Assembly (NCBI RefSeq): GCF_000430045.1 | Contig: NZ_KE387023.1 | Location: forward strand, 1,653,316-1,702,371 | Direction of reading: 5' to 3' | Source: Calidithermus chliarophilus DSM 9957 | GTDB taxonomy: Bacteria > Deinococcota > Deinococci > Deinococcales > Thermaceae | Length of the DNA: 49,056 nt | Shown: positions 1-49,056 of the stretch, one piece after another | Numbering within the stretch: position 1 is the first letter of the stretch | Layout: each line of letters begins with the position of its first letter | Translations under genes and position numbers: made by a program | The notes under the pieces: model-generated | Told to the model about the DNA's origin: nothing | Databases searched by the model: none | The model's input: only the letters and a program-made list of their open reading frames with translations

Positions 1-259
1 GCCAGTGCCCCAGGCTCATCCCCAGCCAGCCGGCCCGCAGGTCGCGCAGGAAGGCGGCGGGGTCGTCGAGCACGAAGCCGCCCGAGGGCATCACCTTGCG
101 CGGCCCGTGCACCCGGAAGCCGGCCTGCTCGTAGGCCGCTCCCCGGCCCACCAGCGGCAGGGCCTCGAGGCTGTGCCCCAGCGCCCGCAGCTCCCGCCCC
201 ACGGCGCAGGCGATGCCGTCCTCGCCGTGCCCGTTGGAGATGAGCAGGATGCGCGCCAT
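1..259 (-). CDS. Lipid-A-disaccharide synthase-related protein (N-terminal part, runs off the window)
   Basis: Only the first 86 codons are in the window; the gene continues past the left edge. The start MARILLISNGHGED carries the N-terminal NGHGED motif of the LpxB-related glycosyltransferase-like family (the TIGR03492 type), found in Cyanobacteria and Deinococcus-Thermus. These proteins look like GT-B glycosyltransferases and their substrate is not established. The family assignment is from recollection of this N-terminal motif; the catalytic C-terminal half cannot be seen. The gene is divergent from the DUF3108 gene, with 80 bp between the two starts. Confidence 0.75.
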   Translation of the reverse strand, partial: MARILLISNGHGEDGIACAVGRELRALGHSLEALPLVGRGAAYEQAGFRVHGPRKVMPSGGFVLDDPAAFLRDLRAGWLGMSLGHW

Positions 260-339
260 AGAGCGTTAAAAGTCTAGCAGCCGTTCTCGTCATCCCCTAA
301 TCCATGGGCGCGCCGGTTTTAGTAAGCTAACGTCAATCT

Positions 340-1002
340 ATGCAATTGTTCCGGCTGATACTGATCGGGCTAATTGCCTCCGCCCCGGCGGCGCTGGCCG
401 CGAAGACGCCGTGGAGCTCGGGGGAGAAATTGGTCTACCGCTTCAGTTGGGTAGGGGTGGAGGCGGGCGAGCTGCAGGTCGTGGCGCAGGCCCAGGGTGC
501 GGGCTGGCGCTTCCAGGGCAAGCTGATCCCCAAGGGGCTGGGGGTGCTGCTGGGCTACGGCTTCGAGGTGGAGAGCGTGGTCAACGAGCAACTCCACACC
601 CTGCGCTTCGTCAAGACCCTCGTCGAGCCCTTCAAGGGGACCACCCGCCTGCTGGCCGAGCGCTCGGCCAGCCAGGAGCCGCTGGTGGCCACCGTCATCG
701 AGCCCAACGGCCAGCAGCGCAGCTACAAGGCCGACGTGCGCGAGGTGCTCGACGACCTCTCGGTGCTCTACTTCCTGCGGGTCAACCCCGACGTCAAGAA
801 CGTGCAGATGGTCGACTTCAACTCCATCATCCAGGGCAGGCCCGAGGTGCTGAACAAGAGCAAGGAGGGGCTGCTGGGCTACCGCATCACGCAGAACGGG
901 GCGACCATCGAGGTCTGGCTGCGCGACGACGCCCGCCGCACGCCGGTGATGCTGGCTTTCGGGAGGGACTGGGGCCGCCTCGAGGCGCGGCTGATAGAAT
1001 AA
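340..1002 (+). CDS. DUF3108 domain-containing exported protein
   Basis: A 220-residue protein with an N-terminal signal peptide (hydrophobic stretch about residues 4-20, likely cleavage after AALAA). The mature part starts with the GEKLVYRFSWVGVEAGE region typical of DUF3108, a predicted beta-rich periplasmic domain of unknown function. The length suits a single-domain family member. A TAAGCT hexamer lies 11 nt upstream of the ATG and could be a -10 element giving a very short leader. It may act in envelope maintenance, but nothing in the sequence fixes a substrate. Confidence 0.75.
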   Translation: MQLFRLILIGLIASAPAALAAKTPWSSGEKLVYRFSWVGVEAGELQVVAQAQGAGWRFQGKLIPKGLGVLLGYGFEVESVVNEQLHTLRFVKTLVEPFKGTTRLLAERSASQEPLVATVIEPNGQQRSYKADVREVLDDLSVLYFLRVNPDVKNVQMVDFNSIIQGRPEVLNKSKEGLLGYRITQNGATIEVWLRDDARRTPVMLAFGRDWGRLEARLIE

Positions 1003-1031
1003 CGCCGATAGCTGATCGCCAGTAGCTCATC
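1003..1031. repeat. Short copy of the GATAGCTGATCGCC-type repeat module
   Basis: The stretch just after the DUF3108 stop codon contains CGATAGCTGATCGCC and AGTAGCTCATCGCT, imperfect tandem words of the same type as the GGCTATCGGCTATC module in the larger mosaic repeats near 8440, 21890, 25190 and 45660. Confidence 0.5.
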
Positions 1032-1098
1032 GCTGCAATCCGCCTTCACGCGCTGGCAGCGAGACGCTAAAGGCTCGCAGCGCTCCTGGAGGCTTGTT

Positions 1099-1440
1099 TT
1101 GAAAGGCAACATCACCGTAACCGAAGGGGCCCTGGCCGCCATCCTGGGGCTGGCGGCCCATGAAGTGCCGGGCGTGGTGGGCATGAGCCCCGCCGGCATC
1201 CGCGACTCCATCAGCCGCATCCTGGGCAAGGCCGAAGCCAGCGAGGGGGTGGTGGTCAAGCCCGACCCCGCCGCCCCCGGCAAGTACGTCGCCGACCTCT
1301 ACGTGGTCGTCGCGTTCGGCTCGCGCATCCCCACCGTGGTGGACAACATCGGCGAGCGCGTGCAGTGGGCGGCCAAGAGCCTGGCCGGGGCCGACCTCTC
1401 GGCCGTGCGCGTGCACGTGGTGGGGGTGAGCCGTGGCTGA
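1099..1440 (+). CDS. Asp23/Gls24 family envelope stress response protein
   Basis: A 113-residue protein starting at TTG with a TGGAGG ribosome-binding site 6 nt upstream. The sequence matches the Asp23/Gls24 (DUF322) family: an N-terminal GNITVTEGALAAILGLAA block, a central VGMSPAGI segment, and a C-terminal DNIGERVQWA helix followed by VRVHVVGV. Members are small cytoplasmic or membrane-associated proteins. It overlaps the downstream FakA-like gene by 8 nt, the same order as yloU-yloV in Firmicutes, which supports co-translation and a shared role. Confidence 0.9.
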   Translation: MKGNITVTEGALAAILGLAAHEVPGVVGMSPAGIRDSISRILGKAEASEGVVVKPDPAAPGKYVADLYVVVAFGSRIPTVVDNIGERVQWAAKSLAGADLSAVRVHVVGVSRG

Positions 1441-3034
1441 AGCCCTGACCCCCGACGCCGTAGCCAAGGCCTTCCGCTACGCCACCGACTGGTTCGCGGT
1501 CTACGTCGAGGAGACCAACGCCCTCAACGTCTACCCCGTCCCCGACGGCGACACCGGCACCAACATGCACCTCACCCTGCAGTCGGTGCGGCGCGAGCTC
1601 GACCTGGCCGACACCTCGCGCATGGGCGAGGTGGCGCGGGCCATCAGCTACGGCTCGCTGCTGGGCGCGCGCGGCAACTCCGGCGTGATCACCTCGCAGA
1701 TCCTCAAGGGCTTCTCCGAGGCCATCAAGAACGAGAGCCGCCTGACGCCCGCGGTGCTGGCGCGGGCCCTCGAGCAGGGCCAGCAGACCGGCTACAAGGC
1801 GGTGATGAAGCCGGTGGAGGGCACCATCCTCACCGTCATCCGCGGCCTGGCCGACGGGGCGAGGTCGGTGGGCGGCAAGGCGGCGAGCGTCGAGGAGGTG
1901 CTCGAGGCCGCCCTGGACGCCGGGCGCAAGGCGCTGGAAGGCACGCCTGAGTTGCTGCCCGTGCTCAAGCAGGCCGGCGTGGTGGACGCGGGCGGCGCGG
2001 GCCTGATCCGCCTGGTCGAGGGCTTGCAGGGCTACGTGCTGGGCCTGCCCCTGCCCGAGCCCCCCAAGATCGAGAAGTACGCCCAGACCGCCTTCGAGGA
2101 GGAGGAGTTCGGCTACTGCACCGAATTCCTGATGGAGGGCGTGGCCGAGCCGGTGGAGACGATCCGCGAGGCGGTCTCGCCCTACGGCGACTCGCTTTTG
2201 GTGGTGGGGGCCGAGGGCTACGTCAAGGGCCACATCCACACCAACGACCCCGACGGCCTGCTGGCGATGGTGGCCCGCTACGGCAAGATGGTGCGAACCA
2301 AGGTCGAGGACATGTCGCAGCAGCACACCGAGATCCTGGGCATGGCCGGGGCCGCCGACGAGGCCCCGCCGCCCACCGGGCTGGTGGTGGTGGCCGCGGG
2401 CTGGGGGCTGGTCAAGGCCTTTCGGGGCTTCGGGGCGCGGGTGGTGGCCGGGGGCCAGACCGCCAACCCCAGCGTGCAGGACATCCTCGACGCCATCAAG
2501 AGCCTGCCCAACCCCCACGTGATCGTGCTGCCCAACAACTCCAACGTGATCATGAGCGCCAACCAGGCCGCCGAGCTCGCCAAGGGCGCGGGCAAGCACG
2601 TGGTGGTGGTGCCCACCCGCACCCTGGGCGCGGGGCTGGCCGCCTCGGTGGTCTACCAGGCCGACGCCGAGCCCGCCGAGCTGGTGCCCGAGATGGAGGA
2701 GGCCGCCGCCCGCGCGGTGACCCTCGAGGTCACCCGCGCCAGCCGCGACGTGAGCTTAGAGGGCCTCGAGGTCAAGGAGGGCAAGCCCATCGGCCTGAAG
2801 AACGACAAGCTGGTGCTGGTGGCCGAGACCCCCGAGGAGGCTCTGGTCAACCTGCTGCGCCTGACCGTGGCCGACGGCGAGTACGAGATCATGACCCTTT
2901 TCCACGGGGCCACCGTCCAGAAGGAGACCCTCGAAGGCCTGATTTCCACGATCAACGCCCAGTTCGAAGACCTCAGCGTGGAGGTGCTGCCGGGCGGCCC
3001 CGACCTCTACGACTACCTGGCGGCGCTCGAGTAG
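1433..3034 (+). CDS. fakA: DAK2/DhaL domain kinase, FakA/YloV family (fatty-acid kinase-like)
   Basis: A 533-residue protein starting at GTG inside the end of the Asp23 gene. The N-terminal DhaL kinase domain (about residues 10-200) shows the Mg-nucleotide loop VPDGDTGTNMHLT and the GARGNSGVITSQIL motif. The rest is the long C-terminal part of YloV-type proteins, including a NNSNVIMSANQAAEL segment. In Firmicutes, FakA phosphorylates fatty acids bound to FakB (DegV) proteins; no DegV gene is visible here. Length and motif order match full-length FakA. The substrate in this organism is inferred from the family. Confidence 0.88.
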   Translation: MAEALTPDAVAKAFRYATDWFAVYVEETNALNVYPVPDGDTGTNMHLTLQSVRRELDLADTSRMGEVARAISYGSLLGARGNSGVITSQILKGFSEAIKNESRLTPAVLARALEQGQQTGYKAVMKPVEGTILTVIRGLADGARSVGGKAASVEEVLEAALDAGRKALEGTPELLPVLKQAGVVDAGGAGLIRLVEGLQGYVLGLPLPEPPKIEKYAQTAFEEEEFGYCTEFLMEGVAEPVETIREAVSPYGDSLLVVGAEGYVKGHIHTNDPDGLLAMVARYGKMVRTKVEDMSQQHTEILGMAGAADEAPPPTGLVVVAAGWGLVKAFRGFGARVVAGGQTANPSVQDILDAIKSLPNPHVIVLPNNSNVIMSANQAAELAKGAGKHVVVVPTRTLGAGLAASVVYQADAEPAELVPEMEEAAARAVTLEVTRASRDVSLEGLEVKEGKPIGLKNDKLVLVAETPEEALVNLLRLTVADGEYEIMTLFHGATVQKETLEGLISTINAQFEDLSVEVLPGGPDLYDYLAALE

Positions 3035-3083
3035 CGCGCCCTGGAGCTCGGTTTTCTCACAAGTCCCTGGGCTAGCCTGAGCC

Positions 3084-3374
3084 ATGCCCCGCAGCCGGCT
3101 ATCCGACCTCCTGGGCGGGATGATGCTGGGTTTGGCCCAGATCTTCTCGCCCATCCGCCAGGTGCTGCCCACCCCACCCGAGCAAGGCTTCATGCTGCCG
3201 CCCAACCTCAACACCTGCAGCCAGGAAGACCTGCTCGAGCTCGGCCTGGAGCCCGAGTTGGCCGGGCGCATCCTGGAGCAGCGGCCCTACCTGAACCTGC
3301 GCCACCTGGCCTCGCAATTCCCGGAGGTCGAACCCTGGGTGTGGGAAGGGCTCGAGGGGCGGGTTCGCTTTTGA
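3084..3374 (+). CDS. Helix-hairpin-helix domain protein (ComEA-like)
   Basis: A 96-residue protein with one helix-hairpin-helix motif at about residues 43-75: LNTCSQEDLLELGLEPELAG, then ILEQRPYLNLRHL. This is the pattern of ComEA-type DNA-binding domains. It has no clear cleavable signal, but a hydrophobic stretch (about residues 8-22) might anchor it. A role in DNA binding or uptake is possible but unproven. TAGCCT lies 5 nt before the ATG, so the transcript could be nearly leaderless. Confidence 0.65.
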   Translation: MPRSRLSDLLGGMMLGLAQIFSPIRQVLPTPPEQGFMLPPNLNTCSQEDLLELGLEPELAGRILEQRPYLNLRHLASQFPEVEPWVWEGLEGRVRF

Positions 3375-3385
3375 GGGAGGGCCAA

Positions 3386-3410
3386 TAAAAAAGCAGCGCC
3401 TTTCGCGCTG
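3386..3410 (-). terminator. Rho-independent terminator-like hairpin on the minus strand
   Basis: CAGCGC (3394-3399) and GCGCTG (3405-3410) form a 6-bp stem. Read on the minus strand the hairpin is followed by a run of six T (3387-3392). No minus-strand gene ends here, so it may act on antisense transcription or in both directions after the HhH gene. Confidence 0.45.
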
Positions 3411-3521
3411 ATAAATTCAGCGTACCACGGTATGCGCTATGCGTCAAACCTATGCACTGGACGGCGAAACCGTGAGCTTCCCCCCTTGGCCCGGGCCCGC
3501 CGCCGGGTTTAGGCTGGTACG

Positions 3522-4352
3522 GTGGAGCTTAATCAACTGGCGGCTTATCGGGCAGAAACATACAAACCGGAAGGGGTGAAGAGCCTGGTAGGGGCGGTGC
3601 GCTTCGTGAACGAGCGCGGCTTCGTGTTCTTCTGGCCCATCCAGGGCGTGGAACTGCCCAGCCTGTGGGTGGCGGTGGCGGGGGACCGCCCGGTGGCCTC
3701 CTCCCACCGCGACTCCGGGCACAAGACCTGGGGTTGGAAGGACCGCATGCTGGGGCAAAAGCGCTGGTACTACGCCAAGGTGCTGCGGCGCAAGGCCACC
3801 ATGATCTCCCTCGAGGCCGCCCCCTACTTCTACGCCCTCTCCGAGAACTACGGGGAGCCCGAGAGCGACTACCTCGAGCAGTTCCAGGCCGGACGGCTCT
3901 CGCCCGCGGCCAAGCGCGTCTACGAGGTGCTGCTGGGGGAGGGTGCGACGCACACCCAGAAGCTGCGGCGCAAGGCCGGGCTCGAGCCCTACGCCTTCGG
4001 CAAGGCCCTCGACGAGCTCCAGGCCGACTTCAAGGTGCTCCCCGTGGGGGTGGCCGAGGCCGGGCGCTGGAAGTACGCCTTCATCTACGAGTGCGTGCAC
4101 CGCCACCACCCGGAGCTGCTCGAGCAGGCCCGTCCCATCGGCAGCCTCGAGGCCCGCGAGCACCTGCTCACCCTCTACTTCCGCTCGGTAGGGGTCGCTC
4201 TGCTGAGCGACGTGCACAAGCTCTTCGGCTGGGAGCCGGACGACACCCTCGAGGCCCTCGCCAGCCTGCGCCACAAAGGCGTGCTGGTGGGCCGGGAAGA
4301 CCCCAAGCCCACCAGCGCGTTCGTCCTATCCGAGTTGGCTGTGCTGGACTAG
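3522..4352 (+). CDS. AlkZ-related / winged-helix protein
   Basis: A 276-residue protein starting at GTG. Segments such as RGFVFFWPIQGVELPSLW, AGDRPVASSHRD and GQKRWYYAKVLRRKAT, followed by tandem winged-helix-like parts (AKRVYEVLL to LDELQADFKVLPVGVAEAG), resemble the AlkZ-related proteins of the YcaQ/HTH_42 group. AlkZ itself is a DNA glycosylase for interstrand crosslinks and bulky adducts. I do not see the catalytic QxD/QxQ motif of true AlkZ, so a glycosylase activity is not claimed. The family call is by recollection of the overall pattern. An AlkA-type glycosylase lies 0.7 kb downstream. Confidence 0.55.
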   Translation: MELNQLAAYRAETYKPEGVKSLVGAVRFVNERGFVFFWPIQGVELPSLWVAVAGDRPVASSHRDSGHKTWGWKDRMLGQKRWYYAKVLRRKATMISLEAAPYFYALSENYGEPESDYLEQFQAGRLSPAAKRVYEVLLGEGATHTQKLRRKAGLEPYAFGKALDELQADFKVLPVGVAEAGRWKYAFIYECVHRHHPELLEQARPIGSLEAREHLLTLYFRSVGVALLSDVHKLFGWEPDDTLEALASLRHKGVLVGREDPKPTSAFVLSELAVLD

Positions 4353-4406
4353 GTTCCCTGCACGGGTGGTCGGTGGTCCGGCAGCCCGGGTGGAGGAGGG
4401 GGCGGG

Positions 4407-4961
4407 CTAGCTCGAGCCCCGCCGCTCGCGCCACTCCCGCCGGAGGATGGCGTAGTGGTACTCGCTGCTCCAGCGGCCCTTGAACCACAGGCTCTCGACG
4501 AAATGCCCCTCCAGCCGCATGCCGAGCTGGACCATCAGGTGCCAGGCGGCGTGGTTCTCCACGTCGGCGTTGGCCCGCACCCGGTGGAGCCCCAGGTCCT
4601 CGAATAGGTGCTCGAGCAGGCGTTCCAGGGCCTCGCGGGCGTAGCCCTTGCCCTGGTGCTGCGCGGCCAGCGTGACGCCGATCTCGGCCTGCTGGCCGTC
4701 CTCGAGCCAGAAGAAGGCGCAGTCGCCCAGGGTCTCGCCCGTGTCCTTGGACTCGAGGGCGACCTGGAACCACTGCCCCGGCGCGGGCCGGGCCTGGGCG
4801 GCCCACTCGAGGAAGGCCAGGGCCTTCTCGCGGGGGTAGGGCGCTTCCCAGCTCTGGTAACGGGCGACTCGGGGGTCGGAGCGGTAGGCGAGGAAGGGCT
4901 CGAGGTCGCGCGCTTCGAACTGGCGCAGGATCAGCCGGGGGGACTCGAGGCGGAAGGGCAT
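4407..4961 (-). CDS. GNAT family N-acetyltransferase (RimJ/RimL type)
   Basis: A 184-residue protein. The start MPFRLESPRLILRQF is chosen because GGAGG sits 8 nt upstream and this is the usual beginning of RimJ/RimL-like acetyltransferases; the open frame runs further upstream but that part is a shadow of the next gene. The acetyl-CoA loop is seen as QHQGKGYAREAL (about residues 97-108), followed by VRANADVENHAAWHLMVQLG, the characteristic NxxS/A region. Such enzymes acetylate protein N-termini, antibiotics or small amines; the substrate is unknown. It sits downstream of the glycosylase gene on the same strand. Confidence 0.85.
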   Translation of the reverse strand: MPFRLESPRLILRQFEARDLEPFLAYRSDPRVARYQSWEAPYPREKALAFLEWAAQARPAPGQWFQVALESKDTGETLGDCAFFWLEDGQQAEIGVTLAAQHQGKGYAREALERLLEHLFEDLGLHRVRANADVENHAAWHLMVQLGMRLEGHFVESLWFKGRWSSEYHYAILRREWRERRGSS

Positions 4962-5020
4962 CAGTGGGACCTCCAGTGCGGGCTCGCCGCCTGCCGGTAG
5001 GCTAACACGCCGCGCCGCCG

Positions 5021-5641
5021 CTAGCAGCGGGTGCTGAGGTAGTGGTGCCAGGCCAGCCGCGCCGCCACCGCCCGCCAGGGGCGCCAGGGCTCGGCCAGGG
5101 CCTCGAGCTCGGCGGGGGAGGGCCGGCGCCCCAGGCCCTTGAGCTCCTGCACGGCGAGCTGCAGCCCCAGGTCGCCTGCCGGCCAGGCGTCGGGGCGGCG
5201 CAGCGCCATCAGCAAGTAGACCTCGCTGGTCCAGGCCCCCACCCCCTTGAGCGCGGTGAGGCGGCGCCGGACCTCGAGGTCGTCGAGCTCGGCCAGCCCG
5301 TCGAGGTCGAAGCCGTCCAGGACGGCTTGGGCCAGGTGGCGCACGTACAGCGTCTTCTGGCGGCTGAAGCCGATGGCCCGCAGCGTGGCGTCGTCGAGGG
5401 AGAGGAAGTGGGCGGGGGTGAGGGGAATGGCCGCCTCGAGCCGCTCGAAGGCGGCGCGGGCCGAGGCCAGCGAGACCTGCTGCTCGAGGATGACGTGCAC
5501 CAGCGTGGCGAAGCCCGGCTCGCGCGTCCACAGTGGGGGCGGGCCGAAGCGCTCGAGCACTCCCGCCAGCGCCGTGTCGCGCTCGCGCAGGTACTCCAGA
5601 CCCTCCCGCAGGGCCTGTTCGTCAATCAAGGGGGAGCTCAC
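5021..5641 (-). CDS. DNA-3-methyladenine glycosylase / HhH-GPD superfamily (AlkA-like)
   Basis: A 206-residue base-excision repair protein. It has the early HVILEQQVSLASA segment, a helix-hairpin-helix LTALKGVGAWTSEVYLL (about residues 129-145) and then PAGDLGLQ, where the Asp fits the catalytic aspartate of HhH-GPD glycosylases. The tail WRPWRAVAARLAWHHY is also typical of AlkA-type enzymes. The shorter length than E. coli AlkA suits the form without the N-terminal domain. It overlaps purN by 20 nt. It probably removes alkylated purines. Confidence 0.88.
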   Translation of the reverse strand: MSSPLIDEQALREGLEYLRERDTALAGVLERFGPPPLWTREPGFATLVHVILEQQVSLASARAAFERLEAAIPLTPAHFLSLDDATLRAIGFSRQKTLYVRHLAQAVLDGFDLDGLAELDDLEVRRRLTALKGVGAWTSEVYLLMALRRPDAWPAGDLGLQLAVQELKGLGRRPSPAELEALAEPWRPWRAVAARLAWHHYLSTRC

Positions 5642-6209
5642 CGCGGACGATTCTGCCCAGCGTCTCGACGAGAAAGGTGTGTTCGCGCTCGAGCACCCGC
5701 CGGGCCAGGGTCTCGGGCGTGTCGCCGGGGAGCACCGGCACGCGGGCCTGGGCCAGGGTGGCCCCGTGGTCGTACTCCTCGTCCACGAGGTGAATGGTCA
5801 CGCCCGTCTCGCGCTCGCCCGCCGCGATCACCGCCTGGTGCACGTTCATCCCGTACATCCCCTGCCCGCCGAACTTCGGCAATAGGGCCGGGTGGATGTT
5901 GACGATGCGGTTGCGGTAGGCCGCCAGCGTGCGCGGCCCCAGCTTCTTCATGTACCCCGCCAGCACCACCAGTTGGGCCTCGTGCCGCCGCAGGGTCTCG
6001 AGGATGGCCTCGTCCAGCCCCTCGCCGTGGGTGTGGCTCGAGAGGTGGTAGGCGGGGATGCCCTCCTGCCGGGCCCGCTCGAGCGCCCCCGAAGCGCTGT
6101 TGTTGGAGATGACCACCCGCGGCGTGGCCGCGAGCTCCCCGCGCTTGCAGGCGTCGATCACTGCTTGCATGTTGCTGCCCCGTCCTGAGGCGAGAAAACC
6201 GAGGTTCAC
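5622..6209 (-). CDS. purN: Phosphoribosylglycinamide formyltransferase
   Basis: A 195-residue enzyme of purine synthesis that transfers formyl from 10-formyl-THF to GAR. It starts MNLGFLASGRGSNMQAVID (phosphate-binding GRGSN loop). The catalytic residues are visible: N104 and H106 in RIVNIHPALLPKF, and the Asp of LVDEEYDHG (about residue 147). Length is normal for the family. Its 3' end overlaps the start of the glycosylase gene by 20 nt, so the two are probably co-translated. Confidence 0.95.
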   Translation of the reverse strand: MNLGFLASGRGSNMQAVIDACKRGELAATPRVVISNNSASGALERARQEGIPAYHLSSHTHGEGLDEAILETLRRHEAQLVVLAGYMKKLGPRTLAAYRNRIVNIHPALLPKFGGQGMYGMNVHQAVIAAGERETGVTIHLVDEEYDHGATLAQARVPVLPGDTPETLARRVLEREHTFLVETLGRIVRGELPLD

Positions 6210-6228
6210 GGGGGTATCGTACCGGAAA

Positions 6229-6300
6229 GGCCGATAGCTGATGGCGGATAGCTCAATAGCTGTGGACGAGTGCTGCTCGGCGATCGGCTATGAGCCATTG
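6229..6300. repeat. Short copy of the GATAGC-type repeat module
   Basis: Between the purN start and the amidotransferase stop lie the words CCGATAGCTGATGGCGGATA, AATAGCTG and CGATCGGCTATGAGCC. They are imperfect copies of the CTATCGGCTATC words in the larger mosaic repeats of this window. Confidence 0.5.
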
Positions 6301-6301
6301 G

Positions 6302-7003
6302 CTAAGCAGGCTGCTTCGCCGCCTCGACGAACGCGCGGAAAATGCCCCACTGCTCGGGCAGAAGTTCGGGGTGCCACTGCACGCCCAGGTAGAAGGGGTG
6401 GCCCTCGAGCGTCACCGCCTCCACCACGCCGTCGGGTGCGACGGCGGCGCTCCGCAGGCCGGGGGCCAGGTCCTTGAGGGCCTGGTGGTGGTAGGAGTTG
6501 ACCCTGAAGCGCTGGGGGAAGAGGCTTTGCAGCGGGCTGGGGGCGGTCTGCTCCACGCTGTGCCCCAGCACCCCGGACTCCGACTTCTGGTAGTGCTGCA
6601 CGGCCTTGAAGCCCTGGGCGGGGAGGTCCTGGTAGAGGCTGCCGCCCAGCGCCACGTTGACCACCTGGATGCCGCGGCAGATGCCCAGCAGCGGGATGCC
6701 GTGCTCGGCCGCGTGGCGGGCCAGGGCGAGCTCGAGGGCGTCGCGCTCGAGCGAGACCTCGCCCATCTCGGGGATGGGCTCCTCGCCGAAGTGGGCCGGG
6801 TCCACGTCCACCCCGCCGGGCAGCAGGATGCCGTCGAGCCTGCGGGCGATCTCGGGCAGGCGGGGTTGGGCCTGCGGCGGGATGACCACCACGGCGGCCC
6901 CCTGGGCCTCGAGGGCCTTGACGTAGGGCTCGAGCAGGCCCCAGATCTTGGTGCGGATGAGTTCGCCGGTGGTGCGGTACTGGGCAGCGACGCCGATGAG
7001 CAT
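6302..7003 (-). CDS. Class I glutamine amidotransferase-like peptidase C26 (PuuD/gamma-glutamyl-GABA hydrolase family)
   Basis: A 233-residue protein starting MLIGVAAQYRTTGELI. It has LLPGGVDVDPAHFGEEP, the nucleophile elbow GICRGIQVVNVALGG (Cys about 111) and the late VQWHPELLPEQWGIF motif with the catalytic His and Glu. This is the pattern of gamma-glutamyl hydrolases such as PuuD, which release glutamate from gamma-glutamylated small molecules. No putrescine pathway partner is nearby, so the substrate is open. It is divergent from lysA. Confidence 0.85.
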   Translation of the reverse strand: MLIGVAAQYRTTGELIRTKIWGLLEPYVKALEAQGAAVVVIPPQAQPRLPEIARRLDGILLPGGVDVDPAHFGEEPIPEMGEVSLERDALELALARHAAEHGIPLLGICRGIQVVNVALGGSLYQDLPAQGFKAVQHYQKSESGVLGHSVEQTAPSPLQSLFPQRFRVNSYHHQALKDLAPGLRSAAVAPDGVVEAVTLEGHPFYLGVQWHPELLPEQWGIFRAFVEAAKQPA

Positions 7004-7059
7004 GGCCGTATTCTCGCACGCGCCGCGCCCGGTGGCCCACCGCTCTCAGAAGGCTCGGG

Positions 7060-7072
7060 TAATCTAGGGCCG
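7060..7072 (+). promoter_or_regulatory. Leaderless-type -10 element of lysA
   Basis: TAATCT (7060-7065) is followed by 7 nt and the ATG of lysA. This is the spacing expected for a leaderless mRNA. I see no good -35 box at 17 nt. Confidence 0.4.
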
Positions 7073-8245
7073 ATGAGCGGCTTGAACCCCCACTTCAAAG
7101 AGGCCCTGCAGTCGGCCCTGGAGCGCTACGAAACCCCCTTCTACGCCTACGACCTCGCCTCGGTCCAGGCCCGGGTGGGCGCCCTGCGGGCCGCGTTCCC
7201 CAAGGCCGAGGTCTTCTTCGCCATGAAAGCCAACCCCCGCCTGGGCATCCTGCGGCGCCTGCTGGGGTGGGGGGTGTTCCTCGAGGCGGTGAGCCTGGGC
7301 GAGGTGCGCCGGGCCTACGCCGCGGGCTTCAAGCGCACCGAGGTGCTGCTCAACGGGCCGGTCAAGACCCCGGCGGTCCTGGCCGAGCTCAAGGAGCTGG
7401 GGGTGCCCCTGCTGGGCCTCGACTCCCTGGCCGACGCCGAGCGCGTGGCCCGCCACCTCCCCGGCAGCCACGTCCTGCTGCGGGTCAACCCCGACCTGCC
7501 GGTCGTCACCCACGACCACCTGGCGACCGGGCGCGGCGAGAGCAAGTTCGGCATCCTGCCCCAGGACGTGGGGAGGGCCCTCGAGATCGCCCGTGCCGGG
7601 GGCCTCGACGTGCTGGGCCTGCACGTGCACCTGGGATCCGCGCTCGAGCACCCCGAAGACTTCCGCGCCGGCTACGCGGTGATGGAGCGCCTCTACCAGG
7701 AGCACGGCCCCTTCGAGGTGCTCAACCTGGGCGGCGGCTTCGGCCTCGGCCTCGACCTCGCCGCCCTGGCCCCCGAGGCCCTGGGGCTGGCCGAGCGGCT
7801 GGGGGTGGAGCTGTGGCTCGAGCCCGGCCGTTACCTCGTCGCCGAGGCCGGGGTGCTCGTCACCCGCACCTGGGGCACCAAGCACACCCGCCGCAACTTC
7901 CTGCTGGTCGACGCGGGCATGAGCCACCTGCTGCGCCCCATGCTCTACGGCGCCGAGCACCCCGTGGAACCGCTCTACGCCGGCGGCACCCCCCAAACCT
8001 TCGACCTCGCCGGCCCCGCCTGCGAGAGCGGCGACATCCTCGCCCGCGACCTCACCCTCCCCACCCCCCAGGAGGGCGACGCTCTGGCGATCCTGCAAGC
8101 CGGGGCCTACGGCAGCAGCATGAGCAGCAACTACCTCGACACCCCGCGCCCGCTCGAGCTGCTGTGGACCGGGGAAGAGTGGGAAGTGCTGCGCCAGCGC
8201 CAAAGCTGGGAGAGCCTGCTGCTGGAGGAACAGGCGGAAGGGTAG
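7073..8245 (+). CDS. lysA: Diaminopimelate decarboxylase
   Basis: A 390-residue PLP enzyme for the last step of lysine synthesis. The start MSGLNPHFKEALQ is chosen over longer upstream reading because it begins the domain and follows a -10-like TAATCT by 7 nt. The PLP lysine is K52 in FFAMKANPRLG. Further family motifs are LGLHVHLGSALEH, LNLGGGFGLGLD, LWLEPGRYLVAEAG, and the C-terminal GPACESGDILARD with the dimer-interface Cys. The end ILQAGAYGSSMSSNY fits LysA rather than ornithine decarboxylase. Some thermophiles of this group make lysine by the AAA route, so a role in a different decarboxylation is not fully excluded. Confidence 0.9.
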   Translation: MSGLNPHFKEALQSALERYETPFYAYDLASVQARVGALRAAFPKAEVFFAMKANPRLGILRRLLGWGVFLEAVSLGEVRRAYAAGFKRTEVLLNGPVKTPAVLAELKELGVPLLGLDSLADAERVARHLPGSHVLLRVNPDLPVVTHDHLATGRGESKFGILPQDVGRALEIARAGGLDVLGLHVHLGSALEHPEDFRAGYAVMERLYQEHGPFEVLNLGGGFGLGLDLAALAPEALGLAERLGVELWLEPGRYLVAEAGVLVTRTWGTKHTRRNFLLVDAGMSHLLRPMLYGAEHPVEPLYAGGTPQTFDLAGPACESGDILARDLTLPTPQEGDALAILQAGAYGSSMSSNYLDTPRPLELLWTGEEWEVLRQRQSWESLLLEEQAEG

Positions 8246-8278
8246 GGGAGGTGGAGCGGAAGGCCCGTGGATCGTGGT

Positions 8279-8456
8279 TGCCCCTCCCCAGCCCTCCCCG
8301 CCGGAGGGGAGGGTTTATCCCCCCCAGCCCCCCTTGCTAAGGGGGGTGACAAGGCGTCTTGCGTTTGGCGTTCGGCGTTCGGCGTCTCGCGTACGACGTA
8401 CGACGTACGACCCGCGCCCGGCGTTCGGCTATGGGCTATCGACTATCGACCATCAC
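8279..8456 (+). repeat. Mosaic intergenic repeat, copy A
   Basis: The convergent space between lysA and the CvpA gene is filled by repeat modules. In order: GCCCTCCCCGCCGGAGGGGA, CCCCCCTTGCTAAGGGGGG, the GGCGTTCGGCGTT words, tandem GTACGAC words ending in GTACGACCCGCGCCCGGC (8405-8422), and CTATCGACCATC (8443-8454). The same modules recur in the same order at 45460-45699 and in part at 21736-21915, and in reverse at 14857-15122 and 25185-25366. Confidence 0.8.
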
Positions 8457-8941
8457 TGCAAATTCGGCGGAAAGATCTTCTGAATGGCCGGGTTCTTGAT
8501 GACCCAGTTGAACAAGGGCTGGGCGAAGCCGCTGCCCTCAATGCTCTGCGCGACGAGATCGGAGATGCGGTCGGAGGGGTACTGCAGTGAGCCGGTGGAG
8601 GCCTTGTACTGGGCGGGGAACGAGACCCAGATGCTCACCGCCAGGAACAGGCCCCACAGCGCCCCGCCCGCGCCGCCGATGACGCCCTCGGTGACGTTGG
8701 AGAAGCGGGGGAGGGGGACTAGCTGCGCGAGGGCCGCGGCGCCGCCGCCCAGGATCACGGCGAGGACGGTGCCCAGCCAGGGGTTTTCCTGAAGGGGGAG
8801 GAACTGCACCAGCACCGCGTACAGCACCAGCGCGGGCACCACGGCGATGGCGAACGGCGCACCCTTGCGCACCCCGTAGGCCAGCGACAGGGCGATCACG
8901 AAGAAGACCGCCACATCCAGCAAGGAGACCTCGACCCTCAT
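8453..8941 (-). CDS. CvpA family membrane protein
   Basis: A 162-residue protein with four predicted hydrophobic segments (about residues 8-25, 28-48, 57-77 and 92-110) and the family pattern LLDVAVFFVIALSLAYGVRK followed by the GVIGGAGGALWGLFLAVSI helix. CvpA (colicin V production) proteins are inner-membrane proteins needed for colicin V production and linked to envelope stability. The exact function is unknown. It stands alone, convergent with lysA across the mosaic repeat. Confidence 0.75.
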   Translation of the reverse strand: MRVEVSLLDVAVFFVIALSLAYGVRKGAPFAIAVVPALVLYAVLVQFLPLQENPWLGTVLAVILGGGAAALAQLVPLPRFSNVTEGVIGGAGGALWGLFLAVSIWVSFPAQYKASTGSLQYPSDRISDLVAQSIEGSGFAQPLFNWVIKNPAIQKIFPPNLQ

Positions 8942-8997
8942 TACCCCAGCAGTATACCCAGCCGGGGCCGGTCCTCAGGCCGGATTTGGACAGCCCG

Positions 8998-9798
8998 CTA
9001 AAGCCGGGCCTCGAGCCAGCCCCCCTCCTGGATGGCCTGCAGCGTGGGGTGCACGACCTCGAGGTGCTCCTCGCGCACCACGGCCTGCACTTCCATGAAG
9101 GTTTCCCAATACAACTGCAAGGCCGCGATACCCCGCCGCTCGAAGGCCCCGGCCTTCCACCCCACCGCCAGCTTGTGGGCGCGGCTCCAGGGCGACTCGC
9201 GCCCGAGGGCGCGGTAGAGCAGGTCGAAGTAGCGGTTCTCGCTCTCGATGAACAGCCGCTTGTGCACCGCCATCAGCCGGGCAGCGCCCAGCCCCAGCCC
9301 CAGCGTGGCGTAGACCACCTTGGAGGGGTCCTGGCGCTCGAGCCCTCCCAGCACCTTGTGCACCTCCTCCGCGCCGGTGAGCACTTCGTAGCTCACGAAG
9401 GCGTCGGCCTCGTGCTCCAGCCCCTCCCAGGCGAAGGCCTCGGCCTCGGCCTTTAGCCGGGCCAGCCCGCCGTGCGGGTCGTACAAAACGCGCATCTGGC
9501 GCAGGCCCGGCACCGCCCAGACGGCGTCTTGGGGCCGGGAGAGCTCGGCGCGCTGGGCCTCGAGGGTGAGCTTCTTGAGGCTGATCAGGCGGCCCGAGCG
9601 GCGGCGCAGCGTGTAGCGCTCGGCCCGCTCCTCGGGCGCTCGTGGCACGAAGATGTTGAGGTCTAAGTCGCTGTAGCGCTGCCCCTGGCCCCGGGCGAAG
9701 CTGCCCAGCAGCCCCACCCCCACCGCCTCGGGCGGGACGAACTCCTCGAGCACTTCGGCGATCAGGGGTTGGGGCAAGGGATGGTCCATGGCCTCCAT
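8998..9798 (-). CDS. Nucleotidyltransferase domain protein
   Basis: A protein of about 266 residues with the Pol-beta-type nucleotidyltransferase motif GLLGSFARGQGQRYSDLDL near the N-terminus (GSFARG plus the SDLDL metal-binding Asp pair). The rest is helical and of unknown type. Two ATGs are possible: 9798 (MEAMDHPL, used here) and 9789 (MDHPL, with GGAGG only 2 nt upstream). Such proteins can be antitoxins (MntA), aminoglycoside-type transferases or orphan enzymes. No HEPN partner gene is adjacent, so an MNT/HEPN module is not supported. Confidence 0.7.
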   Translation of the reverse strand: MEAMDHPLPQPLIAEVLEEFVPPEAVGVGLLGSFARGQGQRYSDLDLNIFVPRAPEERAERYTLRRRSGRLISLKKLTLEAQRAELSRPQDAVWAVPGLRQMRVLYDPHGGLARLKAEAEAFAWEGLEHEADAFVSYEVLTGAEEVHKVLGGLERQDPSKVVYATLGLGLGAARLMAVHKRLFIESENRYFDLLYRALGRESPWSRAHKLAVGWKAGAFERRGIAALQLYWETFMEVQAVVREEHLEVVHPTLQAIQEGGWLEARL

Positions 9799-9902
9799 CC
9801 TAGGGGGCCACGCCCGGCGCGGAAGCCCCGGCACCGGCTGCGTGACCGGCGTGTTACCAGGGCGCGGCTACCTTTGGCGTGTCGGGGTGAGGAGGGATGG
9901 AG

Positions 9903-10100
9903 ATGAAAAAGCAGCAGACCCGGCAATCCAGCGGGGAAGAGCAGAAGCAGGCCCTTTACGAAGGTTTCACGCACCACCTGCCCCACGTCATGGAAGGGCC
10001 CATGCCCTCGATCTGGCCCCCACGGCAGATGAAGCTGTACGTGGAGAAGGCGCCGGAGCCCGCCCTCGAGCTGCTCGAGCCCGAACTGGTGGACGCCTGA
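9903..10100 (+). CDS. Hypothetical small protein (65 aa)
   Basis: A short charged protein starting MKKQQTRQSSGEEQKQ and ending PALELLEPELVDA. The ATG at 9903 is preferred because GAGGAGGG (9889-9896) lies 6 nt upstream; another ATG at 9897 is too close to it. The ribosome-binding site, the codon choice and the divergent position relative to the nucleotidyltransferase make it likely to be real. No family is recognised. Confidence 0.5.
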   Translation: MKKQQTRQSSGEEQKQALYEGFTHHLPHVMEGPMPSIWPPRQMKLYVEKAPEPALELLEPELVDA

Positions 10101-10391
10101 GCCTGGAACCGGGGGAGGTTCTGATTTGTTCCGGCTCGAGAGCCGCGTGCCTCGAGCCGGTGATGTTTCCTGTGTCAGTAAACCGTCGAAAGGCGGGAAC
10201 GGTTCGAGTTGGCCCTGACTCCCAGGGTCCCAGGGGCAGTGCCGGGAGTAAGGCGAAACCACCCAGGCCTGCTATGCCGCACTCATAGTGGGCAAACGCG
10301 GGCTCAAGCGCTTGCGGCTGTGGTGATGCACTGCGGGCCGTGGGTATTGCAGCCTTTCGGCAAGTCCCGGTGGTTTCAACCCTTAGGTTGG
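10101..10391. mobile_element. Structured non-coding stretch, possible IS200/IS605-type relic
   Basis: There is no convincing ORF. The stretch holds several hairpins (for example CCCTG-ACTC-CAGGG near 10215) and ends with GGTTTCAACC followed by the palindrome CAACC-CTTA-GGTTG (10377-10390). The TAA stop of the DUF5063 gene (minus strand, 10383-10385) lies inside this palindrome. The layout of a structured tract ending in a short hairpin looks like the 3' end of an IS200/IS605 element, but no tnpA or tnpB remains, so the call is tentative. Confidence 0.35.
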
Positions 10392-10961
10392 GTCGGCATT
10401 AAACCAACCCAGGTCGTAGAAGGCGGCCCGAGTGTGGATCGCCCGGATCGCGCTTATAGCGTGCTCTCCCCAGTGGACCTCGAAATTGAACCGCCACTCC
10501 CATAGGGCTGCTCCGCTCTCGCCGCGCTCCCACTGCCGCAGGCCTGCGAGCAGATCCCGGTAGATATCAGAAATGTCATCGACCAGCGACCCGCCAACCG
10601 GCTCGGCGTTTGAAGTTTCATAGGGGTCGAACACTTCAAGGTAATAGTCGATCTCACCCAGATATCCGGCTAAGCGTGCGACAACCTGGCGGATTTGTTG
10701 CTCCAGTTCCTCCCGGCGATAGTTGTCTGCCTGCGCGTTAGATGCCTCTTCGTCGTCGTTTTCGGGTCCGAATAACACGTCCGTGTGTGGAAGCTCCAGG
10801 GCGCCGAGATAGAGCCGGGATAACAGATGATGTAGCCGCTGAATAAAGCCTCTCGAGGGGGAAGCTTCCTCCCCCTCGAGAAAGCCGCAAAACTCGTCCG
10901 CAAGCTGTGCAAACGTTGCCAGCGCAGGGTGGCTAATATAGGGGTTAACAAAATCGCCCAT
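10383..10961 (-). CDS. DUF5063 domain-containing protein
   Basis: A 192-residue acidic, helical protein with the DUF5063 pattern: an early ATFAQLADEFCGFLEG helix, LLSRLYLGALELP, and later LVDDISDIYRDLLAGLRQWE followed by WRFNFEVHWGEHA. The function of the family is unknown. It starts 3 nt after the pheT stop codon on the same strand, so it is probably read from the pheST transcript. Its base composition looks less GC-rich than that of its neighbours, suggesting acquisition. Its stop codon lies in the terminal palindrome of the possible IS relic, so the last few residues may not be native. Confidence 0.7.
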   Translation of the reverse strand: MGDFVNPYISHPALATFAQLADEFCGFLEGEEASPSRGFIQRLHHLLSRLYLGALELPHTDVLFGPENDDEEASNAQADNYRREELEQQIRQVVARLAGYLGEIDYYLEVFDPYETSNAEPVGGSLVDDISDIYRDLLAGLRQWERGESGAALWEWRFNFEVHWGEHAISAIRAIHTRAAFYDLGWFNADPT

Positions 10962-10964
10962 GGC

Positions 10965-13313
10965 TCAGCGCCGGATCGCGTACCCCGCCTCCTCGATGGC
11001 CCCGATCACGTTCTGCATGTAGCCGTCGGTCTCGGCGTCGGTGAGGGTGCGCCCTTCGTGGCGGAAGCTGAGGTGGAAGGCCATGCTCTTCTGGCCGGGC
11101 TCGAGCGGGCTGCCCCGGTACACGTCGAAGATCTGCAGGCTCTCGAGGTGCTCGCCGGCGCTGGCGCGCAGGATGCGCTCGACCTCGCCGTAGGGCACGC
11201 CTTCGGGCACCACCACCGCCAGGTCGCGCAGCGAGGCGGGGTACTTGGCCACGTCCTTGAAGCGGGTCTGGGAGGCGGGGAGCGGGAGCTCGAGCTCGAC
11301 CAGATACGCCGTAGGCAGCTCGGCCTGCGCGGCGATGGCAGGGTGCAACTGCCCGATGGAGCCCACCTTCCGCCCGTTCCAGTACACCGCGCCCGAGACG
11401 CCCGGGTGCAGGTGGGCGAAGCCCTCCTTCTCGACGCGCAGCGTGGCCCCCAGGTGCGCGGCGGCGCTCTCCAGGAGCCCCTTGAGCGCGTAGAAGCCGC
11501 CCGCGAGCCCCGGCTGCCACAGGCCCGGCACCGTCTCGCCCGAGAGCAGCATCCCCAGCCGGGTGGTCTCGGACTCGTTGAACACGTTGCCGATTTCGAA
11601 GAGCAGGAAGGGGCCTTCCTCGCCCTGGGCCAGGTTGGTCTTGAGGTTGTGCAGCAGCCCGGGGTAGACGGCGGTGCGCAGGTGGGTGCGGTCGGAGGCC
11701 TGGGGGTTGGCGAAGGCCACGGTGGGGGCGGGGGCGCGGTAAAGGCTGAGCTCCTCCGGGCTGGTCCAGGAGTAGTTGACCACCTCCTGGAAGCCCAGCC
11801 CCACCAGCGCGCGCTTGAGCCGCTGCTTGGCCTCGAAGGGCTCGTCCACGCCCAGGTTGTCGGGGGCGGGGAAGAAGGAGGGGAGGGTGACGGGGATCTT
11901 GTCGTAGCCGATGATGCGGGCCACCTCCTCCACCAAATCCTCCTCGATCTCCATGTCCATGCGGTGGGTGGGCGCGGTCACCCGGTAGGGCTCGGCGCGG
12001 CCCTCGACCCGGAAGCCCAGGCGCTCGAGGGCCTCGAGCTGCTCGGCCTCCGCGAAGCCGGCCCCGATGAGCCGGTTGGCGTAGCTGGGGCGGAAGGCGA
12101 TGGGCTCGCGCGGGCGGGTGTGGTTGAGGTCGATGCGGCCCTCGGCCACCTCGGCGCCCTCGCCCTGCCACTGCTGCACCAGCTCCATGAAGCGCAGCGC
12201 GGCCCGCACCTGCCCGTCGGGGTCCACGCCGCGCTCGAAGCGGTAGCTGGCCTCGGTCTTGAGGCCCTGCCGCTTGGCGGTGCCCCGGACGGAGACCGGG
12301 TCGAAGTGGGCGACCTCGAGCGCGACCTCGGCGGTGTCCTCGCGGACCTCGCCGTGCGAACCGCCCATCACGCCCGCGATGCCCTCGGGGGTGTTGTGCC
12401 CGCCGTGCTCGACCGTGATGAGCAGGTCGCGCCCGTCGAACTCGCGCTCCACCCCGTCGAGCGTGACCAGCCGCTCGCCCTTGCGGGCGCGGCGCACCCG
12501 GATGCCCTCCCCGATGAAGCGGGCGTCGTAGGCGTGGATGGGGTTGCCCAGCTCGAGCATGGCGTAGTTGCTCGCGTCCACGATGCGGCTGATGGGCCGC
12601 ATCCCGGCAGCGTAGAGGCGGCGCTGCACGGCGAGCGGCGAGGGCCCGTTGCGCAGGTTGCGGGCGTAGGAGAGGGTGAAGCGGTCGCAGCCTTTGGGGT
12701 CGTCGATCCAGACCTGGAAGGGGAGGGGGATGGGGGTCGTCCTGGGCCTGGGGTCGGGGTGGACGAGGGTCATGCCCAGAGCGGCCAGGTCGCGGGCCGT
12801 GCCGTACACCGAGAGCACGTCGGCGCGGTTGGGGGTGATCTCGACCTCGACCACCCAGTCCTCGGGCCAGGCCTCGGCCAGCGGCGTGCCGGGGGGTAGG
12901 GCGTCCTCGGGGAACTCCATCAGCCCGCCCGCGTACTCGCCCACCGCCAATTCCTTGGCCGACAGGGCCATGCCGTAGGACTCCAGGCCCTGGATCTTGC
13001 GGGCGGAGAGCTCGAGGCCCCCCGGCAGCACCGCGCCCGGCAGGGCCAGCGCCACGCCCATGCCCGCCCGGGCGTTGGGCGCCCCGGAAACCACCTGGAC
13101 CTCCCGCCCGGCGTCGAGCACGAGCTTGCGCACCTCGGCGCCGGGGATGGGCTCCACCGCCAGCACCCTCGCGAAGACGATCCCGGCGTCGGGGGCGGGC
13201 AGGCGGTCGATGGTCTCGGTCTCGTGCCCCAGCCCGGCGAGCAATTCCTCCAGCCGCTCGGGGGCGGGTGCTTCGGGCAGGAACTCTTTGAGCCAGCTAT
13301 AGACGATTCGCAT
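10965..13313 (-). CDS. pheT: Phenylalanine--tRNA ligase beta subunit
   Basis: A 782-residue subunit of the (alpha-beta)2 PheRS. The ATG start (MRIVYSWLKEFLPE) is preferred over an in-frame TTG two codons upstream because GGAGG lies 6 nt before the ATG. It has the tRNA-binding EMAP-like domain (about 40-145, VEPIPGAEVRKLVLDAG), the B3/B4 editing domain (with GNPIHAYDARF), the B5 domain (ITPNRADV and later VEEVARIIGYDKIP), and the C-terminal anticodon-binding FDX-ACB domain (KYPASLRDLAVVVPEGVPYG). Length is typical for Thermus-like PheT. Confidence 0.96.
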   Translation of the reverse strand: MRIVYSWLKEFLPEAPAPERLEELLAGLGHETETIDRLPAPDAGIVFARVLAVEPIPGAEVRKLVLDAGREVQVVSGAPNARAGMGVALALPGAVLPGGLELSARKIQGLESYGMALSAKELAVGEYAGGLMEFPEDALPPGTPLAEAWPEDWVVEVEITPNRADVLSVYGTARDLAALGMTLVHPDPRPRTTPIPLPFQVWIDDPKGCDRFTLSYARNLRNGPSPLAVQRRLYAAGMRPISRIVDASNYAMLELGNPIHAYDARFIGEGIRVRRARKGERLVTLDGVEREFDGRDLLITVEHGGHNTPEGIAGVMGGSHGEVREDTAEVALEVAHFDPVSVRGTAKRQGLKTEASYRFERGVDPDGQVRAALRFMELVQQWQGEGAEVAEGRIDLNHTRPREPIAFRPSYANRLIGAGFAEAEQLEALERLGFRVEGRAEPYRVTAPTHRMDMEIEEDLVEEVARIIGYDKIPVTLPSFFPAPDNLGVDEPFEAKQRLKRALVGLGFQEVVNYSWTSPEELSLYRAPAPTVAFANPQASDRTHLRTAVYPGLLHNLKTNLAQGEEGPFLLFEIGNVFNESETTRLGMLLSGETVPGLWQPGLAGGFYALKGLLESAAAHLGATLRVEKEGFAHLHPGVSGAVYWNGRKVGSIGQLHPAIAAQAELPTAYLVELELPLPASQTRFKDVAKYPASLRDLAVVVPEGVPYGEVERILRASAGEHLESLQIFDVYRGSPLEPGQKSMAFHLSFRHEGRTLTDAETDGYMQNVIGAIEEAGYAIRR

Positions 13314-13325
13314 TTGCAACCTCCG

Positions 13326-13402
13326 GTTGCGCTGAACGCCCGGCGCAAAACGCTAAACGCAGAAGAATCTTCCGGCGCTGGGCGTTCGACGTTTGGCGTT
13401 TG
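13326..13402 (-). repeat. Mosaic-repeat words in the pheS-pheT gap
   Basis: The 90-bp gap between pheS and pheT carries GCGCTGAACGCC, AAACGCTAAACGC, GGCGTTCGACG and TTTGGCGTTTG. These are the 7-mer AACGCC/GGCGTTT words of the larger repeats, here inside an operon. Confidence 0.55.
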
Positions 13403-13403
13403 A

Positions 13404-14492
<1,089 letters not shown>

Positions 14493-14501
14493 CTACCGCT
14501 C

Positions 14502-14533
14502 GAAAAGAGGGCGGGCGGCACGAGGCCGCCCGC
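14502..14533 (-). terminator. Attenuator-type terminator in the pheS leader
   Basis: GCGGGCGGC (14511-14519) and GCCGCCCGC (14525-14533) form a perfect 9-bp stem with a 5-nt loop. On the minus strand it is followed by CCTCTTTTC. It lies 37-68 nt upstream of the pheS start. A second, competing hairpin (14534-14558, arms GCGGGAGT and ACTCTCGC in the RNA) lies just upstream. Confidence 0.7.
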
Positions 14534-14559
14534 GAGAGTGCCGTGGCAACTCCCGCAGG

Positions 14560-14589
14560 CTACCTAAAAAACCACCCCCAAGCCCACAT
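14560..14589 (-). CDS. pheST leader peptide (9 aa, Phe- and Trp-rich)
   Basis: On the minus strand ATG (14589) opens a nine-codon frame encoding MWAWGWFFR followed by TAG. The two adjacent TTT Phe codons lie at 14566-14571, about 27 nt before the competing hairpins of the attenuator. An AGG sits 6 nt upstream of the ATG. The layout matches the E. coli pheST leader, where ribosome stalling at Phe codons prevents termination. The ORF is too short to be secure by itself; the case rests on its place before the hairpin and pheS. Confidence 0.6.
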   Translation of the reverse strand: MWAWGWFFR

Positions 14590-14856
14590 ATTGCCTACGA
14601 GCTTAACCCGAGCCGCCCGCTTTCTCAAGGGGCGGCTTCGCCCGTGGTCAGATGTCACAGGCTATAGGCCCGCCGCTCGGTAGGCTTAGCTTGTTCTGGG
14701 TGCACCGGGACGGGGGCTAAAACTTTACGAATTGCGTCGTCTTACGCTGTCATCTTTTCGTCTAGCGAACGCCTGCTGAAGTCGATCTCGAGCCTATGGG
14801 GGTGAAGTGGAGCGAACCACTTCGCCCTCGCCCTCTTGTGGGGTCGGTGGGCGGTA
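14590..14856. other. Upstream part of the pheST leader and flank
   Basis: No ORF is supported. A hairpin GCCGCCC/GGGCGGC lies at 14612-14636; its arms could pair with the attenuator arms. TATAGC near 14665 on the minus strand is a possible -10 box, but no matching -35 is seen, so the promoter is not fixed. Confidence 0.35.
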
Positions 14857-15122
14857 GCCGGGCGCGGGCGCGGGTCGTGCGTCGTACGTCCTACGTCGTA
14901 CGCGAGACGCCGAACGCCGAACGCCAAACGCCAAACGCCAAACGCCAAATGCCAAACGCCAAATGCCAAATGCCAAATGCCAAATGCCAAATGCCAAACA
15001 AATGCCAAATGCCTTGTTCCTCCCTTGGCAAGGGGGGTTAGGGGGGATAAACCCTCCCTGCCGGCGGGGAGGGGTTTACCATGAGCTTCCCGCTTACCGC
15101 TGAAGGCTGATGGCTGAAAGCT
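14857..15122 (-). repeat. Mosaic intergenic repeat, copy B, with a long 7-mer array
   Basis: The modules of copies A and E appear in reverse order: a near copy of GCCGGGCGCGGGTCGTAC, GTACGTCCTACGTCGTACG, then about fifteen tandem 7-mers of the AACGCCA/AATGCCA type (about 14905-15013), then the GGCAAGGGGGGTTAGGGGGG and CCTCCCTGCCGGCGGGGAGG modules, and finally CTTACCGCTGAAGGCTGATG. It fills the space between the pheS leader and the 3' end of the VanW gene. Confidence 0.8.
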
Positions 15123-15123
15123 T

Positions 15124-16863
15124 CTACCTCGAGGCCCGCGCCCCGCCTCGGCCGCCGAACTGGGTGCCGGGGCCGATTAGGTAGACCGCGCGCCAGGGGC
15201 GGAAGTTGGAGTTCAGAACGTCGGTCCTGACCTCGCCCGAGGGGCTTACTACGGTGCGGGTGATGCGGGTGCGGTAGCCGTCTACGGCCCAGTCCACCTG
15301 CTTGACCTGGCCGGGGCGAAGGCTCGCGTCTACCACGTACTGCGCCGGGGGGTGGGGGGTGCGGGAGAGGATGACGGGCTTGGAGACCGTGACCTTGCGC
15401 CCGTCGGGGATGCCGTAGAGCTGCACGGTCATGACGCCGCCCTTGGCGACGGCCCGCACCAGGAGGGGGCCCGGGGTGTCGTTCTTCATGCGCAGGTTGA
15501 GGTAGGGCTGGTACACGGCGGCGTCGTAGCCGACGATGGGGTCGTACCAGCGCACCCGGTAGGCGTGCTGGTTGCGCTCGAGCACGGGGAGGCCGGCCTG
15601 GTAGAGTGCGCGGAAGGCCGTGGTCGAGACCTGGCAGACCCCGCCCCCCACGCCCTTCACCGTGCGGCCGCCCGAGATCACCAGCGCCTCCTTGAAGCCG
15701 TTCTCCGGGCTGATGTCGCCGACCGCCTGGTTGAAGTTGAACTCCTCGCCCGCGGGCACCACGTAGCCGTCGAGGTTGCGGGCGGCGGCGGCCACGTTGG
15801 CGACGCGCTCGGCGCTCGAGCCCTTGAAGGACGTGCTGGCCTCGGCCAAAAGCTGCAACTCCTCCACCGGCGGCAGGTCGGCGGCCGCGACCCTGGGCTC
15901 GGCCGGCACGACCGGAAGGTTGACCCCGCCGCGCCGGGGGTCGAAGAGGGCGGCCTCGAGCAGGCCCACGGCGGCCTTCACGTCGAGCCTCCAGCCCGGC
16001 TGCTCGGGCTTGACCGCCAGTTGATCGCCCTGCAGCACGTAGCGGGCGTCGCTGGGGGCGCGGTCGAGGGCGCGGGCTACCCGGCGCACGCTGGCCGCGA
16101 TGGCGTCGCGGTCGGCGGTCACCTGGCCGCCGGAGAAGCTGATCCAGGAGGCCACTTCCTGCGTGGAAACCCCCCGGCTGAAGACCTGCTGGCCGGTGTT
16201 GTACACCAGGGTCAGCGGGCGCAGCAGCGCGTTGGCCTGCTCGGCCAGGGGCTGCAGGTCCTCGCGGATGACCTTGGCAGGGAGGTTGACGGTGAGGAGC
16301 TCGAGCTCGGTGCGGGTGGGGTCCTGCTCGTAGGCGGCCACGGCCGCGGAGAGGTCGAACTTGAAGCCGGGGCGCTCGGGCTCGACCACGTACACTCCGC
16401 CCTCGACCACCAGCTTGGCGTCGAGCGGGGGCTGCTTGACGCTGTTGGCGAGGGCCTCGAGCCGCGCGCGCAGGACGCCGAGGTCCACCTTGGCCTTCAG
16501 CGGCACGCTCATGCCGTGGCGCAGGGCCTCGAAGCGGTCGCCCAGGCGCCGGGCGAGGTCGCCGGTGCGGCCCACGGCCAGCGCGGCCTCGACGGTAGCC
16601 CGGGGGTCGGGCTGCCAGCCCAGCTCGGAGGCGGTCACCCGCACGCTGCGGGTGTGGGCGCGGACCTGGAGGACGGGGGGCTCGAGGCCGCGGGTGGCCT
16701 CGCCGACGCGGGAGACGGCCTGCTCAGGGGTCAGCCCCCCTACCGGCACGCCCGCTGCCGTTACCCCCGGGTAGATCCGCTGGGCGTGGTACAGCTCGAA
16801 ACCACCCCAGCCCACCAGCAGCAAGCCCACCACGCCCAGCGCGAACCAGCGAAAGCCTCTCAC
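15124..16863 (-). CDS. VanW family protein with peptidoglycan-binding and G5 domains
   Basis: A 579-residue envelope protein. The GTG start (VRGFRWFALGVVGLLLVGW) is chosen because it begins at the membrane anchor (about residues 4-20) after GGGGGC; the frame is open further upstream. Two PG_binding_4-type repeats follow (GVPVGGLTPEQAV and a later copy), then the VanW domain (about 370-510) with FNFNQAVGDISPENGFKEAL and GGGVCQVSTTAFRALYQAG, and a C-terminal G5-like domain. Such proteins are membrane-anchored wall proteins; some give accessory glycopeptide resistance, but no van cluster is present here. Confidence 0.9.
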   Translation of the reverse strand: MRGFRWFALGVVGLLLVGWGGFELYHAQRIYPGVTAAGVPVGGLTPEQAVSRVGEATRGLEPPVLQVRAHTRSVRVTASELGWQPDPRATVEAALAVGRTGDLARRLGDRFEALRHGMSVPLKAKVDLGVLRARLEALANSVKQPPLDAKLVVEGGVYVVEPERPGFKFDLSAAVAAYEQDPTRTELELLTVNLPAKVIREDLQPLAEQANALLRPLTLVYNTGQQVFSRGVSTQEVASWISFSGGQVTADRDAIAASVRRVARALDRAPSDARYVLQGDQLAVKPEQPGWRLDVKAAVGLLEAALFDPRRGGVNLPVVPAEPRVAAADLPPVEELQLLAEASTSFKGSSAERVANVAAAARNLDGYVVPAGEEFNFNQAVGDISPENGFKEALVISGGRTVKGVGGGVCQVSTTAFRALYQAGLPVLERNQHAYRVRWYDPIVGYDAAVYQPYLNLRMKNDTPGPLLVRAVAKGGVMTVQLYGIPDGRKVTVSKPVILSRTPHPPAQYVVDASLRPGQVKQVDWAVDGYRTRITRTVVSPSGEVRTDVLNSNFRPWRAVYLIGPGTQFGGRGGARASR

Positions 16864-16983
16864 AGCGCCCCCATCATAGGGAATTCGTGCCTGCCCAAAC
16901 GTTACCCCGCATGGAATTGCATGAGGAAGCCGTTTTTGCACCCTTCAGGCAGGGCCAAGGCCTCTCGGGCAGGCCGGGAGGGC

Positions 16984-19611
16984 TCAGATCTCGTCCTTGG
17001 CGAGGTCGTTGAAGCGCACGTGCTGGGCGTGGAATTGCAGGTCCACGGTCCCGGTGGGGCCGTTGCGCTGCTTGCCCACGATGATCTCGGCGATGCCCGC
17101 CTTCTCGGAGTGGGGGTTGTAGTAGTCGTCGCGGTAGATAAACAGCACCAGGTCGGCGTCTTGCTCGATGGAGTTGTGCACGATGATGTTGTTGGCGACG
17201 AAGTTGTGCGGGCCGGGGACCGTGAGGTCGAAGACCTCTTCCTCCCCGGCCGCCTCGACGGACACCACTTTATCCCAGTAAATGTCACCGCCGGCTATGC
17301 GCTCGAGCGCTTGCGACCCCGGGGCCTTCGCCATCCGCAGGGCGCGCTCGCGGCTCAGGTTTTGCTTGAAGAGGGTCGTGCCCGAGTAGGCCGTGCTCAG
17401 GGCCCGGTGCAATTCCCGGTGGGAAAGGCCCGAGACCGCCAGGTCGGTCCGCGCGGGGTGTAGCCACAGCTCGAGCGGGATCACGTCCCGGTTGGTGTTT
17501 TCCGGGCGGGCCTCTAGGTAAGCCTCGACCTGCGCCAGGGCCTGGCGCTTGTAGCTGCCCACAGCCCCGACCTCGCGCGCGAAGCGCAACAGGCTGGAGC
17601 GGCCGCTGACGATGACGTGGAACTGGTCGCGCCCCTTGCCCTTCTGCGGCAGGCGCTTGAGCCGGGAGTTGATCCCCAGGCTCAGCAGCAGGGTTTGCAC
17701 GTCCAGGGCCAACCGCTCGCTGCTGCTGGCGTAGTAGACGGCGGGGTAGGGGGACTTGCCCTGCCGCAGGAGGACGCAACCGTCCGTAGACCACAGGTGC
17801 CGCAGGAAGCGGGCGATCGCGGGGGCGGGCTGGGTGAACACCTGCTCGGGGACCCGCTTCTCGTGAGAACGCAGGCCCCACACCCCCAGCGCCTCGAGCC
17901 ACGCCGCGACCGGGTTGCGCCTGCCCCGTCCCAGCCGTTGCGCCGCGCTCAGGTAGACCTGCAACCACCTGCGCTCGGGCTTGATCCTGGGGACGATGGC
18001 TTCGCCGAACACCGCTCGAGCCAGCTCGGCTACGGTTTGCGCCAGGTCGGGCTCGCGGGTGGTGTACTGCAGGGCATGGCGCGGCAGGGTGCAGCCGTCG
18101 CCGATCAGGTGGCCCAGCAAAGCCAGTTCTTCGTCGCGGAGGCTTTGCTGGCGGGAGGAGGCCAGCTTACGCGGCAGAGCCAGGTAGTCGCCCACGGCCA
18201 GCTCGTCCAGCCGCTTCCAGCCTCGCGCGGTGAGGAACTTGTGGTTGGCCGTCGCACGGATGCGGCGTCCGAGCCGGGTGGTGAGGGCGAACACCGGCTT
18301 CACGCCGGTGGAGAAGGCCCGGCTCACCCGGGCGGGCTCGAGCTTTTGGGTGGTCTCGTCGAGCGCGAGCACCTCGAAACCGCTCTTCCCGACGAGCTCA
18401 CGGATGGGCTGCCTCGAGCCGTCGGCCAACTGCACCAGGGTGTCGCCGGTGAGGCAGCCCGATTCCCTGAGGTCTGAGAGCATGGGGCGTTTGTTGGGGC
18501 GGGCCTCCACCGCGCGCGAGAGCTGCGAGAGGGCGATGACGGGCACCTCGAGCTCGCGCGCGAGGTTCTTCAGCCCGCGCGAGATCTGCGCGATCTCCTG
18601 CTGGCGGTTCTCCCCGGCGTTCTTGCCGTTGTTGGGGCCCGACATGAGCTGGAGGTAGTCGATGACGATGAGCCCGAGCTTCTGCTGCGCCCGCAGGCGG
18701 CGCGAGCGCGAGCGCAGCTCCATGAGCGTCATGTCCGGGGTGTCGTCGATCATGATGGGGGCCTCGGAGATGCGCCCGGCCACGTCGACGAGCCTGGAGA
18801 AGTCCCGGTCGGTGAGCTGCCCCTGCCGCAGGCGGTTCATGTCGATGCGGGCCTCGGAGCACATCATGCGCGTCACGAGCTGCACGGCCGGCATCTCCAG
18901 CGAGAAGATGGCGACGCCGAGCCCCTCGCGCAGCGCGACGTTCTGGGCGATGGTGAGGGCGAAGGCGGTCTTGCCCATCGAGGGGCGCGCGGCGATGATG
19001 TTCAGCGACCCCGGCCCCAAGCCCCCCAGCATCGAGTCCAGCTCGCGGAAGCCGCAGCGGATGCCCTCGGTCTGGCCCTGGTTCTCGTAGAGCATCTGGA
19101 TGTGCTCGAAGGTCTCGTGAACCAGGTCGCGCATGCTCTGGAACTCGGTCTTGCCGCCCTGGAGCGAGACCTCGAGCACCTTGCGCCCGGCGCTGTCGAG
19201 GATGTCCTCGAGGCTGCCCGCCTCCTCGTAGGCCATGCGCATGGCCTCGCCGGCGGCGTTGATCAGCTTGCGCAGCGTCCACTTCTCCGCGACGATGCGG
19301 CCGTAGTAGTCGGCGTAAGCCGCCGTGGGCGTGGTCTCGGAGAGCCCCACGAGGTAGGACAGGCCGCCCACCTCGTCGAGCTCGCCGCGCGTGCGCAGCT
19401 CGTCGGAGAGCGTCACCAGGTCGATGGGCTCGTTGCGGGCGCGCAGGTGTTCCATGGCCAGCCAGATCTTGCGGTGGCCTTCCTTGTAAAACGCCTCCGC
19501 ACTCAAGGAGCCCTCGAGCCGGTCCAGGACTTCGCTGTCGAGCAGCACCGAACCCAGCACGCTGGCTTCGGCCTCGAGGTTGTGGGGAGGGATGCGACCT
19601 TCCATAAGCAC
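16984..19611 (-). CDS. dnaB: Replicative DNA helicase DnaB containing an intein
   Basis: An 875-residue precursor. The exteins (residues 1-385 and 814-875, 447 residues in all) make a normal DnaB: N-terminal domain starting RIPPHNLEAEASVLGS, Walker A ARPSMGKTAFAL, Walker B LGLIVIDYLQLM, and LSQLSRAVEARPNKRPMLSD. The intein interrupts RESG|SIEQDADLV, a classic DnaB insertion site. The GTG start has AGGAG nearby; an ATG two codons later is possible. Splicing is needed for a working hexameric helicase. It is divergent from tRNA-Asn. Confidence 0.96.
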   Translation of the reverse strand: MLMEGRIPPHNLEAEASVLGSVLLDSEVLDRLEGSLSAEAFYKEGHRKIWLAMEHLRARNEPIDLVTLSDELRTRGELDEVGGLSYLVGLSETTPTAAYADYYGRIVAEKWTLRKLINAAGEAMRMAYEEAGSLEDILDSAGRKVLEVSLQGGKTEFQSMRDLVHETFEHIQMLYENQGQTEGIRCGFRELDSMLGGLGPGSLNIIAARPSMGKTAFALTIAQNVALREGLGVAIFSLEMPAVQLVTRMMCSEARIDMNRLRQGQLTDRDFSRLVDVAGRISEAPIMIDDTPDMTLMELRSRSRRLRAQQKLGLIVIDYLQLMSGPNNGKNAGENRQQEIAQISRGLKNLARELEVPVIALSQLSRAVEARPNKRPMLSDLRESGCLTGDTLVQLADGSRQPIRELVGKSGFEVLALDETTQKLEPARVSRAFSTGVKPVFALTTRLGRRIRATANHKFLTARGWKRLDELAVGDYLALPRKLASSRQQSLRDEELALLGHLIGDGCTLPRHALQYTTREPDLAQTVAELARAVFGEAIVPRIKPERRWLQVYLSAAQRLGRGRRNPVAAWLEALGVWGLRSHEKRVPEQVFTQPAPAIARFLRHLWSTDGCVLLRQGKSPYPAVYYASSSERLALDVQTLLLSLGINSRLKRLPQKGKGRDQFHVIVSGRSSLLRFAREVGAVGSYKRQALAQVEAYLEARPENTNRDVIPLELWLHPARTDLAVSGLSHRELHRALSTAYSGTTLFKQNLSRERALRMAKAPGSQALERIAGGDIYWDKVVSVEAAGEEEVFDLTVPGPHNFVANNIIVHNSIEQDADLVLFIYRDDYYNPHSEKAGIAEIIVGKQRNGPTGTVDLQFHAQHVRFNDLAKDEI
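17173..18456 (-). other. DnaB intein (428 aa) with LAGLIDADG-type endonuclease domain
   Basis: The intein runs from Cys386 (CLTGDTLVQLADG, block A) to Asn813 (block G NIIVHN, then extein Ser). Block B is seen as RATANHKFLTARGWKRL (TxxH), the two endonuclease dodecapeptides as LLGHLIGDGC and LRHLWSTDGC, and block F as VFDLTVPGPHNFVAN. All splicing residues look present (Cys1, block B His, penultimate His, terminal Asn, Ser+1). The endonuclease acidic residues in both dodecapeptides look intact, so homing may still be active. Confidence 0.95.
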
Positions 19612-19696
19612 GGCGCTCCTCAGGATGGACCCGGAGCGGAGCCTAGTCTACCGGCTTGACAGGCCTGCTTTGAAGGCCGAAGTGACCCGGGCGTAC

Positions 19697-19725
19697 TTGC
19701 CAAGAAGGAGGCCCTTTGCTATATT
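19697..19725 (+). promoter_or_regulatory. tRNA-Asn promoter
   Basis: TTGCCA (19697-19702), a 17-nt spacer and TATATT (19720-19725) make a near-consensus housekeeping promoter about 38 nt before the mature tRNA 5' end. Confidence 0.75.
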
Positions 19726-19763
19726 GGCTTTCGCTCTGTTGAGCGCGGCTCGACGAGCCACGT

Positions 19764-19839
19764 TCCACGGTAGCTCAGTCGGTAGAGCGGTCGGCTGTTA
19801 ACCGATTGGTCGCAGGTTCGAGTCCTGCCCGTGGAGCCA
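19764..19839 (+). tRNA. tRNA-Asn (anticodon GTT), CCA encoded
   Basis: A full cloverleaf can be drawn: acceptor TCCACGG/CCGTGGA, D stem GCTC/GAGC, anticodon stem GTCGG/CCGAT around CTGTTAA (anticodon GTT), T arm GCAGG-TTCGAGT-CCTGC, discriminator G and encoded CCA. It is flanked by a strong promoter and a terminator. Confidence 0.97.
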
Positions 19840-19845
19840 GATCAG

Positions 19846-19875
19846 CCCGAGGCCAAAGGCCTCGGGTTTGTTTTT
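19846..19875 (+). terminator. Rho-independent terminator of tRNA-Asn
   Basis: CCCGAGGCC-AAA-GGCCTCGGG is a perfect 9-bp stem with a 3-nt loop, followed by TTTGTTTTT. The T-tract touches the left end of MITE copy 1. Confidence 0.95.
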
Positions 19876-19876
19876 A

Positions 19877-20002
19877 TACCGGATTCAAAAAGATAATCAT
19901 CCAAACCAAAGACCCCCAGAGGCTATCTTTTTGAATCCTAGAGTACTCCCTTCGGTCGGGTTAGTTCGCCGCCGTTCGGCGCCGAACTAACCGAATCTGG
20001 TA
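19877..20002. mobile_element. MITE-like element, copy 1 (126 bp)
   Basis: The ends TACCGGATTC and GAATCTGGTA are inverted repeats with one mismatch, and TTA stands on both sides (19874-19876 and 20003-20005) as a likely target duplication. Inside are two hairpins: GGATTCAAAAAGATA/TATCTTTTTGAATCC and CGGTTAGTTCG/CGAACTAACCG type. A second, longer copy lies at 37020-37190 with the same ends and the same TTA flanks. There is no coding capacity. Confidence 0.85.
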
Positions 20003-20073
20003 TTACGATTGCTCTTCGCCCGGCGCCGGGTCGGGGCTCGACGCGGCGCGCTGATCCGAGGCGGGAGGCGACG

Positions 20074-20101
20074 AAAAAAGCCCCCGGAAGGGGGCTTTTT
20101 C
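20074..20101 (-). terminator. Terminator after carD (bidirectional)
   Basis: AAAAAAGCCCCC-GGAA-GGGGGCTTTTT gives a strong stem with T-runs on both strands. On the minus strand it lies directly after the carD stop codon at 20118. Confidence 0.93.
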
Positions 20102-20117
20102 ACGGATCGGGAAAGGG

Positions 20118-20612
20118 TCAGTTCAGCTCCTCGCCCCAGGCGTCCTCGAAGAGGGCGCGGGCCTTGTCGAGGCTGATCTCCATGACCTGGGCGATCTCCT
20201 CGGCCAGCAGGTGCATGGCGCGGCGGAAGGCCTGGCGGTCGAGGTCGGGGAGGCCCTTCTCGAGGTCCCAGGCGCGGAGCTGGCCCGCGAGGGTGGCGAT
20301 GCGGTGGGGGTCGCCCTCGGCCAGGATCTCGGTGGTCTTGCGGTGGCGGGCGGCCCACTGGCGGGGCAGGGGCAGGCGGCCTTCGCGCAGGAGGTGGAGG
20401 ATCTGCGGGATTTCGTCGGGGCCCAGCGCCGGGCGCATTCGGGTGGTCTGCGGAGCTTCTACGGGCACATAGGCTTTAGAGCGGGTGCCGGGGAAGTCCA
20501 CCTGGTAGTAGTCGCGTTCGTTGCCCGAAACGGTCCGCTGCGCGATCCCCGATACCACACCTACGCCATAAGGCGGCAGAACAACCTTATCCCCAGGACG
20601 ATATTCTTTCAC
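20118..20612 (-). CDS. carD: CarD family transcriptional regulator
   Basis: A 164-residue protein starting at GTG with AAGGAG upstream. The N-terminal RNA-polymerase-interacting (Tudor-like, CarD/TRCF) domain is seen as MKEYRPGDKVVLPPYGVGVV and the following YYQVDFPGTRSKAYVPVEAP. The helical DNA-binding C-terminal domain begins near residue 70 and includes PLPRQWAARHRKTTEILAEG. CarD binds RNAP beta and stabilises open complexes, in particular at rRNA and other housekeeping promoters. Length is typical. Confidence 0.95.
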   Translation of the reverse strand: MKEYRPGDKVVLPPYGVGVVSGIAQRTVSGNERDYYQVDFPGTRSKAYVPVEAPQTTRMRPALGPDEIPQILHLLREGRLPLPRQWAARHRKTTEILAEGDPHRIATLAGQLRAWDLEKGLPDLDRQAFRRAMHLLAEEIAQVMEISLDKARALFEDAWGEELN

Positions 20613-21186
20613 CGACGACTCCTTTCGCGAGCACCTAGAGCTGTTCAGGTGCGAGGTTGTGCTTCACCGTGATACCCACGCTACAGGCCGTTCCCCCAAA
20701 AAACAGGCGCGGGCAAGATGACCGGCCCGCACCGAAAGGACTGGGTTGTAAAGCGCGATCGGGGAAACTGGGGTGCTGCGGAGCAGCGACAGCTTGGCGA
20801 TGACGGATTTGGGTAGAAAAACTGCCTGTAGGGTGGCCTCGAGCGTTGTCTCACGGTTGTAGGCAAGTCGAGACACCACGGTCACGCCCATAAATATACC
20901 ATGACAACCCCCCCTTTGTATGAGAACCCGGCTCCGGCACCCGGCGAAATGGGGCAAGAAATATGTTCAGAACGGATTTTCGTAGCGATTGTCCGTGACG
21001 GAGGAAGAGGGGTAAAACTGAGAATCTGTAATTTAGAAAGCAATTGTTTGGAAAAGTCACTTTCCCCTAGAAAGGGACAAAAATCCTCCCGAAACCAGGC
21101 GATCCGGCCGGCATCTTGTGGGCTCGAGCCGGGGCTGGATGGGGAGCTAGACCGTCGGGGCAAAGCCCCGCCGTGGGCCAATGACC
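20613..21186. other. Intergenic region without a supported gene
   Basis: The carD 5' region and about 400 further bases hold no gene I can support. The part from 20930 to 21080 is AT-rich compared with the neighbourhood. A GGGGC-AAA-GCCCC hairpin lies near 21160. A 74-codon minus-strand frame (20887 to 20664) has TATATT 7 nt before a GTG but no recognised product and unusual composition, so it is left out of the gene list. Confidence 0.4.
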
Positions 21187-21214
21187 TTGCGAGCGGGCCT
21201 CGAGCCGCTATATT
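21187..21214 (+). promoter_or_regulatory. Leaderless promoter of the DUF2227 gene
   Basis: TTGCGA (21187-21192), 16 nt, and TATATT (21209-21214), followed by only 7 nt to the GTG start at 21222. This spacing implies a leaderless mRNA. Confidence 0.65.
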
Positions 21215-21221
21215 AGGGCTC

Positions 21222-21734
21222 GTGCCATCGGGTCGGGTTCACGAAGCGATTAACCTCAGCGTTTTAGGGCTGGGCAGCGCCGCCTACCTGGCGATGAAGA
21301 AGTCCGTGGGCGTCGAAGACCCCGTGGCCCTGGCCTTCGCGGCGAGCTACTGCATAGGAACCTTTCTCATCACCCCAGACCTGGACCTGGCCGAGCAGGG
21401 CGTGCGGGCCAAGGGCCGCTGGGGCCTGCTGGGGTGGCTGTGGGTCCCTTACGGGCTCATGTTCTCCCACCGGGGCCTCTCCCACACCTGGCTGGTGGGC
21501 CCCGTGACGCGCCTGGCATACCTCGCGCTGCTGGGCGCCGCGCTGTTCTGGGCAGGCGACGGCCTGCTGCGCTACCTGGGCGTCTCGCTCAACCTGCAAG
21601 GCCGCATCGCCGTCCCCCCCCAGGAAATCCTCTGGGCTTCGGCGATCGGGTACTACGTCTCGCAGTGGCTCCACCTCGTCGCCGACGGCATGTGGCCCGA
21701 CTTCCCGCGCCGCCCCCGCCGCCTGCGCCGCTAG
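21222..21734 (+). CDS. DUF2227 putative metal-binding membrane protein
   Basis: A 170-residue protein. The GTG start is set by the leaderless promoter; the frame is open further upstream but has no features there. It starts PSGRVHEAINLSVLG and has YCIGTFLITPDLDLAEQ with the PDLD motif, then SHRGLSHTWLVGP (a His-rich possible metal site), and late SQWLHLVADGMW. Several hydrophobic helices suggest a membrane protein. This pattern fits DUF2227 (YdjM-like metal-dependent hydrolase relatives). The role is unknown. Confidence 0.75.
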   Translation: MPSGRVHEAINLSVLGLGSAAYLAMKKSVGVEDPVALAFAASYCIGTFLITPDLDLAEQGVRAKGRWGLLGWLWVPYGLMFSHRGLSHTWLVGPVTRLAYLALLGAALFWAGDGLLRYLGVSLNLQGRIAVPPQEILWASAIGYYVSQWLHLVADGMWPDFPRRPRRLRR

Positions 21735-21735
21735 G

Positions 21736-21915
21736 AAGCTTCTAGCTGTCAGCCGTCAGCGGTAGGCTCGTGGCCTGTGGCGCTCGAGGTCTAGGGTCGA
21801 GAGTCTAGGGTCTAGGGCTAAGGCGTACGACGTACGACGCAGGACGTACGACGCTGGGCGCAGGACGTACGACCCGCGCCCGGCTATCAGCTATCGGCTA
21901 TCGACCATCGACTAC
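21736..21915 (+). repeat. Mosaic intergenic repeat, copy C
   Basis: The modules in order are AGCTGTCAGCCGTCAGCGGTA, tandem GTACGACGC/GGACGTACGAC words, GTACGACCCGCGCCCGGC (21867-21884) and GGCTATC words ending with CTATCGACCATC (21898-21909). The CCCTCCCC and CTTGCTAAG modules are missing. It lies directly upstream of the DUF985 start codon, so its end may serve as that gene's 5' region. Confidence 0.75.
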
Positions 21916-21924
21916 AATCGCGGA

Positions 21925-22404
21925 GTGCGACCTTCCGCCGAGTACTGGATCAAGCGCCTCGGACTCCAGCCCCACCCCGAAGGGGGCTACTACACCGAGA
22001 CCTACCGTGCCGCCCAGACCCTGCCCGACGGCCGCCCGGTGGCGACGGAGATCTATTTCCTGCTCGAGCACGACAACTTCTCGGCCCTGCACCGGCTGAA
22101 CTCCGACGAGACGTGGCACTTCTACACGGGCGACGGCCTGACGGTGCACCTCATCGAGCCCGGGGGGGCGTACCGCACCCTGAACCTGGGCCCCGACCCC
22201 ACACAGGGCCAGACCTTTCAGGGGGTGGTCCCGGCGGGCTGCTGGTTCGGCGCGACGGTGGATGCACCGGGGGGCTACGCCCTGGTGGGCTGTACGGTGG
22301 CCCCGGCCTTCGACTTCGCCGACTTCGAGCTGGCCGAGCGCGAGGCCCTGAGCCGGCTCTACCCCCAGCACCGCGCCCTCATCGAGCGCCTGACTCGAGG
22401 TTGA
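21925..22404 (+). CDS. DUF985 cupin domain protein
   Basis: A 159-residue protein starting at GTG (RPSAEYWIKRLGLQPHPEGG). The family blocks are HPEGGYYTETYR, TEIYFLLEHDNFSALHRL, SDETWHFYTGDGLTVHLI, VPAGCWFGATVD and CTVAPAFDFADFELA. This is the DUF985/Cupin_5 family, a small beta-barrel protein of unknown catalytic role. The gene is followed after 3 nt by an MFS transporter on the same strand. Confidence 0.9.
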   Translation: MRPSAEYWIKRLGLQPHPEGGYYTETYRAAQTLPDGRPVATEIYFLLEHDNFSALHRLNSDETWHFYTGDGLTVHLIEPGGAYRTLNLGPDPTQGQTFQGVVPAGCWFGATVDAPGGYALVGCTVAPAFDFADFELAEREALSRLYPQHRALIERLTRG

Positions 22405-22407
22405 GCC

Positions 22408-23553
22408 GTGGCGACCCGCTCCCTCCCCACGACGCGCCTGGCGGTCACGACGGTGTTCTTCGTGTGCGGGCTGGTCACGGCCGCGTGGGTGGCCCGCATC
22501 CCGGCGATCAAGGAGGGCCTCGAGCTGAGCGCGGGCACGCTGGGCCTGGCGCTCACCGGGATGCCCATCGGGCTGGTGCTGGCGATGCCCGTGACGGGCT
22601 GGACCATCGCCCGGGCGGGCAGCCGCAGCGTGGTGATCTGGTCCTCCTTCGCCTTCAGCCTGATCCTGCCCCTGCTGGGCCTCGTGCCCAGCGCCTTGTG
22701 GCTGTGGCTCGTCCTGCTGGCCTTCGGCTTCGCCAGCGCGGCCATGGACATCTCGATGAACGCGCAGGCGGTGGAGGTGGAGAGGGCCTACAAGCGGCCC
22801 ATCATGTCCAACTTCCACGCCTTCTTCAGCCTGGGGGGGCTGGTAGGGGCCGTCCTGGGGGGCTGGGCAGCGGGCGTGGGGATGGGGCCGCTGGCCTTCT
22901 TCCTGCTGAGCGCGCTTGGCTCGAGCCTGCTCCTGCTGTGGGCCATGCGCCACCTGCTGGCGGCGACGCTCGAGGCGGGCGCCCCCGGCTTCGCCGTCCC
23001 CCGCAACGCCGTGCTGCTGGGGCTGGGGGTGATCATCTTCTGCACCGGGCTGGGGGAGGGGGCCATGGCCGACTGGAGCGCGGTCTACCTGCGCGAGGCC
23101 ATCGGGACCAGCGAGGCGCTGGCCGCCTGGGGCTACGGGGCCTTCTCGCTGGCGATGGTGCTGGGCCGCCTCAGCGGCGACTGGCTCACCCACCGCGTGG
23201 GCCCGGTGCGGCTGGCCCGGGTGGGCGGCCTGCTGGCGGCGGCGGGGCTGGGCGGGGCACTGTTGGCCCAGGGCCCGGTTCCCGTGCTGCTGGGCTTCGT
23301 GCTGGTGGGGCTGGGCTACTGCACGCTGTTCCCGCTGGTGTTCAGCGCGGCGGGCCGGGTGGAGGGGGTACACCCCGGCGTGGCCCTGGCCTCGGTAGCG
23401 ACCCTGGGCTACCTCGGCTTCCTGGCCGGGCCGCCCCTCATCGGCTGGATCGCCCAGATCAGCTCGCTGCGCTTCTCCTTCGCGGTGGTGGCGGTGCTGG
23501 CGCTGTGCATCACCGCGCTGGCCGGGCTGCTGGGGCGCTCGAGGGCTTCGTAG
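22408..23553 (+). CDS. MFS transporter (YbjJ/FucP-like)
   Basis: A 381-residue, GTG-initiated membrane protein with about 12 hydrophobic segments. The first helices contain VCGLVTAAWVARIPAIKEGL, typical of the YbjJ-type MFS branch, and a later AMDISMNAQAVEVERAYKRP loop fits the same group. The substrate cannot be told. It follows the DUF985 gene by 3 nt, so they probably form an operon. Its last 44 nt overlap the convergent M23 gene. Confidence 0.85.
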   Translation: MATRSLPTTRLAVTTVFFVCGLVTAAWVARIPAIKEGLELSAGTLGLALTGMPIGLVLAMPVTGWTIARAGSRSVVIWSSFAFSLILPLLGLVPSALWLWLVLLAFGFASAAMDISMNAQAVEVERAYKRPIMSNFHAFFSLGGLVGAVLGGWAAGVGMGPLAFFLLSALGSSLLLLWAMRHLLAATLEAGAPGFAVPRNAVLLGLGVIIFCTGLGEGAMADWSAVYLREAIGTSEALAAWGYGAFSLAMVLGRLSGDWLTHRVGPVRLARVGGLLAAAGLGGALLAQGPVPVLLGFVLVGLGYCTLFPLVFSAAGRVEGVHPGVALASVATLGYLGFLAGPPLIGWIAQISSLRFSFAVVAVLALCITALAGLLGRSRAS

Positions 23554-24187
23554 CGGGCTTCGCGCCCCCCGCCTTGCCCAGCGTCTTCCAGTCGCGGTCG
23601 CGCAGCAGCACCAGCGGGTTGATCACCCGCTCGTCGCCGCTCCACCAGCTCCCGTAGACGCCGAAGTGCAGGTGGGGCGGGGTGGTGCGGGCGTTGCCGG
23701 TGTTGCCCACGTAGCCCAGCACCGTGCTGGTCGTGACCTCGTCGCCCTCCTCGAGGCCCTTGGCGTAGGCGTCGAGGTGGGCGTAGTAGTAGCGCCGCCC
23801 GCCCGGCCCCAGCACGTAGACGTAGTTGCCCCCGAGCTGCCCGTAGCCCATCCGCACCACCACGCCCTCGGTGGCCGAATAGACCGGGGTGCCCCTGGGG
23901 GCGAAGATGTCCTGCCCCTCGTGCTGGCGCCCGCCCGAGCGGGGCGCCCCGAAGGTGTCGGCCACCTGGCGCACCCGCACCCCACGCACCGGCATCAGGA
24001 TCTCCTCGTCGGGCGGCAGGCTGTACATGCGGGCATAGCCCGTGAAGGGCTCCCACAGCGGGGGCTGGGGCTCCTCCTGGGCTTCGGGGATGGTGGGCGC
24101 GGGGGCCTGCGGGGGTTCGGCCGAGGACTCCTCGAGCAGCACGCACGAGGACAGCAGAAAGCACAGGCTGAGCAACAACGGGCGCAT
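23510..24187 (-). CDS. M23 family metallopeptidase lipoprotein
   Basis: A 225-residue protein. The start MRPLLLSLCFLLSSC is chosen because it gives a lipoprotein signal with the lipobox LSSC (Cys15); the frame is open upstream without features. A Pro-rich linker leads to the LytM/M23 domain with GRQHEGQDIFAP (zinc HxxxD) and PPHLHFGVYGSW (HxH). Such enzymes cut peptidoglycan cross-bridges or activate amidases. It would be anchored to the envelope. It overlaps the end of the MFS gene by 44 nt on the opposite strand. Confidence 0.9.
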   Translation of the reverse strand: MRPLLLSLCFLLSSCVLLEESSAEPPQAPAPTIPEAQEEPQPPLWEPFTGYARMYSLPPDEEILMPVRGVRVRQVADTFGAPRSGGRQHEGQDIFAPRGTPVYSATEGVVVRMGYGQLGGNYVYVLGPGGRRYYYAHLDAYAKGLEEGDEVTTSTVLGYVGNTGNARTTPPHLHFGVYGSWWSGDERVINPLVLLRDRDWKTLGKAGGAKPATKPSSAPAARPAR

Positions 24188-24299
24188 TATCCTACGAGGG
24201 TAGCGTTTTCCGGGCGAGAATAGTGAAGCCCAGAGGGCGTTGGGGCACAATGCCTGGGCCTCCCACCCTCCGGGGCCCACCCGGCTTATGCTGGGGCCG

Positions 24300-25178
24300 A
24301 TGCGTCCCGCCGCGTGGGTCTTGGTGCTGGGCCTGACCGCGACGGCCCTGGGCCTGGCGCAGACCGCCCCGCCGGGCGACGTGCGCGAGGAAGCCGTCAC
24401 CTACCTGAGCGACGGGCTGCGGGTCAAGGCCCGGGTGTTCTGGCCCGCCGGGGAAGGCCCCCGCCCGGCGGTGCTGTTCAACCACGGCGGGGTCAGCGGG
24501 CTCTCCGAGGGCACCCTGGACCGCTGCCGCGAGCTGGCGCAGGCCGGTTACGTGGTCTTCGCCAGCAGCTACCGGGGCGAGGACGGGTCGGAGGGGGTGG
24601 TCGAGGTCGCCAAGGGCGAGGTCAACGACGTGCTGGCGGGCCTCGAGTGGCTCCGCAAACACCCCCGCGTCGACCCCGGGCGCATCGGCGCCGTGGGCAC
24701 CAGCCACGGGGCGCTGGTGAGCCTTCTGGCGGCCTCCCGCACGGACCGCATCAAGGCCCTGGTTTTCGCCTACGGCGTGGCCGACATCTACGCCTGGTAC
24801 GCCTACCTGCGGCGCACCGGCCAGCTCGGCAACGACGCGCTCACCCGCCGCACCTACGGCGACGGCCCGCAGTCCCGGCCCGAGAGCTTCCGCATCCGGC
24901 ACGGGCTGGGCGCGGTCGCGAAGCTCCCCCCTTCGATGCCGGTGCTCATCCTGCAAGGGGCCAAGGACACGGTGGTGCCCCTCGAGCAGGCCCAGGCGCT
25001 CGCCAAGGCCCTCGAGGCCCGCCAGCAGCCTTACCGGCTCCTGGTCTACCCCAACAGCGCCCACGGCTTCTTAATCAACCGCAAGACCCTGCGCAAGCAG
25101 GGCGAGGGGTCGGCGGCCTACCGGGAGTCGTTACAGGCGTGGGACGCGCTGTTGGGGTTCCTGCGGGAGAATCTTTGA
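24300..25178 (+). CDS. Secreted alpha/beta hydrolase (dienelactone hydrolase/S9-like)
   Basis: A 292-residue protein. The start MRPAAWVLVLGL is chosen since it gives a signal peptide (about residues 1-20, ending LGLAQ). The hydrolase core has FNHGGVSGLSEGT (oxyanion HGG), the nucleophile elbow GAVGTSHGALVS (Ser), and the late LILQGAKDTVVPL (Asp) and PNSAHGFLIN (His). This is the prolyl oligopeptidase/dienelactone hydrolase branch. It is probably exported; the substrate is unknown. It is divergent from the M23 gene. Confidence 0.82.
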   Translation: MRPAAWVLVLGLTATALGLAQTAPPGDVREEAVTYLSDGLRVKARVFWPAGEGPRPAVLFNHGGVSGLSEGTLDRCRELAQAGYVVFASSYRGEDGSEGVVEVAKGEVNDVLAGLEWLRKHPRVDPGRIGAVGTSHGALVSLLAASRTDRIKALVFAYGVADIYAWYAYLRRTGQLGNDALTRRTYGDGPQSRPESFRIRHGLGAVAKLPPSMPVLILQGAKDTVVPLEQAQALAKALEARQQPYRLLVYPNSAHGFLINRKTLRKQGEGSAAYRESLQAWDALLGFLRENL

Positions 25179-25184
25179 GGTTGC

Positions 25185-25366
25185 GATGGTCGATAGCCGA
25201 TAGCCGGGCGCGGGTCGTACGTCCTACGTCGTACGTCATACGCAAAACGCAAAACGCCAGATGCGGGACGCAAAACGCAAGACGCCTTAGCCCTCGGCTC
25301 TCGACCCTCGACGGCGGTTCACCACGAGCCTCCCGCTTTTCGCTGACGGCTGACGGCCTAAAGGCC
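25185..25366 (-). repeat. Mosaic intergenic repeat, copy D
   Basis: The modules are in reverse order: GATGGTCGATAG (25185-25196), GCCGGGCGCGGGTCGTAC (25203-25220), GTACGTCGTACGTCATACG, a run of CAAAACGC/CAAGACGC 7-mers, and finally CGCTGACGGCTGACGGCC. It fills the convergent space between the hydrolase and tsaE and reaches the tsaE stop codon. Confidence 0.78.
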
Positions 25367-25783
25367 GTGAATGGCAGGCGCGTTGCCGTGAGGTATCAGC
25401 TCCGCGGTGCGGGTGTCGCCCTGGGGGGTCAGGCGCACTTCGAGGCTGTCCGGGAAGACCTCGGGTTTTCCCCACTCCACCAGCACGCAGCGGGCTTCGG
25501 GGAGGTAGTCCTCGAGGCCCAGGCTGAAGAGTTCCTCCTGGTCGGCCAGGCGGTAGGCGTCGATGTGGACGATGGGGCCCTGGGGGGTGGGGTACTCGTG
25601 GATGAGGGTGTAGGTGGGGCTGGTCACCTCGCCCCCGAAGCCCAGCGCCTCGGCCAGGAACTTCACCAGCGTGGTCTTGCCCGCACCCATCGGGCCGGTG
25701 AGCAGCACCAGGGCCCCTTCGGGCAGGGCCTGGGCCAGCTTGCGTGCGAAGCGGCGGGTGGACTCGAGGTCGGCGAGCAGCAC
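25358..25783 (-). CDS. tsaE: tRNA threonylcarbamoyladenosine biosynthesis ATPase
   Basis: A 141-residue P-loop ATPase needed with TsaB and TsaD for t6A37 of tRNA. Walker A is LTGPMGAGKTTLVK (about residues 28-41), followed by the TSPTYTLIHEY switch-like segment and the HIDAYRLADQEELFSLG block typical of TsaE. It starts at GTG. No tsaB or tsaD gene is in the window. Length is typical. Confidence 0.95.
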   Translation of the reverse strand: MLLADLESTRRFARKLAQALPEGALVLLTGPMGAGKTTLVKFLAEALGFGGEVTSPTYTLIHEYPTPQGPIVHIDAYRLADQEELFSLGLEDYLPEARCVLVEWGKPEVFPDSLEVRLTPQGDTRTAELIPHGNAPAIHGL

Positions 25784-25876
25784 GCGGCTAGCTTATCGCA
25801 GGACGGCGGGCGGCTGTGACGGCTTCGCACCCGGGGGCTCGAGGATTGCCTAGGATATGAGAGGTTATGTAAGCGA

Positions 25877-26154
25877 CCCACAGCTAAAGCAGTGGGCTTC
25901 CAGGGACAGGATTATGCCGAATAGCACTCTCCGCTTCCCCCAGGTGCGGCCGGCTTACAGCAGCCCAGCGGGGTTGCCCCGCCGCGAAATGGTTTGCGTC
26001 ATGGGCAAACAGCCGTTTCTCCCGATAGGCGATACGCCGGTGGAGTGCCTTGCAGCCCCGGCAAAAACCATCGCCCCATTCTACACGATGGTTTGGCGAC
26101 CCCGCACCGCTCTGCGAGCGGCTTTCGTTTCCTCCCAGGGCTAAAGCCACTGGG
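25877..26154. mobile_element. PATE-like non-autonomous element (IS200/IS605 type ends)
   Basis: Two similar imperfect hairpins in the same orientation bound a 278-bp non-coding stretch: CCCACAGCTAAAGCAGTGGG (25877-25896) and CCCAGGGCTAAAGCCACTGGG (26134-26154). Both have the loop TAAA, an inner GC-rich stem and an outer CCCA/TGGG stem, and both are followed by a GGCTTCC- or GGTTTCC-like tail. Subterminal hairpins of the same orientation without inverted terminal repeats are the mark of IS200/IS605 elements and their non-coding derivatives. No transposase or TnpB reading is present. Confidence 0.55.
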
Positions 26155-26172
26155 TTTCCTCGAAAGGTTTCT

Positions 26173-26529
26173 ATGAAAAGACCACGACGTTCCCGATCGA
26201 TCACCCTCGCCGCCACCTTCACGGCCGGGCTGACCCTCAGCGCCTGCGACTACAACAGCCCCGACGGCGCGCGCTACGCGACGTACCAGGAGTGCGTGGC
26301 GGAGTTCGGCGAGGACTACTGCGAGGACGGCCGCGACGGCTTTTATTACTCCCACTACTACTATTCCGGGGGTTACGTCTACGGCTACGACCGGCGCACG
26401 GGCAAGTACCAGATCGTCCCGCGCGGCTCGGGCATCTACTCCAACACCAACATGGCCCCCACCCGGGCCCTGAGCGTGCGGACCGGGGGGTTCGGCTCCT
26501 CGGCCAGCGGCGTCTCCCTGGGCGGGTGA
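26173..26529 (+). CDS. ygiB: YgiB/DUF1190 family lipoprotein
   Basis: A 118-residue protein with a lipoprotein signal (SITLAATFTAGLTLSAC, Cys about 25). The segment RYATYQECVAEFGEDYCEDG closely follows the E. coli YgiB block YATREDCVAEFGEGQC, and the C-terminal RTGGFGSS matches its TRGGFGES. The middle is Tyr-rich. The start at 26173 has GAAAGGT upstream. YgiB-family proteins are envelope proteins of unknown role, always close to YgiC-type ligases; here the ygiC homologue begins 6 nt downstream. Confidence 0.85.
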   Translation: MKRPRRSRSITLAATFTAGLTLSACDYNSPDGARYATYQECVAEFGEDYCEDGRDGFYYSHYYYSGGYVYGYDRRTGKYQIVPRGSGIYSNTNMAPTRALSVRTGGFGSSASGVSLGG

Positions 26530-26535
26530 GCCGCG

Positions 26536-27693
26536 ATGCGCCGCTACCCCTCCAAGCCGCGCCCCGACTGGAAGCGCAAGGTTGAGGCGCTGGGCTTCGA
26601 CTTCCACACCCACGAAGAGATGAACCCGCCTGTGACGTACTGGAACGAGTCGGCCTGCTACGTCTTCACCACCGAGGAGATCGACCGCCTCGAGGAGGAC
26701 ACCGCCACCCTGCACCAGATGTGCCTCGAGGCCGTTGGGCACGTCGTCGCCAAGGAGCGCTACGCCGACCTCGCCATCCCCGAGGCCTTCTGGCCGCTCA
26801 TCGAGCAGTCGTGGCGGGCGCAGGACTTCACCCTCTACGGGCGCTTCGACCTGGCCTACGACACCCGCCAGCGGCCCAAGCTGCTGGAGTACAACGCCGA
26901 CACCCCCACCAGCCTCGTCGAGGCCGCGGTGGTGCAGTGGTTCTGGAAGGAAGAGGTCTGGCCCGAGTTCGACCAGTGGAACCGCGTGCACGAGGCCCTG
27001 ATCGAGCAGTGGCAGAAGTTGCCGCCGGGCCTCACCCACTTCGCCTACTTCGCGGGCTCGCTCGAGGACCAGCGCACCGTGGAGTACCTCGCCGACACCG
27101 CCACCCAGGCCGGGCACTCCGCCAAGACCATCCCCATCGACCAGGTGGGCTGGGACACGGCCAAGCTCCACTTCACCGACCAGCACGACCTCAAGATCGA
27201 GCGCATGTTCAAGCTCTACCCCTGGGAGTGGTGGGTCCACGAGGCCTTCGGGGAGTACCTGCTGGGCAAGCCCTTCCAGCCCATCGAGCCGGCCTGGAAG
27301 ATGGTCCTGTCCAACAAGGGCATCCTCGCCGTCTTGTGGGAGCTCTTCCCCGGCCACCCCAACCTGCTGCCCGCCTCCTTCGACCCCGGCAAGATCTCGG
27401 GTGCGATGGTCCGCAAGCCGCTGCTCTCGCGCGAGGGGGCCAACGTGAGCCTGTACGGCGACAGCCTCGGCATCGGCGCCCCCGACACCAAGCTGCTCGA
27501 GACCCTCGGCCCCTACGGCGAGGAGGGCTACGTCTACCAGGAGTTCTGGCCGCTGGCCGAGTTCGACGGGCAGCGGGCAGTGCTGGGGAGCTGGATCGTC
27601 GGCGACGAGCCCGCCGGCCTGGGGATCCGCGAGGACGAGCACCTCATCACCCAGAACGCCTCGAGGTTCGTCCCCCACATCATCGAAGCCTAG
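26536..27693 (+). CDS. ygiC: Glutathionylspermidine synthase family ATP-grasp ligase (YgiC/YjfC)
   Basis: A 385-residue protein with the family start DWKRKVEALGFDFHT and TYWNESACYVFT, the middle LYGRFDLAYDTRQRPKLLEY-type segment with NADTPTSLVEAAVVQWFW, and late EGYVYQEFWPLAEFDGQ. It is the C-terminal synthetase domain alone, lacking the amidase domain of E. coli GspSA. For YgiC the amine-containing substrate is not known; ligation of a peptide to a polyamine or a protein is predicted for the family. It is between ygiB and a K+ channel gene in one operon. Confidence 0.92.
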   Translation: MRRYPSKPRPDWKRKVEALGFDFHTHEEMNPPVTYWNESACYVFTTEEIDRLEEDTATLHQMCLEAVGHVVAKERYADLAIPEAFWPLIEQSWRAQDFTLYGRFDLAYDTRQRPKLLEYNADTPTSLVEAAVVQWFWKEEVWPEFDQWNRVHEALIEQWQKLPPGLTHFAYFAGSLEDQRTVEYLADTATQAGHSAKTIPIDQVGWDTAKLHFTDQHDLKIERMFKLYPWEWWVHEAFGEYLLGKPFQPIEPAWKMVLSNKGILAVLWELFPGHPNLLPASFDPGKISGAMVRKPLLSREGANVSLYGDSLGIGAPDTKLLETLGPYGEEGYVYQEFWPLAEFDGQRAVLGSWIVGDEPAGLGIREDEHLITQNASRFVPHIIEA

Positions 27694-27711
27694 ATGCCTG
27701 TAGGAGAAGTC

Positions 27712-28743
27712 ATGACCCAAACCGACAACGTCGAGTTCATCCGCTTCTACGCCCCGCAGTTCGCCGCGCTGGGCCTGGCCCTGGCCGGGCTGCTCGCGGT
27801 GCTGGCCGTGAGCCTCAAGCGCCGCTACGGCCACCTCAAGCCGGTCCTGGTGGACATCCTGGACGGGGGCGACACCCAGACCTCCGCCGCCCGGTGGGGG
27901 GTGCGGGTGCTGGCCCTGCTCACCATCGGCAGCGTGCTGGCGCTGGTGCTCGAGACCGAGCCCTCCATCTACCTCTCCTACGGCGGCGTGCTCATGGCCG
28001 TCGAGGTGCTGTGCCTGGCCATCTTCACCGCCGAGCTGCTGCTGCGGCTGTGGCTGGCCCCCGAGATCACCCGCGACCCCAACCGCCTGCGGGCCGCCGT
28101 GCGCTACCTGCTGAGCCCCATGGGCCTGGTGGACCTGCTGACGGTGGTCCCGGGGTGGCTCTTCTTCTTCCCCGGCTCCGAGCAACTCGCCACCTTCCGC
28201 ATCCTGCGGCTGCTGCGCCTGCTCAAGCTGGGCCAGTACGCCGGGGTCATCGCCCTGCTCGACGACGTGGTGCGCCGCAAGCGCACCCTGCTCTTCGCCA
28301 CCTTCAGCCTGGCCTTCATCATCCTGGTGGGGGCGAGCGCGCTGATGTACGCCCTCGAGGGCGGCCTCCAGCCCGAAAAGCTCGGCAGCATCCCCCAGGC
28401 CATGTGGTGGGGCGTGGTCACGATGGCGACCATCGGCTACGGCGACGTGACCCCCGTGACCGTGATGGGCAAGGTGCTGGCCGGGGTCGTGGCCTTCACC
28501 GGCATCGGGCTGTTCGCACTGCCCACCGCCATCCTCGCCACCGGCCTGATCGAGGAGGCCACCGCCCGCAACCGCGTGGACGACCCCTGCTACCTCGCCC
28601 TCAAGGCCCTCTACCAGGCCGAAGGCGCCGACCCCGTCGAGCGGGCGCGGCTCCTGGAACGGGCCCGGATCGCGCTCGAGGCCCGCGAGCGGGAGCTGGG
28701 GCTCGAGGCTCCCGCCCGGGAGCACCCCCGCCCGGGGGCCTGA
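27712..28743 (+). CDS. Voltage-gated-like potassium channel
   Basis: A 343-residue ion transporter. ATG at 27712 is preferred to that at 27694 because TAGGAGA lies 4 nt upstream. Six transmembrane segments follow an N-terminal hydrophobic helix. S4 is FRILRLLRLLKLGQY with regularly spaced Arg/Lys, and the pore carries TMATIGYGDVTP (selectivity filter TIGYGD). The C-terminal tail is short and charged with no RCK domain. It starts 18 nt after ygiC, so the channel is probably co-expressed with the YgiB/YgiC pair. Confidence 0.92.
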   Translation: MTQTDNVEFIRFYAPQFAALGLALAGLLAVLAVSLKRRYGHLKPVLVDILDGGDTQTSAARWGVRVLALLTIGSVLALVLETEPSIYLSYGGVLMAVEVLCLAIFTAELLLRLWLAPEITRDPNRLRAAVRYLLSPMGLVDLLTVVPGWLFFFPGSEQLATFRILRLLRLLKLGQYAGVIALLDDVVRRKRTLLFATFSLAFIILVGASALMYALEGGLQPEKLGSIPQAMWWGVVTMATIGYGDVTPVTVMGKVLAGVVAFTGIGLFALPTAILATGLIEEATARNRVDDPCYLALKALYQAEGADPVERARLLERARIALEARERELGLEAPAREHPRPGA

Positions 28744-28880
28744 GCCCCCGCCCCTCCGTCCTGCTCCCTTGTGCGGGGGCCCGGGAGGGGCTACCGTAAG
28801 ACGATGCCGCGCAGGGTCCGGGCCGGTGGCGTGGGAACGGGACGGGGAAGGTTCAGCCGGGTGCGGGGGCAGCCCTTCGG

Positions 28881-29783
28881 ATGAGCGAGGTTCCCCGGCC
28901 CGTCGTGCTCGAGGGGTTCATCCCGCTCGAGAACGCCCGCCTGTTCTACCGCGACGTCGGGCAGGGGCAACCCGTCGTCGTCCTGCACGGCGGGCCGGAT
29001 TTCGACCACACCTACCTGCTCCCCGACACGGACCGCCTGGCCCGCTCGTACCGCCTCATCTACTACGACCAGCGAGGGCGCGGGAGGTCGGCGGCCGGGG
29101 TGCGGCCCGAGGACGTGTCGCTCCGCTCGGACGTCGAGGACCTGGAGAGCCTGCGGGCCCATTTCCGGCTGGAGTCCGTCGCGCTCCTGGGCCACTCCTG
29201 GGGCGGCCTTCTGGCCATGGAGTACGCGCTCCGGCACCCCCAGCGCGTGTCGCACCTGATCCTGGTCAACACCGCCCCCGCCTCGCACGGCGACTACCTG
29301 TTGTTCCGGCGGGAGCTGCCCGGCAAGCGAACCGCCACCGACCTGGAAAAGCTCGGCTCCCGACCCGCCGACCCCCGGTACCAGGACGGCGACCCCGACG
29401 TGGTCGCCGAGTACTACCGCAGCCATTTCCGGGCCGCCCTGCGGCAACCCGAGCACCTGGAAAGGCTCGTCCAGAGCCTGCGCTCGAGCTTCACCCGCGA
29501 AGGCGTCCTGAAGGCGAGGGCCATCGAGGAGCGGCTCATGGAGGACACCTGGCTTTCCGGCACGTACGACCTGCTCCCCCGGCTCGAGCACCTCCGCGTC
29601 CCCACCTTGCTCATCCACGGGGAGCACGACTTCATCCCCCTGCAGTGCGCGGCCCGCGTGGCCGAGGCCATCCCCGGCGCCCGGCTCACCGTCCTGAGGG
29701 GTTGCGGCCACTTCGCGTACATGGAAGCTCCGGAGGAATTCCGGCGGGCAATCGCGGATTTCTTCGCGGCAGACGATTTTTAA
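28881..29783 (+). CDS. Alpha/beta hydrolase (proline iminopeptidase-like)
   Basis: A 300-residue cytoplasmic hydrolase with VVVLHGGPDFDHTYLLP (HGGP oxyanion motif), LIYYDQRGRGRSA, the nucleophile elbow LLGHSWGGLLAM (Ser), HGEHDFIPL (Asp) and LRGCGHFAYMEAP (His). The HGGP and DQRGxGxS pair is characteristic of the S33 proline iminopeptidase group. The substrate may be a peptide or another ester/amide. It is followed by the PanE-like gene after 78 bp. Confidence 0.85.
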   Translation: MSEVPRPVVLEGFIPLENARLFYRDVGQGQPVVVLHGGPDFDHTYLLPDTDRLARSYRLIYYDQRGRGRSAAGVRPEDVSLRSDVEDLESLRAHFRLESVALLGHSWGGLLAMEYALRHPQRVSHLILVNTAPASHGDYLLFRRELPGKRTATDLEKLGSRPADPRYQDGDPDVVAEYYRSHFRAALRQPEHLERLVQSLRSSFTREGVLKARAIEERLMEDTWLSGTYDLLPRLEHLRVPTLLIHGEHDFIPLQCAARVAEAIPGARLTVLRGCGHFAYMEAPEEFRRAIADFFAADDF

Positions 29784-29861
29784 GGACGTAAAAGCTCGAG
29801 CCCGCGAGCCGGGTCTGGTATGGTCATCGGGTAGTCCGTAGCGCTTGTCCGAGGGGGTCAT

Positions 29862-30809
29862 ATGAACTCAAAGCCGGTCTACGTCCTGGGCTCCGGAGCC
29901 ATCGGCTTCCCGCTGGCGGCCTACCTCGCCAGGGCCGGAAGGCCGGTGGTCGCCGTTCGCACCCGCAGCCCGCACGTGCCGAGGGGCACCGTCACCGTGA
30001 GCGTGGACGACGGCGCCGAGCGCGTGAGCGCCGAGGTAGAGACGGTCTCGCTGTCGGGGCTGGGGGGCCTCGAGGGGACGATGGTGGTGGCCTCGAAGTC
30101 CTACGCCAACCCCGCGATCGCCCGTGAGCTGGCCGGCAAGGCGGCGAAAGGCCCCGTCGTGATCCTTCAGAACGGGGTCGGCGTGGAGAAACCTTTCCTC
30201 GAGGCCGGCTTCCCCACCGTCCTCCGCTGCGTCCTCTACGCCACCGGCCAGGCCCTCTCCGAGCACGAGTTCCGCTTCCGCCCCATCGCCTCCTCGCCCA
30301 TCGGCGTCGTGAGCGGGACCCAGCCGGACCTGCAAGCCTGCGTCGCGGCGCTGCACACCGCGCCCTTCCCCTTCCACGCCGAGGCCAACATCCAGCGTGA
30401 GGTCTGGAAGAAGGCGATCATCAACTCGGTCTTCAACTCCGTCTGCCCGCTGCTCGAGGTGGACAACGGCATATTCGTGCGCTCGGAGGCGGCGGCCGGT
30501 CTGGCGCTCGAGGTGGTGCGGGAGTGCCTGGCGGTGGCCGACCGGCTCGGCCTGGGCCTGAGCGAGGCCGAGGTGATGGAGCAGATCCTGCGGATCAGCC
30601 GGGGGTCCGACGGGCAGCTCATCTCGACGCTACAGGACATCCGCAACGGCCGCCCGACCGAGATCGAGTCGCTCAACCTCGAGATCGCGCGGGTGGCGGC
30701 CTCGCTGGAGCCCCCGGTCCCGCTCCCCAGGGTCGAGCTGCTGGGCCGGATGGTGCTGCTGAAGTCGCTGCAAAGGGCAGGGAAGGGCACCCGCCCGGCC
30801 GCGGGCTGA
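29862..30809 (+). CDS. Ketopantoate reductase family protein (PanE/ApbA-like)
   Basis: A 315-residue NADPH-dependent dehydrogenase. The Rossmann fold is at the N-terminus, VYVLGSGAIGFPLAAYLARAG. The catalytic region is VWKKAIINSVFNSVCPLLEV (Lys and Asn of the family), and the C-terminal SLQDIRNGRPTEIESLNLEI fits the substrate-binding helix. GAGGGGGT precedes the ATG. It may be the ketopantoate reductase of CoA synthesis, but this fold includes paralogues with other keto acids and no pan genes are adjacent. Confidence 0.82.
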   Translation: MNSKPVYVLGSGAIGFPLAAYLARAGRPVVAVRTRSPHVPRGTVTVSVDDGAERVSAEVETVSLSGLGGLEGTMVVASKSYANPAIARELAGKAAKGPVVILQNGVGVEKPFLEAGFPTVLRCVLYATGQALSEHEFRFRPIASSPIGVVSGTQPDLQACVAALHTAPFPFHAEANIQREVWKKAIINSVFNSVCPLLEVDNGIFVRSEAAAGLALEVVRECLAVADRLGLGLSEAEVMEQILRISRGSDGQLISTLQDIRNGRPTEIESLNLEIARVAASLEPPVPLPRVELLGRMVLLKSLQRAGKGTRPAAG

Positions 30810-30826
30810 GCCCCGGGCGGCCCGCC

Positions 30827-31318
30827 TCAGGCGGTTTCGTACTCGAGCCCTACCACCTTCAGCACCTGCTCGCCCCGGGCCGTCTTCAGCCGCGCCTCCT
30901 CGCCCACCCTGCGCCCCATCAGCGCGCGGGCGATGGGCGCGGTGAAGGCCACCCGGCCCGTCGTCGCGTCGGCTTCGTCTACCCCCACGATGGTCAGGCG
31001 GTGCTCCTCGCCCGCGGCGGTGCGCACCGTCACCGTGGCCCCGAAGCGCACCTCGTCGGGCGGCCCGCCGCCGGGCGTGACCACCTGGGCGCTCGAGAGC
31101 CGTTCCTCGAGCGCCTCGATCCGGCCCTGCACCCCGGCGAGCTGCCGGGGGTCGGACAGCACCCGCTCGCGCTCGGCCATCAGCTCGGCCAGCTCGGCCT
31201 CGAGCAACGCGTAGCCTCGAGGCGTGACCAGGTTGGGGGTGCCGGGCGGCAGGGGGGCCCTCGAGGGGACGATGACCTCCTCGCCGGAAGCGTCTTCTTT
31301 GATGAAAGCTCTGCTCAT
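30827..31318 (-). CDS. GreA/GreB family elongation factor with short coiled coil
   Basis: A 163-residue protein beginning MSRAFIKED, as in the GreB-like branch, with TPRGYALLEAELAELMAE, then GRIEALEERLSSAQVV and the C-terminal FKBP-like domain (FGATVTVRTAAGEEHRLTIVG to GRVAFTAPIARALMGR). The coiled coil from LEAELAEL to GRIEAL is about 20 residues shorter than in E. coli GreA and lacks the acidic DLKENAEY tip that stimulates transcript cleavage. It may bind the RNAP secondary channel without cleavage activity, like Rnk or Gfh-type factors. It is convergent with the PanE-like gene. Confidence 0.85.
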   Translation of the reverse strand: MSRAFIKEDASGEEVIVPSRAPLPPGTPNLVTPRGYALLEAELAELMAERERVLSDPRQLAGVQGRIEALEERLSSAQVVTPGGGPPDEVRFGATVTVRTAAGEEHRLTIVGVDEADATTGRVAFTAPIARALMGRRVGEEARLKTARGEQVLKVVGLEYETA

Positions 31319-31431
31319 GGCTCGAACCTCGCGGTCGTCTTCCTCGAAACTAAGCCCTTAGCCTGATTGTGCACTGATCGGGCTGTTCGCGTGGCGCCTC
31401 GAGCCGAGGCCCCCGCCGCTCAGGCCTTGCC

Positions 31432-31460
31432 TTGAGCTTAGCCAGAAAAAGTTGTATAGT
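31432..31460 (+). promoter_or_regulatory. Near-leaderless promoter of the DUF6194 gene
   Basis: TTGAGC (31432-31437), a 17-nt spacer and TATAGT (31455-31460), with the ATG 9 nt further on. A transcript start near 31467 would leave almost no leader. Confidence 0.7.
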
Positions 31461-31469
31461 TGAAAACTT

Positions 31470-31916
31470 ATGACCGAATCCGAGATCATCCGATACATCA
31501 CCGAGTCCTTCGCCGGTGTCGAGGTTGCGACCGTGAACGGGGACAGCTATTTCTTCTACGACCCCGAGCGCAAGTTCCCCTTCGCCACCCTGGTCACCAG
31601 CAACGCCCACGACCAGGCCTCCGACCTCGACCGGCCTGGGGTTTTCCGCCTGAACATCGGCGTCGGGAGCGACACTTACCGCTCCATGTTCGGCCAACAG
31701 CCCCCCTTCCCGAGGGACGGCGGGATCGTGAACACCGGCCACGACTTCACCGCGCTCGACCGGATCATGCCCCACCCCGTCTACGCGGCGATGTCCTGGG
31801 TCTGCGTGCTCAACCCCGGCGAGGCCACGCTCGAGACCGTGAAGCGGCTGCTCGAGGAGGCGTACGAGCTGGACGTAAAAAAGCACGCGAAACGGAAACC
31901 TCCTGCTGGAGCGTGA
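31470..31916 (+). CDS. DUF6194 family protein
   Basis: A 148-residue protein with the family blocks YDPERKFPFATLVTSN, ASDLDRPGVFRLNIGVG, DFTALDRIMPHPVYAAMSWV and VCVLNPGEATLETVKRLL. DUF6194 is a small single-domain family, common in actinobacteria and other soil bacteria, with no known role. It is the first gene of the accessory island and has its own good promoter. No partner is evident. Confidence 0.85.
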   Translation: MTESEIIRYITESFAGVEVATVNGDSYFFYDPERKFPFATLVTSNAHDQASDLDRPGVFRLNIGVGSDTYRSMFGQQPPFPRDGGIVNTGHDFTALDRIMPHPVYAAMSWVCVLNPGEATLETVKRLLEEAYELDVKKHAKRKPPAGA

Positions 31917-31978
31917 GCAGGAGCCTAGGAAAGGGTTGGTTGAATCGCGCTTTTAGCTTTCGTGAGGGAGGTTAGGGC

Positions 31979-32647
31979 GTGCGCGATAATGTTTCTGCTT
32001 CCGTGTCGTACCGGAATGCAAAGCCCGGCGAGATCATCACCTTCGGTAGTTATCCACAGACCGCGGATGGCACGGACAGAACGCCCATAAAGTGGCGGGT
32101 GCTGCAAAACTCCGGCAGCGAGCTGTTCATCCTGAGTGAGGATATTTTGGAGTGCAAGCGGTATCACGCTGAGTACGCGGATGTCACTTGGCAGGACTGT
32201 GACTTGCGAAAGTGGCTGAACGAGGAGTTTTATACCGCCGCGTTCGATGACGATGAGAAGAGACTCATCCGGACGACACGCTGTACGGACAACGGAGATG
32301 GTAGCCCGGACACCGAGGACAAGGTTTTTTTGCTCAGCGTTGCCGAGGTACAGCGGCTGACCCATGTGCTCGGCAAGGATTTTCGCCGTACGGTGGGAAC
32401 TGAGTTCGCCAAGGTAAAAAAAGCGGACGGCTGTCATCTGTACGTGATGGACAAAAATGTCGAGGCTGACTACATAACCGAAAACGGCAGGAAATATGGC
32501 TGCTCGTGGTGGTGGCTGAGAACCCGAGGAAGCAGCCCGTCGCGTGCGTTTTTCGTCGGCACCCGTGCCAGCATCCGCGGCTATGCTCGAGTCAACCTTG
32601 CCCGCAACGGCGTGCGCCCCGCTGTAAAGCTGGATTTACAGGGCTAG
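31979..32647 (+). CDS. DUF6273 domain protein, probably acquired
   Basis: A 222-residue protein starting at GTG with GGGAGGT upstream. It has the DUF6273 pattern: EIITFGSYPQT, PIKWRVLQNSGSELFILSED, WQDCDLRKWLNEEFYTAAF, VFLLSVAEVQRL, and the C-terminal SWWWLRTRGSS followed by NGVRPAVKLDL. This domain has a C-type-lectin/FGE-like fold and is common in Clostridia and gut bacteria. Codon use (many AAA, GAT, TTT) is far from that of neighbours, supporting transfer. No signal peptide is seen. The function is unknown; ligand or ice/saccharide binding would be speculation. Confidence 0.8.
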   Translation: MRDNVSASVSYRNAKPGEIITFGSYPQTADGTDRTPIKWRVLQNSGSELFILSEDILECKRYHAEYADVTWQDCDLRKWLNEEFYTAAFDDDEKRLIRTTRCTDNGDGSPDTEDKVFLLSVAEVQRLTHVLGKDFRRTVGTEFAKVKKADGCHLYVMDKNVEADYITENGRKYGCSWWWLRTRGSSPSRAFFVGTRASIRGYARVNLARNGVRPAVKLDLQG

Positions 32648-32743
32648 ATATTTAGGTATTTGATACTGTAATCCCCCCAATGAAATGATGTCCCACGGGT
32701 CGTGCTAGCAGCTAAAACGAGAATTGGGCGGTGAGGAACACAA

Positions 32744-33259
32744 ATGATACTACCCAAGATTCGAGACCCCAGGTTTATTACCCTACGTCGCGGCGGCACT
32801 CTGCAAGACGCCCATCACCGTCTGCTTGCTTTGTGGGCGGCGGCTTGCGCCGAGCATGTGTTGCACTTGTTCGAGGCGGTGCAGCCCTCAGACCCTCGGC
32901 CTCGCCAAGCCATAGAACATGTTCGGGCGTGGACTCGAGGCGAAATCAAAATGATGGAGGCCCGTGCGGCGGGTGGCCGTGCCATGTCTGCGGCAAGAGT
33001 GTTGAGCGGAGCTGCCCGCTACGCCGCGTATGCTGCGGGTCAGGCGGCTGTGACAGCCCATGTCGCAGCACACGAGTTGGGGGCGGCGGCCTACGCGATC
33101 AAGGCGGCGCGTGCGGCGGCTCCTAAGGATCAGCAGCAAGAAGCGGGCCGCCTCGAGTGTCAGTGGCAGAGGGCACAGCTCCCTGACGAGATTCGAGAAC
33201 TCGTGCTCGACGACCAGAGGCTACGCAACGAGATCTGCTGGTTCGTATTTGATGGCTGA
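32744..33259 (+). CDS. Putative immunity protein (Imm5-like domain)
   Basis: A 171-residue Ala-rich helical protein. The blocks LALWAAACAEHVLHLFEAVQ, PRPRQAIEHVRAWTRGEI, AAYAAGQAAVTAHVAAHELG and AAYAIKAARAA match the imm-5-like putative immunity family. Its presence usually suggests a polymorphic toxin nearby, but none is seen here, and many members are orphans. GAGGAAC lies 5 nt before the ATG. It is in the accessory island after DUF6273. Confidence 0.72.
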   Translation: MILPKIRDPRFITLRRGGTLQDAHHRLLALWAAACAEHVLHLFEAVQPSDPRPRQAIEHVRAWTRGEIKMMEARAAGGRAMSAARVLSGAARYAAYAAGQAAVTAHVAAHELGAAAYAIKAARAAAPKDQQQEAGRLECQWQRAQLPDEIRELVLDDQRLRNEICWFVFDG

Positions 33260-33329
33260 CCGGCTCGCTCCGACTGCGAGACGGCTGCTGACCCGATAAT
33301 CAACGGTTGACGAAATGTCCAAAACCCAG

Positions 33330-33349
33330 TACCTTGCTATAACAAGGTA
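33330..33349 (+). promoter_or_regulatory. Palindromic operator candidate for PadR
   Basis: TACCTTG-CTATAA-CAAGGTA is a perfect 7+7 inverted repeat ending 9 nt before the PadR start codon. A TATAAC -10-like hexamer lies inside it, so repressor binding would block the promoter. Autoregulation is inferred from position and symmetry. Confidence 0.65.
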
Positions 33350-33358
33350 GCTTGCCAT

Positions 33359-33685
33359 ATGGATAGTGAGAAGTTCAATTCACTGCGGAAAGGTTTGCTC
33401 GAGTTCCTAATCCTCGGAATTATCTCGTCGGGGAAAGTCTACGCCGCAGATATTCTTCAGCGTCTGCGGGCGACCGACTTTGCCACTCAAGAGGGCACGC
33501 TCTACCCACTCCTGAGCAAGATGCGCCGCGAGGGGCTGCTGGATTACGAGTGGCAGGAGTCGGGCTCGGGGCCACCTCGCAAATACTACGAACTCACAAG
33601 CGCGGGCCGAAAGCAATTAGCCGATTTTCGCGCCTATTGGAAGTCTCTAACCCAGCTTATCGAGCAGATAGGAGAACGAAAATGA
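33359..33685 (+). CDS. PadR family transcriptional regulator
   Basis: A 108-residue winged-helix repressor: KGLLEFLILGIISSGKVYAADIL, the recognition region ATQEGTLYPLLSKMRREGLL and the wing YEWQESGSGPPRKYYELTSAG. The C-terminal dimerisation helix (LADFRAYWKSLTQLIEQI) is short, as in PadR subfamily 2 proteins. Its stop overlaps the PspC gene start (ATGA), so both are translated together. A palindrome just upstream is the likely operator. Confidence 0.93.
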   Translation: MDSEKFNSLRKGLLEFLILGIISSGKVYAADILQRLRATDFATQEGTLYPLLSKMRREGLLDYEWQESGSGPPRKYYELTSAGRKQLADFRAYWKSLTQLIEQIGERK

Positions 33686-34215
33686 AAAAGGTAATCAATA
33701 TCAGTTTGAGCGGTCACCCTAACATGTTTCAAGCAGACGAGGCGGCTTATGACGTGCTCCGGCAGTACCTCGAGCGGGCTCGAGCGCGGCTGAAAAATGA
33801 TCCAGACCGCGAAGAGGTCATTCGGGATTTGGAGCAGTCCATTGCCGAGAAACTTGCTGTCGTGGTGGGTTCAGGCGTGGAGGTCATGGGCATCGCCGAT
33901 GTCAACGCGGTGCTCGAGGAGATAGGCGCAGTGGACGGGGACAAAGGAAGCGGCTTTGCAGACACTGCAGACCAGCCTCCCCGCCGTCGCCTGTGTCGGA
34001 TCAAAGAAGGACAGCAGATTGCGGGGGTCTGTCAAGGGTTGTCGGCTTACTCGAGCGTCCGCGTGGACTGGGTTCGTCTGGTCTTTCTGCTGCTGGCAAC
34101 TTCCACGGCGGGGGTGGGCGCACTGGCGTATGTGGTTATGATGTTTGCCCTACCCATAGTTTCAACACGGGAAGAGTATTTTGCGGCTAATCGGGATCAA
34201 GCAGGGCAAATGTGA
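33682..34215 (+). CDS. PspC domain-containing membrane protein
   Basis: A 177-residue protein starting at the ATG that overlaps the PadR stop; GGAGAACG precedes it. The N-terminal part (about 1-95) holds a helical domain (AYDVLRQYLERARARL, REEVIRDLEQSIAEKL) typical of PadR-linked membrane proteins with a HAAS-like domain. The PspC domain follows (RRRLCRIKEGQQIAGVCQGL) with a transmembrane pair (VRLVFLLLATSTAGVGALAY). It probably senses or buffers envelope stress under control of the adjacent PadR. Confidence 0.88.
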   Translation: MKKVINISLSGHPNMFQADEAAYDVLRQYLERARARLKNDPDREEVIRDLEQSIAEKLAVVVGSGVEVMGIADVNAVLEEIGAVDGDKGSGFADTADQPPRRRLCRIKEGQQIAGVCQGLSAYSSVRVDWVRLVFLLLATSTAGVGALAYVVMMFALPIVSTREEYFAANRDQAGQM

Positions 34216-34269
34216 GCGGGTGGTTATCAGTTACGGCGCACGGTGTTGTCACCGCGCGCCACTCAGAGC

Positions 34270-36855
34270 TTAGTCCTTGTACGGGTCGAACTCGTTGGCC
34301 CCGGCCATCACCACGATCAAAGGGCGCAGGGTGTGCAGCACCTCGACGGTCTTGCCCTGGGCCTCGAGCACCTCCGGCAGGCGGCGGTACACGTGGGGGC
34401 TCTCGTCGAGGCCGCCCCCGCGCAGGGTCACGCCCTTCTGCTTGAGCCACTTCTTCATCGCCCCCTGGGTGACCTGCCCCGGCTGGAGGATCTTCCCGGT
34501 CTTACGGTCCACCTTGCCGAGGGCCTGGCGACGGCTCATCACCCGGCCCGCGCCGTGGACGGTGGAGAAGAGCGCAGCTTCCTGCAGGGTGCGGGTTTCG
34601 GGGTCGGGGTCGGGGGTGCCCTGCAGGATCACGGCGTCGTCGCCCATGCTGCCGCCCACGAAGCCCTTCTGGCCGGGGAAGGCGGGGGTTGCGCCCTTGC
34701 GGACGACCACGTACTCCTCACCGCCGTGAGTCTCCTTCCAGGCGAAATTGTGGTGGTTGTGGACGAGCTCGAGCTCCCGCCCGCCCAAAATCTGCACCAC
34801 CTTGCGGGCCACCCACTCCCGGCCCACGTAGGCGTAGCGCCCGGCGAGGTTCATGAGGGCCCAGTAGGCCTGGCCGAGTTCGGAGCTGAGGTCGAGCAGC
34901 GCCTCCACCTCGGCGCCCCTCGAGCCCCACGGGCGGTTCTGGGAGAGGGCCATGAAGCCCGAGGCCACGGTGTGCCCCAGGCCCCTCGAGCCGAAGTGCA
35001 CGCCCACCCAGACGCGGGCCTGCTCGTCCAGGGCATCGCTTCCGCGACCGGCAGGGCCGGAAACCTCGGCGAACACGTCCACGTAGTGGTTACCCGAGCC
35101 CACGGTGCCGAGCTGGGCGCGGGCCTTCTCGCGCAGGGCCTCGCGCTCGCCCTTGCCGGGGATGGCCTCCCAGGCCGGGTCCTCGAAGAGGGGGTCGTTC
35201 ACGGGGGCATCGTCCGACTTGTTGGAGCGCCCGATGCCGAAGGAGATGGTGCTGGCGATCTCGTCGGCGAGGGCCTCGAGGTGAGGCTGGATCTGCTCGA
35301 GCCTCAGGTCGGTGCGGATGGCGGCGTTGCCGCAGTTGTGCACCACGACGCCCTGGGCGTAGAAGCAGTGCGCCGGGTCCCGGGTGGCGATGTCGTAGAC
35401 GCAGGTTTCGCGGCCGGCCTCTACGGACTCGATGCTCAGCCAGCATATTTCCCCGCTGTGGTTGGGCTGGGGCTTCGCGGTTGTGGAAAGACGCGGCTTG
35501 CCCCGGGTGCCGTAGATGGCGTGGTAGACGAACTCCTCCGGGACGCCATAAGCCTGGCTCACCTGCCGGGTGATCTCCCGCCAGTGAACCCCCTGGGCCT
35601 TCAGCGAGCGGGCCTGATCCCGAGCCGCTTCGCGCTTGCGCACCAGGCGCTGGCTCTCCCAAGCGATGCTGGCTACTCGCGCCGCCGCGGCACGGCGCTC
35701 GAGGGAGTAGCAGAACCCTACCGTTTCCAGGAAGCGCAGTTGGGCTTCCTGACCGCCGAGGACTTGGGTGCTGTAACCGGACCTGCCGTTGGCGAAGCGC
35801 TCGGTGGTCACGACGGAAGCCTCGAAGCCCAGCGAGGCCAGCAGCCGCGCGAGGAAGCGGCTCGAGGCGTCGTCGTGCCCGACGTGCTTGACCTGGAGGT
35901 TCGGGATCGTGCCGCTCTTGCCCACCCGGGGGGTGGACATGTCGGCGCTGCAAAAACCGGACAGGAATTGGGCCCGCAGCCACCCGGGCAGGGCGAACAG
36001 CCAGGGCATGGGGTCGGCGGGCCACGCCTTCTTGCCGCCGGGAACGCCCAGTCCACGCAGCGCGCGGTGCAGGGTCGTCGAGTCTACGTAGACGTGAAAT
36101 TCCTCGCGGCGGGCGTTGGGCCGCAGGCGGCGGTGCACCCGGGGCTGGAGGCCCAGCCGGGCGAGGTCGTGCTGGAGGCTCTGGGCGTCGTGGGGGTGAT
36201 AGGCGTACCAGGAGGCCCGCTTGCCGTCGGCGCTGAGGTGGCCGTCGCCGCAGAGGAAGCCCATCAAGCGCAGCAAGGGGGCCAGGCGGGGGTCTTTGGC
36301 CTCGTGGGGCAGCCCCAGGTCGCGCCCTTCCGCAGGCATCGGTATGGAGCCGCTGGGCTCCTCGTAGGGCATCCCCACGAAGGGGTTGCAGGCGACCCGG
36401 TCCTCCGGGCCGAGTTGCCCGGCCTCTTTCCATCCTTCCAGGGTGAGCACCTGGTGGTCGGGGGTGAGCTCGAGGAGGCGCCCGTTGCTCAGCCGCAGCC
36501 GCAGGGTGGGCCTCCGCCCGGTCAGCACGTGGCCGGAGTGGGCGGAGGCGGGGCGGGAGTTGAAGCCGTCCCACAGGCTGATGGGGTGGTGGGGCAGCAC
36601 GCGTTCGATCGGCAGGGAGTACCCGTCGGCGGTGGTGACCAGGCTCCCCTGGGCGATGCAGGCGATGTCGAAACCAACGCCCGCCACCGAGACCTTGTCG
36701 CGGTAGGCCGCTACCCCTCCGATGGGCATGATGTAGCCCACGTGCGAGTCGGCGCATAGCACCGCCCGCTCAGCCCTTTCGTAAACCTGGCGGATCTGGC
36801 CTATGGTTTCCCTGTCGGGGTTTCCGAAGATGACGATCCCGTTTTCAATCCGCAT
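34270..36855 (-). CDS. rtcB: RNA-splicing ligase RtcB containing an intein
   Basis: An 861-residue precursor. The start ATG at 36855 gives MRIENGIVIFGNPDRETIGQ; the frame is open further up but that overlaps the end of the endonuclease gene. Exteins (residues 1-65 and 508-861, 419 residues) form a short-type RtcB: GVGFDIA|CGNAAIRTDL at the metal-binding Cys, GSGNHYVDVFAEV, VHFGSRGLGH, ELELVHNHHNF, GSMGDDAVILQG and the guanylylated His in STVHGAGRVMSRR. RtcB joins 2',3'-cyclic phosphate and 5'-OH RNA ends in repair or tRNA processing. Splicing of the intein is needed for function. Confidence 0.95.
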   Translation of the reverse strand: MRIENGIVIFGNPDRETIGQIRQVYERAERAVLCADSHVGYIMPIGGVAAYRDKVSVAGVGFDIACIAQGSLVTTADGYSLPIERVLPHHPISLWDGFNSRPASAHSGHVLTGRRPTLRLRLSNGRLLELTPDHQVLTLEGWKEAGQLGPEDRVACNPFVGMPYEEPSGSIPMPAEGRDLGLPHEAKDPRLAPLLRLMGFLCGDGHLSADGKRASWYAYHPHDAQSLQHDLARLGLQPRVHRRLRPNARREEFHVYVDSTTLHRALRGLGVPGGKKAWPADPMPWLFALPGWLRAQFLSGFCSADMSTPRVGKSGTIPNLQVKHVGHDDASSRFLARLLASLGFEASVVTTERFANGRSGYSTQVLGGQEAQLRFLETVGFCYSLERRAAAARVASIAWESQRLVRKREAARDQARSLKAQGVHWREITRQVSQAYGVPEEFVYHAIYGTRGKPRLSTTAKPQPNHSGEICWLSIESVEAGRETCVYDIATRDPAHCFYAQGVVVHNCGNAAIRTDLRLEQIQPHLEALADEIASTISFGIGRSNKSDDAPVNDPLFEDPAWEAIPGKGEREALREKARAQLGTVGSGNHYVDVFAEVSGPAGRGSDALDEQARVWVGVHFGSRGLGHTVASGFMALSQNRPWGSRGAEVEALLDLSSELGQAYWALMNLAGRYAYVGREWVARKVVQILGGRELELVHNHHNFAWKETHGGEEYVVVRKGATPAFPGQKGFVGGSMGDDAVILQGTPDPDPETRTLQEAALFSTVHGAGRVMSRRQALGKVDRKTGKILQPGQVTQGAMKKWLKQKGVTLRGGGLDESPHVYRRLPEVLEAQGKTVEVLHTLRPLIVVMAGANEFDPYKD
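35335..36660 (-). other. RtcB intein (442 aa) with LAGLIDADG-type endonuclease domain
   Basis: The intein runs from Cys66 (CIAQGSLVTTADG, block A) to Asn507 (GVVVHN, then extein Cys). Block B is LELTPDHQVLTLEGWKE (TxxH), the dodecapeptides are LMGFLCGDGHL and LSGFCSADM, and block F is CVYDIATRDPAHCFYAQG. The +1 residue is the catalytic metal-binding Cys of RtcB itself, so any failure to splice destroys the active site. An intein at this site is known in archaeal RtcB. Confidence 0.93.
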
Positions 36856-37873
36856 CGATGTGCGTCTCGCTTTCGATAAAGGTCTTGATGAGCTCGGTGA
36901 TCCGCTGAGGTTGCGTACGTATTTCACTCTCCCAAACCACCAAGACGCGAATTCCTGCTTCGGCCAATTTCTGGATCCTCCGGGCGTCCTTATGCCATTT
37001 CTGTGCTGCCGTCATCTTATACCGGATTCAAAAAGATAATCATCCAACCCAGAACCCTGGAGGCTATCTTTTTGAATCCTAGAGCACACCCCTCCCTGAC
37101 GGTCGGCGAAGCAAGCGTATCCCTTCGGTCGGCCGCCCCGCCTTGGCGGGGCGGCGTCACCGTTCGGTGACGAACTAACCGAATCTGGTATTAAGGGACT
37201 CGTTGTAATACTCGGGCCGAAACAGCCGGGGGTTGCAATGCCAGAAGTCGCCGAAGCACTCGATGGCTTTCCCAGTTTCTAGCAGAAAGTCCACGTTATA
37301 ACGCCCGATCTGCTTGTTTTGCTCGTATTCCACCCCCATCTGATCGAGGACGCGAGCTACCCAGGTCTCGGGCTCAGTTTTCGAGGAGCGTTTGCTGGCC
37401 CGTTGCCCGACCTCGATAAACTTCTTTAGCAGCTCGTATTTCCTTTCTTCGCTGATGTTGGACCACCATTTCTTCCGTGCCTCACTGGCTTTCGCTGGGT
37501 CGCGACACCCGCCTTTGTAGGTGGCCTTATCACGGGCGGCTTGAGCGAGGCGCATCCGCTGCCGTGTCTCGTGAGAATGTTGTTTCCCGTAGAAGCTGTT
37601 CGCCACGCCCGAGCGCTCGAGGCATCGCTGACAGCGCGCTCCCCTTGTTTTTCGGTGTAGGGTTTTCCCGCAGCCGGAACACCTCCGGCCCGTGCGCCCT
37701 TTCCACCTGGGGTTGCGTTCCATCGGCAGGCCACAGGATTTGCGCACGTCCGGGTCCATCAAGGGTAGCCCAGGGTGACGCAGGCGGTATTCCTGCGGGC
37801 TTATGCCGGAGCACGGCTTGAGGTGCCGGAAGTTAATGCTACGCACCTCTTGCCCGCACTCGGCACAGCGCAT
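36845..37873 (-). pseudogene. Vsr-like homing endonuclease with NUMOD3 motif, disrupted by a MITE
   Basis: The 5' part (37873 to 37194) encodes MRCAECGQEV, a second zinc-knuckle pair (CSGCGK..CQRC), a NUMOD3-type DNA-binding motif SFYGKQHSHETRQRM, and a Vsr/EDxHD nuclease core with KTEPETWVARVLDQMG, GRYNVDFLLETG and ECFGDFWHCNP. At YYNESL the frame enters a MITE (37020-37190) and soon stops at 37175. On the other side the frame resumes as KMTAAQKWHKDARRIQ, ending WESEIRTQPQ...HIDAD with a stop at 36845. Removing the element and one TTA restores YYNESLKMTAAQKW in frame. The last 11 nt overlap the rtcB start. A MVLY start at 37894 is an alternative. Confidence 0.88.
37020..37190. mobile_element. 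MITE-like element, copy 2 (171 bp), inserted in the endonuclease gene
   Basis: Ends TACCGGATTC and GAATCTGGTA are the same as in copy 1 (19877-20002), and TTA flanks both sides (37017-37019, 37191-37193). The first 60 bp are nearly identical to copy 1. The middle carries about 45 bp more, with extra palindromes (GCCGCCCCGCC-TT-GGCGGGGCGGC and GTCACCGTTCGGTGAC). It has no coding capacity. Confidence 0.88.
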
Positions 37874-37897
37874 AGGTCGAGTGTAAAGAACCATTGG

Positions 37898-37929
37898 GAA
37901 AAATAAAACAGCCCGCTGCTCGAGCGGGC
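37898..37929 (-). terminator. Rho-independent terminator upstream of the endonuclease gene
   Basis: GCCCGCT (37911-37917) and AGCGGGC (37923-37929) pair around a 5-nt loop, followed on the minus strand by TGTTTTATTTTT. It separates tRNA-Leu transcription from the endonuclease-rtcB unit. A TACACT hexamer at 37880-37885, 6 nt before the ATG at 37873, may be that unit's own -10. Confidence 0.8.
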
Positions 37930-38046
37930 CGGTTGAAAAGCGGCTTTCAGCCGATGCGACAACCCGTCGCCCGCGTGAGCGCACGCAGGGAATTCGCGCT
38001 GGGTTGGGGCATCCGGCCAAACATGCGGTTTTACACCTCCAAAAGG

Positions 38047-38074
38047 GTAGGGGCGATGCGTGCATCGCCCCTAC
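38047..38074 (-). terminator. Terminator of tRNA-Leu
   Basis: GTAGGGGCGATGC and GCATCGCCCCTAC form a perfect 13-bp inverted repeat four bases after the tRNA 3' end on the minus strand, followed by CCTTTT. Confidence 0.8.
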
Positions 38075-38077
38075 GTC

Positions 38078-38164
38078 TGGTGCCGGGAGCGGGACTTGAA
38101 CCCGCATGAGCTTGCGCTCGCTACCCCCTCAAGATAGTGTGTCTACCAGTTCCACCATCCCGGC
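38078..38164 (-). tRNA. tRNA-Leu (anticodon GAG), CCA encoded
   Basis: On the minus strand: acceptor GCCGGGA/TCCCGGC, the type II long variable arm (AGCGAGCGCAAGCTCAT), anticodon stem CTATC/GGTAG with loop TTGAGGG (anticodon GAG), T arm GCGGG-TTCAAGT-CCCGC, discriminator A and encoded CCA. 87 nt including CCA. Confidence 0.96.
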
Positions 38165-38177
38165 AAGGGCAAAGGAC

Positions 38178-38206
38178 AGTTTAGGAGCCAAGGCCCGGCT
38201 TGTCAA
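38178..38206 (-). promoter_or_regulatory. Consensus promoter of tRNA-Leu
   Basis: On the minus strand TTGACA (38206-38201), a 17-nt spacer and TAAACT (38183-38178). This is the closest match to the sigma-70/SigA consensus in the window, 13 nt before the tRNA 5' end. Confidence 0.85.
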
Positions 38207-38221
38207 GGATGCCCCCCGGCC

Positions 38222-38250
38222 TTGCCAAGTGGCCGGGGTGGGTGTAGTGT
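38222..38250 (+). promoter_or_regulatory. Promoter of the cobalamin operon leader
   Basis: TTGCCA (38222-38227), a 17-nt spacer and TAGTGT (38245-38250). A transcript start near 38257 precedes the riboswitch. It is divergent from the tRNA-Leu promoter, with 15 bp between the two -35 boxes. Confidence 0.65.
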
Positions 38251-38281
38251 GACCCTGAGCCCGCTAGGGTGACACAGCTCG

Positions 38282-38440
38282 GCCCGTCCTTGGTGCTGTG
38301 GCGCGTAGCCGCAGCTTAAAGTGGGGAAACCGGTGAAGCCCGCAGGGGCCAGTCCGGTACTGTCGCGCAACGGTGAGGGTGCATTGGGACCGACCTCCGG
38401 TCACCGCCTCGAGTCCGAATACCTGCCAAGGAGCCTCCCG
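38282..38440 (+). promoter_or_regulatory. Cobalamin riboswitch aptamer
   Basis: The conserved core of the B12 aptamer is readable: GGGGAAACCGGTGAAGCCCG, then GCCAGTCCGG, the B12-box-like ACTGTCGCGCAACGGTGA, and the 3' CCGAATACCTGCC. The position before btuF and the rest of the B12 genes fits. CCGAATAC (38415-38422) can pair with GTATTCGG (38477-38484) downstream, giving a possible alternative fold that links the aptamer to the terminator. Boundaries are approximate. Confidence 0.92.
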
Positions 38441-38504
38441 ACCCGATTAAGGAGGCACCTCTCGCAAGAAGGGGGAGTATTCGGGGAACCACCGCTTTTC
38501 GGAT

Positions 38505-38531
38505 GCCCCTGCTCCCGCAGGGGCGTTTTCT
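38505..38531 (+). terminator. Expression-platform terminator of the cobalamin riboswitch
   Basis: GCCCCTGC-TCCC-GCAGGGGC forms an 8-bp stem followed by GTTTTCT, 55 nt before the btuF start. It fits transcription termination when cobalamin is bound. Confidence 0.85.
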
Positions 38532-38586
38532 ATGCCCCAACCTCCGCGTGAAGGCCGAGCGCCCGTGGGCGGCTCAGGAGGCATAG

Positions 38587-39450
38587 ATGAAGCGTGTGTG
38601 GTTGTTCGTGTCAGCCCTGCTGTTCTCCCTGGCCTTCGCCCAGTTCCCGCGCACCCTCAAGGACGACCTGGGGCGCGAGGTGACGATCCAGGCCGCGCCC
38701 AAGCGCGTGGTGGCGATGCTGCCCTCGATCAGCGAGACGATGTGCGCCATGGACGCCTGCGGCCGGCTGGTGGGGGTGGACGACTACTCCGACTACCCCG
38801 CCCAGGTGACCCGGCTGCCCCGGGTGGGGGGGCTGTACAACCCCAACCTCGAGGCCATCGTCGCCCTCAAGCCCGACCTGGTGTTCGTCTCGGTCTACGG
38901 CAAGCTGCACGAGGGGCTCGAGAAGGCGGGCGTCAAGACCTTCGCCGTCCGGACCGAGAGCTACGACGACATCTTCCGCAGCATCCGGGTGCTGGGCCGG
39001 GTGCTGGGCCTGGAGGGCCAGGGCGAGCGGCTGGTGGCGCGGGTGCAGAAGGAGGTCTTCGAGGTCGAGACCCTGGCGGCCAAGGCCAAGGACCGGCCCA
39101 CCGTCTACTACGAGATCGACCCCACCCCCTACAGCGTGGGCCCCGACTCCTTCATCGGCGTGCTCATCGCCAAGGCCCGCGGCGTGAACATCCTGCCCAA
39201 GGAGCTGGGCCTGTTCCCCCAGGTGAGCCCCGAGCTGGTCGTGCAGAAGAACCCCCAGGTGATCATCCTGACCCACCCCGGGCTGGCCGACCTCAAGAAG
39301 CGGCCGGGCTGGGCGGGGATCCGCGCGGTGCAGGCGGGCCGCTTCTGCTCCTTCACCGGCGACGGCGACAACCTGCTCTCGCGCCCGGGCCCGCGGGTGG
39401 CCCAGGGGCTCAAGCTGCTGGTGGCCTGCCTGCACCCCGAGCTGAGGTGA
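38587..39450 (+). CDS. btuF: Cobalamin ABC transporter substrate-binding protein
   Basis: A 287-residue exported protein with signal peptide (about 1-19, ending LAFAQ). The type III solute-binding fold is seen as RTLKDDLGREVTIQAAPKRV, AMLPSISETMCAMDACGRLVG, YNPNLEAIVALKPDLVFVS and the long helix before VYYEIDPTPYSVG. The riboswitch and the following btuC/btuD genes point to corrinoid as ligand. AGGAGG lies 5 nt upstream of ATG. First gene of the operon. Confidence 0.9.
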   Translation: MKRVWLFVSALLFSLAFAQFPRTLKDDLGREVTIQAAPKRVVAMLPSISETMCAMDACGRLVGVDDYSDYPAQVTRLPRVGGLYNPNLEAIVALKPDLVFVSVYGKLHEGLEKAGVKTFAVRTESYDDIFRSIRVLGRVLGLEGQGERLVARVQKEVFEVETLAAKAKDRPTVYYEIDPTPYSVGPDSFIGVLIAKARGVNILPKELGLFPQVSPELVVQKNPQVIILTHPGLADLKKRPGWAGIRAVQAGRFCSFTGDGDNLLSRPGPRVAQGLKLLVACLHPELR

Positions 39451-39457
39451 GAGGGCC

Positions 39458-40498
39458 GTGGTGAGGGCCCCCGCGCTCCCCTCCGGCCGCCTGCCCCTGC
39501 GCCTGGGGGTGATGGCTGCGATGCTGGGCCTGCTGGCGCTGGGGCTGGTGCTGGGGGTCGGCTTCGGCGCGGTCGCGCTGGGCCCCGCCGAGGTGCTGCG
39601 GGCGCTGGCGGGCCTCGAGGCCAACCCCATCGTCACCGAGCTGCGGCTGCCGCGGGTGCTGGGGGCCATGCTGGTGGGGGCCGCGCTGGGCCTGTCGGGC
39701 GCGGCCTTCCAGGGCCTCTTCCGCAACCCCCTGGCCGACCCCTACCTGATGGGCTCGGCGGCGGGCGCGGCCTTCGGGGTGACGCTGGCGGTGAGCCTGG
39801 CGGGCGGGATGAGCGGGGCCTTCGCCCAGGGGGCGGTGTTCGAGGCGCTGCCGGTCTCGGCCACGCTGTTCGGCTTCCTGGGGGCGCTGCTGGCGGTGGC
39901 CGTGACCCTGCTGTTGTCGGGCGGGGCCAGCCGCACCCACGACCTGATCCTGGCCGGGGTGGTGGTGGGGAGCGTGCTGGTGAGCCTGACCAGCTACCTC
40001 ATGCTCATGGACGCCGACCGGGTGCGCGCGGTGTTCGCCTACACCCTGGGCAACCTGGCCTTCCTGGGCTGGGCGGGGGTGCGCAGCGTGGGCTTCTACC
40101 TGCTGCTGGCGCTGCCGCTGGTGTGGGCCTTCGGGCGCACGCTCAACGCGCTGAGCCTGGGCGAGGAGACCGCCCGCAGCCTGGGGCTGCCGCTGCCCCG
40201 GCTCAAGCTGGCCCTGATCGCGGTGGTCACGCTGCTGACGGCGGCGGCGGTGGCCCAGGCGGGGATCATCGGCTTCGTGGGGCTGGTGGCGCCGCACATC
40301 CTGCGCCGCCTGATGGGCGGGGACTACCGCTACCTCCTGCCGGCCTCGGCGCTGGGCGGGGCGGTGCTGATGGTCTATGCCGACCTGCTGGCCCGGGTGC
40401 TCATCGCCCCGGCCGAGCTTCCGGTGGGGATGGTCACCACCCTGCTGGGCGGCCCCTTCTTCCTGTACCTATTGTGGAGGGAACGTGGCCGGGCCTGA
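39458..40498 (+). CDS. btuC: Cobalamin ABC transporter permease (FecCD family)
   Basis: A 346-residue membrane protein with about ten hydrophobic helices. The family motifs are LRLPRVLGAMLVGAALGLSG, FRNPLADPYLMGSAAGAAFG, and the cytoplasmic coupling region EETARSLGLPLPRLK followed by AGIIGFVGLVAPHILRRLMG. It starts at GTG 7 nt after btuF and overlaps btuD by 14 nt. It forms the channel for corrinoid import with BtuD. Confidence 0.93.
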   Translation: MVRAPALPSGRLPLRLGVMAAMLGLLALGLVLGVGFGAVALGPAEVLRALAGLEANPIVTELRLPRVLGAMLVGAALGLSGAAFQGLFRNPLADPYLMGSAAGAAFGVTLAVSLAGGMSGAFAQGAVFEALPVSATLFGFLGALLAVAVTLLLSGGASRTHDLILAGVVVGSVLVSLTSYLMLMDADRVRAVFAYTLGNLAFLGWAGVRSVGFYLLLALPLVWAFGRTLNALSLGEETARSLGLPLPRLKLALIAVVTLLTAAAVAQAGIIGFVGLVAPHILRRLMGGDYRYLLPASALGGAVLMVYADLLARVLIAPAELPVGMVTTLLGGPFFLYLLWRERGRA

Positions 40499-41258
40499 GG
40501 CGGGCCTGCGGGCGGAGGGCGTGAGCCTGGCCTACCGGGGCCGGAGGGTGCTCGAGCGCGTGAGCCTCGAGCTGCCCCGCGGCGCTTGGCTGGCCCTGCT
40601 GGGCCCCAACGGGGCGGGGAAGAGCACCCTGCTGCGCCTGCTGGCCGGGCTGCTGGGGCCGAGTGAGGGGCGGGTGCTGCTGGAGGGCCGCCCCCTGGCC
40701 GGGTGGAGCCCGTGGGCGCGGGGGCAGCGCCTGGCCCTGGTGCCGCAGAACGGCCCCTACCCCGAGGAGCTCACCGTCGAGGAGGTCGTGCGGCTGGGGC
40801 GCACCCCCCACCTGGGCCTGCTGGGGCGCGAGGGCCGCGCCGACGCCGAGGCGGTGGACTGGGCCCTGGCCCAGACGCACACCGCGGAGTTCCGCCGGCG
40901 CCTGCTCGGCACCCTCTCGGGCGGGGAGCGGCAGCGGGTGATGCTGGCGCGGGCGCTGGCCTCGAGGCCCCACTACCTGCTGCTCGACGAGCCCACCGCC
41001 CACCTCGACCTGCACCACCAGGCCGAGTTCGTGGGCCTGCTGGCGGGCCTGCGGGCCCAGGGGATCGGGGTGCTGACCGTGCTGCACGACCCCAACCTGG
41101 CCCGCCAAGCCGACCGGGTGGCGTTTTTGGCCGAGGGGCGCGTGGTGGCCGAGGGCCCGCCGGAGGCGGTGATCCGGGAAGACCTCCTGGCGCGGGTCTA
41201 CGGGCCGATGGTGCGGGTGCGCGAGGTGGACGGCCGCCCGGTGGTGCTGCTGGGGTGA
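40485..41258 (+). CDS. btuD: Cobalamin ABC transporter ATP-binding protein
   Basis: A 257-residue ATPase. The GTG at 40485, with GGAGGG just upstream, is inside the last codons of btuC. Walker A is [16 protein letters not shown], the Q-loop is [20 protein letters not shown], the signature is [17 protein letters not shown], Walker B is [12 protein letters not shown] and the H-loop is VLHDPNLA. The organisation and signature fit iron/B12-type importers. Confidence 0.94.
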
Positions 41259-41260
41259 GC

Positions 41261-41620
41261 ATGCTCGAGGCCCAACGGACCAGCCTCAAGGTGACCCAGG
41301 AGCTATTGCTGCTCGACCTGGGCGAGGTGCGCCGCCTGGAGACCCAGGACGGCCCGGCCCTGGCCCGCTACGTGGCGGTGCTGCGGGGCCAGATGGGGCA
41401 GTGTTCGCGGCTGGGGCGAGGTTTCCCCCAACTGCGCCTGCTGCGGGCCGGAGTGCCCCCCGGCGAGAGCCTGGTCTACGTCCTCGACGCCGACCCCCTC
41501 GAGTTCACCCTCGAGGAGGGCGTGCTGCGCCTGCCCGGCCTGCGGGTCTACCTCGAGGGGCCCCCGCCCTTCGTCGAGACGCCGTTCTACGCCGTGCTGA
41601 CGCCGGGGGAGGGGCCGTGA
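41261..41620 (+). CDS. Hypothetical protein in the cobalamin operon
   Basis: A 119-residue protein starting MLEAQRTSLKVTQELLLLDL 2 nt after btuD and overlapping the next gene by 4 nt (GTGA). It has no transmembrane segment or signal. A single Cys and a motif RYVAVLRGQMGQCSRLGRGF stand out. I do not recognise the family. Its fixed place between btuD and cobC suggests a role in corrinoid handling, but this is only inferred from context. Confidence 0.65.
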   Translation: MLEAQRTSLKVTQELLLLDLGEVRRLETQDGPALARYVAVLRGQMGQCSRLGRGFPQLRLLRAGVPPGESLVYVLDADPLEFTLEEGVLRLPGLRVYLEGPPPFVETPFYAVLTPGEGP

Positions 41621-42177
41621 GCGGGAGGGTGGAGCTGTGGCTGGTGCGCCACGGGCAGACCGTGTGGAACGCCGAGGGCCGCCTGACGGGCTGGAGCGAC
41701 GTGCCGCTCACCGGGCTGGGCGAGGCCCAGGCGCGGGCCCTGGCCCCGCTCCTGGCCGCCGAGCGCTTCGACGGGGCGGTGGCCTCCGACCTCGCCAGGG
41801 CCGTCCAAACCGCCCGGCTGGCCTACGGCGAGCCCGAGCGGGTGCTGCCCGAGCTGCGGGAGCTGAACTTCGGCGCGCTCGAGGGCCTGCGCTGGGCCGA
41901 GCTCGACGAAGCCCACCGGCAGGCCCTGCTCGGCTTCGACGGCTTCGCCGCCCCGGGCGGGGAGTCCACGGCCGGGATGCGCTCGAGGGTCTACGGCGCC
42001 TTCGACCGCCTGCCCGCCGGGCGCCACCTGATCTTCACCCACGGGGGCGTGCTGCGCCTGGTGCTGCGTGAGTTCGATCAGGACCGCTTTTTGCCGCCCT
42101 GCGCGGTGGTGGGGCTCGACTGGACGGCCCGCCGGGTGCGCTTCGTGCGGGGGGAGGAGGCCGGGGGTGGAGCTTAG
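41617..42177 (+). CDS. cobC: Histidine phosphatase family protein, probable alpha-ribazole phosphatase
   Basis: A 186-residue protein. The GTG at 41617 overlaps the previous stop (GTGA). The catalytic motif is LWLVRHGQTVWNAEGRLTGW (RHG), followed by VASDLARAVQTARLAY, ELNFGALEGLRWAEL (acid residue) and LIFTHGGVLRLVL (second catalytic His). CobC removes the 5'-phosphate of alpha-ribazole phosphate. The assignment to CobC rather than another phosphatase rests on the operon. It overlaps cobU by 11 nt. Confidence 0.85.
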   Translation: MSGRVELWLVRHGQTVWNAEGRLTGWSDVPLTGLGEAQARALAPLLAAERFDGAVASDLARAVQTARLAYGEPERVLPELRELNFGALEGLRWAELDEAHRQALLGFDGFAAPGGESTAGMRSRVYGAFDRLPAGRHLIFTHGGVLRLVLREFDQDRFLPPCAVVGLDWTARRVRFVRGEEAGGGA

Positions 42178-42706
42178 GGACGCCGGGCTGGTCCTGGTCA
42201 CGGGCGGGGCCCGGGCGGGCAAGAGCATGGCCGCGCAGGAGTGGGCCTGGGCGCTGGGCGGCGAGGGCGTGAGCTTCATCGCCACGGCCCAGGCCCTCGA
42301 CCCCGAGATGGAGCGGCGCGTCGCGGCCCACCGGGCGGAGCGGCCCCCGGCCTGGGAGACCCTCGAGGAGCCCCTGGACGTGGCGGCGGCCCTACGCCGC
42401 GCCCGCCACGGCGTGGTGGTGCTCGACTGCCTGACGCTGTGGGTGTCCAACCTGCTGCTGCGGGAGCCGGACCCGGTGGAAGCCCCCGAGGCGCTGCGCC
42501 CGCACCTCGAGGGGCTGCTGCGGGCCCGCCTCGAGACCGGCAAGCGCTTGCTGGTCGTGACCAACGAGGTGGGGCTGGGCATCGTGCCCGACAACCCCCT
42601 GGCCCGGCGCTACCGCGACCTGCTGGGCTGGGCCAACGCCCGCCTCGCCCGCGAGGCCGACGCGGCGTACCTGATGGTCGCGGGCCTGCCCCTGAGGCTG
42701 AAGTGA
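42167..42706 (+). CDS. cobU: Adenosylcobinamide kinase / adenosylcobinamide-phosphate guanylyltransferase
   Basis: A 179-residue enzyme starting at GTG (VELRDAGLVLVTGGARAGKS) with GGAGGAGG upstream. Walker A is VTGGARAGKSMAAQ, then FIATAQALDPEMERRVAAH with the guanylylated His region, VVLDCLTLWVSNLL (Walker B-like) and VTNEVGLGIVPDNPLARRY. These fit CobU/CobP, which phosphorylates and then activates adenosylcobinamide with GTP. Length and motifs are complete. Confidence 0.95.
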   Translation: MELRDAGLVLVTGGARAGKSMAAQEWAWALGGEGVSFIATAQALDPEMERRVAAHRAERPPAWETLEEPLDVAAALRRARHGVVVLDCLTLWVSNLLLREPDPVEAPEALRPHLEGLLRARLETGKRLLVVTNEVGLGIVPDNPLARRYRDLLGWANARLAREADAAYLMVAGLPLRLK

Positions 42707-42715
42707 GGTGACCGC

Positions 42716-44000
<1,285 letters not shown>

Positions 44001-44054
44001 CCCGGGGCCAAGACTGTAAGCTGCGTCCAGGGACGAAACGGTAGCCGCACGGGG

Positions 44055-44067
44055 TAGAATCCGAGGC
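44055..44067 (+). promoter_or_regulatory. Leaderless-type -10 element before the second histidine phosphatase gene
   Basis: TAGAAT (44055-44060) is followed by 7 nt and a GTG start at 44068. No clear -35 box is seen. It may allow transcription of the phosphatase-cobS pair apart from the B12 operon. Confidence 0.45.
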
Positions 44068-44727
44068 GTGAAGGAAGTCTGGTGGATCCGCCACGGCCAG
44101 AGCGCCTCCAACGCGGGGCTACGCACCCGGGACAACCGCTCCAACCCCCTCACCGCCCTGGGCCGCCTCGAGGCCCGCCGCGTGGCCGAGGCCTTAGAAC
44201 GCGAGCCCGAGCTCATCGTCACCTCGCCCTACGTCCGTACCCTCCAAACCGCCGAACCCGCCCTCGAGCGCTTCCCGCTGGCCTTGCACGAGGAGTGGCC
44301 GGTGCACGAGTACACCTGGCTGGCCGACGAGCGCCGCCGCGACACCACCTTCCTCGAGCGCGAGGTCTACGCCGAGCACCACTTCGGCCTGCTCGACCCC
44401 CACCGCGTCGATGGTGAGGGCGCCGAGTCGTTCGTGCAGTTCATCGGGCGGGTGGAGGGGGCGCTCGAGCGGCTGCGGGCCCGGCCCGAGCGCTACGTCG
44501 TGGTCTTCTCGCACGCCGCCTTCATCCGGGCCGTGCTCTGGACCCAGTTCGCCCGCCCCACCGTCCTGGACTCCAAGGCCATGCAGCAGTTCCTGCGCTT
44601 CATGGAGTCGCTGAAGATCCCCAACGCCTCCGTCGTCAAGATGCACCTGGGCGCGGGCGACGAGCTGTTCTTCAGCCCGCCGCTCACCGCGCACCTGCAA
44701 GCCCTGCAAGCCGACCTCGTGGCCTGA
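44068..44727 (+). CDS. Histidine phosphatase family protein
   Basis: A 219-residue protein, GTG start with a leaderless-type -10. The catalytic motif is VWWIRHGQSASNAGLRT (RHG), with VTSPYVRTLQTAEPAL and the second His in YVVVFSHAAFIRAVLW. It is longer than the cobC-like protein at 41617 and has an unusual end (FMESLKIPNASVVKMHLG). A role as a second alpha-ribazole phosphatase is possible because its stop overlaps the cobS start, but the family acts on many phosphates. Confidence 0.85.
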   Translation: MKEVWWIRHGQSASNAGLRTRDNRSNPLTALGRLEARRVAEALEREPELIVTSPYVRTLQTAEPALERFPLALHEEWPVHEYTWLADERRRDTTFLEREVYAEHHFGLLDPHRVDGEGAESFVQFIGRVEGALERLRARPERYVVVFSHAAFIRAVLWTQFARPTVLDSKAMQQFLRFMESLKIPNASVVKMHLGAGDELFFSPPLTAHLQALQADLVA

Positions 44728-45437
44728 TGCGCCCCTTCTGGCTGGCCCTGGGCTTCCTCACCACCTTCCCCGTGCCCAGCCTGGGCGAGGTCCGGCCCGG
44801 GGAGATGCGGGCCGCCTCGGCCTTCTACCCGCTCGCGGGGTACTGCGTGGGCGGGGCGCTGGCCCTGGCCGCCTGGCTCACCCAGCCCCTGCCCGACGGC
44901 TTGCAGGGCGCGCTGCTGCTGGCGGTGTGGCTGGGGCTCACCGGGATGCTCCACCTCGACGGCCTCCTCGACTCCGCCGACGCCCTGCTGGCCATGCGCT
45001 CCCCCGAACAGCGCCTGAAGATCCTCTCCGACGTGCACCTGGGCAGCTTCGCCTTCGGGGTGGGCTTCGTGCACCTGCTGCTCAAGTGGCAGCTCCTGGC
45101 CTCCGGGCCCTCCCCGTGGCTGCTGCTGTGCCTCCCGGCCGTGGTGCGCTTCGCGCTGCTGGTGCCCATGAACCTCTACCCCGCCGCCCGCCCCGAGGGC
45201 CTGGGGGCGCGCTCGAGGGAAGGCCGCCTCGCCCCGGCCCTGCTCTTCACCCTCCCCGCCCTGGCCCTATTCCCCTGGCCCGCCCTGGCCGTCCTCCTGA
45301 CCACCCTGCTCCTGGCCCGCTGGGCCGCCGCACGCCTTGGCGGCGGCCTCTCCGGCGACGTGTACGGCGCGCTGGTCGAGGTAGGGGAGAACGCCGGCCT
45401 GCTGGTGGGGGTATGGCTGGTCGGGCAGGGCGGTTGA
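44727..45437 (+). CDS. cobS: Adenosylcobinamide-GDP ribazoletransferase (cobalamin synthase)
   Basis: A 236-residue membrane enzyme joining adenosylcobinamide-GDP and alpha-ribazole. Motifs: ALGFLTTFPVPSLGEV, AASAFYPLAGYCVGGAL, GMLHLDGLLDSADALLAMRS (the acidic Mg site) and VHLGSFAFGVGFV. About six hydrophobic segments follow. The ATG overlaps the previous stop (TGATG). It is the last B12 gene; with CobU, CobT and CobC the nucleotide-loop pathway is complete in this window. Confidence 0.94.
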   Translation: MRPFWLALGFLTTFPVPSLGEVRPGEMRAASAFYPLAGYCVGGALALAAWLTQPLPDGLQGALLLAVWLGLTGMLHLDGLLDSADALLAMRSPEQRLKILSDVHLGSFAFGVGFVHLLLKWQLLASGPSPWLLLCLPAVVRFALLVPMNLYPAARPEGLGARSREGRLAPALLFTLPALALFPWPALAVLLTTLLLARWAAARLGGGLSGDVYGALVEVGENAGLLVGVWLVGQGG

Positions 45438-45459
45438 AGGCTTGTGGGGACCTCTCCCC

Positions 45460-45699
45460 ACCGGCGGTAAGCCGTCAGCTATCAGCTTTCAGCCGTCAGC
45501 CTTCAGCGGTAAGCGTGTGGCTCTTGGTAAACCCCTCCCCGCTGGCGGGGAGGGGATATCCCCCCTAACCCCCCTTGCTAAGGGGGGAACCAGGCGTTTT
45601 GCGTCTTGCGTCTTGCGTACGACGTACGACGTACGACCCGCGCCCGGCTATCGGCCATCGGCTATCAGCTATCGACCATCGACTATCGACCATCGACCC
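45460..45699 (+). repeat. Mosaic intergenic repeat, copy E (most complete)
   Basis: All modules are present in order: GGTAAGCCGTCAGCTATCAG and TTCAGCGGTAAG words, CCCCTCCCCGCTGGCGGGGA, CCCCCCTTGCTAAGGGGGG, GCGTTTTGCGTCTTGCGT words, tandem GTACGAC ending GTACGACCCGCGCCCGGC (45631-45648), and CTATCGACCATC twice (45669-45680, 45683-45694). It lies in the convergent space between cobS and the amine oxidase gene. Confidence 0.85.
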
Positions 45700-45702
45700 C
45701 AA

Positions 45703-45731
45703 CGAAATAACCCCCCGCAACTCCCGGGGGG
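45703..45731 (-). terminator. Terminator of the amine oxidase gene
   Basis: CCCCCCG (45711-45717) and CGGGGGG (45725-45731) form a 7-bp stem with a 7-nt loop; on the minus strand it is followed by TTATTTCG. It lies 19 nt after the stop codon. Confidence 0.75.
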
Positions 45732-45749
45732 CCTTCACTCCAAAAGAGG

Positions 45750-47036
45750 CTACAACGCCTTGGCCACCGGCTGGGCGAACTCCGGCAGGGCCAGCGTCGG
45801 GTTGCGCAGCGCCAGCACTTCCTGGGCGGCCCGGCGGCCGCTTTGCAGGGCCCCGTGGACGGTCCCCGCCCAGGCGTTGGAGGCGGTGCCTTCCCCGGCC
45901 CAGAACAGCTTTTGCTCGAGCGGCCGCGCCAGGATGGCTCGAGCGTCGGTGGCGCCTGTGACGGCCATGCTGTAGGCGCCCAGGGCGTAGGGGTCGTCCT
46001 GCCACTGGCTCCAGGTCCGGGCGCCGGGGGTGAGGTCGGGGCGGCCCAGGGCCTGGCGCAGGGTGGCGAGGCCGGCCTCGAGCGCGCCCTCCTGGCCGAG
46101 CTCGAGCAGCCGCCGCGCCTTCGCCCCGGCGGCGAAGGCGGTCATGACCTCGCCGCCGTAGTCCTGGCCCTTCGAGCTCGACCACCACTCGTCGGGCAGG
46201 CCGCCGCAGACGTACAGCCCGTTGACGCCCTCGGGGAGGACGGGCTGCTCGAAGCGGTAGACCAGCTTGAGCACCGTCGCCACGCCCAGCCGCCGCAGCG
46301 CCGAGAGCTTCCACTCGGGCAGCTCGGGCAAGAAGCGCACCTTCCCGGCCTTGAGCACCCCCACCGGCAGGGTGATCACCGCCTGGTCGGCGCTGTAGGC
46401 CCGGCCGTCCTTGAGGATCACCGTCACGCCGGGGCCGCCCCAGGCGATGGTGTCTACCACGGCGCCCAGCTCGACGTCGAGCCCTTCGGCCAGGGCCTGA
46501 ACCACGCGGTCATAGCCCGGCAGGGGGCGGTAGTCGCCCTCCTCCGAGGTGGGGTCGAGCATGAACTCGAGCGCGGCCCGGGCCGAGAGCTGCTCGGGGT
46601 CGCCGTAGTCGGAGACGTACTCCTGCATCTTGTAGGGGGCGCGGTGCGCGTCGAGGCCCAGGCGCTGGAGGTAGGCCGCGACCGACTCCTCGCCCTGCGC
46701 CTCGGGCCAGCCCAAAGCCCGCACGCCCGAAAAACAGACTTCTTCGCCCACCGTGCGCAAACGGCCGTCCGGCAGGCGGATCCAAAGGTCGCTCTGCTGG
46801 TTGATGTAGTGAGTTTTGATCTGGTGTTGGTTGAGGATTTCCCAGGTGGGAACCACGCTGGTGTGGACGAACTCGGCCCCGAGTTCGACCGGAACCCCCG
46901 CGAAGTCGCGGTCGGTGTGGATGCGTCCTCCGACGCGGTCTCTGGCTTCAAGGATTCGGACCTTGTGTCCTGCTGCCGTGAGGTCTTGGGCTGCGGCCAA
47001 ACCCGCAATACCGGCTCCGATCACGAGCGTCGTCAT
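45750..47036 (-). CDS. Flavin monoamine oxidase family protein
   Basis: A 428-residue FAD enzyme. The dinucleotide motif is [17 protein letters not shown], then [15 protein letters not shown] and [11 protein letters not shown]. Late motifs are [17 protein letters not shown] and [20 protein letters not shown] (the FAD-binding end with a Gly-rich turn), typical of the amine oxidase/polyamine oxidase group. The amine is unknown; a polyamine is plausible for a thermophile. The gene lies downstream of metY on the same strand with 327 bp between. AAAGGTG precedes the ATG. Confidence 0.9.
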
Positions 47037-47363
47037 GTGAACACCTTTTTTTCTACACTTCTTCTGACCTTCCTCCCGAGAATTGTTGTGGATGCTCGGG
47101 CATCACCCTGCCGACTTAGTCGCTCCATCGTGCCGTGGCATACGGCATGGTGGCAGTTCGTCGAGTTTCGCGCTTGCTCGCGCCCGGGTGCGCCCCCTGC
47201 CGGGGCGCGGCCGATCAGTTGGTGCGGCACCTCCTCGAAGGTAGCGAATTTCCCCGGGGGACGCCGGGGATTGCCTCATGATAGCCCGGGGGCGGTGCCC
47301 CGAGGATGAGTTGGCTCGCAGTCGGGGAAAGGCGGGAAGGGGCGGCCGGGGGCTCGAGGCCGC
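47037..47363. other. Intergenic region between metY and the amine oxidase gene
   Basis: No gene is supported. Read on the minus strand there are GC-rich hairpins: GGGGC-ACC-GCCCC near 47295, TCCCCGG/CCGGGGA near 47252-47271, and CCCGAG/CTCGGG near 47077-47102 shortly before the amine oxidase start. The first two may end metY transcription, though no strong T-run follows. Confidence 0.4.
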
Positions 47364-48833
<1,470 letters not shown>

Positions 48834-49056
48834 CGTGCTGGTTGTGGCCCTGAAGCGCAGGGTTAGCCCCGATGGTAGGGGTTGGGCGGGGCGGCGTCAA
48901 GACGAGGGGTTGGTTTGCGGTGGGGTGGTTTGGCGGTGTCGGTTCCGCCGTCAGGGGAGCGAGGGGGAGGCCATTCCACGTGGCGAGGGCATCGCGGTAC
49001 GCGACCCGGCATGCGCCGGAAACCTGCTCCCCCTCTCACCCTCCGAGGGACTCCAG
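48834..49056. other. Window end without a supported gene
   Basis: This holds the region upstream of the SAM riboswitch, where the metY promoter should be, and about 200 further GC-rich bases. I see no ORF, RNA gene or clear promoter in it. Confidence 0.4.

Follow-up and report, generated by a model that had tools for sequence, protein, structure and literature searches.

A putative Phe-responsive attenuator with an almost leaderless leader peptide upstream of pheST in Calidithermus chliarophilus and related bacteria

Introduction

How is the pheST operon, which encodes the two chains of phenylalanyl-tRNA synthetase, adjusted to the supply of charged tRNA-Phe in the Thermaceae? In Escherichia coli the operon is preceded by an attenuator (pheM) that consists of a Phe-coding leader peptide, hairpins and a terminator before pheS-pheT. 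The pheM peptide comprises 14 residues, five of them Phe, and is located after rplT. T-box leaders likewise sense tRNA charging upstream of aminoacyl-tRNA synthetase genes, but do so without a leader peptide. In a preliminary description of a 49 056 nt stretch of the Calidithermus chliarophilus DSM 9957 genome (hereafter the window), a Phe leader peptide and an attenuator were proposed upstream of pheST. Here the sequence of this locus is compared with that of its relatives and its folding is examined.

Results

A Phe-coding frame and promoter-like boxes upstream of pheS

On the minus strand, positions 14589-14560 read ATG TGG GCT TGG GGG TGG TTT TTT AGG TAG, a frame of nine codons (Table 1). 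When the sequence was re-read, the coordinates and the layout of the frame and hairpins as given in the preliminary description proved to be correct. The element was found upstream of pheS in 21/21 non-Thermus Thermaceae (g1-g3), and each copy carries TTT TTT in frame. The peptides have 8-9 residues and end in (W/R)-F-F-(R/G/S)-stop, and their non-Phe residues differ among the relatives (e.g. MARRWFFG, MSGRWFFG, MTGRWFFR and MRRGGRFFR). The 21 leaders do not represent independent events, because the sequences are related. Retention of the Phe codons in every relative that keeps the hairpin (21/21) supports the proposal of a Phe leader peptide and attenuator before pheST, for which the preliminary description had named loss of these codons as refuting evidence. 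None of the 24 Phe codons of C. chliarophilus pheS is TTT; this codon is not scarce in every relative: of the 486 Phe codons in the 21 pheS genes taken together, 152 are TTT.

A TANNNT box ends 6-11 nt upstream of the leader start codon in all 21 leaders, and 19 of these also have a TTGA-type -35 box at a spacing of 17-18 nt (L109 has TTGTGT and L107 has no clear box). The C. chliarophilus boxes were not listed by a pattern scan because they fall below 9/12 matches. In C. chliarophilus transcription is predicted to start at approximately 14593, with a 5' UTR of roughly 3-5 nt; over the leaders as a whole it would measure about 0-5 nt. According to PMC3160421, a box of this kind approximately 10 bp before a start codon most probably marks a leaderless gene, and such boxes were numerous (around 40%) in each of the five Deinococcus-Thermus genomes of that survey. 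The position of the -10-like box relative to the start codon therefore makes it probable that ribosomes read the leader from an mRNA with almost no 5' UTR. A transcription start downstream of 14560, named in the preliminary description as evidence against the proposal, is unlikely given the promoter-like boxes upstream; the TAGACT box past the stem remains, and is possibly a second promoter for basal pheS expression.

Table 1. Coordinates in the window of the pheST leader elements and of the genes that follow.
Feature	Position	Strand	Evidence or remark
-35-like box TTGAGA	14623..14628	-	17 nt before the -10-like box
-10-like box TAAGCT	14600..14605	-	ends 10 nt before the leader ATG
Leader ORF MWAWGWFFR-stop	14560..14589	-	frame retained in 21/21 leaders
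Control codons TTT TTT (Phe-Phe)	14566..14571	-	42/42 codons are TTT across the 21 leaders
Antiterminator-like hairpin	14529..14559	-	99.1% of alignment cells paired
Terminator-like stem, 9 GC pairs, 5-nt loop CTCGT	14511..14533	-	folding and terminator scan
Weak U-tract CCTCTTTTCG	14501..14510	-	terminator scan and inspection of the tail
TAGACT, -10-like box past the stem	14490..14495	-	no -35 match by eye; in many Meiothermus leaders, not in all relatives
Shine-Dalgarno sequence GGAGG of pheS	14470..14474	-	sequence
pheS, phenylalanyl-tRNA synthetase alpha chain	13404..14465	-	Pfam PF01409, PF02912
pheT, phenylalanyl-tRNA synthetase beta chain	10965..13319	-	gene after pheS

Upstream of the pheST promoter, at 14907-15013 and 14843-14900, a tandem 7-bp unit TTTGGCA/TTTGGCG (minus strand) lies beside GTACGAC-type repeats, and about 40 places in the genome are similar to the 14843-14900 stretch. 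Directly after pheT follows a DUF5063 gene (10383-10961, minus strand) with a GC3 of 0.65 compared with 0.97 in pheST. The window also contains a DnaB helicase gene split by an intein that carries a LAGLIDADG endonuclease domain (16984-19611, minus strand), and Rfam matches to a SAM riboswitch (48677-48831, minus strand) and a cobalamin riboswitch (38274-38444, plus strand). At the leader itself no Rfam family matched beyond chance; for the T-box no match was obtained at the gathering score in the window, nor up to an E value of 10 at 14400-14700.

Two overlapping stems between the leader and pheS

The leader ORF is followed by an 11-bp hairpin, CCTGCGGGAGT...ACTCTCGCGGG, the first base of which is the base directly after the leader stop codon. 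In C. chliarophilus 5 nt (14533-14529) are common to this hairpin and the terminator-like GC stem, and an overlap of 3-6 nt is present in 20/20 distinct leaders. The folding of the leader was better than that of 200/200 shuffled sequences (z -3.76). The GC stem is strong and was called by the terminator scan, which gave two such sites in a 501-bp stretch versus a mean of 0.5 in shuffles. Its U-tract is poorer than the T runs of the trpE and ilvB leaders of C. chliarophilus described below (7 and 8 T), and some relatives have CAAGCCUUGA or CUCUCGUUCG at this position.

In the alignment (A1; 21 leader rows, of which 19 are distinct) the first helix consisted of standard pairs in 99.1% of the cells and the second was paired in 95.3%. 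The covariation was 0.202 for the first helix versus 0.140 in shuffled alignments and 0.086 versus 0.063 for the second, and in both cases 0/500 shuffles scored as high. Changes on both sides were found in one pair of each helix, and 6/12 pairs of the first and 7/9 of the second do not vary. Most pairs are thus without evidence from covariation, because the core of both stems is invariant.

Folding of the leader with a ribosome at successive codons

The effect of a ribosome on the leader was calculated in an A-site scan, in which the leading edge of the ribosome was placed 12 nt downstream of the A-site codon's first base, on an RNA truncated before the 3' arm of the terminator. Twenty distinct leaders were used for the folding scans and for codon shuffles, L101 being identical to L100. 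In 20/20 leaders the value for the first hairpin was 0.88-1.00 when the A site was occupied by the first Phe codon and 0.00-0.02 when it was occupied by the stop codon. At the second Phe codon it was 0.61-0.77 in 19 of the 20; in L091 the hairpin was already lost (0.01). The same scan gave 0.65-0.70 (Phe codons) versus 0.07 (stop) for E. coli pheM, and 0.93 (Trp codons) versus 0.52 (stop) for the E. coli trp leader. The Thermaceae leader and pheM are therefore alike in that, by an identical calculation, the hairpin forms while a ribosome is on the Phe codons and disappears once it is at the stop.

Equilibrium folding of the full-length leader with a ribosome was dropped as a test of the switch, as the E. 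coli trp leader also fails it. By this calculation the terminator stem wins at the first Phe codon in C. chliarophilus (mean 0.81, 37°C). Since the E. coli trp leader behaves alike, with the terminator at 0.94-0.96 at its Trp codons, this result neither helps nor hurts the proposed switch. A pairing of GGTGGT in the leader with the 3' arm of the terminator was weighed as the basis of a default-on switch and as a reason for the Trp codon, and was dropped. The pairing appears in the minimum-energy and consensus folds and keeps the terminator shut in most untranslated leaders; it follows from the G-rich composition, as codon-shuffled leaders give a similarly low terminator probability.

Distribution of the leader in Thermaceae and other families

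The gene pheS was located in 50/50 genomes of the family. Upstream sequences were covered for 21 of the 22 g1-g3 genomes (pheS of G019 is cut by a contig end) and for 26 of 27 Thermus-type genomes (G042 is split) plus G049. In other families they were covered for 3/4 genomes of f2, 4/4 of f3, 13/14 of f4 and 20/36 of f5. A class-level search gave 69 genomes of >95% completeness, all of which were already in the order-level set. The element was missing from 27/27 Thermus-type pheS upstream sequences. A covariance model gave one match per genome, always before pheS, in 21 of the 50 family genomes, which are the 21 genomes from which it was built; no match was obtained in the 28 Thermus-type genomes, nor in G019. 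The single match per genome implies that at this threshold there is no second copy of the leader in the family. Group g4 was taken as Thermus because the N-terminal stretch of its L112 pheS product is identical to that of the chain in PDB 1pys, which we take to be the T. thermophilus protein.

The upstream sequences were also filtered for nearly leaderless frames, defined by TANNNT 5-12 nt before ATG or GTG, a length of 6-25 codons, Phe within the last five codons and a hairpin of <= -8 kcal/mol within the next 45 nt. Sequences that passed were 21/21 in g1-g3, 0/27 in the Thermus type (g4, g5), 13/13 in f4, 18/20 in f5, 2/4 in f3 and 0/3 in f2. Of dinucleotide-shuffled g1-g3 upstream sequences 1.7% passed, and over all shuffles 0-2.5%. 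When Phe was not demanded the numbers of frames (with those containing Phe in parentheses) were 29 (24) in g1-g3, 14 (14) in f4, 22 (20) in f5, 2 (2) in f3 and 2 (0) in f2, and there were none in the Thermus type. The f2 leaders hold SPF, yet they miss the condition on the last five codons.

In f4, a sister family, the sequence is another one and the layout is alike. All 13 leaders have FFF or LFF before the stop (peptides such as MRTCGFFFSN, MAAFFFP and MRGLFFG), encoded by TTT as well as TTC. In the A-site scan the first hairpin was at 0.72-0.90 at the last Phe codon and at 0.00-0.04 at the stop in 13/13. The hairpin after the stop mostly abuts the GC stem in f4 (overlap of 0-1 nt in 12/13), so that mutual exclusion of the hairpins is not general. 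Family f5 has a shorter version of the leader, and many of its members carry ASPF(I/T) with a single Phe. In several f5 leaders (L157-L176) an AAGC...GCTT pairing within the leader ORF was seen by eye. The A-site scan covered 11 of 20 f5 leaders and all four f3 leaders. In f3 the first hairpin was weak, with no clean switch in three of the four leaders. The classical scheme may thus fail in f4, in several f5 leaders and in f3, because the overlap is unclear in f4 and f5 and a clean switch is lacking in f3.

In the Thermus-type sequences (L110-L136) a TATYCT-type -10-like box was observed by eye, mostly a few bases before the pheS start. This suggests that Thermus pheS is probably leaderless and that the attenuator has probably been lost. 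Loss in Thermus is the simpler reading, as other families of the order have the leader.

Leaders of trpE and ilvB

At the L183/L224 loci of C. chliarophilus, leader peptides precede trpE (MVRALTVKGWWWPR-stop, Trp-rich with GWWWPR) and ilvB (MPASLALTLVVVGLVIIGPTGDRV-stop, rich in Val, Ile and Leu). In both, a TANNNT box lies 9-10 nt upstream of the start and the frame is followed by a folded region and a run of 7 or 8 T; judging from the promoter boxes they would be nearly leaderless as well. The near-box filter was passed by trpE leaders in 7/8 genomes (G021 fails) and by ilvB leaders in 8/8, with a T run of only 3-5 in some. For ilvB the filter set no demand on residues, and two loci gave a second, unrelated frame. 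In the same number of genomes (eight) no Phe leader was found before pheA by the filter for short ORFs with a near box, and no leader directly upstream of leuA by a filter for Leu runs.

Discussion

The frame, its Phe codons, the hairpins, their spacing and the promoter-like boxes are established by comparison of sequences. From these we infer the transcription start, translation, stalling, termination and the direction of control. Taken together, we consider it very likely that the element is a ribosome-mediated transcription attenuator of pheST that senses charged tRNA-Phe. The RNA would start at the leader ATG or a few bases before it, and a ribosome would begin the nine-codon leader on a 5' UTR that is minimal or absent. 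Under a shortage of Phe-tRNA, this ribosome would pause with TTT in the A site and its leading edge roughly at the base that follows the stop codon. The 14559-14529 hairpin could then fold and remove 14533-14529 from the terminator stem, so that the polymerase would continue into pheS-pheT. If Phe-tRNA is ample, the ribosome would reach the stop codon, 9 nt further, and mask the 5' arm of the hairpin, upon which the GC stem (14533-14511) would form and part of the transcription would stop. Because the U-tract is weak, the stop is proposed to be leaky, which would be fitting for an essential enzyme.

It is unlikely that the leader senses Trp in addition to Phe. The C. chliarophilus leader contains three TGG codons, and a stall on any of these keeps the first hairpin intact (0.96), but a single Trp codon, the one preceding the Phe pair, is widely common (19/21 leaders), and two relatives (L093 and L097) have CGG (Arg) in its place. 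Additional Trp codons are limited to g1 (C. chliarophilus and G003, codons 2 and 4) and L093 (codon 2). The response to Trp put forward in the preliminary description is therefore unsupported as a conserved trait. Somewhat less probable still is translation attenuation, in which the ribosome on the leader would govern access to the Shine-Dalgarno sequence of pheS and the GC stem would be no real terminator. The weak U-tracts would agree with this, as would the fact that the stem ends just 18-24 nt short of the pheS start in several relatives, and by eye the CUCUC arm, which becomes free when the ribosome is at the stop codon, has the potential to pair with GGGAG. However, the openness of the Shine-Dalgarno sequence did not change consistently between the first Phe codon and the stop (20 leaders folded to +30 of pheS, at equilibrium only), and in C. 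chliarophilus the core of the stem lies 47 nt from the start codon.

We give little credence to the idea that the stem is a constitutive leaky terminator or an mRNA 5' hairpin, and that the short ORF is conserved as RNA only, without being decoded for Phe. Across the 21 leaders there is no variation in the T6 run or in several of the bases flanking it, as for an RNA signal, whereas f4 encodes Phe by both TTC and TTT in other sequence contexts. Furthermore, the Phe codons are near the stop, in the last positions at which a ribosome still leaves the hairpin intact, and the trpE and ilvB leaders bear their own cognate codons. Arrest by the nascent peptide, in which free Phe or some other effector, and not uncharged tRNA, would cause WFFR, or SPF in f5, to stall the ribosome, appears just as improbable. 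The conservation of a one-Phe motif, mostly ASPF(I/T), in many f5 leaders speaks for it. Yet a peptide this short hardly extends into the exit tunnel of the ribosome, and in f1 and f4 the residues other than Phe vary freely.

The attenuator proposed here differs from pheM in its 8-9 codons with two Phe, its own promoter-like boxes, an almost absent 5' UTR, a first hairpin directly after the stop and a weak U-tract. The start of the RNA has a parallel in trpL of Sinorhizobium meliloti, where, according to PMC7298713, the leader RNA begins at the ATG of the leader ORF and the peptide is leaderless; that system senses Trp, belongs to another phylum and has another sequence. Predicted leader-peptide control outside Proteobacteria is represented by the ilvB, trp, trpS and leuS leaders of Actinobacteria, and for the phenylalanine operons of that group the same paper reports no conserved RNA structure upstream (PMC1262725). 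For Thermaceae, no description of a pheST leader was found in the open-access literature searched, in agreement with the preliminary description, in which none was known for this group. What is probably new is the reading of the leader from a nearly leaderless RNA, as judged from how close the -10-like box lies to the start codon (6-11 nt), together with the similar trpE and ilvB leaders. Older work is said to have described trp and leu attenuator-like leaders in Thermus, which would make the trpE part less novel.

The chances are about even that Thermaceae and their relatives have a common set of nearly leaderless attenuators (Phe for pheST, Trp for trpE and branched-chain amino acids for ilvB) in which translation starts at the 5' end of the RNA, that the one of pheST is older than the split of several families, and that Thermus has lost it and now has pheS directly behind a promoter. 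In PMC2965389 (2010), a survey of attenuators, the authors were aware of no leader-peptide system other than those in Proteobacteria and Actinobacteria before they added their Firmicutes case. The pheST leader would add a strongly conserved case in another lineage, thermophiles included. It would also link leaderless translation to the coupling of transcription and translation, which are usually separate fields, and its compact layout (approximately 90 nt) would make it possible to ask directly if initiation on a leaderless RNA proceeds quickly enough for RNA polymerase to be steered by it. The apparent loss of the element in Thermus offers a reason why it would not have come to light in the model genus.

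Follow-up and report, generated by a model that had tools for sequence, protein, structure and literature searches.

A composite repeat of heptad arrays and triplex-type motifs in the intergenic spacers of Calidithermus chliarophilus

The intergenic spacers of Calidithermus chliarophilus DSM 9957, a thermophilic bacterium of hot springs, are densely populated by a composite element that is expanded in Calidithermus and unites two known kinds of bacterial repeat, 7-bp (heptad) arrays and G/C-rich triplex-type motifs. Our analyses lead us to consider it probable, though well short of certain, that this element is a non-coding repeat that grows by 7-bp slippage, spreads by patchwork recombination rather than by cut-and-paste, and is tolerated near stop codons.

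Copies in the window

The window, i.e., the whole stretch of 49,056 nucleotides that was analysed (C3:1653316-1702371 in the 4.69 Mb genome), had been read from its letters alone as carrying one mosaic repeat at five loci. These copies, with the modules of the one at 45460, are laid out as follows.

45460-45699, +: mosaic element in the convergent spacer from cobS (+, end at 45437) to an amine-oxidase gene (-, its stop at 45750)
45466-45514, +: module A, heptads GGTAAGC CGTCAGC TATCAGC TTTCAGC CGTCAGC CTTCAGC GGTAAGC; TRF period 7 at 45470-45507
45515-45528, +: module A3, heptads GTGTGGC TCTTGGT (TCGTGGC-type)
45532-45555, +: module B, G/C-rich hairpin CCCCTCCCCGC-TG-GCGGGGAGGGG, without upstream pyrimidine block
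45560-45587, +: module C, apparent full triplex motif CCCCCC-TAA-CCCCCCTT-GCT-AAGGGGGG
45596-45616, +: module D, heptads GTTTTGC GTCTTGC GTCTTGC; TRF period 7
45617-45637, +: module E, GTACGAC heptad three times; found by TRF
45631-45648, +: exact 18-mer, made of the last GTACGAC, a CCGC spacer and GCCCGGC
45649-45697, +: module F, heptads TATCGGC CATCGGC TATCAGC TATCGAC CATCGAC TATCGAC CATCGAC; TRF period 7/14
8272-8456, +: copy A3-B-C-D-E-K-F between convergent genes, an Orn/DAP/Arg decarboxylase-family gene and a gene of no assigned family
14857-15122, -: copy with B, C and some 13 D units (GTTTGGC/ATTTGGC) in a long array, downstream of a VanW-domain gene
21736-21915, +: copy with B2 heptads (GTCTAGG/GTCGAGG) replacing the hairpins, between DUF2227 and cupin_5 genes
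25185-25366, -: copy A-A3-D-E-K-F, no B/C hairpin, between convergent S9 peptidase-like and tsaE genes

The 18-mer is exact at four loci (8405, 21867, 25203 on the minus strand and 45631), as that reading had stated, and CTATCGACCATC is found at the same four; at 14863 (-) the 18-mer is broken by three mismatches and an extra GCGCCC. When up to three mismatches are allowed, seven occurrences are seen in the window against 0.32 expected by chance. The module order proposed for all five loci is indeed common to them, but the B and C hairpins stand at three only (8279, 14857 and 45460); their place is taken by (GTCTAGG)n at 21736 and by a (TCGAGGG/TCGAGAG)-type stretch at 25185. Three of the five, at 8279, 25185 and 45460, lie between convergent genes, in line with the original description.

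Elsewhere in the window we observed a tRNA (19764-19836, +), a cobalamin riboswitch upstream of the cob gene region (38274-38444, +) and a SAM riboswitch near a Cys/Met-metabolism PLP gene (48677-48831, -). A second repeat, ATACCGGATTCAAAAAGATA...GAATCTGGTAT, with 11-bp imperfect ends and internal hairpins, occupies 19876-20003 and 37019-37191; its seed has 34 exact copies in 1.2 Mb, similar copies occur in Calidithermus roseus, and some copies adjoin mosaic elements or lie within them.

Number, order and periodicity in the genome

The genome contains 66 exact copies of the 18-mer (35 forward and 31 reverse) and none of a reversed control, so that the 18-mer is enriched well outside the window; among 60 relatives examined, C. 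roseus NBRC 110900 is the sole carrier, with 12 copies. Stretches amounting to about 1.2 Mb of the genome were read, and the lag and module scans covered 1.17 Mb, in which 192 element loci were recognised, none of them in called coding sequence; these coding/non-coding counts rest on approximate gene calls made by a codon-usage script. From the 48 loci in an unbiased 392 kb, we estimate about 570 loci per genome. The consensus order is A, A3, hairpin B or B2, hairpin C, D, E, CCGC-GCCCGGC and F, and the heptad modules are composed of the following words.

A: (NRTCAGC/GGTAAGC)n
A3: (TCGTGGC)n
B2: GTCKAGG heptads, standing where hairpin B otherwise sits
D: (GTYTTGC/GTTTGGC/GTTCGGC)n
E: (GTACGAC/GTAGGAC)n
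F: (TATCGGC/TATCAGC)n then (YATCGAC)n

Across the 192 loci this order is nearly fixed (B1 before C 86:0, C before D 119:0, E before K 73:3), and no order between B1 and B2 was ever recorded, which fits their being alternatives. Taken with the 66 copies of the 18-mer, these counts bear out the dispersed, ordered mosaic that the sequence-only reading had recognised.

Except for its two hairpins, the whole element consists of heptads. The lag scan detected 156 self-similar regions at lag 7, of which none was predominantly coding, and 74 at its harmonic, lag 14, against a single region each at lags 2-6, 8 and 10-13 and two at lag 9, one of which is mostly coding; thus, by both the lag scan and TRF, 7-bp units exceed all other unit lengths, as in the heptameric intergenic simple sequence repeats (SSRs). 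Growth by slippage had been suggested from short imperfect tandem words; the periodicity at 7 bp only, and the different copy numbers in orthologous spacers (see below), agree with slippage, but the words prove to be all of 7 bp. Alternating GCGTCTT/GCGTTTT heptads form a 14-bp higher-order unit in arrays at C3:304076, 423366 and 556857.

We considered whether the heptad words are shared across phyla, and this candidate was set aside: three successive NRTCAGC words occur in 8 of 249 Pseudomonadota compared with 4 of 249 for the reversed pattern, which is weak, and the corresponding 6 versus 0 comes from a small, non-random sample, the 38 genomes to which 18-mer loci had led. Short tandem heptads were also seen in an E. 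coli plasmid, pYPE3-114k (TATCGAC), in a Pseudoalteromonas plasmid (CATCAGC/TTTCAGC/CGTCAGC) and in a haloarchaeal plasmid (CATCGAC). D-type heptads are found inside a C. roseus ORF (ARFVLMN-KDALRRTQDAKR) and in a Meiothermus-group ORF with matching AIRQTQDAKR, both in a putative aminoacyl-tRNA-synthetase-like context, and in the ORF of one further stretch (L233) they encode a 7-residue KTPDAKR-type repeat.

The triplex core

In modules B and C, a C-rich block and a short linker precede a C-rich/G-rich hairpin, and on this layout they appear to match the G/C-rich intrastrand-triplex motif BoxC/PIT/TM (PMC4666352), which likewise joins a pyrimidine block, loop and purine block to a further block, is intergenic and is tied to instability. 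In 112 of the 115 C modules the pyrimidine block and its complementary purine block are joined, past the short linker, by the third block; among the 80 B stems scored, 47 have a second pyrimidine block, CCCC[TA]CCCC, directly upstream, which gives the triplex layout. Read on the complementary strand, the C linkers are mostly AG, GG, TAA and TGG; TAA and CGG-type linkers here mirror the second-loop sequences, TTA or CCG, of the described motif (PMC4666352). The Calidithermus motifs differ in standing up to two in tandem inside heptad arms, and their blocks are not those of the E. coli TM. Pairing of hairpin B was scored over 957 consensus cells, of which 28 are compensatory, 11 one-sided and 44 broken; as the scoring favours paired placements, this covariation gives mild support for conserved pairing. 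Sequences similar to C also occur on cyanobacterial plasmids and in 22 stretches of viral contigs, which a widespread motif would lead one to expect; a candidate link between module C and such plasmids is accounted for by C being the known triplex motif.

E. coli loci bearing the triplex motif rearrange more, and the motif leaves no in vivo footprint there (PMC4666352); in earlier work, as far as it is quoted in that paper, it arrests polymerase in vitro and has neither promoter nor terminator activity. In Calidithermus the motif is coupled to heptads: lag-7 similarity appears in the flanks, up to 150 bp away, of 224 of 238 C matches (counted on both strands of a self-complementary pattern, hence about 119 sites) and of 1 of 26 triplex sites sampled outside Thermaceae. 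Loci with C have a median of 12 heptads and loci without it 6 in the unbiased 392 kb (p=0.002), or 12 versus 8 overall. Longer heptad tracts beside the triplex core agree with a stall-and-slip model, short of proving it; the relation is a correlation, and loci without a core might be no more than fragments or decayed remnants of the element.

Placement relative to genes

The intergenic, convergent-biased placement seen in the window holds genome-wide. Of 188 classifiable loci, 69 (37%) lie in convergent and 22 (12%) in divergent spacers, which make up 18% and 23%, respectively, of spacers of at least 40 bp. The median distances to flanking stop codons are 26 and 12 bp, and those to starts 70 and 104 bp, while the orientation of the element is random (97/95). 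Such a placement is compatible either with tolerance at gene ends or with a function there. Terminator prediction placed no U-tract terminator within the 45460 element; the one predicted lies just outside it, at 45709-45733 on the minus strand, and no promoter-like site was found in 45400-45800.

Change between species and spread of copies

C. roseus is roughly 85-93% identical in most long aligned blocks. Clean orthologous spacers number 22: in 13, at least two of the same heptad words follow one another in a short chain, an arrangement seen in 1.4% of 150-bp coding windows as background, and in 9 they do not; heptads are therefore kept between the same genes at variable length, as in heptameric SSRs. 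Of the window copies, two have no counterpart in the orthologous C. roseus spacer, 14857 (where that spacer measures 46 bp) and 21736; for the copy at 8279, the spacer contains a diverged relative that lacks B and C. In the orthologous pairs read by eye, the junctions are ragged and display no obvious target-site duplication. Strict lag-7 regions number 3 in 497 kb of C. roseus versus 42 in 392 kb of the host; the C. roseus draft assembly could lose long arrays, but the spacers compared are contiguous.

All-versus-all exact matching of the 192 loci returned 167 pairs that share at least 45 bp, among which some are segmental duplications (C7:207 kb/799 kb; C3:1402.5/1403.7 kb) and others belong to a separate ATACCGGATTC repeat; the pairs were read individually, without class counts. 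In several pairs, exact tracts of 50-138 bp are common to unlinked loci or different contigs with differing flanks, and they end inside the element. For example, the loci at C7:207 kb and 209 kb have a 138-bp core in common although neither of its flanks agrees, and those at C7:724 kb and 923 kb carry the same characteristic 63-bp D/E run but diverge upstream of it. As sequences, these tracts are consistent with tract copying between elements. The dispersal that the sequence-only reading had proposed is supported, but its pattern looks like patchwork recombination and not like the hopping of whole units. A local gradient of gene conversion was rejected, core similarity being independent of distance (permutation 1420/2000).

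Discussion

The sequence-only reading could name no known family for the repeat, but parts of it match heptameric intergenic SSRs (PMC4692102, PMC4679880) and the intrastrand-triplex motif BoxC/PIT/TM (PMC4666352). Heptameric SSRs, such as GGGAATC in Xanthomonas, GGGGATT in Nostoc and TAACTGA in Beggiatoaceae (PMC4692102, PMC4679880), share with the element 7-bp units of limited degeneracy, a mostly intergenic location and a tendency to recur between corresponding genes of related species with variable length and sequence; however, the reports centre on one word, whereas in Calidithermus about seven words follow a fixed order around a core. Both parts are thus known kinds of bacterial repeat, and what seems new is the fixed-order chain of heptad words around triplex motifs, of which we found no description.

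How might such a composite arise? Arrays would lengthen and shorten in place through 7-bp strand slippage, which would explain their 7-bp length variation, and ectopic, patchwork recombination between copies would spread and homogenise the element, the copying of tracts accounting for the fixed module order. We infer that both processes are probably acting and that the element, selfish or neutral, is probably mainly tolerated where no promoter or gene is broken. It is tempting to hypothesize that polymerase stalling at the triplex core promotes slippage and template switching in the adjacent heptads. A bolder proposal, which we regard as tentative and rather doubtful, is that the triplex core is a generator of heptanucleotide arrays in cis: arrest at B/C would produce 7-nt slippage and template switching, the element would rewrite its own flanks, and seven would be a property of the polymerase and not of the sequence.

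High copy number, insertion in both orientations and absence from some orthologous spacers are also what one would expect of a non-autonomous mobile element, either a MITE or a repeat of the type of the small noncoding repeats (SNRs) of Deinococcus radiodurans, with a transposase acting in trans. The SNRs (60-215 bp; PMC1978522, PMC11276467) belong to the same phylum, are dispersed and are described as mosaic, one SNR4 copy-number difference has been reported among D. radiodurans strains (PMC11276467), and the D. radiodurans repeats in the 200 kb examined likewise contain CCCCTCACCCC / CCCTCTCCC blocks. Yet several of the latter have inverted TTAGAGCATTTGACAGAAT-type terminal sequences, and a repeat search and lag scan of these 200 kb found no lag-7 regions even under a looser lag setting. 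Since, moreover, no terminal inverted repeat was noticed in the Calidithermus copies read by eye, their junctions are ragged without obvious target-site duplication, and the breakpoints of shared tracts fall inside the element, we consider a mobile element unlikely. Mobilisation of REP/BIME-type palindromes by a RAYT (Y1 transposase) appears more improbable still. The element resembles REP/BIME and REPIN sequences in its palindromic G/C-rich core, its intergenic position near stop codons and its more than 100 copies, and the genome has 6 Y1_Tnp matches; but the element flanks none of the six loci (there is a D array in the vicinity of one), no alternating REP arrangement was seen, and fixed-order heptad arms are absent from the REP/BIME descriptions consulted.

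A selected function at gene ends, as a bidirectional transcription barrier or a stabiliser of mRNA 3' ends, would agree with the enrichment in convergent spacers, with the proximity to stops rather than starts, with the mostly paired hairpin B (28 compensatory against 44 broken cells under a pairing-biased scoring) and with RNA folding that beats shuffles (z -3.9). We nevertheless give it little credence, on a par with the mobile element: orientation is random, turnover between sister species is high, the 45460 element is devoid of an internal U-tract terminator, PIT/BoxC had no terminator activity in the earlier study as quoted in PMC4666352, and purifying selection on promoters would leave the same placement. 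Nor does long-range pairing between the A and F arms help this reading; it was rejected, for it is not locus-specific, own-locus duplexes being no better than swapped ones (-41.7 versus -42.2 kcal/mol). The folding score of z -3.9 is what would speak for a structured non-coding RNA family, which we hold to be very improbable given that element loci have no Rfam match, that the heptad arms vary freely and that 45400-45800 contains no promoter-like site.

Slippage and patchwork recombination at a tolerated, non-coding composite repeat therefore remain our preferred reading. Two poorly understood traits of bacterial genomes, their preference for 7-bp repeats and their wealth of instability-linked triplex motifs, are physically joined at hundreds of sites in this one thermophile, and the same coupling is nearly missing at triplex sites sampled elsewhere (224 of 238 matches against 1 of 26). 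With its natural series of cores and array lengths, this coupling makes the idea of slippage by polymerase arrest testable, and the element is a natural system in which to ask why the repeats of bacteria so often have units of seven.
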